From: an uncultured Paraprevotella sp.
Lineage (GTDB): Bacteria > Bacteroidota > Bacteroidia > Bacteroidales > Bacteroidaceae
Reading direction: 5' to 3'
Length of the DNA stretch: 64,000 nt
Assembly: GCA_944321345.1 (NCBI GenBank)
Contig: CALUKY010000012.1
Location: 1 to 64,000 of the forward strand
A program made the translations under genes and the position numbers. Below are positions 1 through 64,000 of this stretch, one piece after another (the first letter of the stretch is position 1; each line of letters starts with the position of its first letter). Below the pieces are notes generated by a model that saw only the letters and a program-made list of their open reading frames with translations, did no database searches and was not told the origin of the DNA.

Positions 1-37
1 TGGTGACATCACAGCCGAGCATTACTAATTGCCCGAT
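1..37 (+). rRNA. 3' end of 23S rRNA (partial)
   Basis: The first bases carry the GAGCATTACTAATTGCCCG string that I recognise from the 3' end of Bacteroidales 23S rRNA. It lies about 90 bases upstream of a clear 5S gene, the normal 23S-5S spacing. The exact 3' end is estimated, and the gene begins outside the window. Confidence 0.6.
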
Positions 38-123
38 GACTTTCTTACCGCGCAGAGATATACTTTGAGTTGTTCTCTACGAAGAGAGATGCTTATGTTT
101 TTTCCGATATGTAATAAAAATAT

Positions 124-233
<110 letters not shown>

Positions 234-243
234 TTTAAATAGA

Positions 244-285
244 TGGATCCCTTCAGAGAGCAATCTCCGGAGGGATTCTTTTTTT
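244..285 (+). terminator. rRNA operon terminator
   Basis: ATCCCT pairs with AGGGAT around a short inner palindrome (CTCCGGAG) and is followed by a run of seven T, directly after the 5S gene. This is the expected factor-independent terminator of the rRNA operon. Confidence 0.7.
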
Positions 286-470
286 GTATCCTTTTGAGAT
301 TATCTGTTTTAAATCTTTCTTCCTTATTACTATTCTTTCTGTTAAAATATATTTCAAGAGTTTTGTTTTTTAAGAAAAAAATAATAACTTGCCCACAGTA
401 ACTAAGATCTTTCCTTTGTTAACTTATTATCTAGACTAAAAATAGTCCAATTGGTAATATAACTGTAAAT

Positions 471-1286
471 ATGAATATTCGGATTTCGAGATTTCTTTGC
501 TGTCTGTGTTTCCTATTGTTTCATGTTCAGATGAAGGCTCAATTTGATTGGGTCCGAATGTTGGGAGGAGTTTCAAAAGCGGTCCAGGCTGTAACCTTAA
601 CAGATGAACAGATGGCAGAGTATGTCAGAGAGTATGTGGCTAAGATGGATGCTGATAATAATGTTTGTCCCGAGAACAGTCCATACACGATTCGTTTGAA
701 AAAACTGACGAACGGACTTAGAGATGCAGAGGGTATTCCGTTGAATTTTAAGGTTTATCAGGTAAGAGATATCAATGCTTTTGCTTGTGCAGATGGTAGT
801 GTACGTGTGTTTTCTTCACTGATGGATGTCATGACAGACGATGAACTTTTGGGAGTTATTGGACATGAAATCGGCCACGTTGCTCATCGAGATTCCAAAA
901 AAAGTTTTCGTACTGCTTTACTGACTTCTGCTTTGAAAGACGGAATCTCTTCTTCACATGAGAAGATTGCTGTTTTGACAGATTCGCAACTAGGGACACT
1001 GACGGAAGCTATGATTAATGCACGTTATTCTCAAAAACAGGAATGCGCTGCTGATGATTATGGTTATACCTTCTTAAAAAAAGCAGGAAAGAATCCGTGG
1101 GCAATGGCTTTGGCTTTCCGTAAACTAAAGCAGTTACAGAATAATGCCCAGAACTCGCAGGCAGGTGCGTTCTTGAACCAGTTGTTTTCCAGTCATCCGG
1201 ATCTGGATATGCGTATTGAGCGAATGGAAGAGAGAGCAATCAAAGAAAAGATTGCAAAACCAATGATGACCCTTAGAATAAAATAG
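471..1286 (+). CDS. M48-family zinc metallopeptidase, exported
   Basis: A 271-residue protein with an N-terminal signal sequence (residues 1-23, ending QMKA). The zinc-binding HEIGH motif is at residues 132-136, and a second motif, ECAADDYG, starting at E191, supplies the third metal ligand in the usual ExxxD form. This is the layout of short periplasmic M48 peptidases (HtpX/BepA/LoiP relatives), which cut misfolded envelope proteins. It lacks the TPR tail of BepA and the membrane segments of HtpX. It stands alone between the rRNA operon and the leucine operon, so the neighbours do not suggest a substrate. The family call is firm; the role in envelope quality control is inference. Confidence 0.9.
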   Translation: MNIRISRFLCCLCFLLFHVQMKAQFDWVRMLGGVSKAVQAVTLTDEQMAEYVREYVAKMDADNNVCPENSPYTIRLKKLTNGLRDAEGIPLNFKVYQVRDINAFACADGSVRVFSSLMDVMTDDELLGVIGHEIGHVAHRDSKKSFRTALLTSALKDGISSSHEKIAVLTDSQLGTLTEAMINARYSQKQECAADDYGYTFLKKAGKNPWAMALAFRKLKQLQNNAQNSQAGAFLNQLFSSHPDLDMRIERMEERAIKEKIAKPMMTLRIK

Positions 1287-1423
1287 AGTTCACTCCTATT
1301 TGTCTGCTGACAGATATTTTATGAATTTGTATGTTACAGAGCATGTTTCTGTATAATATACTATTATATGGGCTGTTTTTAAAAGAATCTGTAATATTTA
1401 TCGGGATTTTTCTTTCTGATTAT

Positions 1424-1454
1424 TTTGTTATATGGCATTTTCCTCTTAAATTTG
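1424..1454 (+). promoter_or_regulatory. Bacteroides-type promoter of the leucine operon
   Basis: TTTG at 1424-1427, exactly 19 bases, then TAAATTTG at 1447-1454. This is a perfect match to the Bacteroides consensus (-33 TTTG, -7 TAnnTTTG). It places the transcript start near 1460, about 20 bases before the leader peptide and about 185 bases before leuA, so the leader and the attenuator are both transcribed. Confidence 0.8.
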
Positions 1455-1482
1455 CGTTATCAATAATATAAAAAATAAAAAT

Positions 1483-1563
1483 ATGGTTACTGCGAATACA
1501 GCTATTTTATCAACTCTATGTTTCCGACTGCAAAAAGTAGTGGGAAGTGTGCTTTGTGTGTGA
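1483..1563 (+). CDS. leucine-operon leader peptide (attenuation)
   Basis: A 26-codon open frame, ATG at 1483 and TGA at 1561-1563, lies between the promoter and the terminator hairpin upstream of leuA. The encoded peptide is rich in branched-chain residues: ten of 26 are Ile, Leu or Val, in the clusters AILSTL and VVGSVLCV. That composition, the position, and the way its codons overlap one strand of an alternative hairpin are what a control peptide for transcription attenuation should have. It is too short to find by length alone. The reading frame is seen directly; its translation and its role as a leucine or branched-chain sensor are inferred. Confidence 0.75.
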   Translation: MVTANTAILSTLCFRLQKVVGSVLCV

Positions 1564-1596
1564 TTGTATCGCAGAGATATAAAAGCCTTTCCCACT
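1539..1596 (+). promoter_or_regulatory. antiterminator helix of the leu attenuator
   Basis: AGTGGGAAG at 1539-1547, inside the Val-Val-Gly-Ser codons of the leader peptide, is complementary to 1588-1596, the left arm of the downstream terminator (nine pairs, one G-U). The two hairpins cannot form together. A ribosome stalled at the earlier Ile/Leu codons (1504-1518) would leave 1539-1547 free to pair and let transcription continue. A ribosome that reaches the stop codon would cover this strand and let the terminator form. Confidence 0.7.
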
Positions 1597-1621
1597 TTAT
1601 TGTGTGAAAGGCTTCTTTTTT
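1583..1621 (+). terminator. leader terminator of the leu operon
   Basis: AAGCCTTTC (1583-1591) pairs with GAAAGGCTT (1606-1614), followed by C and a run of six T. It sits 25 bases before the leuA start, so it can only act as an attenuator of the operon and not as the end of an upstream gene, whose stop is 300 bases away. Confidence 0.85.
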
Positions 1622-1645
1622 GCCAACAAATAAAAATTAGAATAT

Positions 1646-3148
1646 ATGAGCGACAGACTTTTTATTTTTGATACAACACTTCGTGATGGAGAGCAGGTTC
1701 CAGGCTGCCAGTTGAATACAGTTGAGAAGATACAGGTAGCAAAGCAACTGGAGGCTTTGGGAGTGGATGTGATTGAAGCCGGTTTTCCTATTTCCAGTCC
1801 GGGTGATTTTAATTCCGTAATAGAAATATCTAAGGCTGTGACCTGGCCAACCATTTGTGCTTTGACACGTGCCGTGCAGAAAGATATTGATGTGGCCGCA
1901 GAAGCTTTACAGTTTGCCAAGCACAAACGTATCCATACAGGTATCGGAACATCGGATTCACACATTAAATATAAATTCAACTCTAATCGTGAAGAGATTA
2001 TTGAGCGTGCCGTAGCAGCCGTGAAATATGCAAAACGTTATGTAGAAGATGTGGAGTTTTATGCAGAAGATGCCGGACGTACAGATAATGAGTATTTGGC
2101 TCGCGTGGTCGACGCTGTAGTAAAGGCTGGAGCTACAGTGGTCAATATCCCGGATACAACCGGTTATTGTCTGCCACAGGAGTTTGGAGCCAAGATCAAA
2201 TACTTGATGGAGCATGTGGATGGCTTGTCTGCCGGAAAGGCTATTCTCTCTACTCATTGCCATAATGATCTGGGTATGGCTACAGCCAATACGATTGCCG
2301 GTATTATGAACGGTGCCCGTCAGGCCGAGGTTACGATTAACGGTATCGGAGAGCGCGCCGGTAATACTTCGCTTGAAGAGGTAGCTATGATTCTGAAATG
2401 TCACAAGGGAATAGACGTAGACACAAATATCAATACCCAAAAGATATATCCTACCAGTCGTCTTGTATCCAGCTTGATGAATATGCCGGTACAGCCCAAT
2501 AAGGCGATTGTGGGACGAAATGCTTTCGCTCACTCCAGTGGTATCCATCAGGATGGTGTTTTGAAGAACGTACAGACCTATGAGATTATCGACCCTAAAG
2601 ATGTCGGTATTGATGATAATGCCATTGTACTGACTGCCCGAAGCGGACGTGCAGCTTTGAAGCATCGTTTGAGCGTATTGGGCGTTGAACTGGAAGGTGA
2701 ACGTTTGGATGCCACTTATCAGGAATTCCTGAAACTGGCAGACAAGAAGAAAGAAGTAAATGACGATGATATCTTGATGCTGGCTGGTGCCGACCGTGCT
2801 GCAGCTCATGCCATTAAACTGGATTATCTGCAGGTAACCACCGGTATGGGAGTGAAATCCGTTGCTTGCATCGGTTTGGATATTGCCGGTGAGAAGTTTG
2901 AGGCCTCTGCCAGCGGTAATGGACCGGTAGATGCCGCCATTAAGGCTTTGAAGAACATTATCAAGCGTCATACCGTATTGAAAGAATTCACCATTCAGGC
3001 AATCAGTAAGGGATCAGACGATGTCGGTAAGGTACACATGCAAGTGGAATATGACGGACATGTATACTATGGCTTCGGTGCCAATACGGATATTGTATCC
3101 GCTTCTGTAGAAGCATATATTGACTGTATCAACAAGTTTAAGAAGTAA
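1646..3148 (+). CDS. leuA: 2-isopropylmalate synthase
   Basis: This 500-residue protein catalyses the first committed step of leucine synthesis, joining acetyl-CoA to 2-oxoisovalerate. The TIM-barrel catalytic domain opens with DTTLRDGEQ at residues 9-17. The metal ligands of the HxH motif are H204 and H206 (THCHNDLG). The GxGERAGN loop follows, and the C-terminal third (about 380-500) is the LeuA allosteric dimer domain that normally binds leucine for feedback inhibition. Length is typical of the bacterial enzyme. It is the first gene of a five-gene operon and lies just behind the attenuator, so it should be controlled both by attenuation and by feedback. A second paralogue lies at 5200. Confidence 0.96.
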
Positions 3149-3158
3149 TTTTGAAACA

Positions 3159-4556
3159 ATGGCTAATACTTTATTTGATAAGATATGGGACGCACATGTG
3201 GTACAGAATGTGCCCGATGGTCCTACCCAACTTTATATTGATCGTTTATACTGCCATGAGGTAACCAGTCCTCAGGCTTTTGAGGGACTGCGTACCCGTG
3301 GTTTGAAATGCTTCCGTCCGGAACGTATTTACTGTATGCCCGATCATAATACACCGACACATGATCAGGACAAGCCTATCGAAGATCCGGTTGGAAAGAC
3401 ACAGGTAGATACTTTGGCACGGAATGCCAAGGAGTTTGGACTGACTCATTTTGGTATGATGCATCCGAAGAATGGTATTATTCATGTGGTGGGACCGGAG
3501 AACGGTCTTTCTTTGCCGGGCATGACCATAGTGTGCGGTGATTCGCATACTTCTACCCACGGAGCGATGGGAGCTGTAGCTTTCGGAATCGGAACATCGG
3601 AAGTGGAAATGGTCATGGCTTCGCAGTGCATTTTGCAACAGAAACCGAAATCCATGCGTATCACCGTTAAGGGTTCTTTGGGTAAAGGTGTTACTGCAAA
3701 GGATGTGGCTTTGTATTTGATGAGCAAGATGACCACTTCCGGAGCTACCGGTTATTTTGTAGAATATGCCGGTTCGGCTATCGAGCAGTTGACTATGGAA
3801 GGTCGTCTCACCTTGTGTAATCTTTCTATCGAGATGGGTGCCCGCGGTGGCTTTATTGCTCCAGATGAAATAACCTTTGCTTATTTGAAAGATAAGGAAT
3901 ATGCTCCTAAGGGTGATGCATGGGATAAGGCTGTGGCTTATTGGAAAACACTGCGTAGTGGAGAAGATGCCGTATTTGACAAGGAAATCGAGTTTGATGC
4001 AGCCGATATCGAACCTATGGTAACTTATGGAACCAATCCGGGTATGGGAATGGGTATTACGAAGAATATTCCTTCTTTGGACCAGATTGAAGCGGCCGGT
4101 CAGGCTTCTTTCAAGAAAGCACTTGACTATATGGGATTTGCACCGGGAGATCAGATGATCGGTAAACCGGTGGATTATGTTTTCTGTGGTTCTTGTACAA
4201 ATGGCCGTATTGAAGATTTCCGTGCTTTTGCTTCGATTGTGAAAGGACGCAAGAAAGCCGATCATGTGATCTGTTGGTTAGTACCGGGTTCATGGGCAGT
4301 GGCACGTCAGATTGAAGAGGAAGGTCTGGACCAGATTTTCAAGGGGGCCGGATTTGAGTTGCGTCAGCCGGGATGTTCAGCCTGTCTGGCTATGAACGAT
4401 GACAAGATTCCAGCCGGTAAGTTGTCCGTGTCTACTTCAAACCGTAACTTCGAAGGACGTCAGGGCCCCGGAGCACGTACCGTATTGGCCAGTCCGTTGG
4501 TTGCTGCTGCGGCGGCTGTAACGGGAGTAATAACAGATCCAAGAACATTAATGTAA
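3159..4556 (+). CDS. leuC: 3-isopropylmalate dehydratase large subunit
   Basis: A 465-residue aconitase-family subunit. With LeuD it isomerises 2- to 3-isopropylmalate. The [4Fe-4S] ligands are visible as C346 (in FCGSCTNGR) and C406/C409 (in GCSACLAM), matching the standard LeuC spacing. I take the start at 3159 ([11 protein letters not shown]), ten bases after the leuA stop. The open frame extends upstream to 3120 inside leuA, but the protein then gains 13 residues not found in LeuC. It is second in the leu operon, and leuD follows after ten bases. Confidence 0.96.
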
Positions 4557-4566
4557 AGATGATTCC

Positions 4567-5163
4567 ATGAAACAGAAATTTGACATCATAACAAGCACTT
4601 GTGTGCCCTTGCCTTTGGAAAACGTGGATACCGACCAGATTATTCCGGCACGCTTTCTGAAAGCTACAACCAAGGAAGAGAAATTTTTCGGTGAGAACCT
4701 GTTCCGCGACTGGCGATATAATCCGGATGGGTCCTTGAATCCGGACTTTGTATTGAACAATCCCAAGTATAAGGGTGAGATATTGGTTGCCGGAAAGAAT
4801 TTCGGAAGCGGTTCCAGCCGTGAGCATGCGGCATGGGCTATTGCCGGATATGGGTTCCGTGTGGTGATCAGCAGTTTCTTTGCCGATATTCATAAGAATA
4901 ATGAGTTGAACAATTTCGTTTTGCCGGTTGTTGTTTCAGAAGAGTTTCTGGCAGAGTTGTTTGCTTCAATCGACCAGAATCCTGCCACAGAAGTGGAAGT
5001 CAATGTTCCGGAGCAGACCGTAACCAATAAGGCTACCGGAAGACAGGAACATTTCGAACTGAACGGATATAAGAAGTACTGTCTGATAAACGCGCTGGAC
5101 GATATAGACTTCTTGTTGGAAAACAAAGACAAGATCGAAGCCTGGGAGCAGAAATGCATTTAA
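4567..5163 (+). CDS. leuD: 3-isopropylmalate dehydratase small subunit
   Basis: This 198-residue protein is the small swivel-domain subunit of isopropylmalate isomerase. The conserved substrate-binding block GKNFGSGSSREHAAWAI is intact, as is the N-terminal PLPLENVDTDQIIPARF-type motif. Length is normal for a free-standing LeuD. It follows leuC by ten bases and precedes the second synthase gene by 36 bases, so all are likely on one transcript. Confidence 0.95.
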   Translation: MKQKFDIITSTCVPLPLENVDTDQIIPARFLKATTKEEKFFGENLFRDWRYNPDGSLNPDFVLNNPKYKGEILVAGKNFGSGSSREHAAWAIAGYGFRVVISSFFADIHKNNELNNFVLPVVVSEEFLAELFASIDQNPATEVEVNVPEQTVTNKATGRQEHFELNGYKKYCLINALDDIDFLLENKDKIEAWEQKCI

Positions 5164-5199
5164 GCTTCAAGTAAAATACAAAATTAAATCCACAGGTAT

Positions 5200-6762
5200 A
5201 TGGAACAGAATAAAACCGTTCGGGTAGAAATCATGGACACCACCTTACGGGATGGCGAACAGACTAACGGAGTGAGTTTCCTGCCCCATGAGAAACTGAT
5301 CATAGCCAAGGCTTTGTTGCAGGATCTGAATGTGGACCGGATTGAGGTTGCTTCTGCAAGAGTTTCGGATGGAGAAATTGAAGCGGTAAGCAACATTTGC
5401 CGGTGGGCGGCTCAGGTGAGTATGCTGGATCGGGTAGAAGTTCTGGGATTTGTGGACGGACATGCTTCACTCGATTGGATTGCCCGTTGCGGTTGCCGGA
5501 AAATCAACTTGCTTTGTAAAGGCTCGCTCAATCATTGTCAGAATCAGCTGAAAAAGACTCCGGAAGAGCATATCGCTGATATCCGGAAATCATTGGCCTA
5601 TGCCGAACAATTAGGTATCAAGGTAAATGTTTATCTGGAGGATTGGAGTAATGGAATCAAGAACTCGCCGGAATATGTCTTTCAGATTGTAGATGCCTTG
5701 CAGCATGAGCGTATTGAACGCTTCATGTTGCCGGATACTTTGGGAGTACTCAATCCGCTTCATCTGGTCAGCTATATGCGCAAAATGGTGAAACGTTATC
5801 CGCATCTGCGATTTGATTTTCATGCCCACAATGATTATAATTTAGCCATATCCAATGTGCTGGCTGCCGTTTTGGCCGGTTGTCGTGGAATTCATACTTC
5901 GGTAAACGGACTGGGAGAGCGTGCCGGAAATGCGCCATTGGCCAGTGTACAAGCTATTCTGAAAGATCAGTTTCAGGCTGAAACCGGAATCTGTGAGGAC
6001 CGTTTGAATGAAGTAAGCCGTTTGGTGGAGAGTTATTCAGGAATCGCCATACCACCCAATCAGCCGATTACCGGCGAAAGTGTGTTTACTCAGGTGGCCG
6101 GTGTGCATGCCGATGGCGATAATAAGGCGAATCTCTATTGCAATGCCCTGTTGCCGGAACGTTTCGGCCGTAAGCGTGAATATGCTTTGGGTAAGAATAG
6201 CGGAAAGGCCAATATTCTGAAGAATCTGGAAGAATTAGGTCTGGAACTGACTCCAGAGCAGACCAAAAAGGTAACGGAACGCATCATCGAACTGGGAGAT
6301 AAGAAAGAACTCGTCACTCAGAATGATTTGCCTTTTATTGTGGCCGATGTGTTGAAACACAGCGCTCCGGAGGAACATGTACGTTTGTTGAGCTATATGG
6401 TGACTACGGCCTATGGCTTGAAGCCTATGGCTTGTGTCCGTCTGGAAGTCAATGGGCAGGCTTATGAAGCTCAGGCTTCGGGTGACGGACAGTTTGATGC
6501 CTTTATGCGGGCCACCATGTCCATTTATAAAGAGCGACTGCACCGCGAGTTTCCTTGGTTGGCCAATTACAATGTAACGATTCCCCCGGGAGGACGTACA
6601 GATGCTTTTGTACAGACAGTCATTACCTGGAACTGGAATCAGAAGACCTTGCGGACTCGTGGACTTGATGCAGATCAGACAGAGGCTGCCATTAAGGCAA
6701 CGGTCAAAATGCTGAATCTGATCGAAAAGGACTATGCTTGTGAAGATTTTCATAAATCATGA
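5200..6762 (+). CDS. isopropylmalate/citramalate synthase-family enzyme (second paralogue)
   Basis: This 520-residue protein has the same fold order as Leu[10 protein letters not shown] is at residues 13-21, the HxH metal motif is H208/H210 (FHAHND), NGLGERAGN follows, and a C-terminal LeuA dimer domain contains the repeated GLKPMACVRLEVNGQ-type strand. It is clearly diverged from the leuA product in the same operon and lies between leuD and leuB. Synthases of this subgroup are usually named (R)-citramalate synthase (pyruvate plus acetyl-CoA, threonine-independent isoleucine route) or simply isopropylmalate/homocitrate synthase-like. LeuCD and LeuB can also process citramalate, so its place in this operon is compatible with that role. 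Substrate choice cannot be read from sequence alone. Confidence 0.75.
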   Translation: MEQNKTVRVEIMDTTLRDGEQTNGVSFLPHEKLIIAKALLQDLNVDRIEVASARVSDGEIEAVSNICRWAAQVSMLDRVEVLGFVDGHASLDWIARCGCRKINLLCKGSLNHCQNQLKKTPEEHIADIRKSLAYAEQLGIKVNVYLEDWSNGIKNSPEYVFQIVDALQHERIERFMLPDTLGVLNPLHLVSYMRKMVKRYPHLRFDFHAHNDYNLAISNVLAAVLAGCRGIHTSVNGLGERAGNAPLASVQAILKDQFQAETGICEDRLNEVSRLVESYSGIAIPPNQPITGESVFTQVAGVHADGDNKANLYCNALLPERFGRKREYALGKNSGKANILKNLEELGLELTPEQTKKVTERIIELGDKKELVTQNDLPFIVADVLKHSAPEEHVRLLSYMVTTAYGLKPMACVRLEVNGQAYEAQASGDGQFDAFMRATMSIYKERLHREFPWLANYNVTIPPGGRTDAFVQTVITWNWNQKTLRTRGLDADQTEAAIKATVKMLNLIEKDYACEDFHKS

Positions 6763-6839
6763 GAATGACTCTTGGGGATTCAGATCAAGCGGTGTTTATA
6801 AATTAAGTAAAAGAAGAAAATAAATAAAACGAATAGATT

Positions 6840-7901
6840 ATGGATTTGAAAATAGCCGTATTGCCGGGTGATGGAATCGGACCGGAGATTTCGGAACAGG
6901 GGGTAGCTGTCATGACAGCTGTCTGTGAGAAGTTTGGACACAATGTAACTTATGAGTATGCTCTTTGTGGAGCTGCTGCCATTGATGCTGTGGGTGATCC
7001 GTTCCCGGAAGATACGTATCAGAAATGTATGGCTGCAGATGCAGTGCTTTTCTCTTCAGTTGGTGATCCTAAGTTTGATAATGATCCTACAGCGAAGGTC
7101 CGTCCTGAGCAAGGGTTGTTGGCCATGCGTAAGAAACTCGGACTTTTTGCCAATATCCGTCCGGTTGAGACCTTTGAATGCCTGATTCATCAGTCGCCGC
7201 TGAAAGAAGAACTGGTGCGTGGAGCTGACTTTATCTGTATCCGTGAGTTGACCGGCGGTATGTATTTTGGAGAAAAGTATCAGGACGACGAGAAGGCTTA
7301 TGATACGAATGCCTATACCCGTCCGGAAATCGAGCGTATTCTTAAGGTTGCTTTTGAATATGCCCGTCGCCGTCGCAAGCACCTCACGGTTGTGGATAAA
7401 GCCAATGTTTTGGCGTCAAGCCGTCTGTGGCGTCAGATTGCCAAAGAAATGGCTCCTCAGTATCCTGATGTAGAAACAGATTATATGTTTGTTGATAATG
7501 CGGCTATGCGCATGATTCAGGATCCTCGTTTCTTTGATGTGATGGTTACGGAGAATACCTTTGGTGATATTCTTACCGACGAAGGCTCTTGTATTACCGG
7601 ATCAATGGGATTGTTGCCGTCAGCTTCTACCGGTGAGCATACTCCGGTTTTCGAGCCGATTCACGGTTCATGGCCTCAGGCTAAGGGCTTGAACATTGCC
7701 AATCCGTTGGCACAGATTCTTTCTGTGGCCATGTTGTTTGAGTATTTTGATCTGAAAGAAGAGGGAGCTATGATACGAAAGGCTGTCAATGCTTCGCTTG
7801 ACGCTCACGTTCGTACTCCGGAAATTCAGGTTGAAGGAGGTGCTAAATACGGTACGAAGGAAGTTGGTCAATGGATTGTGGATTATATCAAAAAGGCTTA
7901 A
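6840..7901 (+). CDS. leuB: 3-isopropylmalate dehydrogenase
   Basis: This 353-residue isocitrate/isopropylmalate dehydrogenase-family protein oxidises 3-isopropylmalate with NAD+. Visible blocks are the N-terminal [11 protein letters not shown], the RENTGG-like segment written here as [17 protein letters not shown], the metal-binding [10 protein letters not shown] and the NAD-binding [14 protein letters not shown], in place of the RENTGG of isocitrate dehydrogenases, favours LeuB. Last gene of the leu operon, 77 bases after its neighbour and followed by a strong terminator. Confidence 0.95.
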
Positions 7902-7920
7902 GCTCAAGTAATAAAAGACA

Positions 7921-7960
7921 AAAAGTTCCTGCTCTGTTCCGGAGCCAGGAACTTTTTTTA
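7921..7960 (+). terminator. leu operon terminator
   Basis: AAAAGTTCCTG (7921-7931) pairs with CAGGAACTTTT (7946-7956) and runs into a T tract, 20 bases after the leuB stop. It ends the leu operon. Confidence 0.85.
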
Positions 7961-8071
7961 TACATTTGTTCCAGATCTGCATCAATGTGATTGCTTGGTG
8001 TCTTTTTGAAATCATGAGACTGACTGTGATGCAACCTGTTTGGGCTTTTCTTGATTTTAGAATATTCTATT

Positions 8072-8896
8072 ATGAAAAAAATATTGTTTGTTTTATATTT
8101 TCTTATCGGTGTGTGCACTGTATCGGCGCAGAGTTATCAGGATCTGGTAAAACGAGGATTGGATGCCATTTCGCGTGACAGTCTGCAACAGGCTGAGGAT
8201 TTCTTTCGGGCGGCTTTAAAGAAAGAGCCGGCCTTAAAGTCAAATGCCTTACTGTTTAATTATATCGGTCAGATACAGGAGAAAACCGGACGTGATACCG
8301 AGGCATTGGAGTCTTATAACTTGGGAATCAATCTGTCACCTCATACGATGGGTATTCTCTTGAATCGTGCGGCTTTATATATGCGTATCGGACGCATGGA
8401 TAAGGCTTTGACAGATTATAACGACATACTAGATTTGAACTCTGATCATCGTCATGCCCTGATGATGCGGGCTTATATCTACACCTCCCAGAATCTTTTC
8501 AAGGACGCACGTTCTGATTATGAGCGTCTGCTTCGGCTTGAACCGGATAATGAGAGTGCTGTACTTGGACTGGTGTTGCTCAATGAGAAGGATAACCGTC
8601 CGAAAGAAGCTATGGATCAAATAAACCAATTGATACAGAAAAATCCTCGTTGTTCTGACTATTATATTGTCCGTGCAGAAATGGAAATGAACCGTAAGGC
8701 ATATGAATCGGCAGAACTGGATTATATGAAAGCTATAGAACTGGATCCAGAGAATGTGATCTGCTATTTGAATCGTGCTACATATTATATCAAGACCGGC
8801 CAGAAAGAGAAGGCGCGTCAGGATTTGAAAAAAGCCGCTTCTCTGAATGCTGATCCTGGAGAACTGGCTGATTTGTATCAGCAGTTGGAAGATTGA
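8072..8896 (+). CDS. exported tetratricopeptide-repeat protein
   Basis: A 274-residue protein of a signal peptide (MKKILFVLYFLIGVCTVSA) followed by about six tandem 34-residue TPR units. The repeat signature is clear in segments such as ALLFNYIGQIQEKTGRD, LLNRAALYMRIGRMDKAL and CYLNRATYYIKTGQKEKA. TPR arrays bind other proteins; here it would work in the periplasm or at the envelope. I choose the ATG at 8072 because the signal peptide begins there; an in-frame ATG at 8051 adds seven unlikely residues. No partner is suggested by the neighbours. Confidence 0.85.
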   Translation: MKKILFVLYFLIGVCTVSAQSYQDLVKRGLDAISRDSLQQAEDFFRAALKKEPALKSNALLFNYIGQIQEKTGRDTEALESYNLGINLSPHTMGILLNRAALYMRIGRMDKALTDYNDILDLNSDHRHALMMRAYIYTSQNLFKDARSDYERLLRLEPDNESAVLGLVLLNEKDNRPKEAMDQINQLIQKNPRCSDYYIVRAEMEMNRKAYESAELDYMKAIELDPENVICYLNRATYYIKTGQKEKARQDLKKAASLNADPGELADLYQQLED

Positions 8897-9052
8897 TTTT
8901 TATTAGGAACAATTCGTTTGGTTATATTGCTGTCCCGGAGATCTTATCTTGAGAGTATATCTTGAAGAATCCTGAGGTGTATTGTTCTGTTTGTTTCAAT
9001 GTGGCGGATATCTTTTAGGGATTATATTGAATCAGAAAGTAAGACAGTGTAA

Positions 9053-9105
9053 AAAACACCAGCAGACTTGAATGAATCAATCCTTTCAAGTCTGCTGGCA
9101 ATTTT
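9053..9105. terminator. bidirectional terminator
   Basis: CCAGCAGACTTGA (9059-9071) pairs perfectly with 9086-9098. A-rich sequence precedes it and T-rich sequence follows, so it can stop the TPR gene on the + strand and purA on the - strand. The rest of the 249-base gap holds nothing I recognise. Confidence 0.8.
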
Positions 9106-9145
9106 TATGAACATTTCTTGATTAAAAAGACAATGTTCCTGTTTT

Positions 9146-10423
9146 TTATTTGTTACGAATAATAGTCTGAGCGCGGTCCGGACCTACGGAAAGAATAGTG
9201 ATCGGAGTTTCCAATTCGTCTTCCAGGAACTGAATGTAATTCTTGAATGCTTCCGGGAAATCCTTTTCATCAGTAATGCCTGTCAGGTCACATTGCCATC
9301 CTGGGATGTCTTTGTATACTGCCTCACAGCCTTCTGTTTCAAATGGTACGTTTTCCAAAATAACACCATCTTTCTTGTAAGCCACACATGCCTTGATTGT
9401 TTCGAAGCTATCCAAGACATCACTCTTCATCATAACCAGTTGGGTTACACCATTAATCATGATGGCATATTTCAATGCTACCAGGTCAACCCAACCGCAA
9501 CGGCGATTTCTTCCGGTAACAGCTCCGTATTCGTGACCGATTTCGCGGATCTTGTCGCCTGTTTCGTCAAATAGCTCAACAGGGAACGGACCGGAACCGA
9601 CGCGTGTGCTATAAGCTTTAAAGATACCGAAAACCTCACCAACCTGTTTCGGACCGATACCCAAGCCGGTGCAGACACCGCCACTGGTTGTATTGGATGA
9701 GCTGACAAACGGATAAGTACCATGGTCGATATCCAGCATGGTGCCTTGAGCTCCTTCTGCCAACACACTCTTGCCTTCTTTCAAATATTGATTGATTTCG
9801 ACTTCTGTATCCGTTAATGGGAAAGTGCTCATGTAGTGGATACCTTCCATCCAAGCTTTTTCTTCTTCTGTAATATCGTAATCTGTGAAGTTCAAGTCTT
9901 TCAGAATCTGTTCATGTCTGGCTTTCAGGGCTTGATATTTGCTGTCAAAATTTTCCAGAATATCACCTACACGCAGTCCGATACGGCTAGCTTTATCACT
10001 GTAGGTCGGACCGATTCCTTTTCCTGTGGTACCCACTTTGTTTTTACCTTTGGCCGCTTCATAAGCACGGTCCAATACTCTGTGGGTAGGCAGAATCAGA
10101 TGTGCGCGTTTGCTGATATGCAGTCTTTTTTTCAGATCGTATCCGGCAGTTTCCAGTTCTTTGGCTTCAGCCATGAATAAATCCGGCGCAATGACGCAAC
10201 CGTTACCGATAATATTGATTTTGTCTTCTGCAAAAATGCCAGAAGGAATAGATCTGAGAACGAATTTTTTACCTTCGAAAATGATTGTATGTCCGGCATT
10301 AGGGCCACCGGCAAATCTGGCAACAACATCATATTTCGGAGTAAACACGTCAACTACTTTACCTTTTCCTTCATCTCCGAATACGATTCCGAGCAGGGCA
10401 TCTACTTTACCTTTTTCCATCAT
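9146..10423 (-). CDS. purA: adenylosuccinate synthetase
   Basis: This 425-residue enzyme joins aspartate to IMP with GTP, the first step from IMP to AMP. The N-terminal GTP-binding loop FGDEGKGK, the following GGPNAGHTI block and the later TTGKGIGPTYSDK and VTGRNRRCGW motifs are all present. Length is that of the normal bacterial enzyme. It is downstream of a Fur-family gene on the same strand with a 27-base gap, so the two are probably cotranscribed. Confidence 0.96.
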   Translation of the reverse strand: MMEKGKVDALLGIVFGDEGKGKVVDVFTPKYDVVARFAGGPNAGHTIIFEGKKFVLRSIPSGIFAEDKINIIGNGCVIAPDLFMAEAKELETAGYDLKKRLHISKRAHLILPTHRVLDRAYEAAKGKNKVGTTGKGIGPTYSDKASRIGLRVGDILENFDSKYQALKARHEQILKDLNFTDYDITEEEKAWMEGIHYMSTFPLTDTEVEINQYLKEGKSVLAEGAQGTMLDIDHGTYPFVSSSNTTSGGVCTGLGIGPKQVGEVFGIFKAYSTRVGSGPFPVELFDETGDKIREIGHEYGAVTGRNRRCGWVDLVALKYAIMINGVTQLVMMKSDVLDSFETIKACVAYKKDGVILENVPFETEGCEAVYKDIPGWQCDLTGITDEKDFPEAFKNYIQFLEDELETPITILSVGPDRAQTIIRNK

Positions 10424-10450
10424 TTGGATATTTATATTTGTTGTTCGTTT

Positions 10451-10915
10451 TTATTTTTCATTCCATGTGCTTATTTTACATTTTGCACAAGTTCCATATA
10501 ATGTGAGTCTGAAATGATGAGTCTGAAAATCAGGGATTTCAATGTTTTCCAACAGAGGCTGGAATTGGTCGGCCGAGGTCAATCTTGTTTCCCTGCATTT
10601 CGTACATATGAGTTCTATGCAATTCTCATTACCATAAACTTTACTATAGACCGTATTGCTTTTGTCTTTCTGTTCATGGATTACGTTTGCTTTCAGCAGA
10701 ACATTAATGCAGTTATATACAGTAGAACGGCATATATGTATTTGAGGGAATAATTCCTGATGTTTTTTAAAAATATCCTCAATGGAGACCTTGTCTTCCA
10801 TATTATATATCGTTCTCAAAATGGATTCACGTTCCTGAGTTCTTCTCAGTTTTTCAGTTTGGATATAGAGAAGCAGGTTTTCTAATGCTTCCTCTTCAGC
10901 TTTCTTTTTTTCCAT
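10451..10915 (-). CDS. Fur-family transcriptional regulator, atypical metal site
   Basis: This 154-residue protein has a winged-helix domain (residues about 25-85, with RSTVYNCINVLL as recognition helix) and a Fur dimerisation domain. The structural zinc cysteines are present as C104/C107 and C143/C146. The HHDHLxC block that supplies regulatory-metal ligands in Fur, Zur and PerR is absent: the residues before C104 read ENCIELI. HH is kept at 133-134. It could therefore sense something other than iron, or respond weakly to metals. The N terminus is about 20 residues longer than usual. It lies directly upstream of purA. A TAACTTTG -7 element reads towards it at 10942-10949. Confidence 0.82.
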   Translation of the reverse strand: MEKKKAEEEALENLLLYIQTEKLRRTQERESILRTIYNMEDKVSIEDIFKKHQELFPQIHICRSTVYNCINVLLKANVIHEQKDKSNTVYSKVYGNENCIELICTKCRETRLTSADQFQPLLENIEIPDFQTHHFRLTLYGTCAKCKISTWNEK

Positions 10916-11009
10916 GCTATTCGCGTAATGTATGTTTGCAACAAAGTTAGTATTTTTTTAGTGAACGCTAGTAATAACTTAAAAATATTTTCAGAAAAAA
11001 TCCGAGATG

Positions 11010-11606
11010 CTATCGTTGAAGTATATTTTCAATCTCTTGAGCTCTTTGTTCATTGATTTCCTCGTATTTTATGAGAGAATTGATGATGGCTTTTTTCAGT
11101 GGTCCATTAGCTTGAATAATGGTTGCGCCAGCCTGGTCCAGGAATTCATTTTCTGCTCTTTCATTTAAAGGAATTCCCTTCAGAAACAGGCGGGCCAATA
11201 GCAGGAAACCACACAATTGAAACATTTCTTCCTCACGGGCAATCCATTGAAATGCTTTTTCTGAAGCATAAGGTAATTTTTCAAAAAGATTCATTACCGT
11301 AAGTTGGGCTATTTCTGCATTAGGCATATTCTCAATCCATATTTCCGCTATCTCCGGATAGAAAGAATCTGTAGGCTGAAGCATGCCGGCCAGAATTTTG
11401 CATTCCCGGATATTTTCTTTCCAAAGAGCCTGTGCCAGATCATGGTCGGGCTGGAATTCGTTGGCGATACTTTGCAGACGAGGAATTTCCACACCAAAAT
11501 TCAATTTATAATTTAGCCCGTTTTCACGCATGAAAGCAGACGCCACTCCATTCATGGAAAGGCGCAGCTCCTGTTTTATTTTTCTGATTTCTTCTGTAAT
11601 ATTCAT
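11010..11606 (-). CDS. AlkD-like HEAT-repeat protein (DNA alkylation repair family)
   Basis: This 198-residue all-helical protein resembles the small HEAT-repeat DNA alkylation repair family, with the opening IRKIKQELRLSMNGVASAFMRENGLNYKLNFGVEIPRLQSIA-type segment seen in that group. I do not see the Trp/Asp pair that AlkD uses to bind alkylated bases in a convincing place, so glycosylase activity is doubtful. It begins three bases after the DPP III gene on the same strand, so the two are almost certainly cotranscribed. A second, better AlkD-like gene lies at 29027. Confidence 0.6.
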   Translation of the reverse strand: MNITEEIRKIKQELRLSMNGVASAFMRENGLNYKLNFGVEIPRLQSIANEFQPDHDLAQALWKENIRECKILAGMLQPTDSFYPEIAEIWIENMPNAEIAQLTVMNLFEKLPYASEKAFQWIAREEEMFQLCGFLLLARLFLKGIPLNERAENEFLDQAGATIIQANGPLKKAIINSLIKYEEINEQRAQEIENILQR

Positions 11607-11609
11607 GAA

Positions 11610-13574
11610 TTATAGTGTTGCATAGTCTTTGCTGTAACGTAGCATTTGAGTATCGTATGCTTCATTATAGCTGATATGAATGTCTGTAATGTTGTTTCCC
11701 TCATCAACGATTGGAGTATATACCGGATTGATGAAGCCTTTATATGGAGCCAGATTCAATCGCTTGTATCGGGTGAGGATTTCCTGATGCAGAGATGGGT
11801 CTACCTTTACTCCGTATTGTTCTACCAATTGGCGGGCCGCTTCCAAATCACCTTCACTTTTGATTCGTTGAATTTCGGCCAACTGTTTTCCGAATATGTT
11901 TCGAAGTTTTTCGTAGTCATTGATCTGCACATAAGTTTTTCGGTTTAGGCATATCATCTCAACGATCTGTTCCTGTTTTCCCATTTCCAAGGCCCAGCGT
12001 GCAATAAGTGCACGGTTTCTCATGTGGGCCTCTTCTATATCCTTACCTGGATTTATCCGTACCAATTGAGTCTGCAGTCCATTCATGAGATAAGCGTAAT
12101 ATTGGGCTTTGTAGGCCTCGTTGTCTGGAGTCAGGCCCAGCTCTGTCAGTTTGGGGTCTGCCAAATAATATAAGCCGAATAAATCTGCACGGGCTTCTTC
12201 AATGGTTGCCCCATAAGCTTTTAAACCGTCCGGATCTGTTTCTGGAAGCAGTTTTCCGCTTCCATGTCCTAAACATTCATGCAGATCAGTATGCAGGTCA
12301 TCACATACCTCTTCGTATTTCTTCATCAGTTCCAGGGTTTCGGGATTGATGACGAACTCTTCTTTAAACCCATTACCCAGTGCGGCCTGATTGTAGGCAT
12401 GGGTCAGATTGCCTATCGTTACGCTTTTACTGCCATATTCTGCCCGGATCCAGTTCGAATTTGGCAGATTTATTCCAATGGCACTGGCTGGATATAAATC
12501 CCCTCCGAGTATTGCCGCTTCGATAACTTTTGCCGATACTCCCTGGCAATTCTCTTTTTTGAATCGTTTGTCTACGGGAGAATGATCTTCAAACCATTGC
12601 GCATTTTCACTAAGTTTTCGGGTTCTTTCTGTTGCTGTCTGATCTTTTAGATTTACATAACCTTCCCAGCTGGCTTTCATGCCTAACGGATCTCCATAAG
12701 TTTCAATGAATCCATTGGTAAAATCGATCAGGCTGTCCTGTTCTTGAATCCATAGGATACTGTATTCATCAAAAGTCCTCAAATCACCGGTTTGGTAGAA
12801 CTCTATAAGCTTCAGAATCACGTCTTTTTGTTTCGGAGTTTCCGCAACTTCGGCTGCCTGTTTGAGCCAGAATACAATCTTTTCAATGGCTTTTCCATAC
12901 ATGCCGTCAATTTTCCACACCTCTTCTGTGATCTGATTACCCTTGCGTACAAGCTGGCTGTTCAGACCATACATAACGGGATGGGAGTCTTGCTCTTTGT
13001 TCTTTATGGCTTGATAGAAGGCCTCTGCTTCTTTTTGGGTGATTCCTTCTGCATAGTAATTACATGCAGAAGTTAGCAGCAGATCCTCACCGTCAGCCTG
13101 ATTTACACGTTTGGGCATGATTGCCGGATTGAAAATAACTGGTGCTATTTCTTCAAATAAGGATGTTACATCCTGATTCTTTTGAAGGGGCAGTCTGTCT
13201 GGCTGTATGCTCATCAGAGCTTTTTTGAAAAAAGTTTCGCTGAAATTGGCCGGAAATTTGTCGCAACCATAATGATGATGAATGCCATTGGAAAACCATA
13301 TTCTTTTCAGATAAATGGTCAGCTCCTGAAAGTCCTGACAAGTTCTGTCTCCGGGATATTCAGTGTATATGGCTTCCAGTGTTTTACGGATTTTCAAATT
13401 GAATTTTCCGTTCTGATCCCACAAAATATCTCGTCCGTAGAGAGCGGCTTGCGACAAAAAGTAAACCAGTTTTTTTTGCTTCAAGGTCAATTGCTCAAAT
13501 CCATTGACACGATATCTCAGCAATTGCAAATCTGCAAAACGTTCGTCGCAGTATGAAAAGTTTGTTGTATTCAT
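11610..13574 (-). CDS. dipeptidyl-peptidase III (M49 zinc peptidase)
   Basis: This 654-residue protein has the two M49 signatures: HECLGH at residues 432-437, the Bacteroides form of HELLGH, and EEARAD about 20 residues further on. It removes dipeptides from the N terminus of short peptides. No signal peptide is evident, so it is probably cytoplasmic. Homologues in Bacteroidetes have sometimes been named dihydrofolate reductase by database error. It is the first gene of a pair with the AlkD-like gene 3 bases downstream. Confidence 0.9.
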   Translation of the reverse strand: MNTTNFSYCDERFADLQLLRYRVNGFEQLTLKQKKLVYFLSQAALYGRDILWDQNGKFNLKIRKTLEAIYTEYPGDRTCQDFQELTIYLKRIWFSNGIHHHYGCDKFPANFSETFFKKALMSIQPDRLPLQKNQDVTSLFEEIAPVIFNPAIMPKRVNQADGEDLLLTSACNYYAEGITQKEAEAFYQAIKNKEQDSHPVMYGLNSQLVRKGNQITEEVWKIDGMYGKAIEKIVFWLKQAAEVAETPKQKDVILKLIEFYQTGDLRTFDEYSILWIQEQDSLIDFTNGFIETYGDPLGMKASWEGYVNLKDQTATERTRKLSENAQWFEDHSPVDKRFKKENCQGVSAKVIEAAILGGDLYPASAIGINLPNSNWIRAEYGSKSVTIGNLTHAYNQAALGNGFKEEFVINPETLELMKKYEEVCDDLHTDLHECLGHGSGKLLPETDPDGLKAYGATIEEARADLFGLYYLADPKLTELGLTPDNEAYKAQYYAYLMNGLQTQLVRINPGKDIEEAHMRNRALIARWALEMGKQEQIVEMICLNRKTYVQINDYEKLRNIFGKQLAEIQRIKSEGDLEAARQLVEQYGVKVDPSLHQEILTRYKRLNLAPYKGFINPVYTPIVDEGNNITDIHISYNEAYDTQMLRYSKDYATL

Positions 13575-13601
13575 TTAAATCGGAACTATATTTAGAAACG
13601 G

Positions 13602-13640
13602 TAAAAGGGATAGACCTTTTGAGTTTATCCCTTTTCTTTT
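13602..13640 (-). terminator. terminator after the AraC-type gene
   Basis: AAAAGGGATA pairs with a TATCCCTTTT-type arm, lying between the 3' end of the AraC-type gene and the 5' end of the DPP III gene, both on the - strand. It probably separates the two transcripts. Confidence 0.5.
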
Positions 13641-13643
13641 AGT

Positions 13644-14075
13644 TTATGCTTTATTGTTTTCTTTTGCCAAATGGTTTATGCGATAGCTTCTTGGTGTGAT
13701 ACCGTTGATTTTATAGAAGGCTGCATAAAAAGACTGGCGATTGGCAAATCCTACCATAGTGGAAATTTCCTCCATAGTTTTATCCAAATAACGCTTGTCG
13801 ACCAACAAGTATTGTGCATCTTTGATGCGGTATTCATTCACAAGGCTTGAATAATTCTGCCCGAATCGGATATTGACAACCGCACTGATATAGCGAGTGT
13901 TTGTACTGAGCTCCTCTGCCATTTTCTTTGCAGAGTAATCCGGATCCTTATACTTCTTTTGTACGACGAAAATATGCAAGATTTTCTCGTAAAGTTCATC
14001 TACTAATTCAGCTCTTACCAATGACCGGTAAGCTGCATTTTTTTCTTTCTTTTCCGTTAAATTATACTTTCCCAT
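13644..14075 (-). CDS. short AraC-type helix-turn-helix regulator
   Basis: This 143-residue protein consists mostly of a double helix-turn-helix AraC domain (residues about 45-135). The second helix pair carries the family pattern TMEEISTMVGFANRQSFYAAFYKINGITP, split here by the usual GF and F..FxK..G.TP positions. There is no room for a ligand-binding or receiver domain, so its activity must be set by its own level or by a partner. It is transcribed away from recQ; the target genes cannot be inferred. Confidence 0.85.
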   Translation of the reverse strand: MGKYNLTEKKEKNAAYRSLVRAELVDELYEKILHIFVVQKKYKDPDYSAKKMAEELSTNTRYISAVVNIRFGQNYSSLVNEYRIKDAQYLLVDKRYLDKTMEEISTMVGFANRQSFYAAFYKINGITPRSYRINHLAKENNKA

Positions 14076-14222
14076 ACTTCCTATATTTATTACTCAAAAA
14101 TAAAATCATATTCAGCGTCAAGATTCACTCAATTGATTTTATTGGCTCTTTTGACTAAGGCAAAATTCGTGTTTTTTTCTTATTCGTACAAATTTTTCTC
14201 TCTTTTTAATAACAAAAAAAGT

Positions 14223-14230
14223 TAACTTTG
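14223..14230 (+). promoter_or_regulatory. -7 element upstream of recQ
   Basis: TAACTTTG matches the Bacteroides -7 consensus TAnnTTTG 32 bases before the recQ start. No TTTG is found at the -33 position, only a T-rich tract, so this is a partial promoter match. Confidence 0.45.
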
Positions 14231-14261
14231 CGTCTGCTAATCTAATTCGAACCAATTTTGC

Positions 14262-16088
14262 ATGTATCAAACACTTAAAAAGTACTTTGGATATGACTCT
14301 TTTCGTCCCCAACAGGAAGAGATTATCCAGACTATTTTAGCTAAAAAGGATGCGCTGGTGCTTATGCCAACCGGTGGGGGAAAGAGCTTGTGTTATCAGA
14401 TTCCGGCATTAATCATGCCTGGCACTGCTGTTGTGATATCGCCTTTGATATCCTTGATGAAAGACCAGGTAGAATCCTTGCGTGAAAGCGGTATTTATGC
14501 GGCATCATTAAACAGTAATAATACCGACCGGGAATCTGCGGATATCCGTCGTGATTGCCTTTTCGGAAAGGTTAAAATCCTTTACATATCGCCGGAACGC
14601 CTATTGTCCGAAATTCCCTTTTTGCTAAAATCCATGAATATTTCGCTTTTCGCGGTAGATGAGGCTCACTGTATTTCCCAATGGGGGCATGATTTTCGTC
14701 CTGAGTATACCCAGTTGAAGGTTTTGCACCAGTATTTTCCCGAAGTTCCGGTCATTGCATTGACTGCTACTGCCGATAAAGTGACTCGTGAAGATATTCT
14801 GCATCAGTTGGGATTGGTTCATCCTAAAGTCTTTCAGTCTTCTTTTGATCGTCCAAATTTGAGTCTGACCGTTAAAAAGGGATTGAAGAAGAAAGAAAAG
14901 ACAATGGCGATACTTGAGTTCCTTTCCAGATACGAGAATGAATGTGGTATTATCTATTGTATGAGCCGAAAGGCAACGGAAGAAGTTGCTGAGATGCTGC
15001 AGGAGCATGATATCCCGGCTGCAGTTTATCATGCAGGATTGTCGGCAGAAGAACGAAATTTTACGCAGGAAGAGTTCTTGAAAGACCGCATTCAGGTGGT
15101 ATGTGCTACCGTGGCCTTTGGAATGGGAATCAATAAGCCCAATGTACGTTATGTGATACATTATAATCTGCCTAAAAGTATTGAATGCTTTTATCAGGAA
15201 ATCGGGCGGGCCGGTCGTGACGGTTTGCCTGCAGATACTTTATTGTTTTATTCTTATGCTGATATTGCCCAGCTTACCCGCTTTGCAGAAGAGAGTGGAC
15301 AGCAGAGCATGAACAAGGAACGTTTGCAACGTATGCAGGAGTATGCCGAGGCTTCAGTATGCCGCCGGCGCATTCTGCTTAACTATTTTGGAGAGCAGAG
15401 TCTTCATGATTGTGGTAATTGTGATGTGTGCCGTAATCCGCCACAACGGTTTGACGGAACGATTTTAGTGCAGAAAGCACTTAGTGCTGTTATGAGAACA
15501 GGCCAACATGCAGGCTTTCATTTGATTGTGGATATTTTACGGGGAAACCAGACACAGGAAATTACACAAAGAGGTTATGATCAATTGAAAACTTATGGTG
15601 TCGGTCGTGATGTTCCGGCCCGTCATTGGCATGACTATCTGTTGCAGATGCTACAAATGGGATTTTTGGAAATAGATTACAAGGAAAATCTTCATTTAAA
15701 AGTTACCGAAACCGGTGCGCAGGTTTTATATGGAAAACTTACTGCAACACTGGCCCAGATTCGTGAGGAAAGGTTACCAGTTACAGCCAGGAAAAGTAAA
15801 TCTTCTACGGTTTCCCGGAGGACAGGTCAGTCTATGCCATCCAGGCATGCTCCGTTTCTTGACGATGAGTCTGAAGGCTTGTTTGAAGCGTTGCGTGCGT
15901 TACGTAAGCGGTTGGCTGATGAACAGGGGTTCCCTCCTTATATTATAATGTCGGATAGCACGCTGCATTTGTTGTGTAGTATGAAACCAACCAGTATTGA
16001 GTCTTTTGGTATGGTGAGCGGTATCGGTGATTTTAAAAAGCAAAAATACGGAAAAGAGTTTGTGACTCTTATCCGTACTTTTATTTAA
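14262..16088 (+). CDS. recQ: ATP-dependent DNA helicase RecQ
   Basis: This 608-residue superfamily 2 helicase unwinds DNA 3' to 5' in recombination and replication-fork repair. Visible in order: motif 0 (FRPQQEEII), Walker A (MPTGGGKS), DEAH box (VDEAHC), the aromatic-rich loop SQWGHDFRPEY, motifs IV-VI (QEIGRAGRDG), the zinc-binding cysteines (CRRRILLNYFGE..CGNCDVC), the RQC winged helix and a C-terminal HRDC domain (about 525-605). This full set is typical of E. coli-like RecQ. Confidence 0.95.
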   Translation: MYQTLKKYFGYDSFRPQQEEIIQTILAKKDALVLMPTGGGKSLCYQIPALIMPGTAVVISPLISLMKDQVESLRESGIYAASLNSNNTDRESADIRRDCLFGKVKILYISPERLLSEIPFLLKSMNISLFAVDEAHCISQWGHDFRPEYTQLKVLHQYFPEVPVIALTATADKVTREDILHQLGLVHPKVFQSSFDRPNLSLTVKKGLKKKEKTMAILEFLSRYENECGIIYCMSRKATEEVAEMLQEHDIPAAVYHAGLSAEERNFTQEEFLKDRIQVVCATVAFGMGINKPNVRYVIHYNLPKSIECFYQEIGRAGRDGLPADTLLFYSYADIAQLTRFAEESGQQSMNKERLQRMQEYAEASVCRRRILLNYFGEQSLHDCGNCDVCRNPPQRFDGTILVQKALSAVMRTGQHAGFHLIVDILRGNQTQEITQRGYDQLKTYGVGRDVPARHWHDYLLQMLQMGFLEIDYKENLHLKVTETGAQVLYGKLTATLAQIREERLPVTARKSKSSTVSRRTGQSMPSRHAPFLDDESEGLFEALRALRKRLADEQGFPPYIIMSDSTLHLLCSMKPTSIESFGMVSGIGDFKKQKYGKEFVTLIRTFI

Positions 16089-16091
16089 GGA

Positions 16092-16125
16092 TTTGAGGCA
16101 AGTCGCAATGTCTGCTTGCCTCAAA
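16092..16125. terminator. bidirectional terminator between recQ and the amidase gene
   Basis: TTTGAGGCAAG (16092-16102) pairs with CTTGCCTCAAA (16115-16125) in the 38-base gap between two convergent genes. There is no long T run, so strength is uncertain. Confidence 0.6.
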
Positions 16126-16126
16126 C

Positions 16127-16765
16127 TTATTCGTCAATTGTTTTTAAGTACTGTTTGACAGCCTGATAGATGCAATAGGCTAATTTTCGGCGTCCTTTTC
16201 TGGATTTCAGGTATTTTTCTTCTTTGGCATTTGAAATAAACCCTACTTCTGTCAATACTGCCGGCATGTTTGTATTTCTTAGTACAGCAAAATTGGCCTT
16301 TTTTACGCCTCTGTTCTTTCGCTTTCCTCGTTCGGTATATTCTTTCTGGATCAATCTGGCCAGTTTGAAGCTCCATGGGTTATGACGTTTGTTCCAAACA
16401 AAGGTTTCTGTTCCTTCTGCATATCCTCTTGCAGAGTTTGCATGGATGGAGATAAATAAGTCCGCTTGACAGAAATTGGCAAAATTGGCTCTTTCATTTA
16501 AGGAGATAAATTCATCCCGATTCCGGGTGAGAATGACATCCACTCCTCTTGTACGCCTTTTGATGTACTTTGCGGCTCTTTGGGCAATCTTCAGGGTAAC
16601 CTCTTTTTCTTGTATTTTACGTCCGGCCGCGCCCTGATCTCTTCCTCCATGCCCTGCATCCAGCACAATCCTGAAACGCTCTTCGGAGTATACGGATACT
16701 GGTTTTGCCGATAATCCGAGAAAGATGCAACCTAAGATTCCATAAATAAATAAGCGATCTTTCAT
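16127..16765 (-). CDS. N-acetylmuramoyl-L-alanine amidase (Amidase_3)
   Basis: This 212-residue exported zinc hydrolase cuts the bond between muramic acid and the peptide stem of peptidoglycan. The zinc ligands are H39 (LDAGHGG), E55 (EKEVTL) and H108 (SIHANS), and the catalytic E173 is in LTEVGFISN. An N-terminal hydrophobic segment (residues about 4-20) serves as signal or anchor. The protein is a bare catalytic domain with no wall-binding domain. Its ATG overlaps the stop of the upstream zinc-hook gene by four bases, which suggests translational coupling of the two. Confidence 0.93.
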   Translation of the reverse strand: MKDRLFIYGILGCIFLGLSAKPVSVYSEERFRIVLDAGHGGRDQGAAGRKIQEKEVTLKIAQRAAKYIKRRTRGVDVILTRNRDEFISLNERANFANFCQADLFISIHANSARGYAEGTETFVWNKRHNPWSFKLARLIQKEYTERGKRKNRGVKKANFAVLRNTNMPAVLTEVGFISNAKEEKYLKSRKGRRKLAYCIYQAVKQYLKTIDE

Positions 16766-19557
16766 TCTGATATTTTATCTTTAAATTCTTCGTTGCAGAA
16801 TTTTACAGTCTCGACTTTTTCTTCCTGGTGAATCAGTTGTGCCTGACAGGCTGCAATCTGTTTGATGATGTTTTTACGTTCCTGCTCCAGAGTCTTTTTC
16901 CGTTCGATCAGGAATGTATTCACATCTTTCTCGGTACTTTCTCCAGGTTTGTTCCCATTTGCCTGATGAGCGGCCAATTCCGCCTGTAGCAGATCCACTT
17001 TTTCTTGAACCATGTTTAATTCGAATTGTAAGCTTCTTGTCGTTTGTCTGGTATGTTGCCAGTCTGTATCAGAGGCAAACAATTGTTGCAATTCACTGAA
17101 CTGTACAGGAGAGTGTGTCGCATTGTATTTTCTCATCCATATGTCCAATGCTGATTTTTCTTGCATGATATCCTGTTCCAATTCTTTGTCTCTGGTCTGT
17201 AATTCTTCAAGAGCGCCGCTTTTCAGACATAATTGCCATTTGGCTTGTCCTTTCTGTTTCAGAAGTTCCTCTTCCTCTTTTTGTGATTCTTCCAAATTCA
17301 GAACCGCCTGGTTGTATACATGTTTGGCTTCCTGATTGCCTATGAGTTTGGATAATACATTGTTGCATTCCTTTTTCAGATCCTGAGTTCGCTCCTGACG
17401 CTTACTTGACGCTTCATGGGTGTTGATGGCCTGCTTTAGCCGTTCCTCTAGTTGCTCGATTCGCAGGGCTGACAGTGATAAGGATTCTTGGTTTTTTGCA
17501 GCCTCAGCAAGCAGTTCTTTGTGCTTCTTCAGGATGCCTTGAATCTGAATTTTCAAACCTTCATGACTGTTTTGCCAAGTCTGATACCATCCAGCCAAGG
17601 AAATATTTTTTTCCAGATCATCATACATTTCGCTGAAACGTTCATTCTGTTTACTGATCTCTTCCTGTAAGCGTCCTACCCGATAGGCCCATACCTGACA
17701 CCCCGTATTCAGTTCGTTGAAGCGCATCATGACATCATTCTTTTCATTTTCCTTTTTGGATATCTTGCTGTTGATAGAATTGATGTGAGCTTGATGAAAA
17801 TTGAAAATTTCCAATTCTTTTTCCGCTTCTTCGGCATCTTGTCCGGTACGTTCGATGAGTTGTTGCAACATACTTCTGCGGGCTTCCTGATTCGTTGATG
17901 CAGAACAATCTTTGAAGGAACGGTCCAGGTCTTCGAATTTTTTCCATTCCTGGATGTTTTGCTGATGCATGCCTTGAAGCATGACCAGGTTCTTTTTCTC
18001 GACTTCCTGAATTCCGGTTTCACGGGCATATTTCATGCGGATGTCCTGTAATAGAATACATTTCTTGTTATATTCTGCCTCAATCAATTCCAGATCGGTT
18101 TTCATTTCTGAAATGAGTTTGCTTTGTTCCAGCATGGTGTCGGAATGATAGGGATGATGGGTGGCTCCACAAACACTACAACTGCAACCTTCTTTCAAGT
18201 CACTGCGCAATTGGATGACATTCTGACTCTTGCTTACAGTAAAGGAGTATTTTTTTTCCTCTGCTTTCTCTTTCAGAAGATTTACTTCTGTCACCAAATT
18301 TTCCATAGTGTTCTTGGTGCTTTCTATTTGGGTCTGTAACCGGTATATTTCCTGTTCTTTTTCGTCTATCCAGTTATAGCCTTGTGAGATGTGTTTCCAG
18401 AGAACCTGAGCACTGAGCAACATTTGCATTCTGCGTTTCAGCTCCATCGTTCTGAATTGCAATTTCTCGCCATCCATACCGTAATTGCTTTTCAAGTGCA
18501 TGGAGAGTTCGTTCTGTAAACTGCTGATTTGCGATTCCAGATCTTTGATGGTCATGAACAGTTTGTTCAATTGGTTATTCTGTTCGCTTTGTTTTCTTAA
18601 GGCATTGTCAAGTTCTTGTTGTGTTCTGTTTTTCCGTTCTTTCAGAACATGAAACTGGTCCAGCTTTACCAGTATTCCTTCACCTTTTTCGATCATTTTT
18701 AGATGAACCTCTGTTTCTTGTCGGGTGAGGTTAAGGGCTTCCTGTTTCTTGAGTTCCTCCTCCTGAGCCTGTTTTATTTCGCTGATTTCTTTATTTAAAG
18801 AGGCGATATACATGTTCCATTGGTTGCAGTTCTCGTTTTCCAGTTCTTCGTCCAAATCCAGAATCTGCAATTTTCCATTGTTCATGTACACTTCGGTCAA
18901 TAAGTCTACAGTATGTTTAAGAGCCGTTTCGTTGTCTTTCCTTTTTAGCAAATGCTGCTCATAGGCTGTTCTGATTTGGTTAAATATTTTTTCGGCTTCT
19001 TCTTTTTCTGTATAATGTTCATGGAGATATGATTTGTATGTTTCCCGGAGCTTGCCGATAAATTCTATTTTTTGGAAGCTTCCTTGTAGTGATTCAAATG
19101 TTTCGAATCGCTCCAGTTCCTGCACCGTTTTCTGTATGGATGCATATTGCTTGTTCAAACGATAAAGCTCATTTTTCTCTTTTTCGAGTGAATGCGTCAA
19201 CATGATAAATTTTCGATACCATTCCTGTTGTTGGCGAATTTTATCGAGTGAGTTTTCGATGTTTTTAAGCTTGGTGTCATTCAGACGTAACGTTTCGTTG
19301 ATTTTTTCGGTTTCTGCTGGTTTGAGCAAACCGCTATCCGCTTGTCTGCGTTTGATTTCTGTTTTGATCAAAGAACGAAATAGAGTGACTATACTATCGG
19401 GCATGGTTTCACCGAATTTGTGTTGAAACCATAACGATGCAGCTTCTTCTGCAGTGAGATTTTGAGGCAGGTTCTCCGGATTCAGAGCTTGTTCATTGCT
19501 CTTCAAATCTGTTTTTTCCGGAATATTTTCCTGATGTGATTTTCGAAAAAATTTCAT
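16762..19557 (-). CDS. long coiled-coil protein with Rad50/SbcC-like zinc hook but no ATPase domain
   Basis: This 931-residue protein is almost entirely heptad-rich coiled coil, high in Glu, Lys, Gln and Leu. At the centre (residues 458-463, 49% of the length) it has a cysteine cluster CSCSVCGATHHP, the CxxC-G-x-HP pattern of the Rad50/SbcC zinc hook. The two arms of about 380 residues could fold back on each other as in Rad50. Unlike SbcC there is no Walker A motif in the first 120 residues and no ABC signature or Walker B near the C terminus. There is no signal peptide. The N-terminal 75 residues look globular. Its stop codon overlaps the start of an amidase gene. Annotation pipelines would probably call it SbcC-like; that function cannot hold without ATPase heads. 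Confidence 0.85.
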   Translation of the reverse strand: MKFFRKSHQENIPEKTDLKSNEQALNPENLPQNLTAEEAASLWFQHKFGETMPDSIVTLFRSLIKTEIKRRQADSGLLKPAETEKINETLRLNDTKLKNIENSLDKIRQQQEWYRKFIMLTHSLEKEKNELYRLNKQYASIQKTVQELERFETFESLQGSFQKIEFIGKLRETYKSYLHEHYTEKEEAEKIFNQIRTAYEQHLLKRKDNETALKHTVDLLTEVYMNNGKLQILDLDEELENENCNQWNMYIASLNKEISEIKQAQEEELKKQEALNLTRQETEVHLKMIEKGEGILVKLDQFHVLKERKNRTQQELDNALRKQSEQNNQLNKLFMTIKDLESQISSLQNELSMHLKSNYGMDGEKLQFRTMELKRRMQMLLSAQVLWKHISQGYNWIDEKEQEIYRLQTQIESTKNTMENLVTEVNLLKEKAEEKKYSFTVSKSQNVIQLRSDLKEGCSCSVCGATHHPYHSDTMLEQSKLISEMKTDLELIEAEYNKKCILLQDIRMKYARETGIQEVEKKNLVMLQGMHQQNIQEWKKFEDLDRSFKDCSASTNQEARRSMLQQLIERTGQDAEEAEKELEIFNFHQAHINSINSKISKKENEKNDVMMRFNELNTGCQVWAYRVGRLQEEISKQNERFSEMYDDLEKNISLAGWYQTWQNSHEGLKIQIQGILKKHKELLAEAAKNQESLSLSALRIEQLEERLKQAINTHEASSKRQERTQDLKKECNNVLSKLIGNQEAKHVYNQAVLNLEESQKEEEELLKQKGQAKWQLCLKSGALEELQTRDKELEQDIMQEKSALDIWMRKYNATHSPVQFSELQQLFASDTDWQHTRQTTRSLQFELNMVQEKVDLLQAELAAHQANGNKPGESTEKDVNTFLIERKKTLEQERKNIIKQIAACQAQLIHQEEKVETVKFCNEEFKDKISE

Positions 19558-19668
19558 ACGGATAAGCTATTGTATGTTTGGTTGCAAAGTTAGGAATAAA
19601 AAGCATTGGTAGGTACAAAGCCGGTACCTTTTTACAAGGATTCTGTGGTTGGAATAGAAAAAATAATG

Positions 19669-19676
19669 TACCTTTG
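19669..19676 (+). promoter_or_regulatory. -7 element upstream of hisS
   Basis: TACCTTTG fits the Bacteroides -7 consensus 30 bases before hisS. The -33 position reads TGGT rather than TTTG, so the match is partial. Confidence 0.5.
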
Positions 19677-19706
19677 CAGGTAGAAATAAATTAAAAAAAG
19701 AACAAA

Positions 19707-21071
19707 ATGGCAACGAAACCAAGTATACCAAAAGGAACACGGGATTTTTCACCCGTAGAAATGGCAAAGCGTAATTATATTTTCGATACGATCCGTAGTG
19801 TATATGCGCTTTATGGCTTCCAGCAGATTGAAACTCCTGCCATGGAGAATTTGTCCACCTTGATGGGAAAGTATGGTGAAGAGGGTGATAAGCTTTTGTT
19901 TAAGATCCTGAACTCAGGAAATTTTCTTTCAGGAGTAGACACGGCAGATTTGTCTTCGGAGAATACCAATAAACTGGCAGCCCAATTGTGTGAAAAGGGA
20001 TTACGTTATGATCTGACTGTGCCATTTGCCCGTTATGTCGTGCAGCATCGCGAGGAGTTGACCATGCCTTTTAAACGCTATCAGATTCAGCCGGTATGGC
20101 GTGCCGATCGTCCGCAGAAAGGACGTTATCGTGAGTTCTATCAATGTGATGCCGATGTGGTAGGTAGTGATTCCTTGCTGAATGAGGTTGAGCTGATGCA
20201 GATTGTAGACACCGTATTTACGAAATTTGGAATTCGTGTGTGTATCAAGATCAATAACCGTAAGATTCTGACAGGAATTGCAGAGATGATTGGAGAGTCT
20301 GATAAAATCGTAGATATTACGGTGGCTATGGACAAACTCGACAAAATCGGTCTTGATGCCGTTAATGCAGAGTTGGCAAAAGCCGCAATCAGTGCCGAAG
20401 CGATTGAAAAGCTGAAACCTATTATTCTGCTGGAGGGAAGCAATGAGGAGAAACTGAACACGATGAAACAGGTGTTGGCAGAAAGCGAAACCGGTTTGAA
20501 AGGTGTTGAAGAATGTTCCTTTGTGTTGCAGACCTTGCAGAGTCTGGGATTGAAAAATGAGTTGGAGCTTGATTTGACTTTGGCGCGCGGTTTAAATTAT
20601 TATACCGGTTGTATTTTTGAAGTAAAAGCACTGGATGTGCAGATCGGAAGCATTACCGGTGGTGGACGTTATGATAACCTTACCGGTATTTTTGGAATGC
20701 CGGGATTGAGCGGTGTAGGTATTTCTTTTGGAGCAGATCGTATTTTCGACGTATTGAATCAGCTGGATCTGTACCCAAAAGAAGCAACAACTGGTACTGA
20801 ACTGTTGTTTGTTAACTTTGGTTCCGCAGAAACTGCCTATTGTTTGCCTATTCTGACAGCGGCTCGTCAGGCAGGAATCCGTTGTGAGATCTATCCGGAC
20901 AGTACTAAGATGAAGAAACAGATGAGTTATGCCAATGCCAAGAATATACCATTTGTGGCTATTGCCGGTGAGAACGAGATGAACGAACAGAAAGTGACGC
21001 TGAAAAATATGATTACCGGAGAGCAGATGCTGGTATCTCAGGAGGAACTGATTCAGGTAGTTAAGAAATAA
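19707..21071 (+). CDS. hisS: histidyl-tRNA synthetase
   Basis: This 454-residue class II aminoacyl-tRNA synthetase charges tRNA-His. Motif 1 sits around residues 40-60, motif 2 is recognisable in the [19 protein letters not shown]-type block (about 130-150), the histidine-specific [10 protein letters not shown] is near residue 293, and motif 3 is in the [11 protein letters not shown] block. The C-terminal anticodon-binding domain follows (about 360-454). Length is normal for Bacteroidetes. Confidence 0.96.
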
Positions 21072-21099
21072 AGAACTATCTTACTTAATTATAAGAATG

Positions 21100-21148
21100 A
21101 AAGCAGGCTTTTGTAGGCGATGATGCGCTTCAAAAGCCTGCTTTTATG
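21100..21148 (+). terminator. hisS terminator
   Basis: AAAGCAGGCTTTTG (21100-21113) pairs with CAAAAGCCTGCTTT (21131-21144), then T residues, 28 bases after the hisS stop. Confidence 0.8.
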
Positions 21149-21261
21149 TTAAAGATTGTTTTGTCTTATAGGAAAGTGAATTTATCCCAAATCTTTCCAG
21201 ATTTATTTCATTTCTTTGCTTTTGAGAAATGATTGATAACCAAAGAAACAAGATCTTAATT

Positions 21262-22566
21262 ATGAAAAAGAATCTATGGCTTGCCGCAGCCTTGTGCTGC
21301 GGCTTATTCGGAATCTCTTCTTGTAATGAGAATACAGAAGGAAATGTGACTGTACCAAAGTATATAGAAGATCAGTTCTATATGAAATATCCTAGTGCTA
21401 AAAATGTCCGTTGGTCATCCAAAAACGGTTATACTGTGGCCTCATTCTATCTGACAAATGACAGTATAACTGATAAATGTTCTGCCTGGTTTTCTTTGAG
21501 TGACAGTTTTTGGGATATGACAGAGTATGACTTGCCTTATTCTTTTTTACCAGATTCTGTGCGTAAAGCTTTTGAGGGGTCTACATATGCAACTTCACCA
21601 TGGCTTTTGGATCGTGAGATAGAAGTTTTGGAACGTGCTGATGTAGAAACACTTTATATTATTTCTGTAGAAAACCAGAATACGTCAGTAGAAATGGATC
21701 TTTATTACTCTGCAGACGGAATTTTGTTGAAAGAGATTATTGATGATGTTGAAGGCGATAATCATGCGGAGGATTTCTTACCACAAACTCCGACGACGAC
21801 TATTAAACAATGGATAGATCAGACATTCCCAGAAGCACGTATTGTAGATATTGAAACAGAAAATGGTGGAACTGAGGTGGAGCTGGTTTATAACGGAATG
21901 GTGTACGAAATCCTTTTCAGTCGTGAACAGAACTGGATGTATACCAAACAGGAAATTCCTGAGCGTCAGTATACTCGTTTGCCGGATAAAGTGATCAGTG
22001 CTTTGAAAACCTTGGAAGGCTTTACAAGTTTTGCTGTTGTGGATGATATTGATTTTTATCAGACCGCTTCTTCCGGAAACTTCTATTGTGTAGAGATAGA
22101 AACCCGTTTTGATGAAGATCAGAAAATTTATATCACAGAAACAGGTGATTTCATCGAGAAGCCGGCTTTAGGTGGGGGCGATGGTCAGGGCGTACCTGTT
22201 GAATCTGAGATTGGAGAATGGATCGCTCAAAAATATATAGGTGCTTTGATTGTAGGACGTGAGTATGATGACGGTTTTCTGGAGATTGAGTTCATGCACG
22301 AAAATTTGAAGAAAACTGCCTATTTCAATGGTTCAGGCTCTTGGGTTTACAGTGAATGGGAGGTTGCTTATGCTGCTTTGCCGAGTGCGGTACGGAGTAC
22401 TTTGAACGATCGTTATTCTGATTATTCAATCGATCGTGATGATATCGAGGTCCAGGATGATCCTTCTGGATTAAGATATGCCATTGAGATGGAACAAGGA
22501 GATCGTGATCTGAAAGTTTATATCAGTTCGGATGGAACTGTAGTCAGCGAAAAATTTGAGGATTGA
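21262..22566 (+). CDS. lipoprotein with three PepSY-like (DUF2874-type) repeats
   Basis: This 434-residue protein starts with a lipoprotein signal, lipobox ISSC with C21 as the lipidated residue. The start at 21262 is chosen because the signal peptide begins there; the ATG at 21229 adds 11 polar residues. The mature part has three similar units of about 130 residues (approximately 28-150, 165-295 and 305-430). Each begins with a helix around a [YW]I.Q.[YF] core and ends with a strand carrying YxSxDGxxx[EK]-type residues. This matches the Bacteroidetes PepSY-like family once called beta-lactamase-inhibitor-like. Function unknown; such proteins lie on the periplasmic or outer surface. Confidence 0.75.
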   Translation: MKKNLWLAAALCCGLFGISSCNENTEGNVTVPKYIEDQFYMKYPSAKNVRWSSKNGYTVASFYLTNDSITDKCSAWFSLSDSFWDMTEYDLPYSFLPDSVRKAFEGSTYATSPWLLDREIEVLERADVETLYIISVENQNTSVEMDLYYSADGILLKEIIDDVEGDNHAEDFLPQTPTTTIKQWIDQTFPEARIVDIETENGGTEVELVYNGMVYEILFSREQNWMYTKQEIPERQYTRLPDKVISALKTLEGFTSFAVVDDIDFYQTASSGNFYCVEIETRFDEDQKIYITETGDFIEKPALGGGDGQGVPVESEIGEWIAQKYIGALIVGREYDDGFLEIEFMHENLKKTAYFNGSGSWVYSEWEVAYAALPSAVRSTLNDRYSDYSIDRDDIEVQDDPSGLRYAIEMEQGDRDLKVYISSDGTVVSEKFED

Positions 22567-22575
22567 TTTTTATAT

Positions 22576-22610
22576 AATAGGGCTGTGTCGGGCACAGTCC
22601 TATTGTTTTT
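22576..22610 (+). terminator. terminator after the PepSY-like lipoprotein gene
   Basis: AATAGG-CTGTG pairs with CAC-AG-CCTATT across a TCGG-type loop, followed by GTTTTT. It lies ten bases after the stop codon and just before the intron-like region. Confidence 0.8.
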
Positions 22611-22611
22611 A

Positions 22612-23160
22612 GTATGCTCGGCATGAGCTTCTGCTAATGGGTGTGACTCCCGAATGAGCTCTGATAGTGGGAGTATACAGCCAGTAGAAAGGGTGTTCAT
22701 CGAGAGGTGGAATCTAAAAGAAGCTGGCGGCAGGCATCTGGTCTGACGTACAGAAACTTTATAAGAGGCATACAACCGTGGGCAGGGTTGCTACACAAAC
22801 CAAAGCCCGATACCTATTGCAGGATTCACAAGAAAAGTCAATCAAAGTTCCTGCAAACTATCAGGTATTTGACAAGGCGAAGTAATGGCAAAGGCTATGC
22901 ATGGCTGAAGGTTCACCTTCGCACTATATCCGAAGCTGGCTGACATACTGTCGCCATGCAGATATGGGGCTTTTTATCAAATCAGCAAACAAATATATTG
23001 ACCAGCACAATAACCACCGAACGTCTAATGCAGGCAGGGTATCCGTCAATATCAAGACTATATGAGAAATTGTATCGCAATTAAGAGAACCATAGTATGT
23101 CGAACGGCACGTACGGTGGTGTGAGAAGTCGTAAAACGAAAGAAGGAAGATTGACTGCAT
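22612..23160 (+). mobile_element. degenerate group II intron (ribozyme remnant)
   Basis: This gap holds sequence with the hallmarks of a bacterial group II intron. The 5' part, from about 22612 to 22810, contains the GAATGAGCTCTGATAGTGGG and GAAGCTGGCGGCAGGC-type blocks usual just before an intron-encoded reverse transcriptase. The 3' part contains a domain V-like hairpin at 23087-23120: ACCATAGTATGTC pairs with GGCACGTACGGTGGT across a GAAC loop with one mismatch. The GTGTGAGAAGTCG that follows suits the V-VI junction. Only about 270 bases remain where the reverse transcriptase should be. One frame there still ends with ERLMQAGYPSISRLYEKLY, which could be the tail of the lost protein. Exact ends are uncertain, and it is unlikely to move. 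Confidence 0.65.
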
Positions 23161-23306
23161 GGCTGCGGGATCGTTTTTTGTTTTTCCTTATTTTAAACTT
23201 ATTCAATAAGTTTTCAGTTCCCTTCTCATTGGAGGTGTTTGATAAAATGTCTACTTTTGTTTAGAAGATACTGGTTGGATACTCCCGATAGAAAAACAAC
23301 AGAACT

Positions 23307-26096
23307 ATGAAACGGACTCTCTTGATACTTTTCCAAACCTTACTGTTCAGTGTGTATGCTGTCAGTGTATGGGCACAGAATGCGGATGAGCGTTTTCTGC
23401 GTGGCAAAGTGTATGATGCCGACCGTCTGGATCCTTTACCCGGTGCTACCGTACAGGTGTATGATTCTTTAGGGACATTTCTGGGAGGCGGAGTGACGAA
23501 TGAAGAAGGAGTTTTCCGGGTAGGAAAACTTTTACCCCAAAAATATAATCTGAAAATATCTTTTATGGGATATAAACAACAGTCTCTTCGGGTTGATCTT
23601 AGCGGCAAGCGTAAGGAACTGCGCCTGAAAGATATCCTGTTGCATGAGGCGGTGTATGAAATGGATGAGGCTCAGATCACGGCACAGGGGCGTGAGCTGG
23701 TGCTCCGTGACGATACGTTGGTTTATTATGCCAATTATTACAGACTGCCGCCCGGAGCCCGTATGGCCGAACTGCTGCGTCGTATGCCCGGTGTTTATGG
23801 CTCCGATGATCAGGATGTGCGGGTGAATGGAAAGAAAGTGACCCGAATCCTGATTAACGGTAAGGAATTTTTTGGGGATGATCTTTCCATGGCATTGAAA
23901 TATCTGCCGGCCGAACTGATCAAGGAACTCAAGGTGTATGACAAGAAGAGCGATGAATCGGAATGGATGGGAGTGGACGACGGCAGTCGTGAAACCGTGA
24001 TAGACCTGACTGTGACTGATGACTTTCAGAACAGTTGGTTGGGTGAGGTGGAGGCTGCGTATGGCAGTAGCAACCGTTACATCGGCAAGGCTTCGGTGAA
24101 CAATTTTCAGGATAAACGCTATACAACTTTGATGGCACAGGCAGGAAACGACAGCCAGATGGGAGATGAAAACAACCAGAATGTGGGCTGGAGTTTCAAC
24201 CGTTCGGGGAAAAAACTGGATTTGGGAGGAAATCTTTCTTATAATCGGAATGAAATGAAGCAGGATATGGCTTCGAGCATGGAGTCTTTCGAAAATACAA
24301 CGGCAGCCTTCACGGAAATGATGAGCCGGATGTATAATCGGAATCAGAACCTGCATGCCGGTCTGAATGTGGAATGGCGTCCCGACAGTATGACCGTAAT
24401 CCGGGTGGCCCCTATGGTGAGCTGGACCAACGGGTGGAACACACAGGAGTCTTTCTCCGCCTCGTTCTCTTCCGATCCATATCGGGTGCCCGGAGTGAAG
24501 CTGCCGCTCGAGCAGATGGACCTGCTGATGGATACGGTGGCTGTGAATGCCAACCGAGGAGTCAATGGAGGAGAGAACAATTTCTGGTCGGCACAAATGA
24601 GCCTGAATGTGACACGTCGTTTTGCCAAGAAGGGACGTAGTCTGATGCTTGGCGTCAATGGCGGTTATACCCGTTCGGACAACAATCGTGATGAATACCG
24701 TCAGATTGACTATTATCGGTTGAGTGCCATTGCGGGAGGAGATTCCATCTATCATCAGGTGCAATATGATAAGACTCCGAATACGAATGCCAACTGGGGT
24801 AGCCGCCTCACCTATTCCGAACCGTTGGGGCGTGACCTGACCCTGTTGCTGACTTATCAGGTATCCTTGCGCCGGCAGGAAGACCGCAGGGAAGTGGCAT
24901 CGATTCAGGATCCCCGGGTACTTGCTTTAGGCGTGAATCACACAAATTATTCGGATTTCTATCAGGATGCCTTGCCCGACACGTTGCAAAGTCGGAACAT
25001 TTGCAATGATTATCTGGAGCAGCGTGGAGAAATCGGGCTGAATCTGAACAAAACCAAATATCAGCTGAACGTAGGACTTTTGCTGAACAGCCAGTTGAAC
25101 CGTTTTACCTATCAGACTTCCGGACGAAACTTCGAATCGGAAAACAGTACGATAAATTGGGCGCCCCAATTGAATTTCTATTATCATCTGACCAGCCGTG
25201 AGCAGATAAATTGTTCTTATTATGCCATGGCACGCCCGGTAGATGCCCAGAAACTGATACCCGATACTTTGGATTTTTCTAATCCGCTTAATCTGGAACT
25301 GGGAAATCCCGACCTGAAACCTTCGTTTACCCACATGATCAGTATGGGGTATAACCGTTTTACCGAAGAAACTATGCGCAGCTATAATGTGCATGTGAGT
25401 TATATGGTGACTCAGAACAGTCTCAGTTCTCAAAGCACGTATGACACACAGACGGGGCGGCGGACCATGATTCCGGTGAACGTGGACGGTAATATGAACG
25501 GAACGGCGGACTTTATGATGAATACTCCGTTGAAAAACAAAAAGTTCACATTCCTCTTGCAGACGAATGTGAACTATATGCGCTATGTGGGTTTCGTTGT
25601 AGGCGAAGAAGAGGAGCAGACCGTCCGGAATGTGACCAATCAGATGACTTTCCGCCCTACGTTGCGTTTGAGTTATCGGGACGATCTGTGGGACTGCTTC
25701 GTGTCCGTAGGTGGTACTTATGACCATTCGCGCAGTACTGCACTTTCTGCCGGGAATATGGATACTTACGGGTTGGAAGCTCGGTGTGGCGGTATGGTAC
25801 AGATGCCTTGGGGTATGGACTTCTCGACTGATTTTACGTTGAATGCCCGTTGGGGATTCAGCTTCCAGGATATGAACAACAACGAGTGGATCTGGAACAT
25901 GCAATTGTCTCAGGGATTTCTGAAAGGGCGTAAGGCACGTGTAGCGCTCAAGGTTTATGACTTGCTCAACGGGCGTAACTACGTGAGTCGTTCCTTTTCG
26001 TCTTCCATGCGTTCAGATGTACATTATGAGGCTTTTGGCCGTTATGTGATGCTGCATCTGAGTTATAACTTCAGTCTTTTCCGGAAGAAGAAATGA
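23307..26096 (+). CDS. outer-membrane beta-barrel protein, TonB-receptor-like with carboxypeptidase-like N-domain
   Basis: A 929-residue exported protein: signal peptide (1-23, ending SVWA), a carboxypeptidase-regulatory-like beta sandwich (about 30-110, with LPGATVQVYDS and LKISFMGYKQQ), a plug-like domain (about 120-230, containing MPGVYGSDDQDVRVNGKKV), then a long barrel ending in a hydrophobic strand. The plug lacks a clear TonB box, and no SusD-like partner lies beside it. This fits the outer-membrane beta-barrel family of Bacteroidetes that is near to, but distinct from, SusC. Cargo is unknown. It converges on the AI-2E-type permease gene with only 10 bases between. Confidence 0.85.
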   Translation: MKRTLLILFQTLLFSVYAVSVWAQNADERFLRGKVYDADRLDPLPGATVQVYDSLGTFLGGGVTNEEGVFRVGKLLPQKYNLKISFMGYKQQSLRVDLSGKRKELRLKDILLHEAVYEMDEAQITAQGRELVLRDDTLVYYANYYRLPPGARMAELLRRMPGVYGSDDQDVRVNGKKVTRILINGKEFFGDDLSMALKYLPAELIKELKVYDKKSDESEWMGVDDGSRETVIDLTVTDDFQNSWLGEVEAAYGSSNRYIGKASVNNFQDKRYTTLMAQAGNDSQMGDENNQNVGWSFNRSGKKLDLGGNLSYNRNEMKQDMASSMESFENTTAAFTEMMSRMYNRNQNLHAGLNVEWRPDSMTVIRVAPMVSWTNGWNTQESFSASFSSDPYRVPGVKLPLEQMDLLMDTVAVNANRGVNGGENNFWSAQMSLNVTRRFAKKGRSLMLGVNGGYTRSDNNRDEYRQIDYYRLSAIAGGDSIYHQVQYDKTPNTNANWGSRLTYSEPLGRDLTLLLTYQVSLRRQEDRREVASIQDPRVLALGVNHTNYSDFYQDALPDTLQSRNICNDYLEQRGEIGLNLNKTKYQLNVGLLLNSQLNRFTYQTSGRNFESENSTINWAPQLNFYYHLTSREQINCSYYAMARPVDAQKLIPDTLDFSNPLNLELGNPDLKPSFTHMISMGYNRFTEETMRSYNVHVSYMVTQNSLSSQSTYDTQTGRRTMIPVNVDGNMNGTADFMMNTPLKNKKFTFLLQTNVNYMRYVGFVVGEEEEQTVRNVTNQMTFRPTLRLSYRDDLWDCFVSVGGTYDHSRSTALSAGNMDTYGLEARCGGMVQMPWGMDFSTDFTLNARWGFSFQDMNNNEWIWNMQLSQGFLKGRKARVALKVYDLLNGRNYVSRSFSSSMRSDVHYEAFGRYVMLHLSYNFSLFRKKK

Positions 26097-26106
26097 GATG
26101 GCGGAA

Positions 26107-27108
26107 TTAGGATACATGATCCAGCAGATACTTCTTGCGGAACATTTCCAGAAAGAGCAGGAACAGAGAGACTAATAACGGGCCGAAGATAACTCCCATA
26201 AAACCGAATATGGGCAGACCGGCAACCACACCAAAGATGGTGATGAGCGGATGAATGTTGGCCATCTTCTTCTGAAGGATGAAACGGATCAGATTGTCCG
26301 ACTGGGAAACGACGATACCGCCATAGGCTACTAATACCAAAGCCATGACCCAATCACCGATAATGGCTAAATATGCGGCCAAAGGAACCCAGATTACAGC
26401 TGTACCAATAAGAGGTATGATAGACGCAACGCCGGTGAATAATGCAGCTAACAGCGGGTTGGGGACACCGCACAGCCAGTAACCCAATAGGGAAATGCAG
26501 CCTTGGATAACTGCCAATAAAGGAATACCGATGGCATTTGAGCGGACAATGACATGGATTTTCTGTAAGACTTCCTGTTTGTTGTTTTCCTTAAATGGTA
26601 ACAAGGTGGCTATGTAATGTTCCATGTTACGCCCTCCTGAGAGTAGAAAGTAGAGTAGCATGATAGCAACGGCAACATTGACAAAGAAATCACTGACTCC
26701 GCTCATGATGGATTGGCCGATAGCCGGAATCTGTCCGGCGACCAAAGATAGGGTGCTTTCAGATAAAACATTGATACCGGTTTTTTCTTTGATGAAGTCA
26801 ATCGTGGCGAATGCCGGACGAATCAGTTCTTTAGGTTGTATGTTAATGCTGGTGATCTCAGATACCAGTAGCCAGCCCATCAGGCTGATCGGAATGACGA
26901 TGAACAGCAAGGTGCCTATGGTAACGGTCCATACAGCCCGGTTATAGGATATTTTTTCTGCCAGCCGAAATGTGATTTTTCTTAATAGCAAATAGAGGGT
27001 GAACGCTCCTAAGATTCCATTCATAAAGGGTTTTGCCTGTTGGAATAGAATATATCCTAAAAAGAGAATCAGAGTGATGAGGGAATATTTCCAGTATAAT
27101 TCTTTCAT
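26107..27108 (-). CDS. AI-2E-family (PerM/TqsA-type) membrane transporter
   Basis: This 333-residue inner-membrane protein has about eight hydrophobic segments. The family hallmark is the C-terminal block PLIGTAVIWVPLAAYLAIIGD followed by a permease-like helix pair, with DNLIRFILQ and FMGVIFGPLL. Members are named for autoinducer-2 export but act on varied substrates, including Na+/H+ exchange in some, so no substrate is assigned. Confidence 0.85.
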   Translation of the reverse strand: MKELYWKYSLITLILFLGYILFQQAKPFMNGILGAFTLYLLLRKITFRLAEKISYNRAVWTVTIGTLLFIVIPISLMGWLLVSEITSINIQPKELIRPAFATIDFIKEKTGINVLSESTLSLVAGQIPAIGQSIMSGVSDFFVNVAVAIMLLYFLLSGGRNMEHYIATLLPFKENNKQEVLQKIHVIVRSNAIGIPLLAVIQGCISLLGYWLCGVPNPLLAALFTGVASIIPLIGTAVIWVPLAAYLAIIGDWVMALVLVAYGGIVVSQSDNLIRFILQKKMANIHPLITIFGVVAGLPIFGFMGVIFGPLLVSLFLLFLEMFRKKYLLDHVS

Positions 27109-27225
27109 AACGGGTCTAATTTAAAATGTTTTAGATAAGTTTGATTCAAAAGTACATTCTTTTTTGTTTATATTCGTCTGTCGGGCGGGCTTTTTTTGAT
27201 CAGAAGGCAAAAATGTTTCAAGAGG

Positions 27226-27545
27226 TTACCGCTTTTATAATAAGTATGCAATTCTGGAATAGAATTATTATCGCCTCATAGAGACTTCTTTGGGTGAATT
27301 TCTTAATTTCAAGGAAATGGTTGGGTTGCTGTACCATCTGTTGCATTTTATCTTGAATTGCTGACGAGGTACTCAGTTCGGATTTGAGTATTTTTAATAA
27401 GATTCCCGGAGAAATATTTGCGGGTTACAGGGATTATTACGAATTTTGTGATGAAGTTTCACGTAAACAGATGGATATCCATCAAAGGTTTGCTTACAAC
27501 AGATATACTGAAAAACTCAATAATATGCACGATCTTTTCATTTAA
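27226..27545 (+). pseudogene. decayed gene fragment
   Basis: The 483-base gap before the DUF3472 gene has no intact frame but shows protein-like sequence in pieces. One frame reads GYRFYNKYAILE, a stop, then NYYRLIETSLGEFLNFKEMV. After a shift of frame near 27370 another continues EIFAGYRDYYEFCDEVSRKQ and ends at a TAA at 27543-27545. The balanced, amphipathic residue use suggests a former gene broken by a stop and a frameshift. I do not recognise the family. Chance open frames cannot be excluded. Confidence 0.35.
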
Positions 27546-27591
27546 GAAGTTAATTCAAACAACGATTCATCATTATTAAATACACTGTAAC

Positions 27592-28893
27592 ATGAAGCTA
27601 CACAAATCATCTTTAGGTCATCTCATGGCCGTATTATTTTCACTGACCAGCCTTACAACTTTAGCACAATCCCGTGTGCAACCTGTATCCTTGGCAGGCA
27701 ATGCTTATGTTACAGAACGTGCCGATAGAGTCCGCATTTCGGATAAAGGTGTGAATAACTGGAGCAGTCCTCAGACCACGGTCAGTGCATACTTCCATGT
27801 CGACAAGCCGCAGACCATCACATTATCACTTCAAGGCAAAGGTCACGCCACGATGCGTATGACATGCAACGGCAAAAAACAGAATGTCAAGTTCGATAGT
27901 GACGAACCGGCCAACGTGGGAAATCTGAAAGTCAAGATCCAGAAACCTGGTTATGTCCGGGTGGATCTCAAGGGTGTGAAGCGTGATGGCGAGAAGTTTG
28001 CCAACATTTCCAACCTCATTGTTGCATACGAAGAAGGCAAGGTAACCTGCGTAGCTGGTTTTTCTAATTATTGGGGACGACGTGGTCCGTCTGTGCATTT
28101 GGGTTATACGCTACCAGAAGGAAATGATTACGAATGGTTCTATAACGAGGTGACTGTTCCCCAAGATGGCGAAGTGATGCATAGTTACTATATGGTGGCC
28201 GGCTTTGGCGAAGGATACTTTGGCATGCAATATAACTCAGAGAAAGAACGACGCATTCTCTTCTCCGTATGGAGTCCATTTGACACACAAGACCCGCGTA
28301 ATATTCCCGAAGACCAACGCATACGAATGCTACGCCGTGGCAATGGAGTGCGCATCGGAGAGTTTGGCAACGAAGGTTCGGGGGGCCAAAGTTTTATGAA
28401 TTACCCATGGAAAGCCGGTGAGACCTACCCGTTCCTGATGCATGTACGCCCCGACGGAAAGGGTAACACGATATATACGGCTTATTTCTATGCTAAGGAA
28501 GAAGGAGAATGGCGTCTGATTGCTGAATTCCTGCGTCCACAAACCGACACCTGGTACACCCATCCCCATTCTTTCCTGGAGAACTTCAATCCGGAACAGG
28601 GCTATCTGACACGCAAGGTGCAATTTAAGAACCAATGGGCACGCACTACTGACGGCCGTTGGGTACGTCCTTTGAATGCGATTTTTACCAGTGACGGTAC
28701 TGCACATGCTGGTGTGCGCCTGGACTATACCGGTGGACAAACGACCGATGGAAAGGCCCTGTTTCTAAAAATGGGTGGCTTTTTCGATGAGAATGTCAAA
28801 TCAGGCACGCACTTCCCTCTACCTGCTTATGACAACGCACGGCCCCCAAAGATTGATTGGGAAGCTTTGGAAAAACTTGGGGAAACATTATAA
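27592..28893 (+). CDS. exported DUF5077-DUF3472 protein
   Basis: A 433-residue protein with a signal peptide (about 1-25, ending TLAQ). Residues 30-150 form a beta-sandwich-like domain of the DUF5077 kind (SVSAYFHV-type strand, then VRVDLKGVKRDG). Residues 165-380 match the DUF3472 family, with NYWGRRGPSVHLGY, WFYNEVTVP and the FGxxGSGGQS block (GNEGSGGQSF). Members are secreted by gut Bacteroidetes, often near glycan-degrading genes, and are of unknown function. Third positions look richer in C than in nearby genes, and a decayed gene lies upstream, so acquisition by transfer is possible but not shown. Confidence 0.75.
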   Translation: MKLHKSSLGHLMAVLFSLTSLTTLAQSRVQPVSLAGNAYVTERADRVRISDKGVNNWSSPQTTVSAYFHVDKPQTITLSLQGKGHATMRMTCNGKKQNVKFDSDEPANVGNLKVKIQKPGYVRVDLKGVKRDGEKFANISNLIVAYEEGKVTCVAGFSNYWGRRGPSVHLGYTLPEGNDYEWFYNEVTVPQDGEVMHSYYMVAGFGEGYFGMQYNSEKERRILFSVWSPFDTQDPRNIPEDQRIRMLRRGNGVRIGEFGNEGSGGQSFMNYPWKAGETYPFLMHVRPDGKGNTIYTAYFYAKEEGEWRLIAEFLRPQTDTWYTHPHSFLENFNPEQGYLTRKVQFKNQWARTTDGRWVRPLNAIFTSDGTAHAGVRLDYTGGQTTDGKALFLKMGGFFDENVKSGTHFPLPAYDNARPPKIDWEALEKLGETL

Positions 28894-28922
28894 GGATTTT
28901 TATTAAGGAAATATTCATTGAG

Positions 28923-28975
28923 GATAGTCGTGAGATAGTTGAAAAACCTTCAAATATTTCACGACTATCTTTATT
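28923..28975 (+). terminator. terminator after the DUF3472 gene
   Basis: GATAGTCGTGA (28923-28933) pairs perfectly with TCACGACTATC (28959-28969), followed by TTTATTT, 30 bases after the stop codon. Confidence 0.75.
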
Positions 28976-29026
28976 TACCTGCGAAAAAACGAATTTTCTT
29001 GGGGTACTAATAATTAGAAAATAGAT

Positions 29027-29707
29027 ATGAATGCCATTAAGTTGTTTTTGGAGGGCCATGCAGAACCAAAATATGCCGCTTTTTCAGTTTCACTGTTGAA
29101 TGATTCTGTTCCGGTAATGGGAGTGCGTTTGCCTTACTTGCGGAAATATGCCCGTGAATTGGTTAAAAGCGGTCGTTGGCGCGACCTTTGGGAAAATGAG
29201 AGTGACCGGATTTTTGAGGTGATTTTATTGAAAGGATTGACTTTGGCCGCAGCTCCATTGACAGATGAAGAACGTTGGGGGTATATAGAGCGCTATGTGC
29301 CTTTGATAACAAACTGGGCTTTGTGCGATTCTGTGTGTACATCGCTTCGTTTTGTACGTCAACAGCCAGAAGAATCCTGGAAACGGTTGCAAAAGTACTG
29401 GTCTTCGAATGATGAATTTGCTCAGCGTTTTGGAATTGTCATGCTGTTAGATCATTTTCTTACGGATCATTTTAAGGATCGCTCACTTGCTGTGTTCACG
29501 TCTGTACTTCCTGCTGGATATTATGCGGAGGTGGCCATTGCATGGGCATTGTCTGTAGCTTTTGTTTCTTTTCCGGAGCAGGTGTATGAGTTACTTCAAA
29601 GGGATAGTTTGCAAAAAGGTGTTTGGCAGATGACATTACGTAAGATAGTAGAATCTCGGCGTGTGTCTCCGAAGTGGAAACTGCAAATCAGGAGATTGAG
29701 ACGTTAA
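29027..29707 (+). CDS. AlkD-like DNA alkylation repair protein
   Basis: A 226-residue helical protein of the DNA alkylation repair (AlkD/HEAT) family. The family-typical opening (VMGVRLPYLRKYARELVKSG) leads into a central ITNWALCDSVC segment, which matches the conserved W..xD region used by AlkD glycosylases to hold cationic alkylated bases, and a C-terminal basic helix (KWKLQIRRLRR) that could touch DNA. It would be a cytoplasmic repair enzyme. The 3' end overlaps by four bases the end of the convergent membrane-protein gene. Confidence 0.75.
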   Translation: MNAIKLFLEGHAEPKYAAFSVSLLNDSVPVMGVRLPYLRKYARELVKSGRWRDLWENESDRIFEVILLKGLTLAAAPLTDEERWGYIERYVPLITNWALCDSVCTSLRFVRQQPEESWKRLQKYWSSNDEFAQRFGIVMLLDHFLTDHFKDRSLAVFTSVLPAGYYAEVAIAWALSVAFVSFPEQVYELLQRDSLQKGVWQMTLRKIVESRRVSPKWKLQIRRLRR

Positions 29708-30579
29708 ATTGTTCCTTGTTTTGCTTTTTTGCGACGTTCTGAGGATAAAGAAACCAAATCATGGAATAGGAATAATACCCAAAACATACAAAAAAAACAT
29801 ACTCCTTGGATTGCGTTATCCATTCCTAACGGAGCAAATGGAACAATGCATACAGAGAAAAGGAGGCAGTATGACAGGAGTTTATGCTCTTTAAATATTG
29901 GCCAAAGGCGCTGTCTGCGTCTGCGTGAGATCAGATAGTATATACTTAGCAGAGTTGCAAAGATAAAGACTTTGGTTTCCCACAGTTGCGTAAAAGCAGT
30001 TGCGGTTTGAGATGTCAGATGCTGAAAATCTCCGAATGAAGCCCATGACAGATATTCTGATTGTAGAAGGGATAAAGTTGTACCGATAGCAAAGCCAATG
30101 ACCATAGGCCAGCAGGCCAGTCCGAAGAATCTTTTTCTTTGCAAATAAGACAGAAGAAGGAAACTGAGACAAAGTGGTATCGTGATACCGTCATGTGTAT
30201 AACTACAGAAAATACCCATTAATAGCATAATAAAATAGCCGTATTTGAAATTTTTGGTTTCGATACGTTTGTATTGTGAGATGAAAAACGGAACAATGCA
30301 TACGGAAGTTAACTCGATAATAGCCAATTCGTCCCGGTAAAAGAACATGTGGGATTTAGGACAGAACAAAAGGGTAAAAACAGCTGTTCCTAATATTCCA
30401 GTTAATGTTTTTGATGTATCAGAAATACGTCCTACCAGAAAAATCAGCAAGGTTAAGAGCATGGCGCTGACTCCATTGATGAATTCTGGTTGCCAGATAT
30501 ATCCGCCGGTCTTTGGAATAAATGTCAGCAACAGAAAAATGCAGATAAAAATTGAAATATAAGCAAGTATGGCTTTCAT
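29704..30579 (-). CDS. polytopic membrane protein of unknown function
   Basis: I do not recognise this 291-residue protein. It has about eight to nine hydrophobic segments separated by short basic loops (for example RKRFFG and SRRRRQR) and a lysine/arginine-rich C-terminal tail (SSERRKKAKQ). Several Asp, Glu and His residues lie in loops that could face outward (FCPKSHMFFYRDELAI and YTHDGIT). The pattern resembles glycosyltransferase-C-like or DUF6056-type membrane proteins of Bacteroidetes, but this is only a resemblance. The gene is convergent with the AlkD-like gene and divergent from the GH127-like gene. Confidence 0.6.
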   Translation of the reverse strand: MKAILAYISIFICIFLLLTFIPKTGGYIWQPEFINGVSAMLLTLLIFLVGRISDTSKTLTGILGTAVFTLLFCPKSHMFFYRDELAIIELTSVCIVPFFISQYKRIETKNFKYGYFIMLLMGIFCSYTHDGITIPLCLSFLLLSYLQRKRFFGLACWPMVIGFAIGTTLSLLQSEYLSWASFGDFQHLTSQTATAFTQLWETKVFIFATLLSIYYLISRRRRQRLWPIFKEHKLLSYCLLFSVCIVPFAPLGMDNAIQGVCFFCMFWVLFLFHDLVSLSSERRKKAKQGTI

Positions 30580-30629
30580 GAAAATGCTAGGTTCGGTATA
30601 GGCTGATTGTTTAATGCTTGTTTATTTGA

Positions 30630-30660
30630 TTGCAAAAATACGGATTTATTTCTACTTTTG
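30630..30660 (+). promoter_or_regulatory. promoter of the GH127-like gene
   Basis: TTGC at 30630-30633, exactly 19 bases, then TACTTTTG at 30653-30660: a near match to the Bacteroides consensus with one change in the -33 box. It lies downstream of the ATG at 30614 and upstream of the one at 30692, which supports the later start. Confidence 0.6.
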
Positions 30661-30691
30661 TTCGATTTATCCTGGTTTAAAAGAAAAAGGT

Positions 30692-32485
30692 ATGCAGAAT
30701 ATTAGGAAAAAAGTGGGTGCCATAGTAGCTTTATTGTGGATTTCTTTGCATGGATTGGTGTGGGGACACAATACGCTGTTGCGTCCAGTATCATTTGAGA
30801 ATTTGTATATTGACGATTTTTTCTGGTATTTTCAGTTTCGTTCTCAGAGAATCAATATCTTGCCGGTTGTTTGGCAAAGATTGGCAGATAAGGGATTGTT
30901 TTCGGGTAAGTACACGGCACGTGATCTGGAGGATGCCGATCTGTATCAATTGCTTGAAACCATGTCGTATATTTATGTTGTTGAGCCCGATTCGCTTCAA
31001 CAAGGACGATTGGATTCTTTAGCTAATTTAATTCCGGAAAAGATTTCTCAGAATACGGATTTTTCCTGGCTGTCACAACCTCGTAAGAACAGACACTCCC
31101 AGCATTATCAGATGGCAGCCTTTTATAGGGCTGCTTTGGCTTATACACGAGCTGGAGGCCAAAGGCCTTTATTGCATTGGGCTTTGGAAAATGCAGAAAA
31201 ACTGTGTGGACAGATACTTGCAAAGCCTGAGAGACTGAAAAAACGTGATTTACATCCGAATATGGTTCTGATGTTAGGAGATTTTTATGTATTGACGCAG
31301 AACATGAGTTTTCTAAAAGCTGCCTCTTTGATGCTTGACGAAATGGAAGGTGAGAAATGGGGACAGGAGCAAGGATATTATTATGCGGCTCAGGCTTGGG
31401 TCAGAGGCTTGGAGCGTGATTTTAAGTCGGTGAAAGAGAATTATGATTATTGGAAAAATGCAGTACATCGTACGATGCGTATTACCGGAGGATTCTCTGC
31501 TCAGCCGGCTGGTCTGTCTGCAAAGCGTTTCGGATTGTTGGAAACAATTGCCAATATGGAATGGTGTATCCGTTTGTATGGTGTAACCCAGGATGCTCGG
31601 TGTATGGATTTATATGAACGAGCGTTATATAATGAATTGCGTTGTGGTATTTCATTTAATGGAAGGGGGATAGCTCACAATCTGGAGGTAGATGAAGAAG
31701 AAGGAATGGTTCGGGATTCAATAGAACAGGTACCCTTACGACAGGTAATTCCATTGATACGTAGTATCGCTGTCTTGCCAAATTATTATTACGCGACACA
31801 GAATGATACTGCCGTTTATATAAACCAGTATTTTCGAGGAGAGGTAACAATAAATACTCAAAAACTGAATCTGAAACTCAGTACTATGAGTTCAATGCCT
31901 TGGGAGGGTGGTTTTTATATGGATATTCTGACAGAAAAACCGCAGACTTGCACCTTTTATTTGCGTGTACCTTCCTGGGGAACCAATGAGTGTTCTGAGA
32001 GTATGGGACGTTATCGGTATCTTCCTAAAAATAATTTATTGAGTTTGTCAGTTAATGGAGATGATCGACCGGTGATTATAGAGAATGGTTTTTTAAAGGT
32101 ATCCGGTATCTGGAAAAAAAATGACCGTATTGTGTTTAATTTCCTTTCGACCGTGAGAAAAATTCAACCTTCAGGGAATGTTGGATCAGATACAATGCAT
32201 ATTGCTTATCAAAGAGCTCCATTCGTATTTTGTTTTGAAACTAGGGATTCAGTGATGCAGAAACAGTATAATGGCGCTGTTTGTTTGACAGAAGGACTTG
32301 CCTCTAAATTTGCGTTGGGTATGATCGGTGGGGTTCAGACACTTGAAGGAAAGATTTATGATCAGAATGCCGATACGCTTGTTGGCCGACCTTTATTGCT
32401 CACTCCTTTTTTCTCAAAAGGACAGCGTGGCAGTTGCAGAACAAAAATATGGTTTCCTTATTTTACAAAAGATAAAATGAAGTGA
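30692..32485 (+). CDS. GH127-like (DUF1680) protein lacking the zinc cysteines
   Basis: A 597-residue exported protein; the start at 30692 is supported by a signal peptide and by the promoter position. An (alpha/alpha) barrel-like region (about 70-330) is followed by beta domains, and the order of landmarks follows beta-L-arabinofuranosidases of GH127: TGGFS, LLETIANMEW, ERALYNELRCGIS, NYYYATQNDTAVYINQY, LRVPSW. In active GH127 enzymes a zinc is held by one Glu and three Cys, one of which is the nucleophile. Here the Glu is kept (E284), but the Cys two residues on is I286, and the Cys-Cys pair aligns with R350-Q351. It is probably not an active hydrolase of that mechanism. The alignment is by eye. 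Confidence 0.75.
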   Translation: MQNIRKKVGAIVALLWISLHGLVWGHNTLLRPVSFENLYIDDFFWYFQFRSQRINILPVVWQRLADKGLFSGKYTARDLEDADLYQLLETMSYIYVVEPDSLQQGRLDSLANLIPEKISQNTDFSWLSQPRKNRHSQHYQMAAFYRAALAYTRAGGQRPLLHWALENAEKLCGQILAKPERLKKRDLHPNMVLMLGDFYVLTQNMSFLKAASLMLDEMEGEKWGQEQGYYYAAQAWVRGLERDFKSVKENYDYWKNAVHRTMRITGGFSAQPAGLSAKRFGLLETIANMEWCIRLYGVTQDARCMDLYERALYNELRCGISFNGRGIAHNLEVDEEEGMVRDSIEQVPLRQVIPLIRSIAVLPNYYYATQNDTAVYINQYFRGEVTINTQKLNLKLSTMSSMPWEGGFYMDILTEKPQTCTFYLRVPSWGTNECSESMGRYRYLPKNNLLSLSVNGDDRPVIIENGFLKVSGIWKKNDRIVFNFLSTVRKIQPSGNVGSDTMHIAYQRAPFVFCFETRDSVMQKQYNGAVCLTEGLASKFALGMIGGVQTLEGKIYDQNADTLVGRPLLLTPFFSKGQRGSCRTKIWFPYFTKDKMK

Positions 32486-32523
32486 CATTTTGTCAGTGTC
32501 TTGCAGTTTGGCATACTTTTCGT
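32483..32523 (+). promoter_or_regulatory. possible heat-shock or sigma-54-like control region of groESL
   Basis: TGACA-TTT-TGTCA, an inverted repeat at 32483-32495, overlaps the stop codon of the upstream gene. It is followed by TGGCATACTTTTCGT at 32509-32523, which keeps the GG and G of a sigma-54 -24/-12 promoter at the right spacing but has GT for GC. No CIRCE repeat (TTAGCACTC) and no TAnnTTTG box were seen before groES. The site is a candidate only. Confidence 0.35.
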
Positions 32524-32586
32524 TTTATCTGTTGTGAATTTATAATTCAAATCAAATAAGAAATATCACATAAAAATAATACGATT

Positions 32587-32859
32587 ATGAGCATTAAACC
32601 ATTAGCAGACCGTGTTCTGATTGAACCAGCTCCAGCTGAAACAAAAACAGTAGGTGGAATCATTATTCCGGATACAGCAAAAGAAAAACCATTGCAAGGT
32701 AAAGTGGTAGCTGTAGGTGCAGGTACCAAAGACGAAGAAATGGTATTGAAAGTGGGAGATGAAGTGTTGTATGGCAAATATGCCGGCACAGAGATCGAGC
32801 ACGAAGGTAACAAATATCTGATTATGCGTCAGAGTGATGTGGTTGCAATCCTTGCTTAA
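32587..32859 (+). CDS. groES: co-chaperonin GroES
   Basis: This 90-residue protein is the lid of the GroEL folding chamber. It starts with the family signature [16 protein letters not shown], has the mobile loop [19 protein letters not shown] (about 16-35) that contacts GroEL, and ends with the usual SDVVAILA-type tail. It lies 35 bases before groEL on the same strand. Confidence 0.97.
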
Positions 32860-32882
32860 TATTTGTAGTTGAATTATTTTAA

Positions 32883-34532
<1,650 letters not shown>

Positions 34533-34554
34533 TGTTTTCTCGGCTGAAAAATAG

Positions 34555-34596
34555 AAAAAAGCAATCGTAACATCAAGTTGCGATTGCTTTTTTATT
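34555..34596 (+). terminator. groESL terminator
   Basis: AAAAAAGCAATCG..AAC pairs with GTT..CGATTGCTTTTTT around a short loop, 22 bases after the groEL stop. Strong stem and T run. Confidence 0.9.
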
Positions 34597-34749
34597 TATA
34601 GCTACAAGGATATACTTTTCGTTTTTTTTGAATACCCTCAACCTTTTTCTTTTTTTGATGGGTTACTTTATACTTTTATCGACATAAACAGATAAATGAT
34701 TAAAGTAAATTAATAGTTGTGCCCGATACGAAGTTTGGGGTTGCATGAT

Positions 34750-34869
34750 ATGGAAAAGGAAAACGAGGGATGGTCTTTATAGGCTTTATTGAAAGATTTT
34801 TATAAAAAGAGCTATATCTGGGAAGAGCTGTTAAAGGCGATCATTTATGACTCTTTGAGTGAGTTTTGA
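34750..34869 (+). pseudogene. small coding-like remnant with an in-frame stop
   Basis: In the 433-base gap after groEL one frame reads an ATG at 34750, MEKENEGWSL, a TAG at 34780-34782, then 28 codons beginning ALLKDFYKKSYIWEELLKA and ending in TGA at 34867. Apart from the TAG it looks like protein (balanced, amphipathic). I do not recognise it. It may be a leftover of a lost gene or chance; the rest of the gap is AT-rich with nothing recognised. Confidence 0.25.
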
Positions 34870-34965
34870 ATAATTTAAAAATTTTTCTACAAACAAGAAT
34901 TTCATGTTTATAAGACATTCTTGTTTTAGAAAAAAGATAAAGAAAAATTGTATATTTTTGTACCT

Positions 34966-35574
34966 ATGAACGATACGAATGAAAAAAAAATAAGTATTTC
35001 TTCACCTACAGCAAAATATCTGTTAAGAGAACTATTAGCCGATGATTATCTTTTGAATGACAGAGAGATCCTTGAATTGCTTGATTCAGCATTGAAGAAA
35101 AACAAGAATTCAAAGACAAAACCTGTTTACAGTAAGATTGTCATCGATGAGCATTGTCGTATCTTTATGCCAGAGTATAGTCATAAGGAAATTAAAATGC
35201 CTTATCTTCCGAAGACGGTTTATATTTTTTTTTATTATTTGAGAGTGGTTCTGAATTTAAAAATTTATATAACTATATGGAGCAGCTTTATCATATCTAT
35301 CAGGTTGTTTCTAAAGAAAAAAAATTTGGAATCCGAGAAACTTAAACGGAGTTTGGAGAATCTGGTGGAACCGTTAAATAACCGTATATATGAGATATGC
35401 TCTTTGATCCGCAGAGAGCTGGCAGGTATTGTTCCTGAAGAATTATTGGATGAATATACCATAACCGGAAAGTGGGGCGGTTTGCATCAAGTTCGCTTAG
35501 AACGTTCATATGTTCAGATTCATGATAAGATTTTGGATGAATATCAACGGAAATTTGCTTCTCTGAAATCTTAA
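34966..35574 (+). CDS. hypothetical Bacteroidetes protein with two compensating homopolymer frameshifts
   Basis: As read, this is a 202-residue protein starting at 34966. Residues about 90-118 look wrong: they give a hydrophobic stretch (VVLNLKIYITIWSSFIISI) unlike the soluble rest. The -1 frame over the same bases, from the nine-T run (35225-35233) to the eight-A run (35317-35324), gives FLLFESGSEFKNLYNYMEQL, then IYQVVSKEK. That joins smoothly to the NLESEK that follows and resembles a family of Bacteroides hypothetical proteins I remember, with [LI]YFFFLRHPEG-like and INEKCSRIREAF-like segments. So one T has probably been lost and one A gained, either in the cell or in sequencing. The far end (ITGKWGGLHQVRLERSYVQI) is normal for that family. 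Function unknown. Confidence 0.65.
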   Translation: MNDTNEKKISISSPTAKYLLRELLADDYLLNDREILELLDSALKKNKNSKTKPVYSKIVIDEHCRIFMPEYSHKEIKMPYLPKTVYIFFYYLRVVLNLKIYITIWSSFIISIRLFLKKKNLESEKLKRSLENLVEPLNNRIYEICSLIRRELAGIVPEELLDEYTITGKWGGLHQVRLERSYVQIHDKILDEYQRKFASLKS

Positions 35575-35664
35575 TCCTCATGAAAAACTTATCTTGAAAC
35601 ACAGATGCTTTTTTATATTCTTCAGTTTTTCTATCTTTACGTAAATAAAACAAAGACTAGAAAA

Positions 35665-36792
35665 ATGAAGATAATTTTATGGATGATAGTCGGTTGGTTG
35701 TTCTCTTGTGCTGTTGTTGCACAAAAGCGTACAGCATTCCAACCTTCTGAGGAGTGGCCTGATACTGAAGGTAAACACATTAATGCACATGGTGGCGGCA
35801 TCCTGAAAAAGGGAAAGGTGTATTATTGGTATGGTGAAAACCGTCCTGATGCCGGTGGTTCTATGAATACTGGGATTTCTGTATATACATCACGAGACTT
35901 GATGAATTGGGAAAACCGGGGGATTGCTTTAGCTGTATCCTCGGATACTCTGAGTCCGATACAGGCCGGTTGTATTATGGAGCGTCCGAAAGTCGTGTAT
36001 AACAGAAAAACCGGTAAATATGTGATGCTGTTCCATCTGGAACTTAAGGGAAAAGGATATGCCGCAGCACAAGTTGGCTTTGCTGTTGCGGATCAACCGG
36101 AAGGTCCTTTCCGCTTTTTACGTGGACTACGCCCCAATGCCGGTTTATGGCCAGTTGATTTTTCTAAGGAGGATATTGAAGAGGCTTGTGCTTTGGATCC
36201 GGCAAGATTTTCAAATTGGTGGACACCAGAATGGCGTGAAGCTGTTAAAAAAGGTTTGTTCCTGGCACGCGATTTGAAAGGAGGGCAGATGAGTCGTGAC
36301 ATGACAGTTTATGTCGACGAAGACGGTACCGCTTATCATTTGTTTTCTTCGGAAGAAAATCTCACGTTGCATTTGGCTGAACTTACTGAAGATTATTTGG
36401 ATTATACGGGAAAATATATCCGTATAGCTCCCGGAGGACAGAATGAGGCGCCGGCTTTGTTCAAGAGAAACGGAAAATACTGGCTTATTACCAGTGGTTG
36501 TACCGGCTGGGCACCCAATGAGGCCAGGATGTTTGTTGCGGACTATCTTTGGGGAGAATGGCAACAGTTCCCTAGTCCTTTTGTTGGAGAGAATGCGAAG
36601 AAAACTTTTAATGGGCAGAGCACATTTGTTTTGCCGTATAAAGATAAAGGATTCATTTTTATGGGAGATATCTGGAATCCTAAAAGCTTAAGTTCCTCCC
36701 GTTATCTTTGGCTACCAATTCAGTTTCAGGAGGATGGAACCCCTGTGATACCTTATCGTGATGAATGGACTTTGAAAGATCTGATGAAATAA
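35665..36792 (+). CDS. glycoside hydrolase family 43 protein
   Basis: A 375-residue exported enzyme with the five-bladed beta-propeller pattern of GH43. The first blade has EWPDTEGKHINAHGGGIL with the presumed general base D33. Later come SRDMTVYVDEDG (the pKa-tuning Asp) and NEAPALFKRNGKYWLITSGC (the general acid Glu). The opening block resembles the subfamily whose members act on galactose- or arabinose-containing glycans. The N terminus can be read as a signal peptide or as a lipoprotein signal (LFSC at 12-15). The start at 35665 is chosen for the signal; the open frame reaches back to 35605. The gene stands alone. Confidence 0.88.
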   Translation: MKIILWMIVGWLFSCAVVAQKRTAFQPSEEWPDTEGKHINAHGGGILKKGKVYYWYGENRPDAGGSMNTGISVYTSRDLMNWENRGIALAVSSDTLSPIQAGCIMERPKVVYNRKTGKYVMLFHLELKGKGYAAAQVGFAVADQPEGPFRFLRGLRPNAGLWPVDFSKEDIEEACALDPARFSNWWTPEWREAVKKGLFLARDLKGGQMSRDMTVYVDEDGTAYHLFSSEENLTLHLAELTEDYLDYTGKYIRIAPGGQNEAPALFKRNGKYWLITSGCTGWAPNEARMFVADYLWGEWQQFPSPFVGENAKKTFNGQSTFVLPYKDKGFIFMGDIWNPKSLSSSRYLWLPIQFQEDGTPVIPYRDEWTLKDLMK

Positions 36793-36797
36793 AATGC

Positions 36798-36835
36798 CAG
36801 CCCCCTGGAGTTTCTTCAGAAACTCCAGGGGGCTG
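36798..36835. terminator. terminator between the GH43 and apbE genes
   Basis: CAGCCCCCTGGAGTTT pairs with AAACTCCAGGGGGCTG with a four-base loop, a very stable stem between two convergent genes. A T-rich run follows it on the - strand (GCATTTTATTT), so it best serves the apbE transcript. Confidence 0.8.
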
Positions 36836-36858
36836 ATACGTCAAGAACCGTTTCTTTG

Positions 36859-37860
36859 TCAGTCTTTGAAATATTTTTTCATGCCTTCAGAATACTCGCT
36901 GATAAAGTTTCCTTTGTCATCGGCATAGATGAAATAGTATTCCAGTTCCGGATGGGCGGTAATGAAATTCTTGGCTTTCTCGCGTCCCATAGCCATGAAA
37001 GCCGTAGCGAAACCGTCCGCATTGGTACCGTTCGCAGCGATAACTGTAGCGCTCAGAATATCTCCGTCAGCAGGATAGCCGGTTATCGGATTGATGGTAT
37101 GTGCATATTTCTTTCCGTCCTTAATATAGAAATTGCGATAATTGCCCGAGGTGGCAACGCCTGTCTTCTGTGGCAACTGGATGATTTGCTGAATTTCCTG
37201 ATTCACTCCCAAAGTATCATCCACCGGTTTGTTGATACCGATAGTCCAGGGATTGCCTTTCGGGTTCTTGCCACTTGCCATAACTTCGCCACCTATATCT
37301 ACCAGATAATCCTTAATGCCATGTCTTTCCAACAGTTCGGCTATCAGATCGCACAGGTATCCGTCACCGATTGCGGAAAAATTCAACAGGATACGCGGAT
37401 CCTCTTTGACCACCTGATCACCTTGGATCTTAACCTTTTTATATCCTACAAATTCTTTCAGACTGTCTATTTCCGCCTGATTGACAACACCCATATTCTT
37501 GAATCCGAATCCCCAAAGATTAATCAATGGCGCACAGGTCGCATCGAACATGCCATCTGTAGCCTCTGAGATTTTCGTACAGCTATTAAAGGCTCTTGTA
37601 AACAAGGTGTCCACCTGCATACTGGTATTGTTATTCACGGCACTGATGATTGATGTGGAATCGAAAGGATTGATAGCATGATGATAAGCCTTGATCATAG
37701 CATTGATCTCTTCATCAAGCGGTTCCTTATACAGATATTTAATACGATAATATGTGTGTGTACTGCCTTCTGTCACTTGATAAGTTGCCGGCTTCTCGCA
37801 TCCGGTCACTAAAAGGATGGCCAGCGGAAGCAAAGCCCATAGTGCGATAATTTTTTTCAT
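36859..37860 (-). CDS. apbE: FAD:protein FMN transferase (ApbE family), lipoprotein
   Basis: This 333-residue lipoprotein (lipobox VTGC, C21) transfers FMN from FAD to threonine residues of proteins such as the Na+-pumping NADH:quinone reductase and Rnf subunits. Family blocks are present: NPFDSTSIISAVN, DATCAPLINLWGFG, the flavin-binding DIGGEVMASG with KGNPWTIGI, then GVATSGNYRNF and the metal-binding HTINPITGYP with NADGFATAFMAMG. Length is normal. None of its usual target complexes is encoded nearby. Confidence 0.94.
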   Translation of the reverse strand: MKKIIALWALLPLAILLVTGCEKPATYQVTEGSTHTYYRIKYLYKEPLDEEINAMIKAYHHAINPFDSTSIISAVNNNTSMQVDTLFTRAFNSCTKISEATDGMFDATCAPLINLWGFGFKNMGVVNQAEIDSLKEFVGYKKVKIQGDQVVKEDPRILLNFSAIGDGYLCDLIAELLERHGIKDYLVDIGGEVMASGKNPKGNPWTIGINKPVDDTLGVNQEIQQIIQLPQKTGVATSGNYRNFYIKDGKKYAHTINPITGYPADGDILSATVIAANGTNADGFATAFMAMGREKAKNFITAHPELEYYFIYADDKGNFISEYSEGMKKYFKD

Positions 37861-38086
37861 ACCGTTTCTTGATTTTGAATGATATAATGATGCTTCTTTT
37901 GAAATATGAGATCAAAATTACGTAATATTTTCAAGAATAAGGAATAAAAACCGGTGATTTATTATTTCGTAAGAAGTCTTAGAAAAAACGCCTGTCTGTC
38001 TATTATTGGGGTTTATAAAGAAAAAACTGTATTTTTGCATATTGTTAGTGGTTTATTATATCAAAAATCGAATAGAAAAACTCAAA

Positions 38087-40642
38087 ATGAAAAAAACAGT
38101 CGTATTACCTTTGGCTGCTTTATTGCTCTCTGCTTCATCGGTCAGCGCCGATAATATTCAGCGTTTGCAGTTGTTGCAGCCCATTTCCGTATGCTCTCCG
38201 GTTTTTACAGACTCTCTGAACACGGATGGAGTCAAGCCAGATCTGGCTGAATTATTGATGAAATCAGCACTCCCTTTAGACCGTAATCAGGAAGGGGCTC
38301 TTTTTCTAAGTGCCGATACAGCCGGCATATTCCGTTTGCCGGAACAGGACAAGAACAGCGAAAACCAGTTTCTGGTTCTGAACACCTGCATTCGTGCAGA
38401 CCGGTTCTGCAAGGGTAAATTGAAAATCAAAATGCCTTACCGCTTTGAGATTTATGTAAACGGCGAAAAGAAAAAAGACAAGAAAGCCGTACAGGATTCT
38501 CTGAAACATGCTCAGGAAATTAGTGTCGATTTAAAACTGGAACCCGAAGTCATGTATCAGGTAGCCTTGAAGGTGCTCCGCTTGCAGTCTGATTCGGCAG
38601 AAGCCGACTTTACCATGCGCTGGGAACCGGAAGCCAATACAGACTCCTTGATCCAGGTAACTGCCGATCCGGAAATGAAGGGACGTTATCTGCTGCCGAA
38701 TACCGTATTTGGCAAGCGGGTAACCCGCGTCAGTGTGTCGCCCGATGGCAAATATCTGCTCACCCAATATACCGACTGGTATGATATGCAACGCAGCAAT
38801 ACCTATACGGTGTTGAGCGAAGTGAAAAGCGGTCGTACTCTTTCAACATTCACTCAAGGCGCCAAATCGCTGTCATGGACTCCGACCAGTTCACGCCTGT
38901 ATTATACCGCCACTTCAGATAAAGGCGTAAAGATCATCACTGTAGATCCGAAGACTTTAGCCGAAGAAGTTGTCGCCGACCATGTACCTGAAGGACATTT
39001 CGTATGGTCACCTGATGAAAAGACTCTGTTCTTTACTGATTACGAGCAGATCAAAGGTGACAACGGTCCGGTTCATCGCGTGCTGAGCCCCGAAGACCGT
39101 GTTCCCGGAACCCGCGGACGCAGCTTCATTGTACGCTATAATTTACAGACCGGCTTACGTGAGCGTCTGACCAGCGGATTGCGCACCAGCTATATGCAGG
39201 ATTTAAGTGTCGACGGCAAATATCTGCTCTTTACCGTGTCCCAAAGTACTCCGGACAAATGGCCTTTCAGCATCTCATCTCTGTATCGTATGGATCTTCA
39301 GACTTTGAGTGTGGACACACTGGTGGCCCAGGATGCCTTCATGGGCAGAGCGTCATTCTCGCCGGATGGCAAATCCGTACTGATCACAGGCGGACCGGAA
39401 GCTTTTGGAGGTATCGGCAAAAATTGCGGAAAGCATCCGATTGCCAATAATTACGACACTCAAGCCTTTATTCTGGACATAGAAAGCGGCAAGATCGATC
39501 CGATCACCAAAGATTTCAATCCGACCATCGCCTCTACAAACTGGTCACCTTATGACAAGAACATCTATTTCAAGACCACTGATGGCGCACTGGAAACCGT
39601 ATATCGCTATCTGGTAAAGAGTGGCAAGTACGAGCGTCTTCCTTTGGAGGGCGATTGTGTACGCAACTTCTCTTTGTCCGACAAGGCACCGGTAGCCGCC
39701 TATACCACAGCTACAGCCAGCACCAGCGGCACCGCCTATCTTTTTGACCTGTCCAAAGACAAATCCACACTAATTGCCGATCCATATGCCGAGGAACTGA
39801 AAAAAATGGATATGGGAACCATCAAGGACTGGAACTTCAAGGCTTCCGACGGCACGGAAATTACCGGTTATTACTGCCTGCCGCCGCAATTCGATGCCAG
39901 CAAGAAATATCCGCTCATTGTATACTACTACGGAGGAACCACGCCAACCAGCAAGAGCATGGACAATCCGTATGCGGCCCAACTGTTCGCTTCGCGCGAC
40001 TATGTGGTTTATGTCGTGAATCCGAGTGGGACCATCGGTTTCGGTCAGGAGTTCTCCGCACGCCATGTCAATGCCTGGGGACAGCGCACAGCCAACGATA
40101 TCATCGAGGGTACCCGTCAGTTCTGCAAGGAGCATGCCTTTGTCGATTCTACAAAGATCGGTTGTTTGGGTGCTTCTTACGGAGGTTTCATGACCCAGTA
40201 TCTGCAAACCCAAACCGATCTGTTTGCTGCCGCAGCTTCACATGCCGGTATCAGCAACGTGACCAGCTATTGGGGCGAAGGCTACTGGGGTGTAGGTTAT
40301 AATGCCGTAGCTGCTGCACAGAGTTATCCGTGGACTAACCCGGAGCTATTTACCAAACAGGGGTCTCTGTTTAATGCCGACAAGATCAACACTCCGTTGC
40401 TACTGTTGCATGGTACTGCCGATACCAATGTACCTGTAGGCGAGAGCATTCAGCTTTACAATGCCTTGAAGATTTTGGGTAAACCGGTAGAATTCATTCA
40501 GGTAGACGGCGAAGACCACTTCATTGCCGATTACAACAAACGTGTACTGTGGCACAATGCCATTATGGCCTGGTTTGCCAAATGGTTGCAGAATTCACCG
40601 GAATGGTGGAACGACATGTATCCGGAAAAGCGTTTGCGCTAA
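38087..40642 (+). CDS. S9-family prolyl oligopeptidase-type peptidase, exported
   Basis: A 851-residue protein. The start at 38087 begins a good signal peptide (to SVSA, residue 21); the frame extends 27 codons upstream but that segment also crosses the promoter-like TATTTTTG at 38030. The N-terminal two thirds are beta-propeller, with repeated SPDGK and WSPDEK blade motifs. The C-terminal alpha/beta-hydrolase domain has the nucleophile S697 in GASYGGF, an Asp in GTADTNVPVGES and a His in DGEDHFI. It probably clips dipeptides or oligopeptides in the periplasm, like the DPP IV-type enzymes of Porphyromonas. Confidence 0.9.
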   Translation: MKKTVVLPLAALLLSASSVSADNIQRLQLLQPISVCSPVFTDSLNTDGVKPDLAELLMKSALPLDRNQEGALFLSADTAGIFRLPEQDKNSENQFLVLNTCIRADRFCKGKLKIKMPYRFEIYVNGEKKKDKKAVQDSLKHAQEISVDLKLEPEVMYQVALKVLRLQSDSAEADFTMRWEPEANTDSLIQVTADPEMKGRYLLPNTVFGKRVTRVSVSPDGKYLLTQYTDWYDMQRSNTYTVLSEVKSGRTLSTFTQGAKSLSWTPTSSRLYYTATSDKGVKIITVDPKTLAEEVVADHVPEGHFVWSPDEKTLFFTDYEQIKGDNGPVHRVLSPEDRVPGTRGRSFIVRYNLQTGLRERLTSGLRTSYMQDLSVDGKYLLFTVSQSTPDKWPFSISSLYRMDLQTLSVDTLVAQDAFMGRASFSPDGKSVLITGGPEAFGGIGKNCGKHPIANNYDTQAFILDIESGKIDPITKDFNPTIASTNWSPYDKNIYFKTTDGALETVYRYLVKSGKYERLPLEGDCVRNFSLSDKAPVAAYTTATASTSGTAYLFDLSKDKSTLIADPYAEELKKMDMGTIKDWNFKASDGTEITGYYCLPPQFDASKKYPLIVYYYGGTTPTSKSMDNPYAAQLFASRDYVVYVVNPSGTIGFGQEFSARHVNAWGQRTANDIIEGTRQFCKEHAFVDSTKIGCLGASYGGFMTQYLQTQTDLFAAAASHAGISNVTSYWGEGYWGVGYNAVAAAQSYPWTNPELFTKQGSLFNADKINTPLLLLHGTADTNVPVGESIQLYNALKILGKPVEFIQVDGEDHFIADYNKRVLWHNAIMAWFAKWLQNSPEWWNDMYPEKRLR

Positions 40643-40666
40643 TCCGGTTCTGGTAAAGAAACATAA

Positions 40667-40710
40667 AAATCATCAGGAGCATTTTAAAATGTCATCCTGA
40701 TGATTTTTTC
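40667..40710 (+). terminator. terminator after the S9 peptidase gene
   Basis: AAATCATCAGGA (40667-40678) pairs with TCCTGATGATTT (40695-40706), continuing into a T run. Confidence 0.85.
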
Positions 40711-40770
40711 TTTTTGTCAGCATGCTTCCGAAGAAGTATCAGCTGCGGCCGGACAGATATTTTCCTGATG

Positions 40771-40827
40771 AAAAAAGAATCCCCCAATGAAGCCATATTC
40801 ATGCTATGAAGCTTCATTGGGGGATTC
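40771..40827 (-). terminator. terminator of the nrdDG transcript
   Basis: GAATCCCCCAATGAAGC (40777-40793) pairs perfectly with 40811-40827. On the - strand the stem is followed by six T (the AAAAAA at 40771-40776), just past the nrdG stop. Confidence 0.85.
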
Positions 40828-40853
40828 CCGTTTAATCTGGTCGTAACAGTCAT

Positions 40854-41351
40854 TCAGACCACTGTGCTATGATAAAGTTCCACATGTCCGTTATGCAGCG
40901 AACGGGGCACATCAATAAGACGCTGGTTGCGGCTGCCGCGGAACAACAGGTCCTCGTCTTTTTGAGATTCGATGAAGGGGCCGTCCACCAATACGTCAAT
41001 CCACTGGAGCAGTTCCTTCTGACGATCGTTTTTCAACAGCTGTTCATAAGTATATCCGGTATAGCACCAGATGTTCTTTCCGGTTTCCTTTTTGATTTGT
41101 CGGGCCAGTTTGGTAAAGCCTTCCGGCTGAAACATCGGATCACCTCCACTGAAAGTCACATCGGCAAATTCATCTGCCCGGATTACTTTCATAATCTCAT
41201 CGACAGGCATCATTGTGCCTGCGCTCTTTTTCCATGATTGCGGATTATGGCATCCCGGACATGCATTCGGGCATCCCGCCGCATAAACCGTTGTGCGGAA
41301 CCCCGGTCCGTCTACCGTGGTGTCCTCCACGATTTTGATGACAGAAATCAT
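40854..41351 (-). CDS. nrdG: anaerobic ribonucleotide reductase activating protein
   Basis: This 165-residue radical-SAM enzyme installs the glycyl radical on NrdD. The iron-sulfur cysteines are C27, C31 and C34 in GCPNACPGCHNPQSW, the family's CxxxCxxC form. TFSGGDPMFQ is the SAM-binding GGDP block. Length is typical. It starts 18 bases after nrdD on the same strand and is last in the operon. Confidence 0.95.
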   Translation of the reverse strand: MISVIKIVEDTTVDGPGFRTTVYAAGCPNACPGCHNPQSWKKSAGTMMPVDEIMKVIRADEFADVTFSGGDPMFQPEGFTKLARQIKKETGKNIWCYTGYTYEQLLKNDRQKELLQWIDVLVDGPFIESQKDEDLLFRGSRNQRLIDVPRSLHNGHVELYHSTVV

Positions 41352-41369
41352 ATCTTCTTAATTCTTGAA

Positions 41370-43595
41370 TTAGTCTTTTGTATGAATGACGCGGTCGTTC
41401 AGTTCGGCCAGCTTGCCCTGATTCCAACGGTCCGTGGTGCCCACCAAATAACCGGTGATGCGCTGCAGACGGTCAATGTGGGTGCTACCGCATTTCGGGC
41501 ATTTCTCCAGATGATCGTCAGCATTCTCATAACCGCAGTCCATGCAGCGGTTGCGGTTGTGGTTTACCGAGCCGTAACCGATGTTGTAACGGTCCATCAT
41601 GTCCACCACACGCATGATTACTTCCGGATTGTGTGTGGCATCACCGTCAATCTCCACGTAGAAGATGTGTCCGCCTCGGGTCAGATCGTGATACGGTGCC
41701 TCCACTTCAGCCTTATGACGTGCGCTACACTTGTAATACACCGGAACATGATTGGAGTTGGTATAGTAATCACGGTCAGTGATTCCCGGAAGTACACCGA
41801 ACTTCTTACGGTCTATCTTCGTGAAGCGTCCTGCCAATCCCTCAGCCGGTGTAGCCAATACACTATAGTTATGCTGATAAGTCTTTGAGAAATCGGCCGC
41901 ACGGTCGCGCATATAAGTCACGATACGCAGTCCCAATTCCTGAGCCTTCTCGCTCTCTCCGTGATGCTTTCCGATCAAAGCCACCAGACATTCCGCCAGT
42001 CCGATAAATCCGATACCCAAAGTACCCTGATTGATTACCGGAGCAATGGTTTCATTCGGGTCCAGTTTCTCCGCACCGTTCCAGAGTGAGCTCATCAGCA
42101 ACGGGAACTGTTTCACGAAAGCAGTGGACTGGAACTTGAAACGGTCATCCAGCTGTTTGGCTGTAACCTCAAGCATACGGTCCAGTTTTGCAAAGAAAGA
42201 GGCAATACGCTCTTCTTCGTTTTGGATATCCATGCACTCAATGGCCAGACGCACGATGTTGATGGTTGAGAAAGACAAGTTGCCTCGTCCTACAGAAGTC
42301 TTCGGACCGAAGTAATTCTCAAACACTCGGGTACGGCAACCCATGGTAGCTGTTTCATACAGATAACGCTTCGGATCATCGGCACGCCACATCTCATGCT
42401 GGTTGAAAGTGGCATCCAGATTAATAAAGTTCGGGAAGAAACGACGGGCTGTTACCTTGCAGGCATAACAGTAAAGGTCATAGTTCCGGTCTTCCGGCAG
42501 ATAGCTTACACCTCTCTTCTTCTTCCAGATCTGGATGGGGAAGATCGCCGTTTCGCCATTTCCCACACCCTCATAGGTGCTGGTCAGCAGTTCACGGATT
42601 ACACAACGTCCTTCGGCCGAGGTGTCTGTACCATAATTAATGGAACTGAATACCACCTGATTTCCACCGCGTGAGTGGATGGTGTTCATATTATGGATAA
42701 ACGCCTCCATAGATTGATGCACGCGTGCTACGGTCTTATTGATGGCATGCTGCTTCATGCGTGCTTCTCCCTGCAAACCGTCTAATGGCAAAGTCAGATA
42801 ATCATCGATTTCCGCTTCGTAAAGATGCTTCAAGTCTTCGCCGGTCAGTTCCTCCAGAATTTTCACCTCTTCTATATAGCTGGCGCGTACGTAAGGGGCC
42901 AGATAGAAGTCAAAAGCCGGAATGGCCTGTCCGCCATGCATCTCATTCTGTGCGGTTTCCAAAGAGATACATCCTAAAATGCTGGCTGTTTCAATTCTTT
43001 TGGCCGGTCTGGATTCGCCGTGTCCGGCAGAAAAACCGTTTTTCAGAATATGATCCAACGGATGCTGCACGCAAGTAAGACTCTTGGTCGGATAATAATC
43101 CTTGTCATGGATGTGCAGATAATTATTCTTTACAGCCTGACGGGTCTCCTCACTCAAAAGGTAGTCATCTACAAAGGGTTTGGTTGTTTCACTGGCAAAC
43201 TTCATCATCATACCGGCAGGAGTGTCGGCATTCATGTTCGCGTTCTCGCGTGTCACATCATTTGACTTGATATTGATGATTTCCAGGAACATGTCGCGTG
43301 TCTTGGCTTTTCGCGCAATGCTACGCTGGTTACGATAGGTAATATACTTCTGAGCAACATCTTTTCTTTTGCTCTTCATCAGTTCGATTTCCACCGCATC
43401 CTGAATCTCTTCCACAGTCATTTGTGATTTGCCTTTGGCTGCAATGTGTTCGGCAATGTACAATCCCAGTTCCTGGTTTTCACCCAGCTCTGTTTGCATC
43501 ATGGCTTTGCGTATGGCTGTAACGATCTTTTCGCTATTGAATTCAACGATGCGTCCGTCCCTTTTAAGTACCGTTTGAATCATATCTTTTTTCAA
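41370..43595 (-). CDS. nrdD: anaerobic (class III) ribonucleoside-triphosphate reductase
   Basis: This 741-residue enzyme makes deoxyribonucleotides without oxygen. The N-terminal ATP-cone (about 5-95, KRDGRIVEFNSEKI) gives allosteric control. The glycyl-radical core contains PLDHILKNGFSAGHGESRPAKR-type segments. Near the C terminus lie zinc-binding CMDCG and CPKCG pairs and the glycyl-radical motif RITGYLVGTTDRW. It is transcribed from a leader that carries a cobalamin riboswitch, so synthesis should fall when B12 is plentiful; that points to a B12-dependent class II reductase elsewhere in the genome, outside this window. Confidence 0.96.
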   Translation of the reverse strand: MKKDMIQTVLKRDGRIVEFNSEKIVTAIRKAMMQTELGENQELGLYIAEHIAAKGKSQMTVEEIQDAVEIELMKSKRKDVAQKYITYRNQRSIARKAKTRDMFLEIINIKSNDVTRENANMNADTPAGMMMKFASETTKPFVDDYLLSEETRQAVKNNYLHIHDKDYYPTKSLTCVQHPLDHILKNGFSAGHGESRPAKRIETASILGCISLETAQNEMHGGQAIPAFDFYLAPYVRASYIEEVKILEELTGEDLKHLYEAEIDDYLTLPLDGLQGEARMKQHAINKTVARVHQSMEAFIHNMNTIHSRGGNQVVFSSINYGTDTSAEGRCVIRELLTSTYEGVGNGETAIFPIQIWKKKRGVSYLPEDRNYDLYCYACKVTARRFFPNFINLDATFNQHEMWRADDPKRYLYETATMGCRTRVFENYFGPKTSVGRGNLSFSTINIVRLAIECMDIQNEEERIASFFAKLDRMLEVTAKQLDDRFKFQSTAFVKQFPLLMSSLWNGAEKLDPNETIAPVINQGTLGIGFIGLAECLVALIGKHHGESEKAQELGLRIVTYMRDRAADFSKTYQHNYSVLATPAEGLAGRFTKIDRKKFGVLPGITDRDYYTNSNHVPVYYKCSARHKAEVEAPYHDLTRGGHIFYVEIDGDATHNPEVIMRVVDMMDRYNIGYGSVNHNRNRCMDCGYENADDHLEKCPKCGSTHIDRLQRITGYLVGTTDRWNQGKLAELNDRVIHTKD

Positions 43596-43701
43596 TGTTA
43601 AATGTCTATTCGCTTGTTTTTCAGCAAAGAATCCCCTTACCCTGTTTCCTTTAGGGTTTCATGGTTCTGCAACCGTCATGTCTCGGATAGAAATCTTTGC
43701 C

Positions 43702-43736
43702 TATAATATGCCTTGAGTCCACGAAGTCATATTATA
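43702..43736 (-). promoter_or_regulatory. hairpin between riboswitch and nrdD (possible expression platform)
   Basis: TATAATATG (43702-43710) pairs with CATATTATA (43728-43736), directly downstream of the cobalamin aptamer on the - strand. There is no T run, so it is more likely to act on translation or to be an unrelated hairpin. The leader then continues about 105 bases to the nrdD start. Confidence 0.4.
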
Positions 43737-43741
43737 CTATG

Positions 43742-43921
43742 TCTTCAGGCAGGTCTTCTGACTTATCCAACCTTGCTTCCTTCCCGGTTCCGCATCGAAC
43801 CAGTGGTCTTTTGGGGGTGTGAGCAAAGTCTTGTGAAAGGATTCACAGCAGCGGGCCTGTTCGGGATTTGCACCCGATTCCCTTTTCATTTGCCAGACAG
43901 GATTGCCCGGTCAAACACCTG
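43742..43921 (-). ncRNA. cobalamin (AdoCbl-type) riboswitch upstream of nrdDG
   Basis: Read on the - strand, the segment has the conserved core in order: AAAAGGGAATCGGGTGCAAA, then CCCGAACAGGCCCGCTGCTG with TGTGA, CCACTGG, CGGGAAGGAAGCAAG, and the B12 box AAGTCAGAAGACCTGCC. These are the landmarks of the adenosylcobalamin aptamer. The aptamer begins close to the predicted transcript start and ends about 145 bases before nrdD. Binding of B12 would be expected to reduce expression of the B12-independent NrdDG enzyme. Confidence 0.93.
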
Positions 43922-43929
43922 AACGACGA

Positions 43930-43961
43930 CAAAGATATATCTTTTTAAAGAGCTTTCCAAA
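43930..43961 (-). promoter_or_regulatory. promoter of the riboswitch-nrdDG transcript
   Basis: On the - strand TTTG (complement of 43958-43961), 20 bases, then TATCTTTG (complement of 43930-43937) fit the Bacteroides consensus with one extra base in the spacer. The start of transcription would fall right at the 5' end of the aptamer. Confidence 0.6.
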
Positions 43962-44144
43962 CCTTTTTTCTGTATTTATTTTTCTATTTTTGACTTTAGT
44001 TTTTCTCCAAAGTTTGTATTGATTACAAAACAACTTCATCCGTTATTTGGCAAAAGCCTTATAAAATCAAGTGTATTCCGCAATTTCCCTACTTCTTTTC
44101 GGATAATAAGAGTTTATGAAAAATATATACAAAAATATTTTTTA

Positions 44145-45197
44145 CTATTTGTTCTTTTTTTCTTTCAGGCGGAATTTTGCCCATACTCCTTTATGATCCG
44201 AAGGCCATGTGTCTTGAGGAAGGATAAAAGAATCCCGGGAAAGTTCGGGCGCCCGCTTTCCTTTTCGGATGCAACCGTTTGGTCCCACAACAGAGGCCTC
44301 TTTCAATTTCAGATTCTTATGCGGATAATAAAAAATGAAATCGATACGCTCTCGTTCGTCCGCATCCGGTGCCCAGGTTATCTTCTCCGGAGCCAGTGCC
44401 GGATTATCCGATGGGTAAGTATATCCCGGATGTGTTATCGGATTGGGATAGAGGCTGCGGTAGGCATCCCGAAAACCACACTGTTGCAAAGTGCTGGTTG
44501 CCGGCCACGCAATGATGACTCCATGATGGTCTGCGCTGTCTTTGGTAGCTTCGGTCCAGTCCAAATGCGACGGCTCGTTGAAATCACCTCCAAGAAACAC
44601 CAGACTGCCTCCGGCTATTTCCTTTTGCGCATCGGCCGTGAAGTTATGTATAGCCTCATCACGAAGCGACAGCGCATTTCTTCTCAATATTTCTGTAGTA
44701 TCCGTCAATGGAGCATCCATCTTTTGCCAATTGTTGCCATCGTATCCGCGTACCTCGTAATAAGTGTCGTTCTGATAATCCAGATGCGCTGTATAAACCG
44801 CACAGGGATGACCATGCAAGGTCGTACGCAATTTGTAGATGGTACCGTGGTCATCTTTAATGGGGAAAATAGTGGTCGAATCGGTTATCGGATGGCGGCT
44901 CAGCAGACCGGAATCATAACTGTAGAAAGAATAGTAAGTCAGTCCCTTTTCCTGAAGCGACTGCACAATGCGGTCACAGAAACGCGTATCGTGGTAATTA
45001 CGCACCTCGCTCAGCATGACAAAATCCGGTTGCAGACGGGCTATCTCCCGAACAATGGCTTCATATCCCTGAGGCACCATGGTGCCCTCCTGCCAAATAT
45101 TGAATTGCAACATGCTGACATCCTTCGAAGCGGAACAGCCGCTCAGCAACAGTCCCAGGCAAAATCCCCGGAACAGAGTAAAAGCATTTTTCTTCAT
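44145..45197 (-). CDS. endonuclease/exonuclease/phosphatase-family lipoprotein
   Basis: This 350-residue protein has a lipoprotein signal (lipobox LSGC, C21) followed by a DNase I-like fold. Visible motifs are MLQFNIW at the start of the domain, the metal Glu in MLSEVRN, GGDFNEPSHLDW and, near the end, WPSDHKGVWA with the catalytic Asp-His pair. As a surface or periplasmic lipoprotein it more likely cuts phosphodiesters in lipids, nucleic acids or sugar phosphates than repairs DNA. Divergent from xth. The 200 bases between its end and the nrdD promoter hold nothing recognised. Confidence 0.85.
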   Translation of the reverse strand: MKKNAFTLFRGFCLGLLLSGCSASKDVSMLQFNIWQEGTMVPQGYEAIVREIARLQPDFVMLSEVRNYHDTRFCDRIVQSLQEKGLTYYSFYSYDSGLLSRHPITDSTTIFPIKDDHGTIYKLRTTLHGHPCAVYTAHLDYQNDTYYEVRGYDGNNWQKMDAPLTDTTEILRRNALSLRDEAIHNFTADAQKEIAGGSLVFLGGDFNEPSHLDWTEATKDSADHHGVIIAWPATSTLQQCGFRDAYRSLYPNPITHPGYTYPSDNPALAPEKITWAPDADERERIDFIFYYPHKNLKLKEASVVGPNGCIRKGKRAPELSRDSFILPQDTWPSDHKGVWAKFRLKEKKNK

Positions 45198-45291
45198 CGG
45201 TAAAGTGATTTTGTTTTTCTTAGATTAAGATAAGAAATGTGCCGCAAAGTTAATGAATCTTTTCCGAAATGGGTCATTGCCCCGACATTTC

Positions 45292-45322
45292 TTTGAACAG
45301 AAGGAAATAAAGCGTATTTTTG
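45292..45322 (+). promoter_or_regulatory. Bacteroides-type promoter of the xth operon
   Basis: TTTG at 45292-45295, exactly 19 bases, then TATTTTTG at 45315-45322: a perfect match to the Bacteroides consensus, 30 bases before the xth start. Confidence 0.8.
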
Positions 45323-45352
45323 CAACATCAACCCCTATATTAAGAAAGAAAT

Positions 45353-46108
45353 ATGAAGTTTATATCATGGAATGTCAACGGCTTGCGGGCTTGTTGCGAC
45401 AAAGGTTTCCGCGAGGCGTTTGCCCGTTTAGACGCGGATTTCTTCTGCCTGCAGGAAACCAAGATGCAGGCCGGACAGTTGGATTTGGAGTTTGAGGGCT
45501 ATCATTCTTACTGGAATTATGCCGAAAAGAAAGGCTATTCCGGTACGGCAATTTTCACGAAACACGAACCATTGTCTGTTGCTTATGGAATCGGAAAAGA
45601 GGAACACGACCACGAAGGCCGTGTCATCACTCTTGAAATGCCGGACTTTTATATGGTGACCGTGTACACCCCGAATTCACAGGACGGACTGAAACGTCTG
45701 GATTACCGTATGGGGTGGGAACGCGATTTCCGGGCTTATATCCGCGATCTGGATGCCAAGAAGCCCGTAGTGCTGTGCGGCGACTTGAATGTGGCCCACA
45801 AGGAAATTGACTTGAAGAACCCCAAGACCAACCGCCGCAACGCCGGCTTTACAGACGAGGAACGCGAGCAGTTCCAGAATCTGCTCGACAGCGGTTTTAC
45901 CGATTCCTTCCGTTACTTCTACCCCGATATGGAGAACATCTACTCCTGGTGGTCTTACCGTTTCAAGGCGCGTGAAAAGAATGCCGGGTGGCGTATTGAC
46001 TACTTCGTGGTGTCTTCCCGTCTGGAAGAAAAGTTACAGAGCGCCCATATTCATACCGACATATTCGGTTCGGACCATTGTCCGGTAGAAGTACAGATTA
46101 ATTTTTAG
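45353..46108 (+). CDS. xth: exodeoxyribonuclease III
   Basis: This 251-residue DNase I-fold enzyme is the AP endonuclease of base-excision repair. It has MKFISWNVNGLRA at the N terminus, LQETKMQ (metal Glu), YSGTAIFTK, the VVLCGDLNVAH block with catalytic Asp and Asn, and the C-terminal SDHCPVEV Asp-His pair. No signal peptide, so cytoplasmic. The frame from 45253 is an artefact in a different phase. It is first of a three-gene unit with dgkA and a PAP2 gene. Confidence 0.94.
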   Translation: MKFISWNVNGLRACCDKGFREAFARLDADFFCLQETKMQAGQLDLEFEGYHSYWNYAEKKGYSGTAIFTKHEPLSVAYGIGKEEHDHEGRVITLEMPDFYMVTVYTPNSQDGLKRLDYRMGWERDFRAYIRDLDAKKPVVLCGDLNVAHKEIDLKNPKTNRRNAGFTDEEREQFQNLLDSGFTDSFRYFYPDMENIYSWWSYRFKAREKNAGWRIDYFVVSSRLEEKLQSAHIHTDIFGSDHCPVEVQINF

Positions 46109-46114
46109 TTTCTG

Positions 46115-46495
46115 ATGAAGAACGACGGTTTTACCTTGCGCAAGCGGTTGCGCAGTTTTGGTTATGCTTTTCACGGGATCCGTTTGCTGATAACTCAGGA
46201 AGCCAATGCCTGGATTCATTGCTTTGCGGCTGTGTGTGTGGTCGTGGCCGGTTTCTTTTTCGGTATCAGCATGTCGGAATGGATAGCTGTGATATTCGCC
46301 ATCGGCATGGTGCTGGCTGCTGAGGCGGTCAATTCCGCAATAGAAGCCTTGGCCGACCGGGTAACCCAAGAGTATGATGAGGCCATCAAGCGCACCAAGG
46401 ATTTGGCATCCGGTGCGGTACTGATTTTAGCCATTACTGCGGCAATTATCGGATGTATTATTTTTATTCCAAAAATCGTATTATGGTTGTCTTGA
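46115..46495 (+). CDS. dgkA: diacylglycerol/undecaprenol kinase
   Basis: This 126-residue integral-membrane lipid kinase has three hydrophobic helices and the signature EAVNSAIEALADR, which holds the metal-binding and catalytic Glu residues, preceded by a basic amphipathic N-terminal helix. In Bacteroidetes and Firmicutes such proteins may phosphorylate undecaprenol rather than diacylglycerol. It begins seven bases after xth. Its end overlaps the start of the PAP2 gene by 13 bases. Confidence 0.92.
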   Translation: MKNDGFTLRKRLRSFGYAFHGIRLLITQEANAWIHCFAAVCVVVAGFFFGISMSEWIAVIFAIGMVLAAEAVNSAIEALADRVTQEYDEAIKRTKDLASGAVLILAITAAIIGCIIFIPKIVLWLS

Positions 46496-47049
46496 GAAAA
46501 ATAACCTTATTGTTCCTTTTGTGTCTGTTTCTTTTGCCACTGCGGGCGCAGGAGTTCCAGCCCACTCCGGCGCAACGGGGTGTGCGTACCAGCGGAGATG
46601 TGGCTGTTGGCATGCTGGCAGCGGCCGGATTGACAGCCGTGCTGGTGCAAAAAGACTGGCAGGGATTGAAACAGGGCGCTTTGTCGGGGGTAACCACTTT
46701 AGGTGTGACCTATGCCTTGAAGTATCTGGTCAAGAAAGAACGTCCCGATCACAGTGATTTCCATTCTTTCCCCTCAATGCATACTTCTGCGGCTTTCACG
46801 GCGGCAGCTTTCATCCAGCGCCGTTACGGTTGGAAATGGGGAGCACCGGCATATGCCCTGTCGGCTTATGTCGGCTGGACCCGTGTGTTCGGAAAGAAAC
46901 ACGACTGGTGGGATGTGGTCGCCGGTGCAGCTATCGGTGCAGGTAGCAGTTATATTTATACACGTCCTTTTATGCGTAAGCATGATGTGGTGTTGGCTCC
47001 TGTAGCGGCTCCCGGCACTTATGGCCTTTATGCCTCTATGAAGTTTTGA
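46483..47049 (+). CDS. PAP2-family lipid phosphatase
   Basis: This 188-residue protein begins at 46483 (MVVLRKITLL), a signal-like hydrophobic segment ending LRAQ; the frame reaches back to 46453. The three phosphatase motifs are present: KKERPDHS (KxxxxxRP), FPSMHTSAA (PSGH-like) and WTRVFGKKHDWWDVVAG (SRxxxxxHxxxD-like). It removes phosphate from lipid or isoprenyl phosphates outside the inner membrane. Cotranscription and overlap with a lipid kinase gene suggest that both act on one lipid pool, possibly undecaprenyl phosphate; this is inference. Confidence 0.88.
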   Translation: MVVLRKITLLFLLCLFLLPLRAQEFQPTPAQRGVRTSGDVAVGMLAAAGLTAVLVQKDWQGLKQGALSGVTTLGVTYALKYLVKKERPDHSDFHSFPSMHTSAAFTAAAFIQRRYGWKWGAPAYALSAYVGWTRVFGKKHDWWDVVAGAAIGAGSSYIYTRPFMRKHDVVLAPVAAPGTYGLYASMKF

Positions 47050-47090
47050 AACAAGTCTGTGTTTTCAATCGAACAACATAAAGTTTATGG

Positions 47091-47154
47091 ATTACTGCCC
47101 CGTCAGTAATCAATTACTGTACTGAAAGTAATCCATTACTGACGGGGCAGTAAT
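47091..47154. repeat. perfect 20-base inverted repeat
   Basis: The 20 bases at 47091-47110 are the exact reverse complement of 47135-47154. Each arm is itself bounded by ATTACTG and CAGTAAT, and the 24-base middle carries further ATTACTG- and AGTAAT-like pieces, so several foldings are possible. It lies 40 bases after the PAP2 stop and just before a separate terminator. Confidence 0.8.
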
Positions 47155-47162
47155 GGAAAAAC

Positions 47163-47195
47163 AAAAAAGGACCGGAGAAATCCGGTCCTTTTTTT
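47163..47195. terminator. bidirectional terminator
   Basis: AAAAAAGGACCGGA pairs with TCCGGTCCTTTTTT, four-base loop, A run before and T run after. It serves the PAP2 (+) and NlpC/P60 (-) genes. Confidence 0.9.
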
Positions 47196-47211
47196 ATGCT
47201 GTATTGCTCGA

Positions 47212-47700
47212 TTAAGCTTCCAAAACTCTTCTGGCCCCTACATAACGCTTGCTGTAGTAAGGCTCTGTAGACGAAGAAATGCAGATTCCTTTACGGCTGG
47301 CATGAATAAAGGAAAAAGCTCCGGTTTCTTCGTTGACATCGGTAACAATACCGACATGTCCGATTGTTTTCTTGGAACTGGATCCTCCGAAAAATACCAG
47401 ATCACCTTTTTGCAGTTCCTTTTTGCTGTCTACTTTGACTCCTTCCTTGAATTGAGTGCGTGAAGAGCGGGTCAGCAGAATGTTTTCCTTTTTGAACACA
47501 TAAGTGGTAAAGCCAGAACAGTCAAATCCGATTTTGGGATTCATGTTTCCACTGCGGTAAGGAACTCCGATATATTTCATCGCTCTTTCTACTATGTCTT
47601 CTCCAGTAACGGATTCTGCCTCGTCGGTAAGTAATCTCTGCCCCAAAACCTGGGTGGTTGCTGTAAAACAAAATAGAAGTAATGCGATGATATATTTCAT
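47212..47700 (-). CDS. NlpC/P60-family cell-wall peptidase
   Basis: A 162-residue exported cysteine peptidase. The start at 47700 gives a clean signal peptide (MKYIIALLLFCFTATTQVLG); the frame reaches back nine codons. The catalytic triad is C61 (GFDCSGF), H115 (IGHVGIV) and H133 (FIHASRKG). The enzyme cuts peptide cross-links or stems of peptidoglycan. It has no added wall-binding domain. There is a 109-base gap to the next gene, in which I see nothing. Confidence 0.92.
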   Translation of the reverse strand: MKYIIALLLFCFTATTQVLGQRLLTDEAESVTGEDIVERAMKYIGVPYRSGNMNPKIGFDCSGFTTYVFKKENILLTRSSRTQFKEGVKVDSKKELQKGDLVFFGGSSSKKTIGHVGIVTDVNEETGAFSFIHASRKGICISSSTEPYYSKRYVGARRVLEA

Positions 47701-47836
47701 AAATGATAACTTTTTCTGTTCAATCAATTCAACTAATGATTTTTTTATCGCCTTAAAGTTACGAAAAAAAATGTTGACGACCTGGGCGTATTAACAGAAA
47801 GTAAGGCTTTTATGAAACTTTTTTGATAAATGGCCC

Positions 47837-48043
47837 TTAGTATTTAATTAACCGTTTCGGAGAACCGCTCCAGGAACAACCCAAACAGAAAACTACAGTA
47901 GTATCAAATCCTTCAAGTGAATCCGTGGGATATTTGGTGTACACTTCACCATTCTCGTCCACATACACTAAACATCGGTCGCCTTTTTCGTTTTTCACGT
48001 AAAAGGCGCCGATTTTACATTGTGGGCAAAGCATTTTTCTCAT
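47837..48043 (-). CDS. small CxxC zinc-ribbon-like protein
   Basis: A 68-residue protein with CPQC near the N terminus (C6, C9) and CLGC near the C terminus (C53, C56), a spacing able to bind one zinc. The rest is mainly beta-strand-like, with a YVDENGEVYTKYP segment. Coding potential is supported by its position: it begins 11 bases after the stop of the DUF2027-Smr gene on the same strand. I do not recognise the family. A role as small partner of the Smr protein is a guess. Confidence 0.7.
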   Translation of the reverse strand: MRKMLCPQCKIGAFYVKNEKGDRCLVYVDENGEVYTKYPTDSLEGFDTTVVFCLGCSWSGSPKRLIKY

Positions 48044-48054
48044 GACCGCTGTTT

Positions 48055-49191
48055 TTAGTGAATGGTTACCATCGTCGCTCCATAGCCATATTCCTGGAAA
48101 GAAGCATCCTGATAAGAACAGTTCTTGTATTTATGCTTCAGTTCTTTGATCAGTGCATTGCGAAGCACTCCTTCCCCTTTGCCGTGAATGAAGACAATCT
48201 TACGGTTTTTCTGTCCTTTGTTGGCTTCCATCACCTTATTGAATTCCTCCAACTGACGGTTCAGAATCTCACGGTTACTCAGTCCGGCTGTATTGTCAAG
48301 CAACTCGGTAATGTGCAGATCCACTTCCAGAATGCCGTTGTCTTTTTTCGGTTTTCCGGCTTTCTGTGTCGGTTTTTCGTCTGTAGATTTCTTCAGAAGC
48401 GCCTCCTTGATCTGTTCCGCATCAATAAAAACTTCACGTGCCGGAGCATCATTACGTACAATCTCATAAATCAGGGCCGGTTCCTCGAAGAAATCACTCT
48501 GCTGGAACGCGTGTGTCTTGTAGAACTTCACTGCGTCGATGCGGAAGGTTGCGTTGATGGTAGGCTTGATCAGGAACGGTTTGTTTTTCTTGTAGGCGGT
48601 AGCCTGTACGCAGACACGTTCCATATCGTTCAGATCCTCACGTCCGAATTCTTCTACAAAGAGTTTGGTATTCGGCTCCACAATGGCCTGATGGCGCAGT
48701 TTCCAGCTGTTGCCTTCAGCGCTCATGTACACAAAGTTCAGATAATAGTTGGTGTCATTTACCAGATATGCCTCAAACTTGGTACTGGTCATCTCCTTCG
48801 GAGTAGTGGGCACAAAGGCCAGGAAGATGTTCAGTTTGTCACCGTCGCGACGCTCCACCGGGCGCGGCTCAAAAGTGATGGTCTTGTCATCTTCGTCATC
48901 GTCAAAGGCATGTACCAGTGTGTCCGGCTTTTCTGAACGGAAACGGCTGCTGGGGGTACCACCACCGGTAAAACCGCTACCGTAGGAACCCTTCATGTCA
49001 ATGGTGCGGGTGCCTGTATTAACTTTGGCTATATTATAGTCGTTGGTGTCTACCACGACGCATTCGCGAATCAGCATGGGGATATCAAAGCCGTCCTCAT
49101 CCTGTACCAACACTGTATCCTTGTCCTGAAAACCGGTTACTACACCGCCTCCTACTTCGCTCAGGAATCTAACTTTATCTCCTATCTTCAT
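48055..49191 (-). CDS. DUF2027 domain protein with C-terminal Smr domain
   Basis: This 378-residue protein opens with an SH3-like KIGDKVRFLSEVGGGVVTGF segment, followed by the DUF2027 core (about 60-250) and a linker. It ends in an Smr domain (about 295-378) with EVDLHITELL and the HGKGEGVLRNAL loop. Smr domains nick or bind nucleic acids, and in MutS2 they act on branched DNA or on stalled ribosomes. This arrangement is characteristic of Bacteroidetes. No signal peptide, so cytoplasmic. Divergent from queA. Confidence 0.88.
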   Translation of the reverse strand: MKIGDKVRFLSEVGGGVVTGFQDKDTVLVQDEDGFDIPMLIRECVVVDTNDYNIAKVNTGTRTIDMKGSYGSGFTGGGTPSSRFRSEKPDTLVHAFDDDEDDKTITFEPRPVERRDGDKLNIFLAFVPTTPKEMTSTKFEAYLVNDTNYYLNFVYMSAEGNSWKLRHQAIVEPNTKLFVEEFGREDLNDMERVCVQATAYKKNKPFLIKPTINATFRIDAVKFYKTHAFQQSDFFEEPALIYEIVRNDAPAREVFIDAEQIKEALLKKSTDEKPTQKAGKPKKDNGILEVDLHITELLDNTAGLSNREILNRQLEEFNKVMEANKGQKNRKIVFIHGKGEGVLRNALIKELKHKYKNCSYQDASFQEYGYGATMVTIH

Positions 49192-49262
49192 GATTTAACT
49201 GACTTTTTGATTATATCTTACTGCAAATATATTAATTTTGCAATTAAATTAAAAGACTAGTC

Positions 49263-50522
49263 ATGGAAGAAACCAGACATATAAAGATAAAAGACTTTAA
49301 TTATCATTTACCGGACGAGCGAATTGCTAAATTTCCTTTAGCTGAGCGTGATTCGTCCAAACTTTTGTTGTATCGTAAAGGAGAGGTTCAGGAAGATACT
49401 TTCGTGAATCTGCCTCAATATCTGCCCGAAGGGGCTCTGATGGTGTTCAACAACACGAAAGTGATTCAGGCGCGTTTGCATTTCCGCAAGGAAACGGGTG
49501 CGTTGATCGAGGTGTTCTGCCTGGAGCCGGCTGTGCCGCACGATTATGTGCTGATGTTTCAGCAGACCCGAAGCTGTAGCTGGTACTGCATGATCGGCAA
49601 CCTGAAGAAGTGGAAAAACGGTGCGTTGAAGCGGACCGTTACCGTGCGCGGACAGGAAATCGAACTCACCGTGACTCGAGGTGAAATGCACGGTAACAGT
49701 CATCAGGTAGATTTTGTCTGGAACAATGATGAAGTGACCTGGGCCGAAATTTTGGATGCTGTGGGCGAACTGCCGATTCCGCCGTATCTGAACCGGGAAA
49801 CTCAGGAAAGCGACAAGGAAACCTATCAGACCGTTTATTCCAAAATCAAAGGAAGTGTGGCTGCACCGACAGCCGGTCTGCACTTCACGGAACGGGTGCT
49901 CGAAGCGTTGGACCGTCATGGCATTGACCGTGAGGAGGTGACCTTGCATGTGGGAGCCGGTACGTTCAAGCCCGTAAAAAGCGAGGAAATCGAAGGACAT
50001 GAGATGCATACGGAATATATCTGTGTGAACAAGCGGACCATCGAGAAGCTGATTGCCCACGGGGGGGGCTGCATCGCAGTAGGAACCACTTCGGTACGTA
50101 CCTTGGAAAGTCTTTATTACATCGGAGTCTATCTGGCTACTCATCCTGATGCTTCGGAAGAGGAATTGCATGTGCAGCAATGGACTCCTTATGAATATGC
50201 CGAGCAGACCCGTCCACAGGGCAGTGAACCCGACGGGCGTCCGGAGGCTTTAACTACGATAGAGGCTTTGCAGAACATTCTGAACTATCTGGAACGCAAT
50301 GAACTGAATGCTCTGCACACCAGTACACAGATTATCATTGCTCCTGGCTATACCTATCATGTAGTGCGGATGATGGTTACCAATTTCCATCAGCCGCAAA
50401 GCACTCTGCTGCTTTTGGTGTCAGCCTTTGTACATGGCGACTGGCATAAAATCTATGACTATGCTCTGGAACACGACTTCCGTTTCCTGAGTTATGGCGA
50501 CAGCTCTCTGCTGATTCCCTAA
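49263..50522 (+). CDS. queA: S-adenosylmethionine:tRNA ribosyltransferase-isomerase
   Basis: This 419-residue enzyme transfers the ribosyl part of SAM to preQ1-tRNA, giving epoxyqueuosine. The N-terminal FNYHLPDERIAKFP, the ALMVFNNTKVIQARL block, PIPPYLNR, the AAPTAGLHFT motif and the C-terminal NFHQPQSTLLLLVSAF are all present. It is about 60 residues longer than the E. coli protein, with the extra in the middle, as I remember for Bacteroidetes. First of a run of four + strand genes. A -7-like TAATTTTG is at 49233-49240. Confidence 0.95.
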   Translation: MEETRHIKIKDFNYHLPDERIAKFPLAERDSSKLLLYRKGEVQEDTFVNLPQYLPEGALMVFNNTKVIQARLHFRKETGALIEVFCLEPAVPHDYVLMFQQTRSCSWYCMIGNLKKWKNGALKRTVTVRGQEIELTVTRGEMHGNSHQVDFVWNNDEVTWAEILDAVGELPIPPYLNRETQESDKETYQTVYSKIKGSVAAPTAGLHFTERVLEALDRHGIDREEVTLHVGAGTFKPVKSEEIEGHEMHTEYICVNKRTIEKLIAHGGGCIAVGTTSVRTLESLYYIGVYLATHPDASEEELHVQQWTPYEYAEQTRPQGSEPDGRPEALTTIEALQNILNYLERNELNALHTSTQIIIAPGYTYHVVRMMVTNFHQPQSTLLLLVSAFVHGDWHKIYDYALEHDFRFLSYGDSSLLIP

Positions 50523-50535
50523 ATAAAATTTGAAC

Positions 50536-51060
50536 ATGATGATACAGACAAAGAAAGACGATGATACGGAAATGTTGCCTTTGGTAGACGAAAACGGTCT
50601 GCTCATCGGAGCGGCTACCCGCAAGGAATGCCACGACGGCAGCAAACCACTGCACCCGGTAGTGCATCTGCATGTATTCAATGAGGCCGGAGAACTTTAT
50701 CTGCAAAAACGTCCGGAATGGAAAACCATACAGCCGGGCAAATGGGATACTGCCGTGGGCGGACATGTAGACTTGGGCGAGAATGCCGAAATGGCTCTGA
50801 AGCGCGAAGCCGCCGAGGAACTCGGACTGAAAGAGTTTGAACCGGAACTTTTGGAAACTTATGTCTACGAGTCAGACGTGGAAAAAGAGCTGGTCTTTAC
50901 TTACCGGTGTACTTGTACCGGTCCGATTGCGCCGAGCGGAGAAACCGATGGAGGAGCATTCTGGAAACTGGAGCATATAACCGCACAGTTGGAACAGGGA
51001 GTCTTTACACCTAATTTTGAAACAGAATACCGACGCTTTTTCTTGAAAGAAAAGGCTTGA
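50536..51060 (+). CDS. NUDIX hydrolase
   Basis: A 174-residue protein with a complete Nudix box, GGHVDLGENAEMALKREAAEELG (split by the usual Gx5Ex7REUxEExGU positions). It is preceded by LPLVDENGLLIGAATRKECH and VVHLHVFNEAGELYLQKRP, which recall the isopentenyl-diphosphate isomerase/YfcD subgroup. The start is taken at 50536; a TTG at 50530 is in frame. It would hydrolyse a nucleoside diphosphate linked to another group; the substrate is unknown. It is eight to fourteen bases after queA and ten before the GNAT gene. Confidence 0.88.
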   Translation: MMIQTKKDDDTEMLPLVDENGLLIGAATRKECHDGSKPLHPVVHLHVFNEAGELYLQKRPEWKTIQPGKWDTAVGGHVDLGENAEMALKREAAEELGLKEFEPELLETYVYESDVEKELVFTYRCTCTGPIAPSGETDGGAFWKLEHITAQLEQGVFTPNFETEYRRFFLKEKA

Positions 51061-51070
51061 GAAAAGCGCT

Positions 51071-51574
51071 ATGATGGTGATACGGAGAATGATACCTGCC
51101 GATTGGGAACCGATGCGTCAGATTTATGCCTATTATATAGAGCATACCACCATTACATTTGATGTGCAAATACCGGACATGGAGGCTTATGCCCGGAAAA
51201 TGAGAGATATCTGTGAGGAAGGGATCGCTTGGACATGCGAAGACGACGGACGGGTTGTGGGATTTTGCTATGCCCATCGCTGGAAAGAAAAAGAAGCCTA
51301 TGCAGGTACCCGGGAAACCACCGTTTACGTGCATCCTGATGAAAAGGGACGGGGAATCGGCTTACGGCTGATGAAACAACTGATAACCGATGCCGAAGCG
51401 CAGGGAGTACATGCGTTGATAGCCTGCATCACCTGTCCGAACACCGCCAGTGAGCATTTGCATGAGAACTTGGGTTTTGTTCCGGTATCCCGCTTCCGGG
51501 AAGTAGGCCAGAAGTTTGGCACATGGCTTGATGTTGCCGATTATCAGTTACTATTGCCGGCTAACGCAAAATAA
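51071..51574 (+). CDS. GNAT acetyltransferase (phosphinothricin-acetyltransferase-like)
   Basis: A 167-residue protein of the Pat/Bar branch of GNAT enzymes. IRRMIPADWEPMRQIYAYYIEHT opens the fold, TTVYVHPDEKGRGIGLRLMKQLI is the acetyl-CoA-binding V-x-x-x-x-R-G-x-G region, and SEHLHENLGFV is the usual C-terminal helix and strand. In this subgroup small amine-containing molecules such as methionine sulfoximine or amino acids are acetylated; the actual substrate is unknown. The first two codons are both ATG, so the start could be 51071 or 51074. Confidence 0.88.
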   Translation: MMVIRRMIPADWEPMRQIYAYYIEHTTITFDVQIPDMEAYARKMRDICEEGIAWTCEDDGRVVGFCYAHRWKEKEAYAGTRETTVYVHPDEKGRGIGLRLMKQLITDAEAQGVHALIACITCPNTASEHLHENLGFVPVSRFREVGQKFGTWLDVADYQLLLPANAK

Positions 51575-51628
51575 ATGAATATAGTTTTCAGGATCAATTA
51601 ATAATATCTTTAGAAAAAGAGTACGTAT

Positions 51629-52612
51629 ATGGAACAATTATTTCGGGTCGGTATCATCGGTGCCGGTCATATCGCAGCCCTGATGGCAGAAACTGTGCGC
51701 CGCATGCCGGACGCTCATCTTTATGCCATTGCTTCGCGCAGTCTGGAAAAAGCCCGGGAATTTCAGGATAAATGGGGTGTGGAAAAGGCTTACGGTTCTT
51801 ATGAAGAACTGATACAGGATCCGGATGTGGATTTGATATATATTGCAACTCCACATTCGCATCACTATGAACAGGTACGTTCTTGCCTGCTACATGACAA
51901 GGCTGTGCTGTGCGAAAAAACATTTACTGCCAATAAGGCGCAGGCAGAAGATTTGGTGGCTTTGGCCCGTGAACGTAAGGTTTTTCTTGGTGAAGCGATA
52001 TGGACCCGCTATATGCCTTTTTCCAAAGAGATTGTCCGGCTGGTACATTCCGGCGAACTGATCGGCCGGCCGTATATGTTGACCGCTAATCTGGGTTATC
52101 CGATAGAGGATAAGGAGCGTATCCGCAAGCCGGAATTGTGTGGAGGCGCCTTGCTTGATTTGGGTGTTTATCCCATCAATCTCGCTTTTATGATCTTTGG
52201 GAATGCACCGGAACGTATTTTGTCCTGCTGCAGCAAAAACGAATTGGGAGTGGATTTGCAGAATAGCATAACGTTTGTTTATCCCGAAGGAGAGATGGCC
52301 GTGATGCAGACTACAGCCCGTTGTGTCAATGACCGTATGGGAATTGTGTCGGGTGATAAAGGCTATCTGGTTATCGATAATATCAACAATCCGCAAACAG
52401 TGACGGTATATGATGCCAGTCATCAGCAGACTGGAGTTTACACCTGTCCGCCACAGATTACCGGTTATGAATATGAAGTGCGTGCGGCTATCGAAGCTAT
52501 CCGTAAAAGAGCGGTAGAACCGGAAGACATGCCTCATGCAGAGACGCTGCATATCATGGGATTGTTGGATGCCCTACGTCAAGAGTGGGGAGTGGTTTAT
52601 CCTACAGATTGA
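51629..52612 (+). CDS. Gfo/Idh/MocA-family oxidoreductase
   Basis: This 327-residue NAD(P)-dependent dehydrogenase has a Rossmann domain (GIIGAGHIAALMA at the N terminus), IYIATPHSHHYE, the EKP-like motif LCEKTFTAN with the catalytic Lys, then an alpha/beta substrate domain with GGALLDLGVYPINL, holding the Asp and His-position residues usual in this family. The EKT form and the tail resemble trans-1,2-dihydrobenzene-1,2-diol dehydrogenase-like members. The substrate is probably a sugar or cyclic polyol. It follows the GNAT gene by 54 bases and ends with a terminator. Confidence 0.88.
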   Translation: MEQLFRVGIIGAGHIAALMAETVRRMPDAHLYAIASRSLEKAREFQDKWGVEKAYGSYEELIQDPDVDLIYIATPHSHHYEQVRSCLLHDKAVLCEKTFTANKAQAEDLVALARERKVFLGEAIWTRYMPFSKEIVRLVHSGELIGRPYMLTANLGYPIEDKERIRKPELCGGALLDLGVYPINLAFMIFGNAPERILSCCSKNELGVDLQNSITFVYPEGEMAVMQTTARCVNDRMGIVSGDKGYLVIDNINNPQTVTVYDASHQQTGVYTCPPQITGYEYEVRAAIEAIRKRAVEPEDMPHAETLHIMGLLDALRQEWGVVYPTD

Positions 52613-52647
52613 TTCTAAAAAATCATTTTTTTGATAGAGTTGCTCTC

Positions 52648-52683
52648 GGGCCTGTTATATAACGATATGACAGGCCCTTTTCT
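52648..52683 (+). terminator. terminator after the oxidoreductase gene
   Basis: GGGCCTGT (52648-52655) pairs with ACAGGCCC (52670-52677), followed by a TTTTCT run. Confidence 0.8.
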
Positions 52684-52759
52684 ATTACTGCGGGGAATCT
52701 TAATGTTAAAGTCTGTCTAACATGCCTGTATTATATTCGTAAAAAACAAATTAATCATG

Positions 52760-52767
52760 TATATTTG
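52760..52767 (+). promoter_or_regulatory. -7 element upstream of the sialidase-like gene
   Basis: TATATTTG matches the -7 consensus 42 bases before the start codon; TTCG lies about 20 bases upstream in place of TTTG. Partial match. Confidence 0.5.
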
Positions 52768-52809
52768 CAGAAATTATGTTTCAATTCTAACTATTAAACC
52801 AAAACATTT

Positions 52810-55800
52810 ATGAAGAAAACTTTTACAATGATGATGCTCTTACTTGTGAGCTGTGTCTTTTCTTCTGTATGGGCGGCAGATGTGTTGCCCGAGGTGGGAA
52901 AAACATATCTGATTAAGAGTGACAATGTCGATGCGCAAAAGCAGGAGCAGGATTATTACCTGTACAATGACAATGGGACTTTAAAACTCTCTGCTTATGC
53001 TCTGGGGGATGACAATTACCTGTGGACCTGTGAGAAGGAGGGTGATAATTTCCGTTTCAAGAACAAGGCAGGAAAGTATCTGGGACATAAGGCCATGAAT
53101 GATGCGGCCTATGATTTCAAGATTGACCCCGCAAAGAAGGTGAACGAGGGCTGTCTGCCTTTGTATGCCGTAAAAGATAATCGTTATATGCTGGTGAAAA
53201 ACGGTGGAGGAGCTTTTGACCAGGCCGACAAGACTTATAACAAGGCCGTTGACGGTTTCTCTAGCGACTACATTTTCGAGGAGTTTTCCGAGAACGACCG
53301 CATGCTTACGGTTCTGGTAGAGCCGGCCGGAAGTCCGATTGCTTTTTCCTGGAACGGAGAGAACCATAATGGAATCTGTAACTTTATCCACCACAACGGT
53401 GAGGCGATCAATGAAGCTACGTTGAGCGCACAAATGGAAGAAGACCCGGCCAGTCTGTATGAATTCCTGGGCTTCTTTGAAGGGGACCAGAATCTGGGCA
53501 AAACCGTTGAGATCTCTTCTCTGGAAAAGAACCGTGTCATTACCGCCAAGTTTGGATTCAATGCTTGCTGCAGCGCATACGGTGAGAAGTGGATTCGTGT
53601 CATTTGGAATTCAAATCCTTCTTATGTGATGGGACTTCCAGTAAGCGAATCGTATGCCGATGTTGCTCCTAAGACTATTATTTCTGATCTGGGTGCAGAA
53701 AATCAGTTGTGGTGTTTCGTAGGTACTCCGGAAAACTTCAAGATTTACAACAAGGCGGCAGGCGAAACACTGGCTCTGGCTACTGAAGGCACAAATTATA
53801 CCAATGGTACAGCTACTAGCATGAAGGATGCTGCTTCTGCTACTTCTTGGCATCTGGTGAGCAAGAACGGTTGGAACATCTCTCCAGTTGAAACCGAAGA
53901 CTGGGGATTGAATTCTTACGCCGGCGTAGGAAATGTTTTGAAGTTATATGGCAATGGTGATGTCGGCAATATCTGGAACTTCCAAAAGGCAGGTGAAAAT
54001 GCTTTGAACTTCCAGGTTGTTGTTAACGGAACTCCTAAGGCTTTGAATACCAATATCGGTCAGTTGAAGATGAATATGGGCTCTGTTAGCAGTCTGGTTA
54101 ACGTAACTCTTTCACAGAAAGACGGACAGAAATTCTACTTGGCAAACAATGTGAAACTGAGTTTCATGTTAAGCGGTAATCAGTATAGAGGCTATAAGTT
54201 CAAGGGCTTCCAGGTAAATGACGGTGAGTTGCAGGATACGATTAAGAATTTGCCTTTCGATGCTTCTTTGAAGACAATTACCGCTGTTTATGACGTAGAT
54301 ACCGAAGATCCTTCTCAGTATCTGTTCTATACCCCGGGCTACCAGAACCATCCGTATCGTATCCCGGCCATTACTACAACAAAAGACAACAAGGTACTGG
54401 CCATCTCAGACTTCCGTTGGTGCAATAATGATATCGGTTTCGGACATGTAGACATTGTCGGACGCATCAGTGCCGATAACGGAGAAACTTGGAGCGATCA
54501 GTTTAATATCGCTGTAGGTACTGGTGCGAGCGGTGCCAAAGATTGTGGTTATGGTGATGCCGCCGTAGTAACCGACCGTGAAACCGGAAAGATCCTGATC
54601 ATGTGCTGTACTGGTAACCAGTTCTACAGCTATGGAAACCGTGAGAACCCGCTTCGTTCTGCCCGTCTGTACAGTGATAACAACGGTGAGACCTGGAGCA
54701 AGCCGGAAGATATCACAGATCAGATGTATGCTCTGTTGCCAAACTCACAGGGACAGTTCATCGGAGCCGGAAAGATCTGCCAGTCACGCAAGGTGAAGGT
54801 CGGCGAATACTATCGTCTGTATGCTGCCCTGTGTACCCGTCCGGGCGGAAACTATGTCATCTATTCGGATGACTTTGGTAAGACCTGGGCAGTTTTGGGT
54901 GGCAACGAAACCAGTTGTGCTCCTAGTGGTGACGAACCTAAGTGTGAAGAATTGCCGGACGGAAGCGTAGTATTGAGCAGCCGTAAGTATAGCGGACGTT
55001 ATTTCAATATCTATAAATATGATGACGCGGCTACGGCAACCGGAAAGTGGCTGGGTGTTGTTTCTTCTAATGACATAGAAGGTGGTTTGAAGGTTGGCAA
55101 CAATTCAACTAATGGTGAGATCCAATTGGTTAAGGTTATCAAGAAGGATGATAAGTCATTCCACTATATGATGATTCAGTCTATCCCTTACGGACAGATT
55201 AATAGTGGTGATGAGGCACGAAGCAATGTATGTATTTTCTATAAGGTCTTCGACGAGTATACCATGAATGATACTAAAGAACTGGCTACAGGCTGGACTC
55301 GTGGTATGCTGTTCGAGAATGCCAAAGGTGCTTATTCAACGATGTGTATCCAACCCGACAAGAAATTGGGCTTCTTCTATGAAGAGGGACCGAACAACTA
55401 TTGTATGGTTTACCGTCCGATCAGTATCGAAGAGTTGACAGGTGATGTATATACTATGTATGATTCGGCAATTCATGGTGAAATTGATGAAGAGGAGCGT
55501 GCATTGGAAGCTGCGAAAGCTGAAGCTCAGGCTGTGTTGGACGAACTGGCAGAAAAGCATGCTACAACTCCTGCTTATGGTGAGTATCCTACTTCTGCTT
55601 ATAACGAACTGCAGACAGCTTATGAGGAAGTGACTATTGAAACCATTGATGAATTGGGCGATGCTGTTATCAAACTGAAGAACTCTTGCAACTGGCCAGT
55701 GTTTACCATTAATAATATGCATCCGACTTATGGCGTTGGAAAGTCTATTTATGATAACAACTCAGGTAGCTTATATTTCAAGAAAACCGATCTGAAGGAT

Positions 55801-56229
55801 AAGCAGATGTGGTGGAAGTTTGGTAATCTGACCAGCAAGGCCATGACTAATGGTGATTATGTGGTAACTAATGTAAGTACCGGTAAAACATTCTGGGGTG
55901 CTGATTATTTGAATGTTGCTTCAACTAATCCGGCAACGGACGGACAGTTTATCATCAAGACTAACGGTACCGGAGATCCGGTTCATGCACAGAATGATTT
56001 TTCAATTGTTGTTCGTTGGAATGATTATGGACCAAATACCGGATCTGCCTGGAGTGTTACTTATGTAGGTGACAGCTTTGATCTGGAGAATGATACTCCT
56101 ACTTCTATCGATCAGATTGAGACAAACTCGCCAGAAGATAATATTTACTATGACTTGCAGGGACGCCGTGTAGTTGTACCGGGTAAGGGAGTATATATTA
56201 CTAAGTCTGGTAAAAAAGTTTTATTTTAA
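52810..56229 (+). CDS. large secreted sialidase-like (GH33/BNR) multidomain protein
   Basis: A 1139-residue protein with a signal peptide (1-22, SSVWA). Residues about 25-400 form repeated beta-trefoil-like modules (GKYLGHKAM, LWTCEKEGDNF, IWNFQKAG) that may bind glycans. The sialidase core begins with YRIPAI at residues 516-519, where R517 is the first arginine of the triad, then ISDFRW and Asp-box repeats SADNGETWSD, YSDNNGETWSK and YSDDFGKTWAV. A helical FIVAR-like segment (about 893-960) and another lectin-like domain follow. The tail DNIYYDLQGRRV..GVYITKSGKK is common on secreted Prevotella and Bacteroides proteins. It probably removes sialic acid from host glycans; catalytic Tyr and Glu were not placed. 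Confidence 0.88.
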   Translation: MKKTFTMMMLLLVSCVFSSVWAADVLPEVGKTYLIKSDNVDAQKQEQDYYLYNDNGTLKLSAYALGDDNYLWTCEKEGDNFRFKNKAGKYLGHKAMNDAAYDFKIDPAKKVNEGCLPLYAVKDNRYMLVKNGGGAFDQADKTYNKAVDGFSSDYIFEEFSENDRMLTVLVEPAGSPIAFSWNGENHNGICNFIHHNGEAINEATLSAQMEEDPASLYEFLGFFEGDQNLGKTVEISSLEKNRVITAKFGFNACCSAYGEKWIRVIWNSNPSYVMGLPVSESYADVAPKTIISDLGAENQLWCFVGTPENFKIYNKAAGETLALATEGTNYTNGTATSMKDAASATSWHLVSKNGWNISPVETEDWGLNSYAGVGNVLKLYGNGDVGNIWNFQKAGENALNFQVVVNGTPKALNTNIGQLKMNMGSVSSLVNVTLSQKDGQKFYLANNVKLSFMLSGNQYRGYKFKGFQVNDGELQDTIKNLPFDASLKTITAVYDVDTEDPSQYLFYTPGYQNHPYRIPAITTTKDNKVLAISDFRWCNNDIGFGHVDIVGRISADNGETWSDQFNIAVGTGASGAKDCGYGDAAVVTDRETGKILIMCCTGNQFYSYGNRENPLRSARLYSDNNGETWSKPEDITDQMYALLPNSQGQFIGAGKICQSRKVKVGEYYRLYAALCTRPGGNYVIYSDDFGKTWAVLGGNETSCAPSGDEPKCEELPDGSVVLSSRKYSGRYFNIYKYDDAATATGKWLGVVSSNDIEGGLKVGNNSTNGEIQLVKVIKKDDKSFHYMMIQSIPYGQINSGDEARSNVCIFYKVFDEYTMNDTKELATGWTRGMLFENAKGAYSTMCIQPDKKLGFFYEEGPNNYCMVYRPISIEELTGDVYTMYDSAIHGEIDEEERALEAAKAEAQAVLDELAEKHATTPAYGEYPTSAYNELQTAYEEVTIETIDELGDAVIKLKNSCNWPVFTINNMHPTYGVGKSIYDNNSGSLYFKKTDLKDKQMWWKFGNLTSKAMTNGDYVVTNVSTGKTFWGADYLNVASTNPATDGQFIIKTNGTGDPVHAQNDFSIVVRWNDYGPNTGSAWSVTYVGDSFDLENDTPTSIDQIETNSPEDNIYYDLQGRRVVVPGKGVYITKSGKKVLF

Positions 56230-56276
56230 TAGATTGAAGATATTTACAGTGTGTTTTTAGTTATCGCTGTTGTATC

Positions 56277-56305
56277 AGGGGAGCAGATTTCTGCTCCCCT
56301 TTTTG
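56277..56305 (+). terminator. terminator after the sialidase-like gene
   Basis: AGGGGAGCAG (56277-56286) pairs with CTGCTCCCCT (56291-56300) with a short loop and T run. Confidence 0.85.
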
Positions 56306-56550
56306 TTTCATATATGAGGGCGACCCAAAAGTAAAATACATTTTCCAAGGAATTACAAATTGTAAGTCCCAAGCATAAAAGAGCCTTATCAAACTCCTTT
56401 GGGGGTGATGATAAGGCTCTTGTTAATAAAAATACGATGACCAAGTCACAGTTTGCAAGTTTATCTTTTTTAAATTTGACTTTTTGGGCATCCTCTGTGC
56501 GTTTCAAAATACTTCTGAAGAACTTTTTCCAACTGGTCTTATAAAAAACT
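56306..56550. other. intergenic stretch without a recognised gene
   Basis: This gap between the sialidase-like and metallophosphoesterase genes has one inverted repeat, GAGCCTTATCA (56381-56391) with TGATAAGGCTC (56409-56419), without a T run. Two overlapping frames exist: 35 codons on + from 56437 and 104 codons on - from 56558. Both have unconvincing residue use. It may be a remnant of a lost element. Confidence 0.4.
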
Positions 56551-56582
56551 CTCCCCAAAGAGCACCAGGGCTTTTCGGGGAG
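56548..56582 (-). terminator. terminator of the metallophosphoesterase transcript
   Basis: CTCCCC (56551-56556) pairs with GGGGAG (56577-56582). On the - strand the stem is followed by AGTTTTTT, 35 bases after the stop codon. Confidence 0.7.
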
Positions 56583-56616
56583 AAGTCATCAGAAATTTTA
56601 TAGAATAAAAGAATGG

Positions 56617-57543
56617 TTACTTGGTTCGTGTAATGGTATGAAGGACATTACCGTCTTTGTCAATGAAATACATTTTTAGTTCCTTCTGATTCATACCGAA
56701 TACACTGAAGCCTTCCTTCGGGCTGCAATAGACAGTTCCCTTGATAGGATTCACTTTTCTGGCCAATGAGGCAGAAGAGTTGACTACATAGTCAATTTTG
56801 GAGCCTTGAGGTTTAAGGTGTTGGAAATTGTGGATATGACCGCAAACATACATATCTACCGGATATTTTTCCAGAATGCTGTTTACCCGTTTCTGCATAT
56901 CCTGTCTTTCACTTTCTTCTTTCGGGGTTTCTGCAAAAATAGGATGATGGCCTACAACAATGACCCAGTTTTCCTTAGCCTCCTTCAAGGTTTGATCCAA
57001 CCATTTCAATTGAGCATCGATATCCTGCTTGCAGGCATCCGCATATTTGTCGGATTCATTGCGATACTTGTCGATGAGCGGAGTGGTATCAATGAAAACG
57101 AAGCGTACGGTTGTACCGTCCTCATTGAATACTTTGGTATAATAGCGTGCCGGCATCTCCCAGCGACGGCTTACCTTAGAATAGTCAATTACGGCCTGAC
57201 TGTTTCCCCGATACTCGTGGTTTCCCAGAATGGGCAGCCAACTGATCATCAGTTCCGGATGATCGTAAATAGATTCGTAATTACTGATCCAAAGAGGATC
57301 CTGAGTAGAGACTACGCCATCAAAATGATGTACATCTCCGGCTGCCAACACAGCCTCTGGTCCGATGGCCTCGGCCATTTCTCCCATCAGGCGTGCTATT
57401 GGTTTTTGTTCGTAGTATCCGTTGCGTCCCAGATCATTGGCCATGAAGAAGTTTATTTCATTTTTCAGACTGTCCCAGCGGTTTGTTTGCGCAGATAGGG
57501 TCAGACTGACCAATAATCCCAGCGCAATAAATAGTTTTTTCAT
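56617..57543 (-). CDS. calcineurin-like metallophosphoesterase, exported
   Basis: A 308-residue protein with a signal peptide (about 1-19, SLTLSAQ). The two-metal phosphatase motifs are present in order: ANDLG (the Asp position), VLAAGDVHHFDG, LPILGNHEYRG (GNHE), VVGHHPIF and YVCGHIHNFQH (GHxH). This is the purple-acid-phosphatase-like pattern. It acts outside the inner membrane on phosphate esters or phosphodiesters of unknown kind. It begins 21 bases after a TonB-dependent receptor on the same strand, so the two are likely cotranscribed. Confidence 0.9.
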   Translation of the reverse strand: MKKLFIALGLLVSLTLSAQTNRWDSLKNEINFFMANDLGRNGYYEQKPIARLMGEMAEAIGPEAVLAAGDVHHFDGVVSTQDPLWISNYESIYDHPELMISWLPILGNHEYRGNSQAVIDYSKVSRRWEMPARYYTKVFNEDGTTVRFVFIDTTPLIDKYRNESDKYADACKQDIDAQLKWLDQTLKEAKENWVIVVGHHPIFAETPKEESERQDMQKRVNSILEKYPVDMYVCGHIHNFQHLKPQGSKIDYVVNSSASLARKVNPIKGTVYCSPKEGFSVFGMNQKELKMYFIDKDGNVLHTITRTK

Positions 57544-57564
57544 AAATTGTTGAATAATGTTTGA

Positions 57565-60348
57565 TTAGAAATTGAATTTTACACCTGCATTGATTCTCGG
57601 ACCATAGTACTCAACCTGCATGGTGCGATCCTTGTCGCCACAGTAATAGCGCAATGGTTGGTTCAACAGGTTTGTTGCTTCTGCAAAGAAAGTAGTCTTG
57701 AATTTCTTGTTCAAGGTATAGCTTGCATTCAAGTCCAGATAGCTTACACGGTCGTAATAACGGTCCAAAGCGGCACAAGAACCCATTTCGTCAATAAACT
57801 CAGAAGTGAAGTTATATGACAAGCGGATGTTCACACCCTTGTTGTCGTAGTACAGAGAAGCATTGGCAGTATGCTCTGGTGATCCCGGCATCGGCAGGTC
57901 TTTCTCGTTCTCGCGTCCTTCGAAGTTGAAGTTGTTCACTTTGGTATGTGTGTAAGTATAGGTTCCGTAGAAACCGAGGTACTTCAACTTTGGAGAGATG
58001 AATCCGAAGTCACGCTGCAAGGCAACTTCAACACCCAGCAAATCGGCATTACCGGCATTCTTTGACTGCTTCATCTCGTCATAGACGTTTCCGTTGAAGC
58101 TATAGTCCTCTACAACCTGATCTACAATGAAATCGTTGATCTTCTTATAGAAAACTCCCACACTGGCCAAACCGATAGACTTGAAATAGTAGTCAAAACT
58201 CAAGTCAAAGTTGTGTGAAGTGGCAGGATTCAGATTCGGGTTACCCATTTCCATTTCATTCTTGCTGCGGTCGATGATGAGATTCGGCACCAGAGAAATG
58301 TATTTAGGACGGGCCAGAGTCTTGGTATAAGAAGCACGGATCTTCAAATCCTGAGCCGGTTCATACTTTAACAGGAAGCTTGGCAGCCAGTTGATGTAGC
58401 TTTTTCCGGCCGGAGTGGTTTGTTTGAGGCTCTCGAATTCGTCGTCACCTTCTTCCCAGTAAGTATATTCATAACCCTGATATTCCACGTTGGTATGTTC
58501 CATACGCAAACCGGCCATCATCTGCAAGTTTTTACCCAACTGCTGGTCGAAGCGGATGTAGGCGGCACCGACCTGTTCGGTTGCATTGTAGTTTTCTGCC
58601 TCTTCCTCTTTTACTTCTTTCTTTTCGAAAAGGTTGCTGTTGTTCAGATCCAGGCTACCCAGATAAGTATTGCTTACGAACTCGCCGGCCTTATACTGGT
58701 CGCCTGCCATGAATCCGTCGCGGGTCTGGTCAACAAAGTTCTTCTGCACATCGGCCATGAACTTATCCTCGTCCACCGGACTGTATTCATAGAAGTCAAC
58801 GTCGTTCTTTTTGTCTTTCTTGCTGAACTTACCTCCGAACTTGAATTTGTTCTGGAAGTTACCGCTCAGAATCGGCAACTCAAAATCCAGCTTTGCCTTG
58901 ATGTCGTTTTCGTAGATTTCCTGGTTGCTTTCCGTAATTTCGTCCAGCTTGGCTTCCATAATGCTGGGCAGGGTGGTGACATAAGGTTTTCTCAAATCGT
59001 CCTGATTGATGGTAAAGGTCTGGTCTTTCAGCTCCATACCGATATAACGCTCGTTCGGACGGCTTTCAGAAGCTCTTGAGTAGGCTACAGACCAGTCAGA
59101 CTTCAGACGGCCGAACTGGTGGTTACCGCCCAAAGTGAAGTCCATAGTCTGCTGCAACTCCAAACGTGCATTCTTGTTGTCGGGAATACCACCTTTGGTT
59201 TCCATGACGGTCTTCATTTCACCTTCTCCGTCGGCCAGATCCTCAAAGGAACGTTTGTAACGGTTTTCCCAGTCGTGACGACGGTTGTAGATGCTCTTGA
59301 AGAACACTTTATGATTGGCATTGAAATCATAATCTAAAGCCAAAGAATAGCTCTGTCTTTGACGGGTTACGTAGTATTGGCGGATTTCCATATCGGTCAG
59401 GAATACTTTTCCCTCGTCCTCATCATATTCAAACTCAGTATTGTCTGAACCAATCGGATTATACTGATAAGAAGCAGAAAGCAACAGACCGAGCTTGTTG
59501 TTCAGGAAACGGTCGCCATAAGTGGCTCCCAGATTCCAGTTAGGCTTGCCGCTGATAAAGCTTCCGCCTGTTCCAAAAGTAAAGTTGGTAATGCGCTTTG
59601 AAGGAGTATTTTTAGTTACCAGATTCACACTTCCACCAATGGCATCGCCATCCATATCCGGAGTGACTACCTTGCTGACTTCTATTGTCTGGATCATATC
59701 TGCCGGAATCAGGTCCAGCTGTACGTTACGGGCATCAGACTCGGCAGAAGGCAAACGGTTGCCGTTTACAGTTACGCTGCTCAAATCCGGAGAAGTACCG
59801 CGGATCTGTCCGAAACGTGCCTCGCCCTGGTCATACTGTACACTCAATCCGTTGATACGCTTCAGGGCATCACCGATATTTGAATCCGGGAATTTACCAA
59901 CCTGATCGGCGGATACGATATTGGTAATATTCAGATTGTTCTTCTGCATGTTCAGCGCACGCTGCTGATCAGAGAAGGCACCCAATACTGTAAGTTCCTT
60001 CAAGGAGTTATTGTCCTTTAAGGTGATGTTCTTTACTAAAGTCTTGTTTTGGGAAACAGTAATGGTAAAAGTCATAGGAGAGAAGCCTACATAGCTCACC
60101 TTTACATTGTGCTTTCCAGGCTTGACATTAGGCATGATGTAATAACCGTTAGCATCACTGACAGTGCAGCTTCCATCTTCCAAGCGGATGTAAGCTCCGG
60201 GTAAAGCCTGCTGGTCGGCATCCAATACCCGGCCTCTTACAATTGTTTGATTTTCTGCTGCAACCGGTTCGGTAACAACATCTGCAAATGTTTGTTGACT
60301 ACCCAATAGAATAGTACTAATTAAAAAAGCTTTTGTGAAATGATTCAT
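57565..60348 (-). CDS. TonB-dependent outer-membrane receptor
   Basis: A 927-residue receptor: signal peptide (about 1-22), a carboxypeptidase-like domain (about 36-115, LPGAYIRLEDGS and VKVSYVGFSPM), a plug (about 130-260) with VGKFPDSNIGDALKRINGLS and IQTIEVSKVVTPDMDGDAIG, then a barrel ending INAGVKFNF with a terminal Phe. The plug resembles the receptor group first described in Xanthomonas and Caulobacter and is not SusC-like; no SusD gene is near. Its cotranscribed metallophosphoesterase suggests uptake of a phosphate-bearing compound or its product. A -7-like TACATTTG is on the - strand at 60384-60391. Confidence 0.92.
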   Translation of the reverse strand: MNHFTKAFLISTILLGSQQTFADVVTEPVAAENQTIVRGRVLDADQQALPGAYIRLEDGSCTVSDANGYYIMPNVKPGKHNVKVSYVGFSPMTFTITVSQNKTLVKNITLKDNNSLKELTVLGAFSDQQRALNMQKNNLNITNIVSADQVGKFPDSNIGDALKRINGLSVQYDQGEARFGQIRGTSPDLSSVTVNGNRLPSAESDARNVQLDLIPADMIQTIEVSKVVTPDMDGDAIGGSVNLVTKNTPSKRITNFTFGTGGSFISGKPNWNLGATYGDRFLNNKLGLLLSASYQYNPIGSDNTEFEYDEDEGKVFLTDMEIRQYYVTRQRQSYSLALDYDFNANHKVFFKSIYNRRHDWENRYKRSFEDLADGEGEMKTVMETKGGIPDNKNARLELQQTMDFTLGGNHQFGRLKSDWSVAYSRASESRPNERYIGMELKDQTFTINQDDLRKPYVTTLPSIMEAKLDEITESNQEIYENDIKAKLDFELPILSGNFQNKFKFGGKFSKKDKKNDVDFYEYSPVDEDKFMADVQKNFVDQTRDGFMAGDQYKAGEFVSNTYLGSLDLNNSNLFEKKEVKEEEAENYNATEQVGAAYIRFDQQLGKNLQMMAGLRMEHTNVEYQGYEYTYWEEGDDEFESLKQTTPAGKSYINWLPSFLLKYEPAQDLKIRASYTKTLARPKYISLVPNLIIDRSKNEMEMGNPNLNPATSHNFDLSFDYYFKSIGLASVGVFYKKINDFIVDQVVEDYSFNGNVYDEMKQSKNAGNADLLGVEVALQRDFGFISPKLKYLGFYGTYTYTHTKVNNFNFEGRENEKDLPMPGSPEHTANASLYYDNKGVNIRLSYNFTSEFIDEMGSCAALDRYYDRVSYLDLNASYTLNKKFKTTFFAEATNLLNQPLRYYCGDKDRTMQVEYYGPRINAGVKFNF

Positions 60349-60534
60349 AACCTGTTGATTTTATTGTTATCCTAATTGCGATGCAAATGTAGAAGCAGGT
60401 TATTACATTTTTATAACATGTTTGTGAAGATTTGTATTCAGTTCCTTTTAGAAGAGAAAGAATGAAGGTAAAAGGTGGCAATGATATTTTTTTGTCACAG
60501 GAATGACATATTTATTTTAAGATAATCATAAAAA

Positions 60535-60585
60535 ACGTCTTCGATTATACATCTGAGAAAAACTGAAGCATATAATCGAAGACGT
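60535..60585 (-). terminator. terminator of the nadK-ABC exporter transcript
   Basis: ACGTCTTCGATTATA (60535-60549) pairs perfectly with 60571-60585. On the - strand it is followed by TTTTTATG, 14 bases after the exporter stop codon. Confidence 0.85.
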
Positions 60586-60598
60586 AATTATAAATATA

Positions 60599-62257
60599 TT
60601 ATGAAATCCGTTTTAAATGAAGTATTTGTGAACAATGTGACAAGACTTCCGGTCGATGGGTAATAAAGAGAAGAGTTTTATCTTTTGCTTTCTCCTGTAG
60701 ATTCTGTAATAATAGCTTTTCGGTTACAGCATCAAGAGCCGAAGTGGCTTCGTCCAATAACAGGATACTTCCTTTTCTTAGCAGAGCTCTGGCAATGGCA
60801 ATTCTTTGTGCTTGTCCTTCGCTGAGACCGCTTCCCATTTCGTTGCAGCGGGTATTCATTCCGTCGGGAAGTTCAAAGACAAAATCGGCACAGGCTGTAT
60901 GCAGGGCATCTTTCAGTTCCTCCTCATGGGCATGTGGATTGCCGAGGAGTAGATTGTCGCGAATGGTGCCGCTGAAGAGTGTGTTTCCCTGTGGAACATA
61001 TACGATATTACAGCGGGTGAGCGGACTACAGGTTGCTTCTTTCTCCTTGTTATATATATAGATTCGTCCATGTTCCGGTCGCACCAGTCCTAAAACCAGG
61101 CGGATCAGTGTGGTTTTTCCTGCTCCAGTCTCTCCTAAAATGGCAGTACTGCTTCCTGGAGTAAAGTCATGACTGAAGTCTGTCAGGATGGTTCTATGTC
61201 CTCCGGAATAGGTGAACTGGATTTGTTCTGCACGAATACCTATAGGGCCGTCAAGACGAATGCTTTCTCCCTGTTCCTCTTTGGGTAGAACTTCCAGTTC
61301 CATCAGGCGTTCAGTAGCGGTAAGCGAACCGATAAGTACTGGGATAAAACGCGTCATATCGCGGAAAGGACTCTGAATCTGTCCTACCAGTTGGATAAAT
61401 GCCATCATTACTCCGTAAGTAATGCTGCCGTCCATCAGGCGGCTGCTGCCCCAAAGAAAGGCGATCAGATAACAGGAACCGAAGCCGATATTCAGCATGG
61501 TGGCCGAGAAGGATGAGAATACGGTCCGTTGTTTGACTTGCTGACGGAGAGACTGTTGTATGTGATCCAGCTGTTTGGCCATAAAGCCCGTTTGTTCCAA
61601 AGTCTTGATGACCATTTTGTGTTGCAGTGTTTCCTGAAGTACACTCTGTATCTGGCTGTCGGTATTACGGATTCCTCGGGTAAGACCTCTCATTTTCCGT
61701 ACATAAACCTTGCTTAGCAAGATGAAAAACGGAAGAATCAGAATAACAGCACAGGCCAGAAACGAATCCATGGAATAAAGAAACAGAAAGGCGCCTACCA
61801 GACGTACGCATACTGCCAGCATGCTGGGCAATGTTTCGGTAATGACGTTTACCACATCAGTTACATCGCGTTCGAGCCGGTTCAGCATATCACCAGTATG
61901 CTTCTGTTCCAGACTGCTCCAGTCACTGTTTAATAGTTGGCCGAAAATGTGCTGTTGCATCTTATTTTGTGCCCGTACTCCTAAGATGGCTTTTACCCAA
62001 CGGTTGGTGAATCCTACCAGTATTTGCAACAGCATGATGCCTATTAGAAAATAAGCGGCAGTGGTCAGGCTTCCGGTTTGTTTTTGGGTTGCAATATCAA
62101 TGGCCATTTTGGTGGCCCAGATAAAGGCAAAGTCCAAAAAGACACTGCCACAACCCAGAACGGCATTGATACCGGCCTGTATACGGTAACTTCGGGCTGT
62201 GTGCCATAGCCACTTCAGCAGGGCCCAGGTTTTATATGATATCTTGAAATCTCCCAT
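60599..62257 (-). CDS. ABC exporter half-transporter (permease fused to ATPase)
   Basis: A 552-residue inner-membrane protein of six transmembrane helices (about 15-300) followed by an ATPase domain. Walker A is GETGAGKTT, the signature is LSEGQAQR (Glu for the usual Gly) and Walker B is ILLLDEATSALD. It would act as a dimer exporting a lipid, peptide or drug; the substrate is unknown. The start at 62257 (MGDFKISYKT) lies five bases after the nadK stop; the frame continues ten codons into nadK, which is less likely. Probably cotranscribed with nadK. Confidence 0.9.
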   Translation of the reverse strand: MGDFKISYKTWALLKWLWHTARSYRIQAGINAVLGCGSVFLDFAFIWATKMAIDIATQKQTGSLTTAAYFLIGIMLLQILVGFTNRWVKAILGVRAQNKMQQHIFGQLLNSDWSSLEQKHTGDMLNRLERDVTDVVNVITETLPSMLAVCVRLVGAFLFLYSMDSFLACAVILILPFFILLSKVYVRKMRGLTRGIRNTDSQIQSVLQETLQHKMVIKTLEQTGFMAKQLDHIQQSLRQQVKQRTVFSSFSATMLNIGFGSCYLIAFLWGSSRLMDGSITYGVMMAFIQLVGQIQSPFRDMTRFIPVLIGSLTATERLMELEVLPKEEQGESIRLDGPIGIRAEQIQFTYSGGHRTILTDFSHDFTPGSSTAILGETGAGKTTLIRLVLGLVRPEHGRIYIYNKEKEATCSPLTRCNIVYVPQGNTLFSGTIRDNLLLGNPHAHEEELKDALHTACADFVFELPDGMNTRCNEMGSGLSEGQAQRIAIARALLRKGSILLLDEATSALDAVTEKLLLQNLQEKAKDKTLLFITHRPEVLSHCSQILHLKRIS

Positions 62258-62262
62258 GAATG

Positions 62263-63144
62263 TTATGAGCGTGGGTCGGCGCCCCACATCAGCTTGTTGC
62301 GTAGGGTGCTGAAAAATGAATGATTCTGACGTTGGAAAACTCTTACCTGATAAGGTGCCTTACGGATGGTCAGACGGGTGGATTCCGGACATGATTCGCT
62401 CCGGCCGTCAATGGCTACCAAAAAGTTATGGCTTCGGCTTTCTACAGAAAGTTCGATAACTGCGTTGTCCCGTAAAGCCAGTGGGCGCATGTTCAGGCTG
62501 TGTGGAGCAACAGGAGTGATGCTGAAGATTCCGGCCTGAGGAACAATGATCGGGCCGCCTACGCTGAGCGCATAGCCGGTAGACCCGGTGGGCGTGCTGA
62601 TAATCAGTCCGTCGGCCTGATAGGTGGTAAGATGCTCTCCATTGATGCGTACATCAATACTGATCATGGATGAGTTGTCGTGTTTCAATACAGCCACTTC
62701 GTTAAGCGCATAGGGATATACATTCAGGTTGCCGTCAGGCAAGGTCACTTCAATCACGCTACGTGCTTCTATAGCATATTCCCCCTTGTACAGATGTTCC
62801 ACTACATCCTCAATGTCATAGGGAGACACGTCGGCCAGAAATCCCAGCCGTCCCATGTTGACGCCTAATATCGGAATCTCTTTTTTCCCGACACGGCGTG
62901 CGGCTTCCAGAAATGTGCCGTCGCCTCCCATACTGATGACAATATCGGCTTCGAACTGGTCATTGACGATGATCTGGTCTGCCTGAATGTCCAGATTCAG
63001 TTCATGGGTCAGGTAATGATAGAAATCCTTATCAATATATAATTCGGCAGGATATCTTTTCAGGATATGAAAAAGATGCTCGAACGAGGCTGATTTTTTA
63101 GCCTGATAGATATTTCCGAAAATTGCAAATTTAATATTCCGCAT
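62263..63144 (-). CDS. nadK: NAD kinase
   Basis: This 293-residue enzyme phosphorylates NAD to NADP. It has the [11 protein letters not shown] motif, [13 protein letters not shown], the [10 protein letters not shown] block that contacts NAD, and [18 protein letters not shown] choose the start at 63144 ([10 protein letters not shown]), which gives the usual length; the frame goes back 20 codons over a segment unlike NadK. It is divergent from pdxJ and is followed at once by an ABC exporter gene. Confidence 0.95.
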
Positions 63145-63325
63145 AATATCGTTTGTTTTGTTCTTGTGTTTCGTTCCACATGATTGCGGTTCTTCTAAAA
63201 GCAAAATTACTTATTTTTTTCAATATATCATAGAATGAAGCTCTTACTTGCTTTTCCGATGAAAAAATGAATTCTTTGTCCTGAAAAAATATTGGGTTTA
63301 TGAAAGACAATAACTGTTTTTTTAC

Positions 63326-63333
63326 TAACTTTG
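63326..63333 (+). promoter_or_regulatory. -7 element upstream of pdxJ
   Basis: TAACTTTG matches the Bacteroides -7 consensus 33 bases before pdxJ; no TTTG is at -33. Confidence 0.45.
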
Positions 63334-63365
63334 TGGAAACTGATACAACTAAAAATACAGTACAG

Positions 63366-64000
63366 ATGACGAAACTGAGTGTAAATATCAACAAAATAGC
63401 TACCTTGCGTAACGCACGTGGCGGCGACAATCCCAATGTGGTGAAAATGGCTTTGGATTGTGAGGCTTTTGGAGCGCAGGGTATTACTGTACATCCCCGT
63501 CCTGATGAGCGGCATATCCGATATCAGGATGTGCGTGATTTGAAACCGGTGCTCACCACTGAGTTTAATATTGAGGGATATCCTTGTGATTCGTTTATAG
63601 ATCTGGTGTGTGAGGTCGTTCCGGACCAGGTTACTTTGGTGCCGGATTCACCGGAGCAGATTACGTCCAATTCCGGTTGGGACACGGTACGTTATCAGAA
63701 TTTCCTGACAGATGTAGTCCGTACCTTCAAGGAAAAAGGAATCCGTACCTCTATTTTTGTGGGAACAGAATTGCCTATGATCGAGCATGCAGCCAAGGTT
63801 GGCGCAGATCGGGTGGAACTGTATACAGAACCATATGCCACAGGCTATCGAACCAGTCCTGAAGCCGCTGTCGCTCCTTTTATCCGGGCGGCAGAATGTG
63901 CTCGTGCAGTCGGACTGGGACTGAATGCCGGTCATGATTTGAGTTTGGAGAACCTGGAATACATTCACCGTCAGATTCCTTGGTTGGATGAAGTCAGCAT
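63366..64000 (+). CDS. pdxJ: pyridoxine 5'-phosphate synthase (partial, runs off the window)
   Basis: An ATG at 63366 opens a frame that is still open at the window end (211 codons). It begins [20 protein letters not shown], then [37 protein letters not shown] and [13 protein letters not shown], all characteristic of PdxJ. The enzyme condenses 1-deoxyxylulose 5-phosphate with 3-amino-2-oxopropyl phosphate to form pyridoxine 5'-phosphate. About 25-30 residues of a normal protein would lie beyond the window. Divergent from nadK, 221 bases away. Confidence 0.94.

Follow-up and report, generated by a model that had tools for sequence, protein, structure and literature searches.

A very probable ribosome-mediated transcription attenuator upstream of the leuACD-cimA-leuB operon of a Paraprevotella species and its relatives among the Bacteroidales

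In enterobacteria the leuL attenuator combines RNA strands 1 to 4 and a terminator ahead of leuA with a leader peptide whose Leu codons include rare CUA; the use of this codon in a leu leader is an enterobacterial habit too. The element described here has all of these parts, and is unlike leuL in its Bacteroidetes promoter, in the mixed Ile/Leu control codons of most relatives and in the cimA-like gene of the operon. In the enterobacterial ilv attenuators the leader reads several branched-chain control amino acids; the ilvD leaders reported below likewise contain Ile, Leu and Val, but operon order and phylum differ, and here the leu and ilv leaders are of one design and differ in their Val codons. 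Attenuation of this kind is little documented in Bacteroidota. In the same phylum, Flavobacterium psychrophilum is reported to give strong indications that leader peptides attenuate its amino-acid operons by the same proposed mechanism (PMC9723704), although the accessible part of that report names no leu leader and includes no test of codons or operon content. The Bacteroid-trp motif (RF01692) is also a Bacteroidetes cis element, described in the accessible text as a candidate RNA, the name of which suggests tryptophan genes (PMC2864571); it gave no match in the window or in 12 relatives. According to the portion available, 5' UTRs of B. thetaiotaomicron hold small ORFs reminiscent of leader peptides (PMC7366714), and a comparative survey of attenuation from 2010 (PMID 20198868, cited in PMC4833913) may cover Bacteroidetes. 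The available part of PMC8040213 contains nothing on leuA, and no published description of the leuA leader reported here was found in a literature search that left subscription journals mostly outside its reach. The attenuation mechanism itself is already known; the new content is the correspondence of leader Ile codons with cimA and of leader Val codons with ilvD.

The window (the whole analysed stretch of 64,000 nucleotides from an uncultured Paraprevotella sp., contig CALUKY010000012.1) carries a leu operon in the order leuA-leuC-leuD-cimA-like-leuB at positions 1646-7901 (Table 1). Four of the genes were identified by curated NCBIfam cut-offs, while the fourth in order, which was missing from the initial annotation, is a putative cimA, so named with reserve because its NF042433 score lies under the cut-off. 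Citramalate synthase feeds isoleucine synthesis, via LeuCD and LeuB. The best named relatives of LeuA among the matches listed were from Prevotellaceae/Bacteroidaceae MAGs (93-96%; the protein's own record is possibly absent). Towards the start of the window the operon is preceded by a 5S rRNA gene (124-234) and an M48-peptidase-like gene (471-1286). A 5S rRNA gene shortly 5' of leuA was also seen at L039, L042 and L072 (B. fragilis, P. vulgatus and a MAG), with the 23S end upstream of leuA as well in the first two. Elsewhere in the window there were matches to a cobalamin riboswitch (43731-43937, minus strand) and to a group II intron D1-D4 (22696-22855, plus strand).

Table 1. Positions of the leader elements and operon genes in the window
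Feature	Position	Strand	Remarks
Bacteroidetes-type promoter	1424..1454	+	TTTG 1424-1427, 19 nt spacer, TAAATTTG 1447-1454
Leader ORF, 26 codons, ATG to TGA	1483..1563	+	Candidate control codons Ile8, Leu9, Leu12, Leu16
Strand 1	1517..1531	+	Pairs with strand 2 (1537-1551); contains part of Leu12, all of Leu16
Strand 2	1537..1551	+	1539-1547 pairs with 1588-1596 as antiterminator
Strand 3	1583..1596	+	Common to antiterminator (1588-1596) and terminator (1583-1595)
Strand 4	1602..1614	+	Terminator right arm
Terminator T run	1616..1621	+	Read from sequence
leuA, 2-isopropylmalate synthase	1646..3148	+	NF002086 and TIGR00973 above cut-off
leuC	3159..4556	+	TIGR00170 above cut-off (scanned protein started one codon upstream)
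leuD	4567..5163	+	TIGR00171 above cut-off
Citramalate-synthase-like gene (putative cimA)	5200..6762	+	Best match NF042433 CimA, 649.5 bits, cut-off 950
leuB	6840..7901	+	TIGR00169 above cut-off

The initial annotation had described a perfect promoter, a 26-codon ATG-to-TGA frame with ten Ile/Leu/Val codons and two hairpins sharing bases 1588-1596, one a terminator with a T run and the other an antiterminator with its left strand in the VVGS codons, and all of these were found on direct reading. Across the 64 kb the exact promoter pattern is present 4 times, where shuffled sequence would be expected to give 0.45; it was not listed by a generic promoter scan because that scan seeks the E. coli consensus and not the Bacteroidetes type. 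The leader peptide, MVTANTAILSTLCFRLQKVVGSVLCV, has five Val, four Leu and one Ile. The antiterminator pairs AGTGGGAAG (1539-1547) with TTTCCCACT (1588-1596), including one G-U pair, and the terminator (-15.9 kcal/mol) spans 1583-1614, followed by a single C and the T run; its mismatch is the reason why a generic terminator scan of the window did not list it. The two structures are mutually exclusive and lie ahead of the first gene. The fold of RNA 1461-1622 reaches -43.7 kcal/mol (better than 200/200 shuffles; z -3.98) and contains a further hairpin, absent from the initial annotation, in which strands 1 and 2 pair (1:2) and which overlaps the ORF; RNA ending at 1602, and so lacking strand 4, folds unexceptionally compared to shuffles (z -1.49). 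Strands 1 to 4 are textbook ribosome-mediated attenuator anatomy. On this and the comparative evidence below, the element very probably (probability roughly 0.92) attenuates transcription of the leuACD-cimA-leuB operon in the classical, ribosome-mediated way.

Conservation was assessed upstream of 222 leuA genes (80, 67 and a later 80 loci, plus the window, minus six duplicates, which were sought only in the first set), some of these upstreams being too short for a leader. Under a single rule set, a terminator (-11 kcal/mol or better, at most 150 nt from leuA) was present in 151/222, any candidate ORF in 147/222 and a promoter-anchored leader ORF in 132/222. No terminator was in place by rule in the remaining 71, among which some show, as read by eye, a promoter adjoining leuA or the end of an ilvC-like gene. 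At L160 and L161 (family f90, cimA not seen downstream), which have no terminator by rule, an ORF 5' of leuA was observed to end in a long Leu run (ALLLLLLSNLLLLR in L160, read by eye). The leader ORF was chosen in two ways, as the candidate richest in Ile/Leu, which is a biased choice, or as the one starting from the first ATG downstream of the promoter box, and the two agreed in 128/132 cases. The second choice was used for summary statistics (in one step the first served as a fallback where a promoter-anchored ORF was absent), while the first was used to count promoters, since the second is itself anchored on them. By that count TAnnTTTG lies within 75 nt 5' of the leader ATG in 117/128 leaders tested (shuffles, 0.064 per leader), with TTTG at the right distance in 97 of the 117. 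For codon, stall-model and 1:2 statistics 15 loci were excluded, three of them with a promoter-anchored ORF (L146, which lacks an antiterminator, and L055 and L061, where the ORF was the wrong one), so that 129 of the 132 leaders remained.

Relatives preserve both alternative pairings, with co-variation in each. Terminator (3:4) pairs were standard in 98.2% of alignment cells compared to at most 71.0% when slid, and 6/12 pairs had changed on both sides; for the antiterminator (2:3) consensus the values were 91.1%, at most 70.7% and 5/9. Rows L044, L049, L060, L052 and L146 were dropped by hand, and in the MAFFT alignment some terminator columns are misplaced in rows L031, L056 and L061. The covariation score was reached by 0/500 shuffles for both 2:3 and 3:4, a result that, as the tool warns, relatedness alone can produce. 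Across 95 loci the real 2:3 duplex had a mean of -18.0 kcal/mol; when partners were permuted 100 times the value was -15.15 (best -16.04, sd 0.27), and shuffling of strand 2 gave -12.04. The preference of individual sequences for their own partner is modest, the own partner beating the mean foreign one in 80/95 loci and falling within the best 5% in only 14/95. The window antiterminator is shifted relative to the consensus, GGAAGTGAG. RNAalifold, run on alignment A1, found the terminator, 2:3 only in part and no consensus 1:2, for which reason 1:2 was assessed sequence by sequence; it exceeded a shuffled-ORF control in 122/128 leaders (mean 0.77 vs 0.52; window 0.74 vs 0.58).

The small frame is conserved along with the pairings, as the check named in the initial annotation had asked of relatives. 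In a 56-sequence alignment 214/215 gap runs within the ORF were multiples of three, compared to 17/110 in the non-coding part, although such counts are not independent where gaps are shared by descent. In 46 matched loci CTA made up 36% of leader Leu codons but 1% of those in leuA, and ATT 78% of leader Ile codons but 34% in leuA. In the same loci the rare Arg codon CGA accounted for 39% of leader Arg codons vs 5% in leuA, often directly before a Leu codon (in the window at 1525-1527); 1:2 pairing and slowing of the ribosome are candidate roles for it. It is extremely improbable that the ORF is a small protein with its own function, followed by an ordinary terminator: its conserved place and its median length of 27 aa (n=94) would fit such a protein, but its C-terminal residues track the antiterminator sequence, its Ile/Leu-rich middle has exchangeable synonymous codons, and strand 2 pairs with strand 3. 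Control of the terminator by binding of a metabolite, protein or tRNA, with the ORF incidental, is very unlikely too. Conservation of terminator and antiterminator as RNA speaks for such control; frame-preserving gaps, control-codon bias and a leader content that tracks operon content argue against it, as does the lack of any riboswitch or T-box match in Rfam. No Rfam family matched the leader element in the window or in 12 relatives, and among its leader families (Leu_leader and others) the best in the window was Phe_leader, which was not significant (17.3 bits, E 1.9, gathering score 55).

The four strands, their conservation and co-variation, and the codon bias all agree with the classic enterobacterial layout proposed initially. 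In such an attenuator a ribosome would translate the leader ORF directly upon its transcription. When too little Leu-tRNA, and in many relatives Ile-tRNA too, is charged, the ribosome would stall at Ile/Leu codons between 8 and 16 and cover strand 1, so that strand 2 could pair with strand 3, no terminator would form and transcription would read through into leuA. With plentiful amino acids the ribosome would reach the stop codon and cover strand 2, leaving strands 3 and 4 to form the terminator; if there were no translation, termination should likewise be favoured, by the 1:2 hairpin. Through the leader gene the ribosome can very probably detect that leucine (and in many relatives isoleucine) is scarce and turn the leu genes on. 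From the anatomy, conservation, co-variation, codon bias and match of leader to operon content, which sequence and comparison show, we infer that leader translation, ribosome stalling and regulation take place in the cell.

Which amino acid is sensed was approached by counting residues from the stop codon and modelling, for a ribosome stalled at each codon of the 129 leaders, the upstream capture of strand 3, on the assumption that free RNA starts 13 nt beyond the A-site codon's first base. Mean modelled capture was 0.63-0.70 for stalls at positions -21 to -11, 0.51-0.61 before -22, where Ile/Leu are few, and 0.15 at the stop. From -22 through -11 the share of Ile/Leu at a position is 37-67% and that of Val 0-2%; Val makes up 12% at -1 and 13-23% at -8, -7, -4 and -3. 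For the window's own leader capture was 0.84-0.94 across codons 2-16, dropped to 0.51 at codon 17 and was at most 0.30 from codon 18, and this course by codon is what places Ile8 (0.90), Leu9, Leu12 and Leu16 in the predicted sensing zone and Val19, Val20, Val23 and Val26 (0.26, 0.26, 0.00 and 0.15) outside it. In the folding model a stall at a control codon frees strand 2 and a ribosome at the stop covers it, in line with the earlier expectations that early Ile/Leu stalls would favour read-through and that late Val stalls would cover the antiterminator strand. The proposal of two clusters of control codons is refined in one point: Val is found mainly in the antiterminator strand, and the late Val codons are best read, on sequence and model, as a by-product of that strand rather than as a second control cluster. 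It is highly improbable that valine is sensed through codons 19, 20, 23 and 26, since these four Val codons, the very feature that suggests it, lie in or after strand 2, where modelled capture is low. Val2 does fall inside the modelled permissive zone, at the leader start. In silico, then, leucine and not valine is the amino acid sensed, together with isoleucine in many relatives.

Leaders upstream of ilvD provided a comparison. The covariance model R1, searched in 61 genomes, gave matches below 1e-8 in 27, each at leuA. Inspection of 18 further matches placed ten before ilvD, in ten genomes and at positions that agree with ilvD matches, and the other eight were without a convincing attenuator. 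One weak match (L266, E 0.006) precedes, together with a hairpin and T run, a gene that is presumably a glutamate synthase, and is perhaps another attenuator. A full attenuator set was present by rule at 12/32 ilvD loci examined, a figure that is not a census, as selection went by the best ilvD score, with two loci added manually. The same-design attenuators before ilvD in other Bacteroidales (L255-L261, L263-L265, L275-L304) have Val-rich leaders, e.g. MIALHTSINLAILHIIRVVVVSSGM, which also contain Ile and Leu, while in the window's genus 0/11 ilvD loci, including that of the window genome (G000:C47:4580; L230, L231), had a qualifying one. Val made up 17.1% of 216 control codons in 14 promoter-anchored ilvD leaders compared to 1.7% of 2168 in the 129 leuA leaders (Fisher, 7e-21, with codons not independent), which is a further argument against valine being sensed before leuA. 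In ten genomes with both leaders Val was higher in the ilvD leader in nine and equal in one.

The Ile content of leuA leaders was compared between operons with and without cimA, the former class being defined by a cimA-like gene on the same strand at most 5 kb downstream of leuA. Among 147 loci, 99 had such a gene (73 usable leaders) and 31 had none despite sufficient contig (10 usable); the remaining 17, on contigs too short to see cimA (class U; 8 usable), were left out of the test, from which the spurious leaders L146, L150, L154, L167 and L186 were removed and in which an eye-read peptide replaced that of L173. Leaders had a median of 5 Ile with cimA and 1 without (Mann-Whitney, 1.7e-4); at most one Ile was found in 3/73 vs 6/10 (Fisher, 4.1e-5), and none in 0/73 vs 3/10. 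By family (24 vs 5) the P value was 0.001, at the family level with no tree correction. The three zero-Ile leaders precede a leuACDB operon in a genome where no cimA was found (G085), a leuA followed by a stretch in which leuC, leuD and leuB are absent (G213), and a leuACD operon with cimA 6.7 kb further on, past opposite-strand genes (G031). Four leaders of family f5 are exceptions, with 1 to 5 Ile and no cimA in the operon; cimA lies elsewhere in these genomes.

The window leader is the other exception, with a single Ile although cimA is in the operon, and this is the weak point of a short, translated-looking ORF that is otherwise rich in codons for operon products. It is possible, at somewhat less than even odds, that in this species leucine is sensed only or mainly and that isoleucine control has faded despite cimA. 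Its one Ile to four Leu codons would agree with this, as would the single Ile in each of two leaders of the same genus (L083 and L084), but Ile8 is inside the modelled permissive zone, and most other leaders of the cimA class have several Ile.

We consider it fairly likely that Bacteroidales leader codons are an evolving readout of operon products: mostly Leu in leu operons that serve leucine alone, Leu and Ile with cimA in the operon, and Ile, Leu and Val before ilvD. The link between leader codons and operon could then predict the amino acids served, for example which LeuA-like enzymes make citramalate, and the model R1 could seed an Rfam family. Classical attenuation requires a ribosome close behind the polymerase, and not all bacteria couple the two, Bacillus subtilis being one that does not. 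Leader-codon control of this kind, if true, would require that in Bacteroidota translation stays close behind transcription, and a conserved, co-varying attenuator is indirect evidence of transcription-translation coupling in this phylum, for which the leuA attenuator of these common gut bacteria would be a ready reporter.
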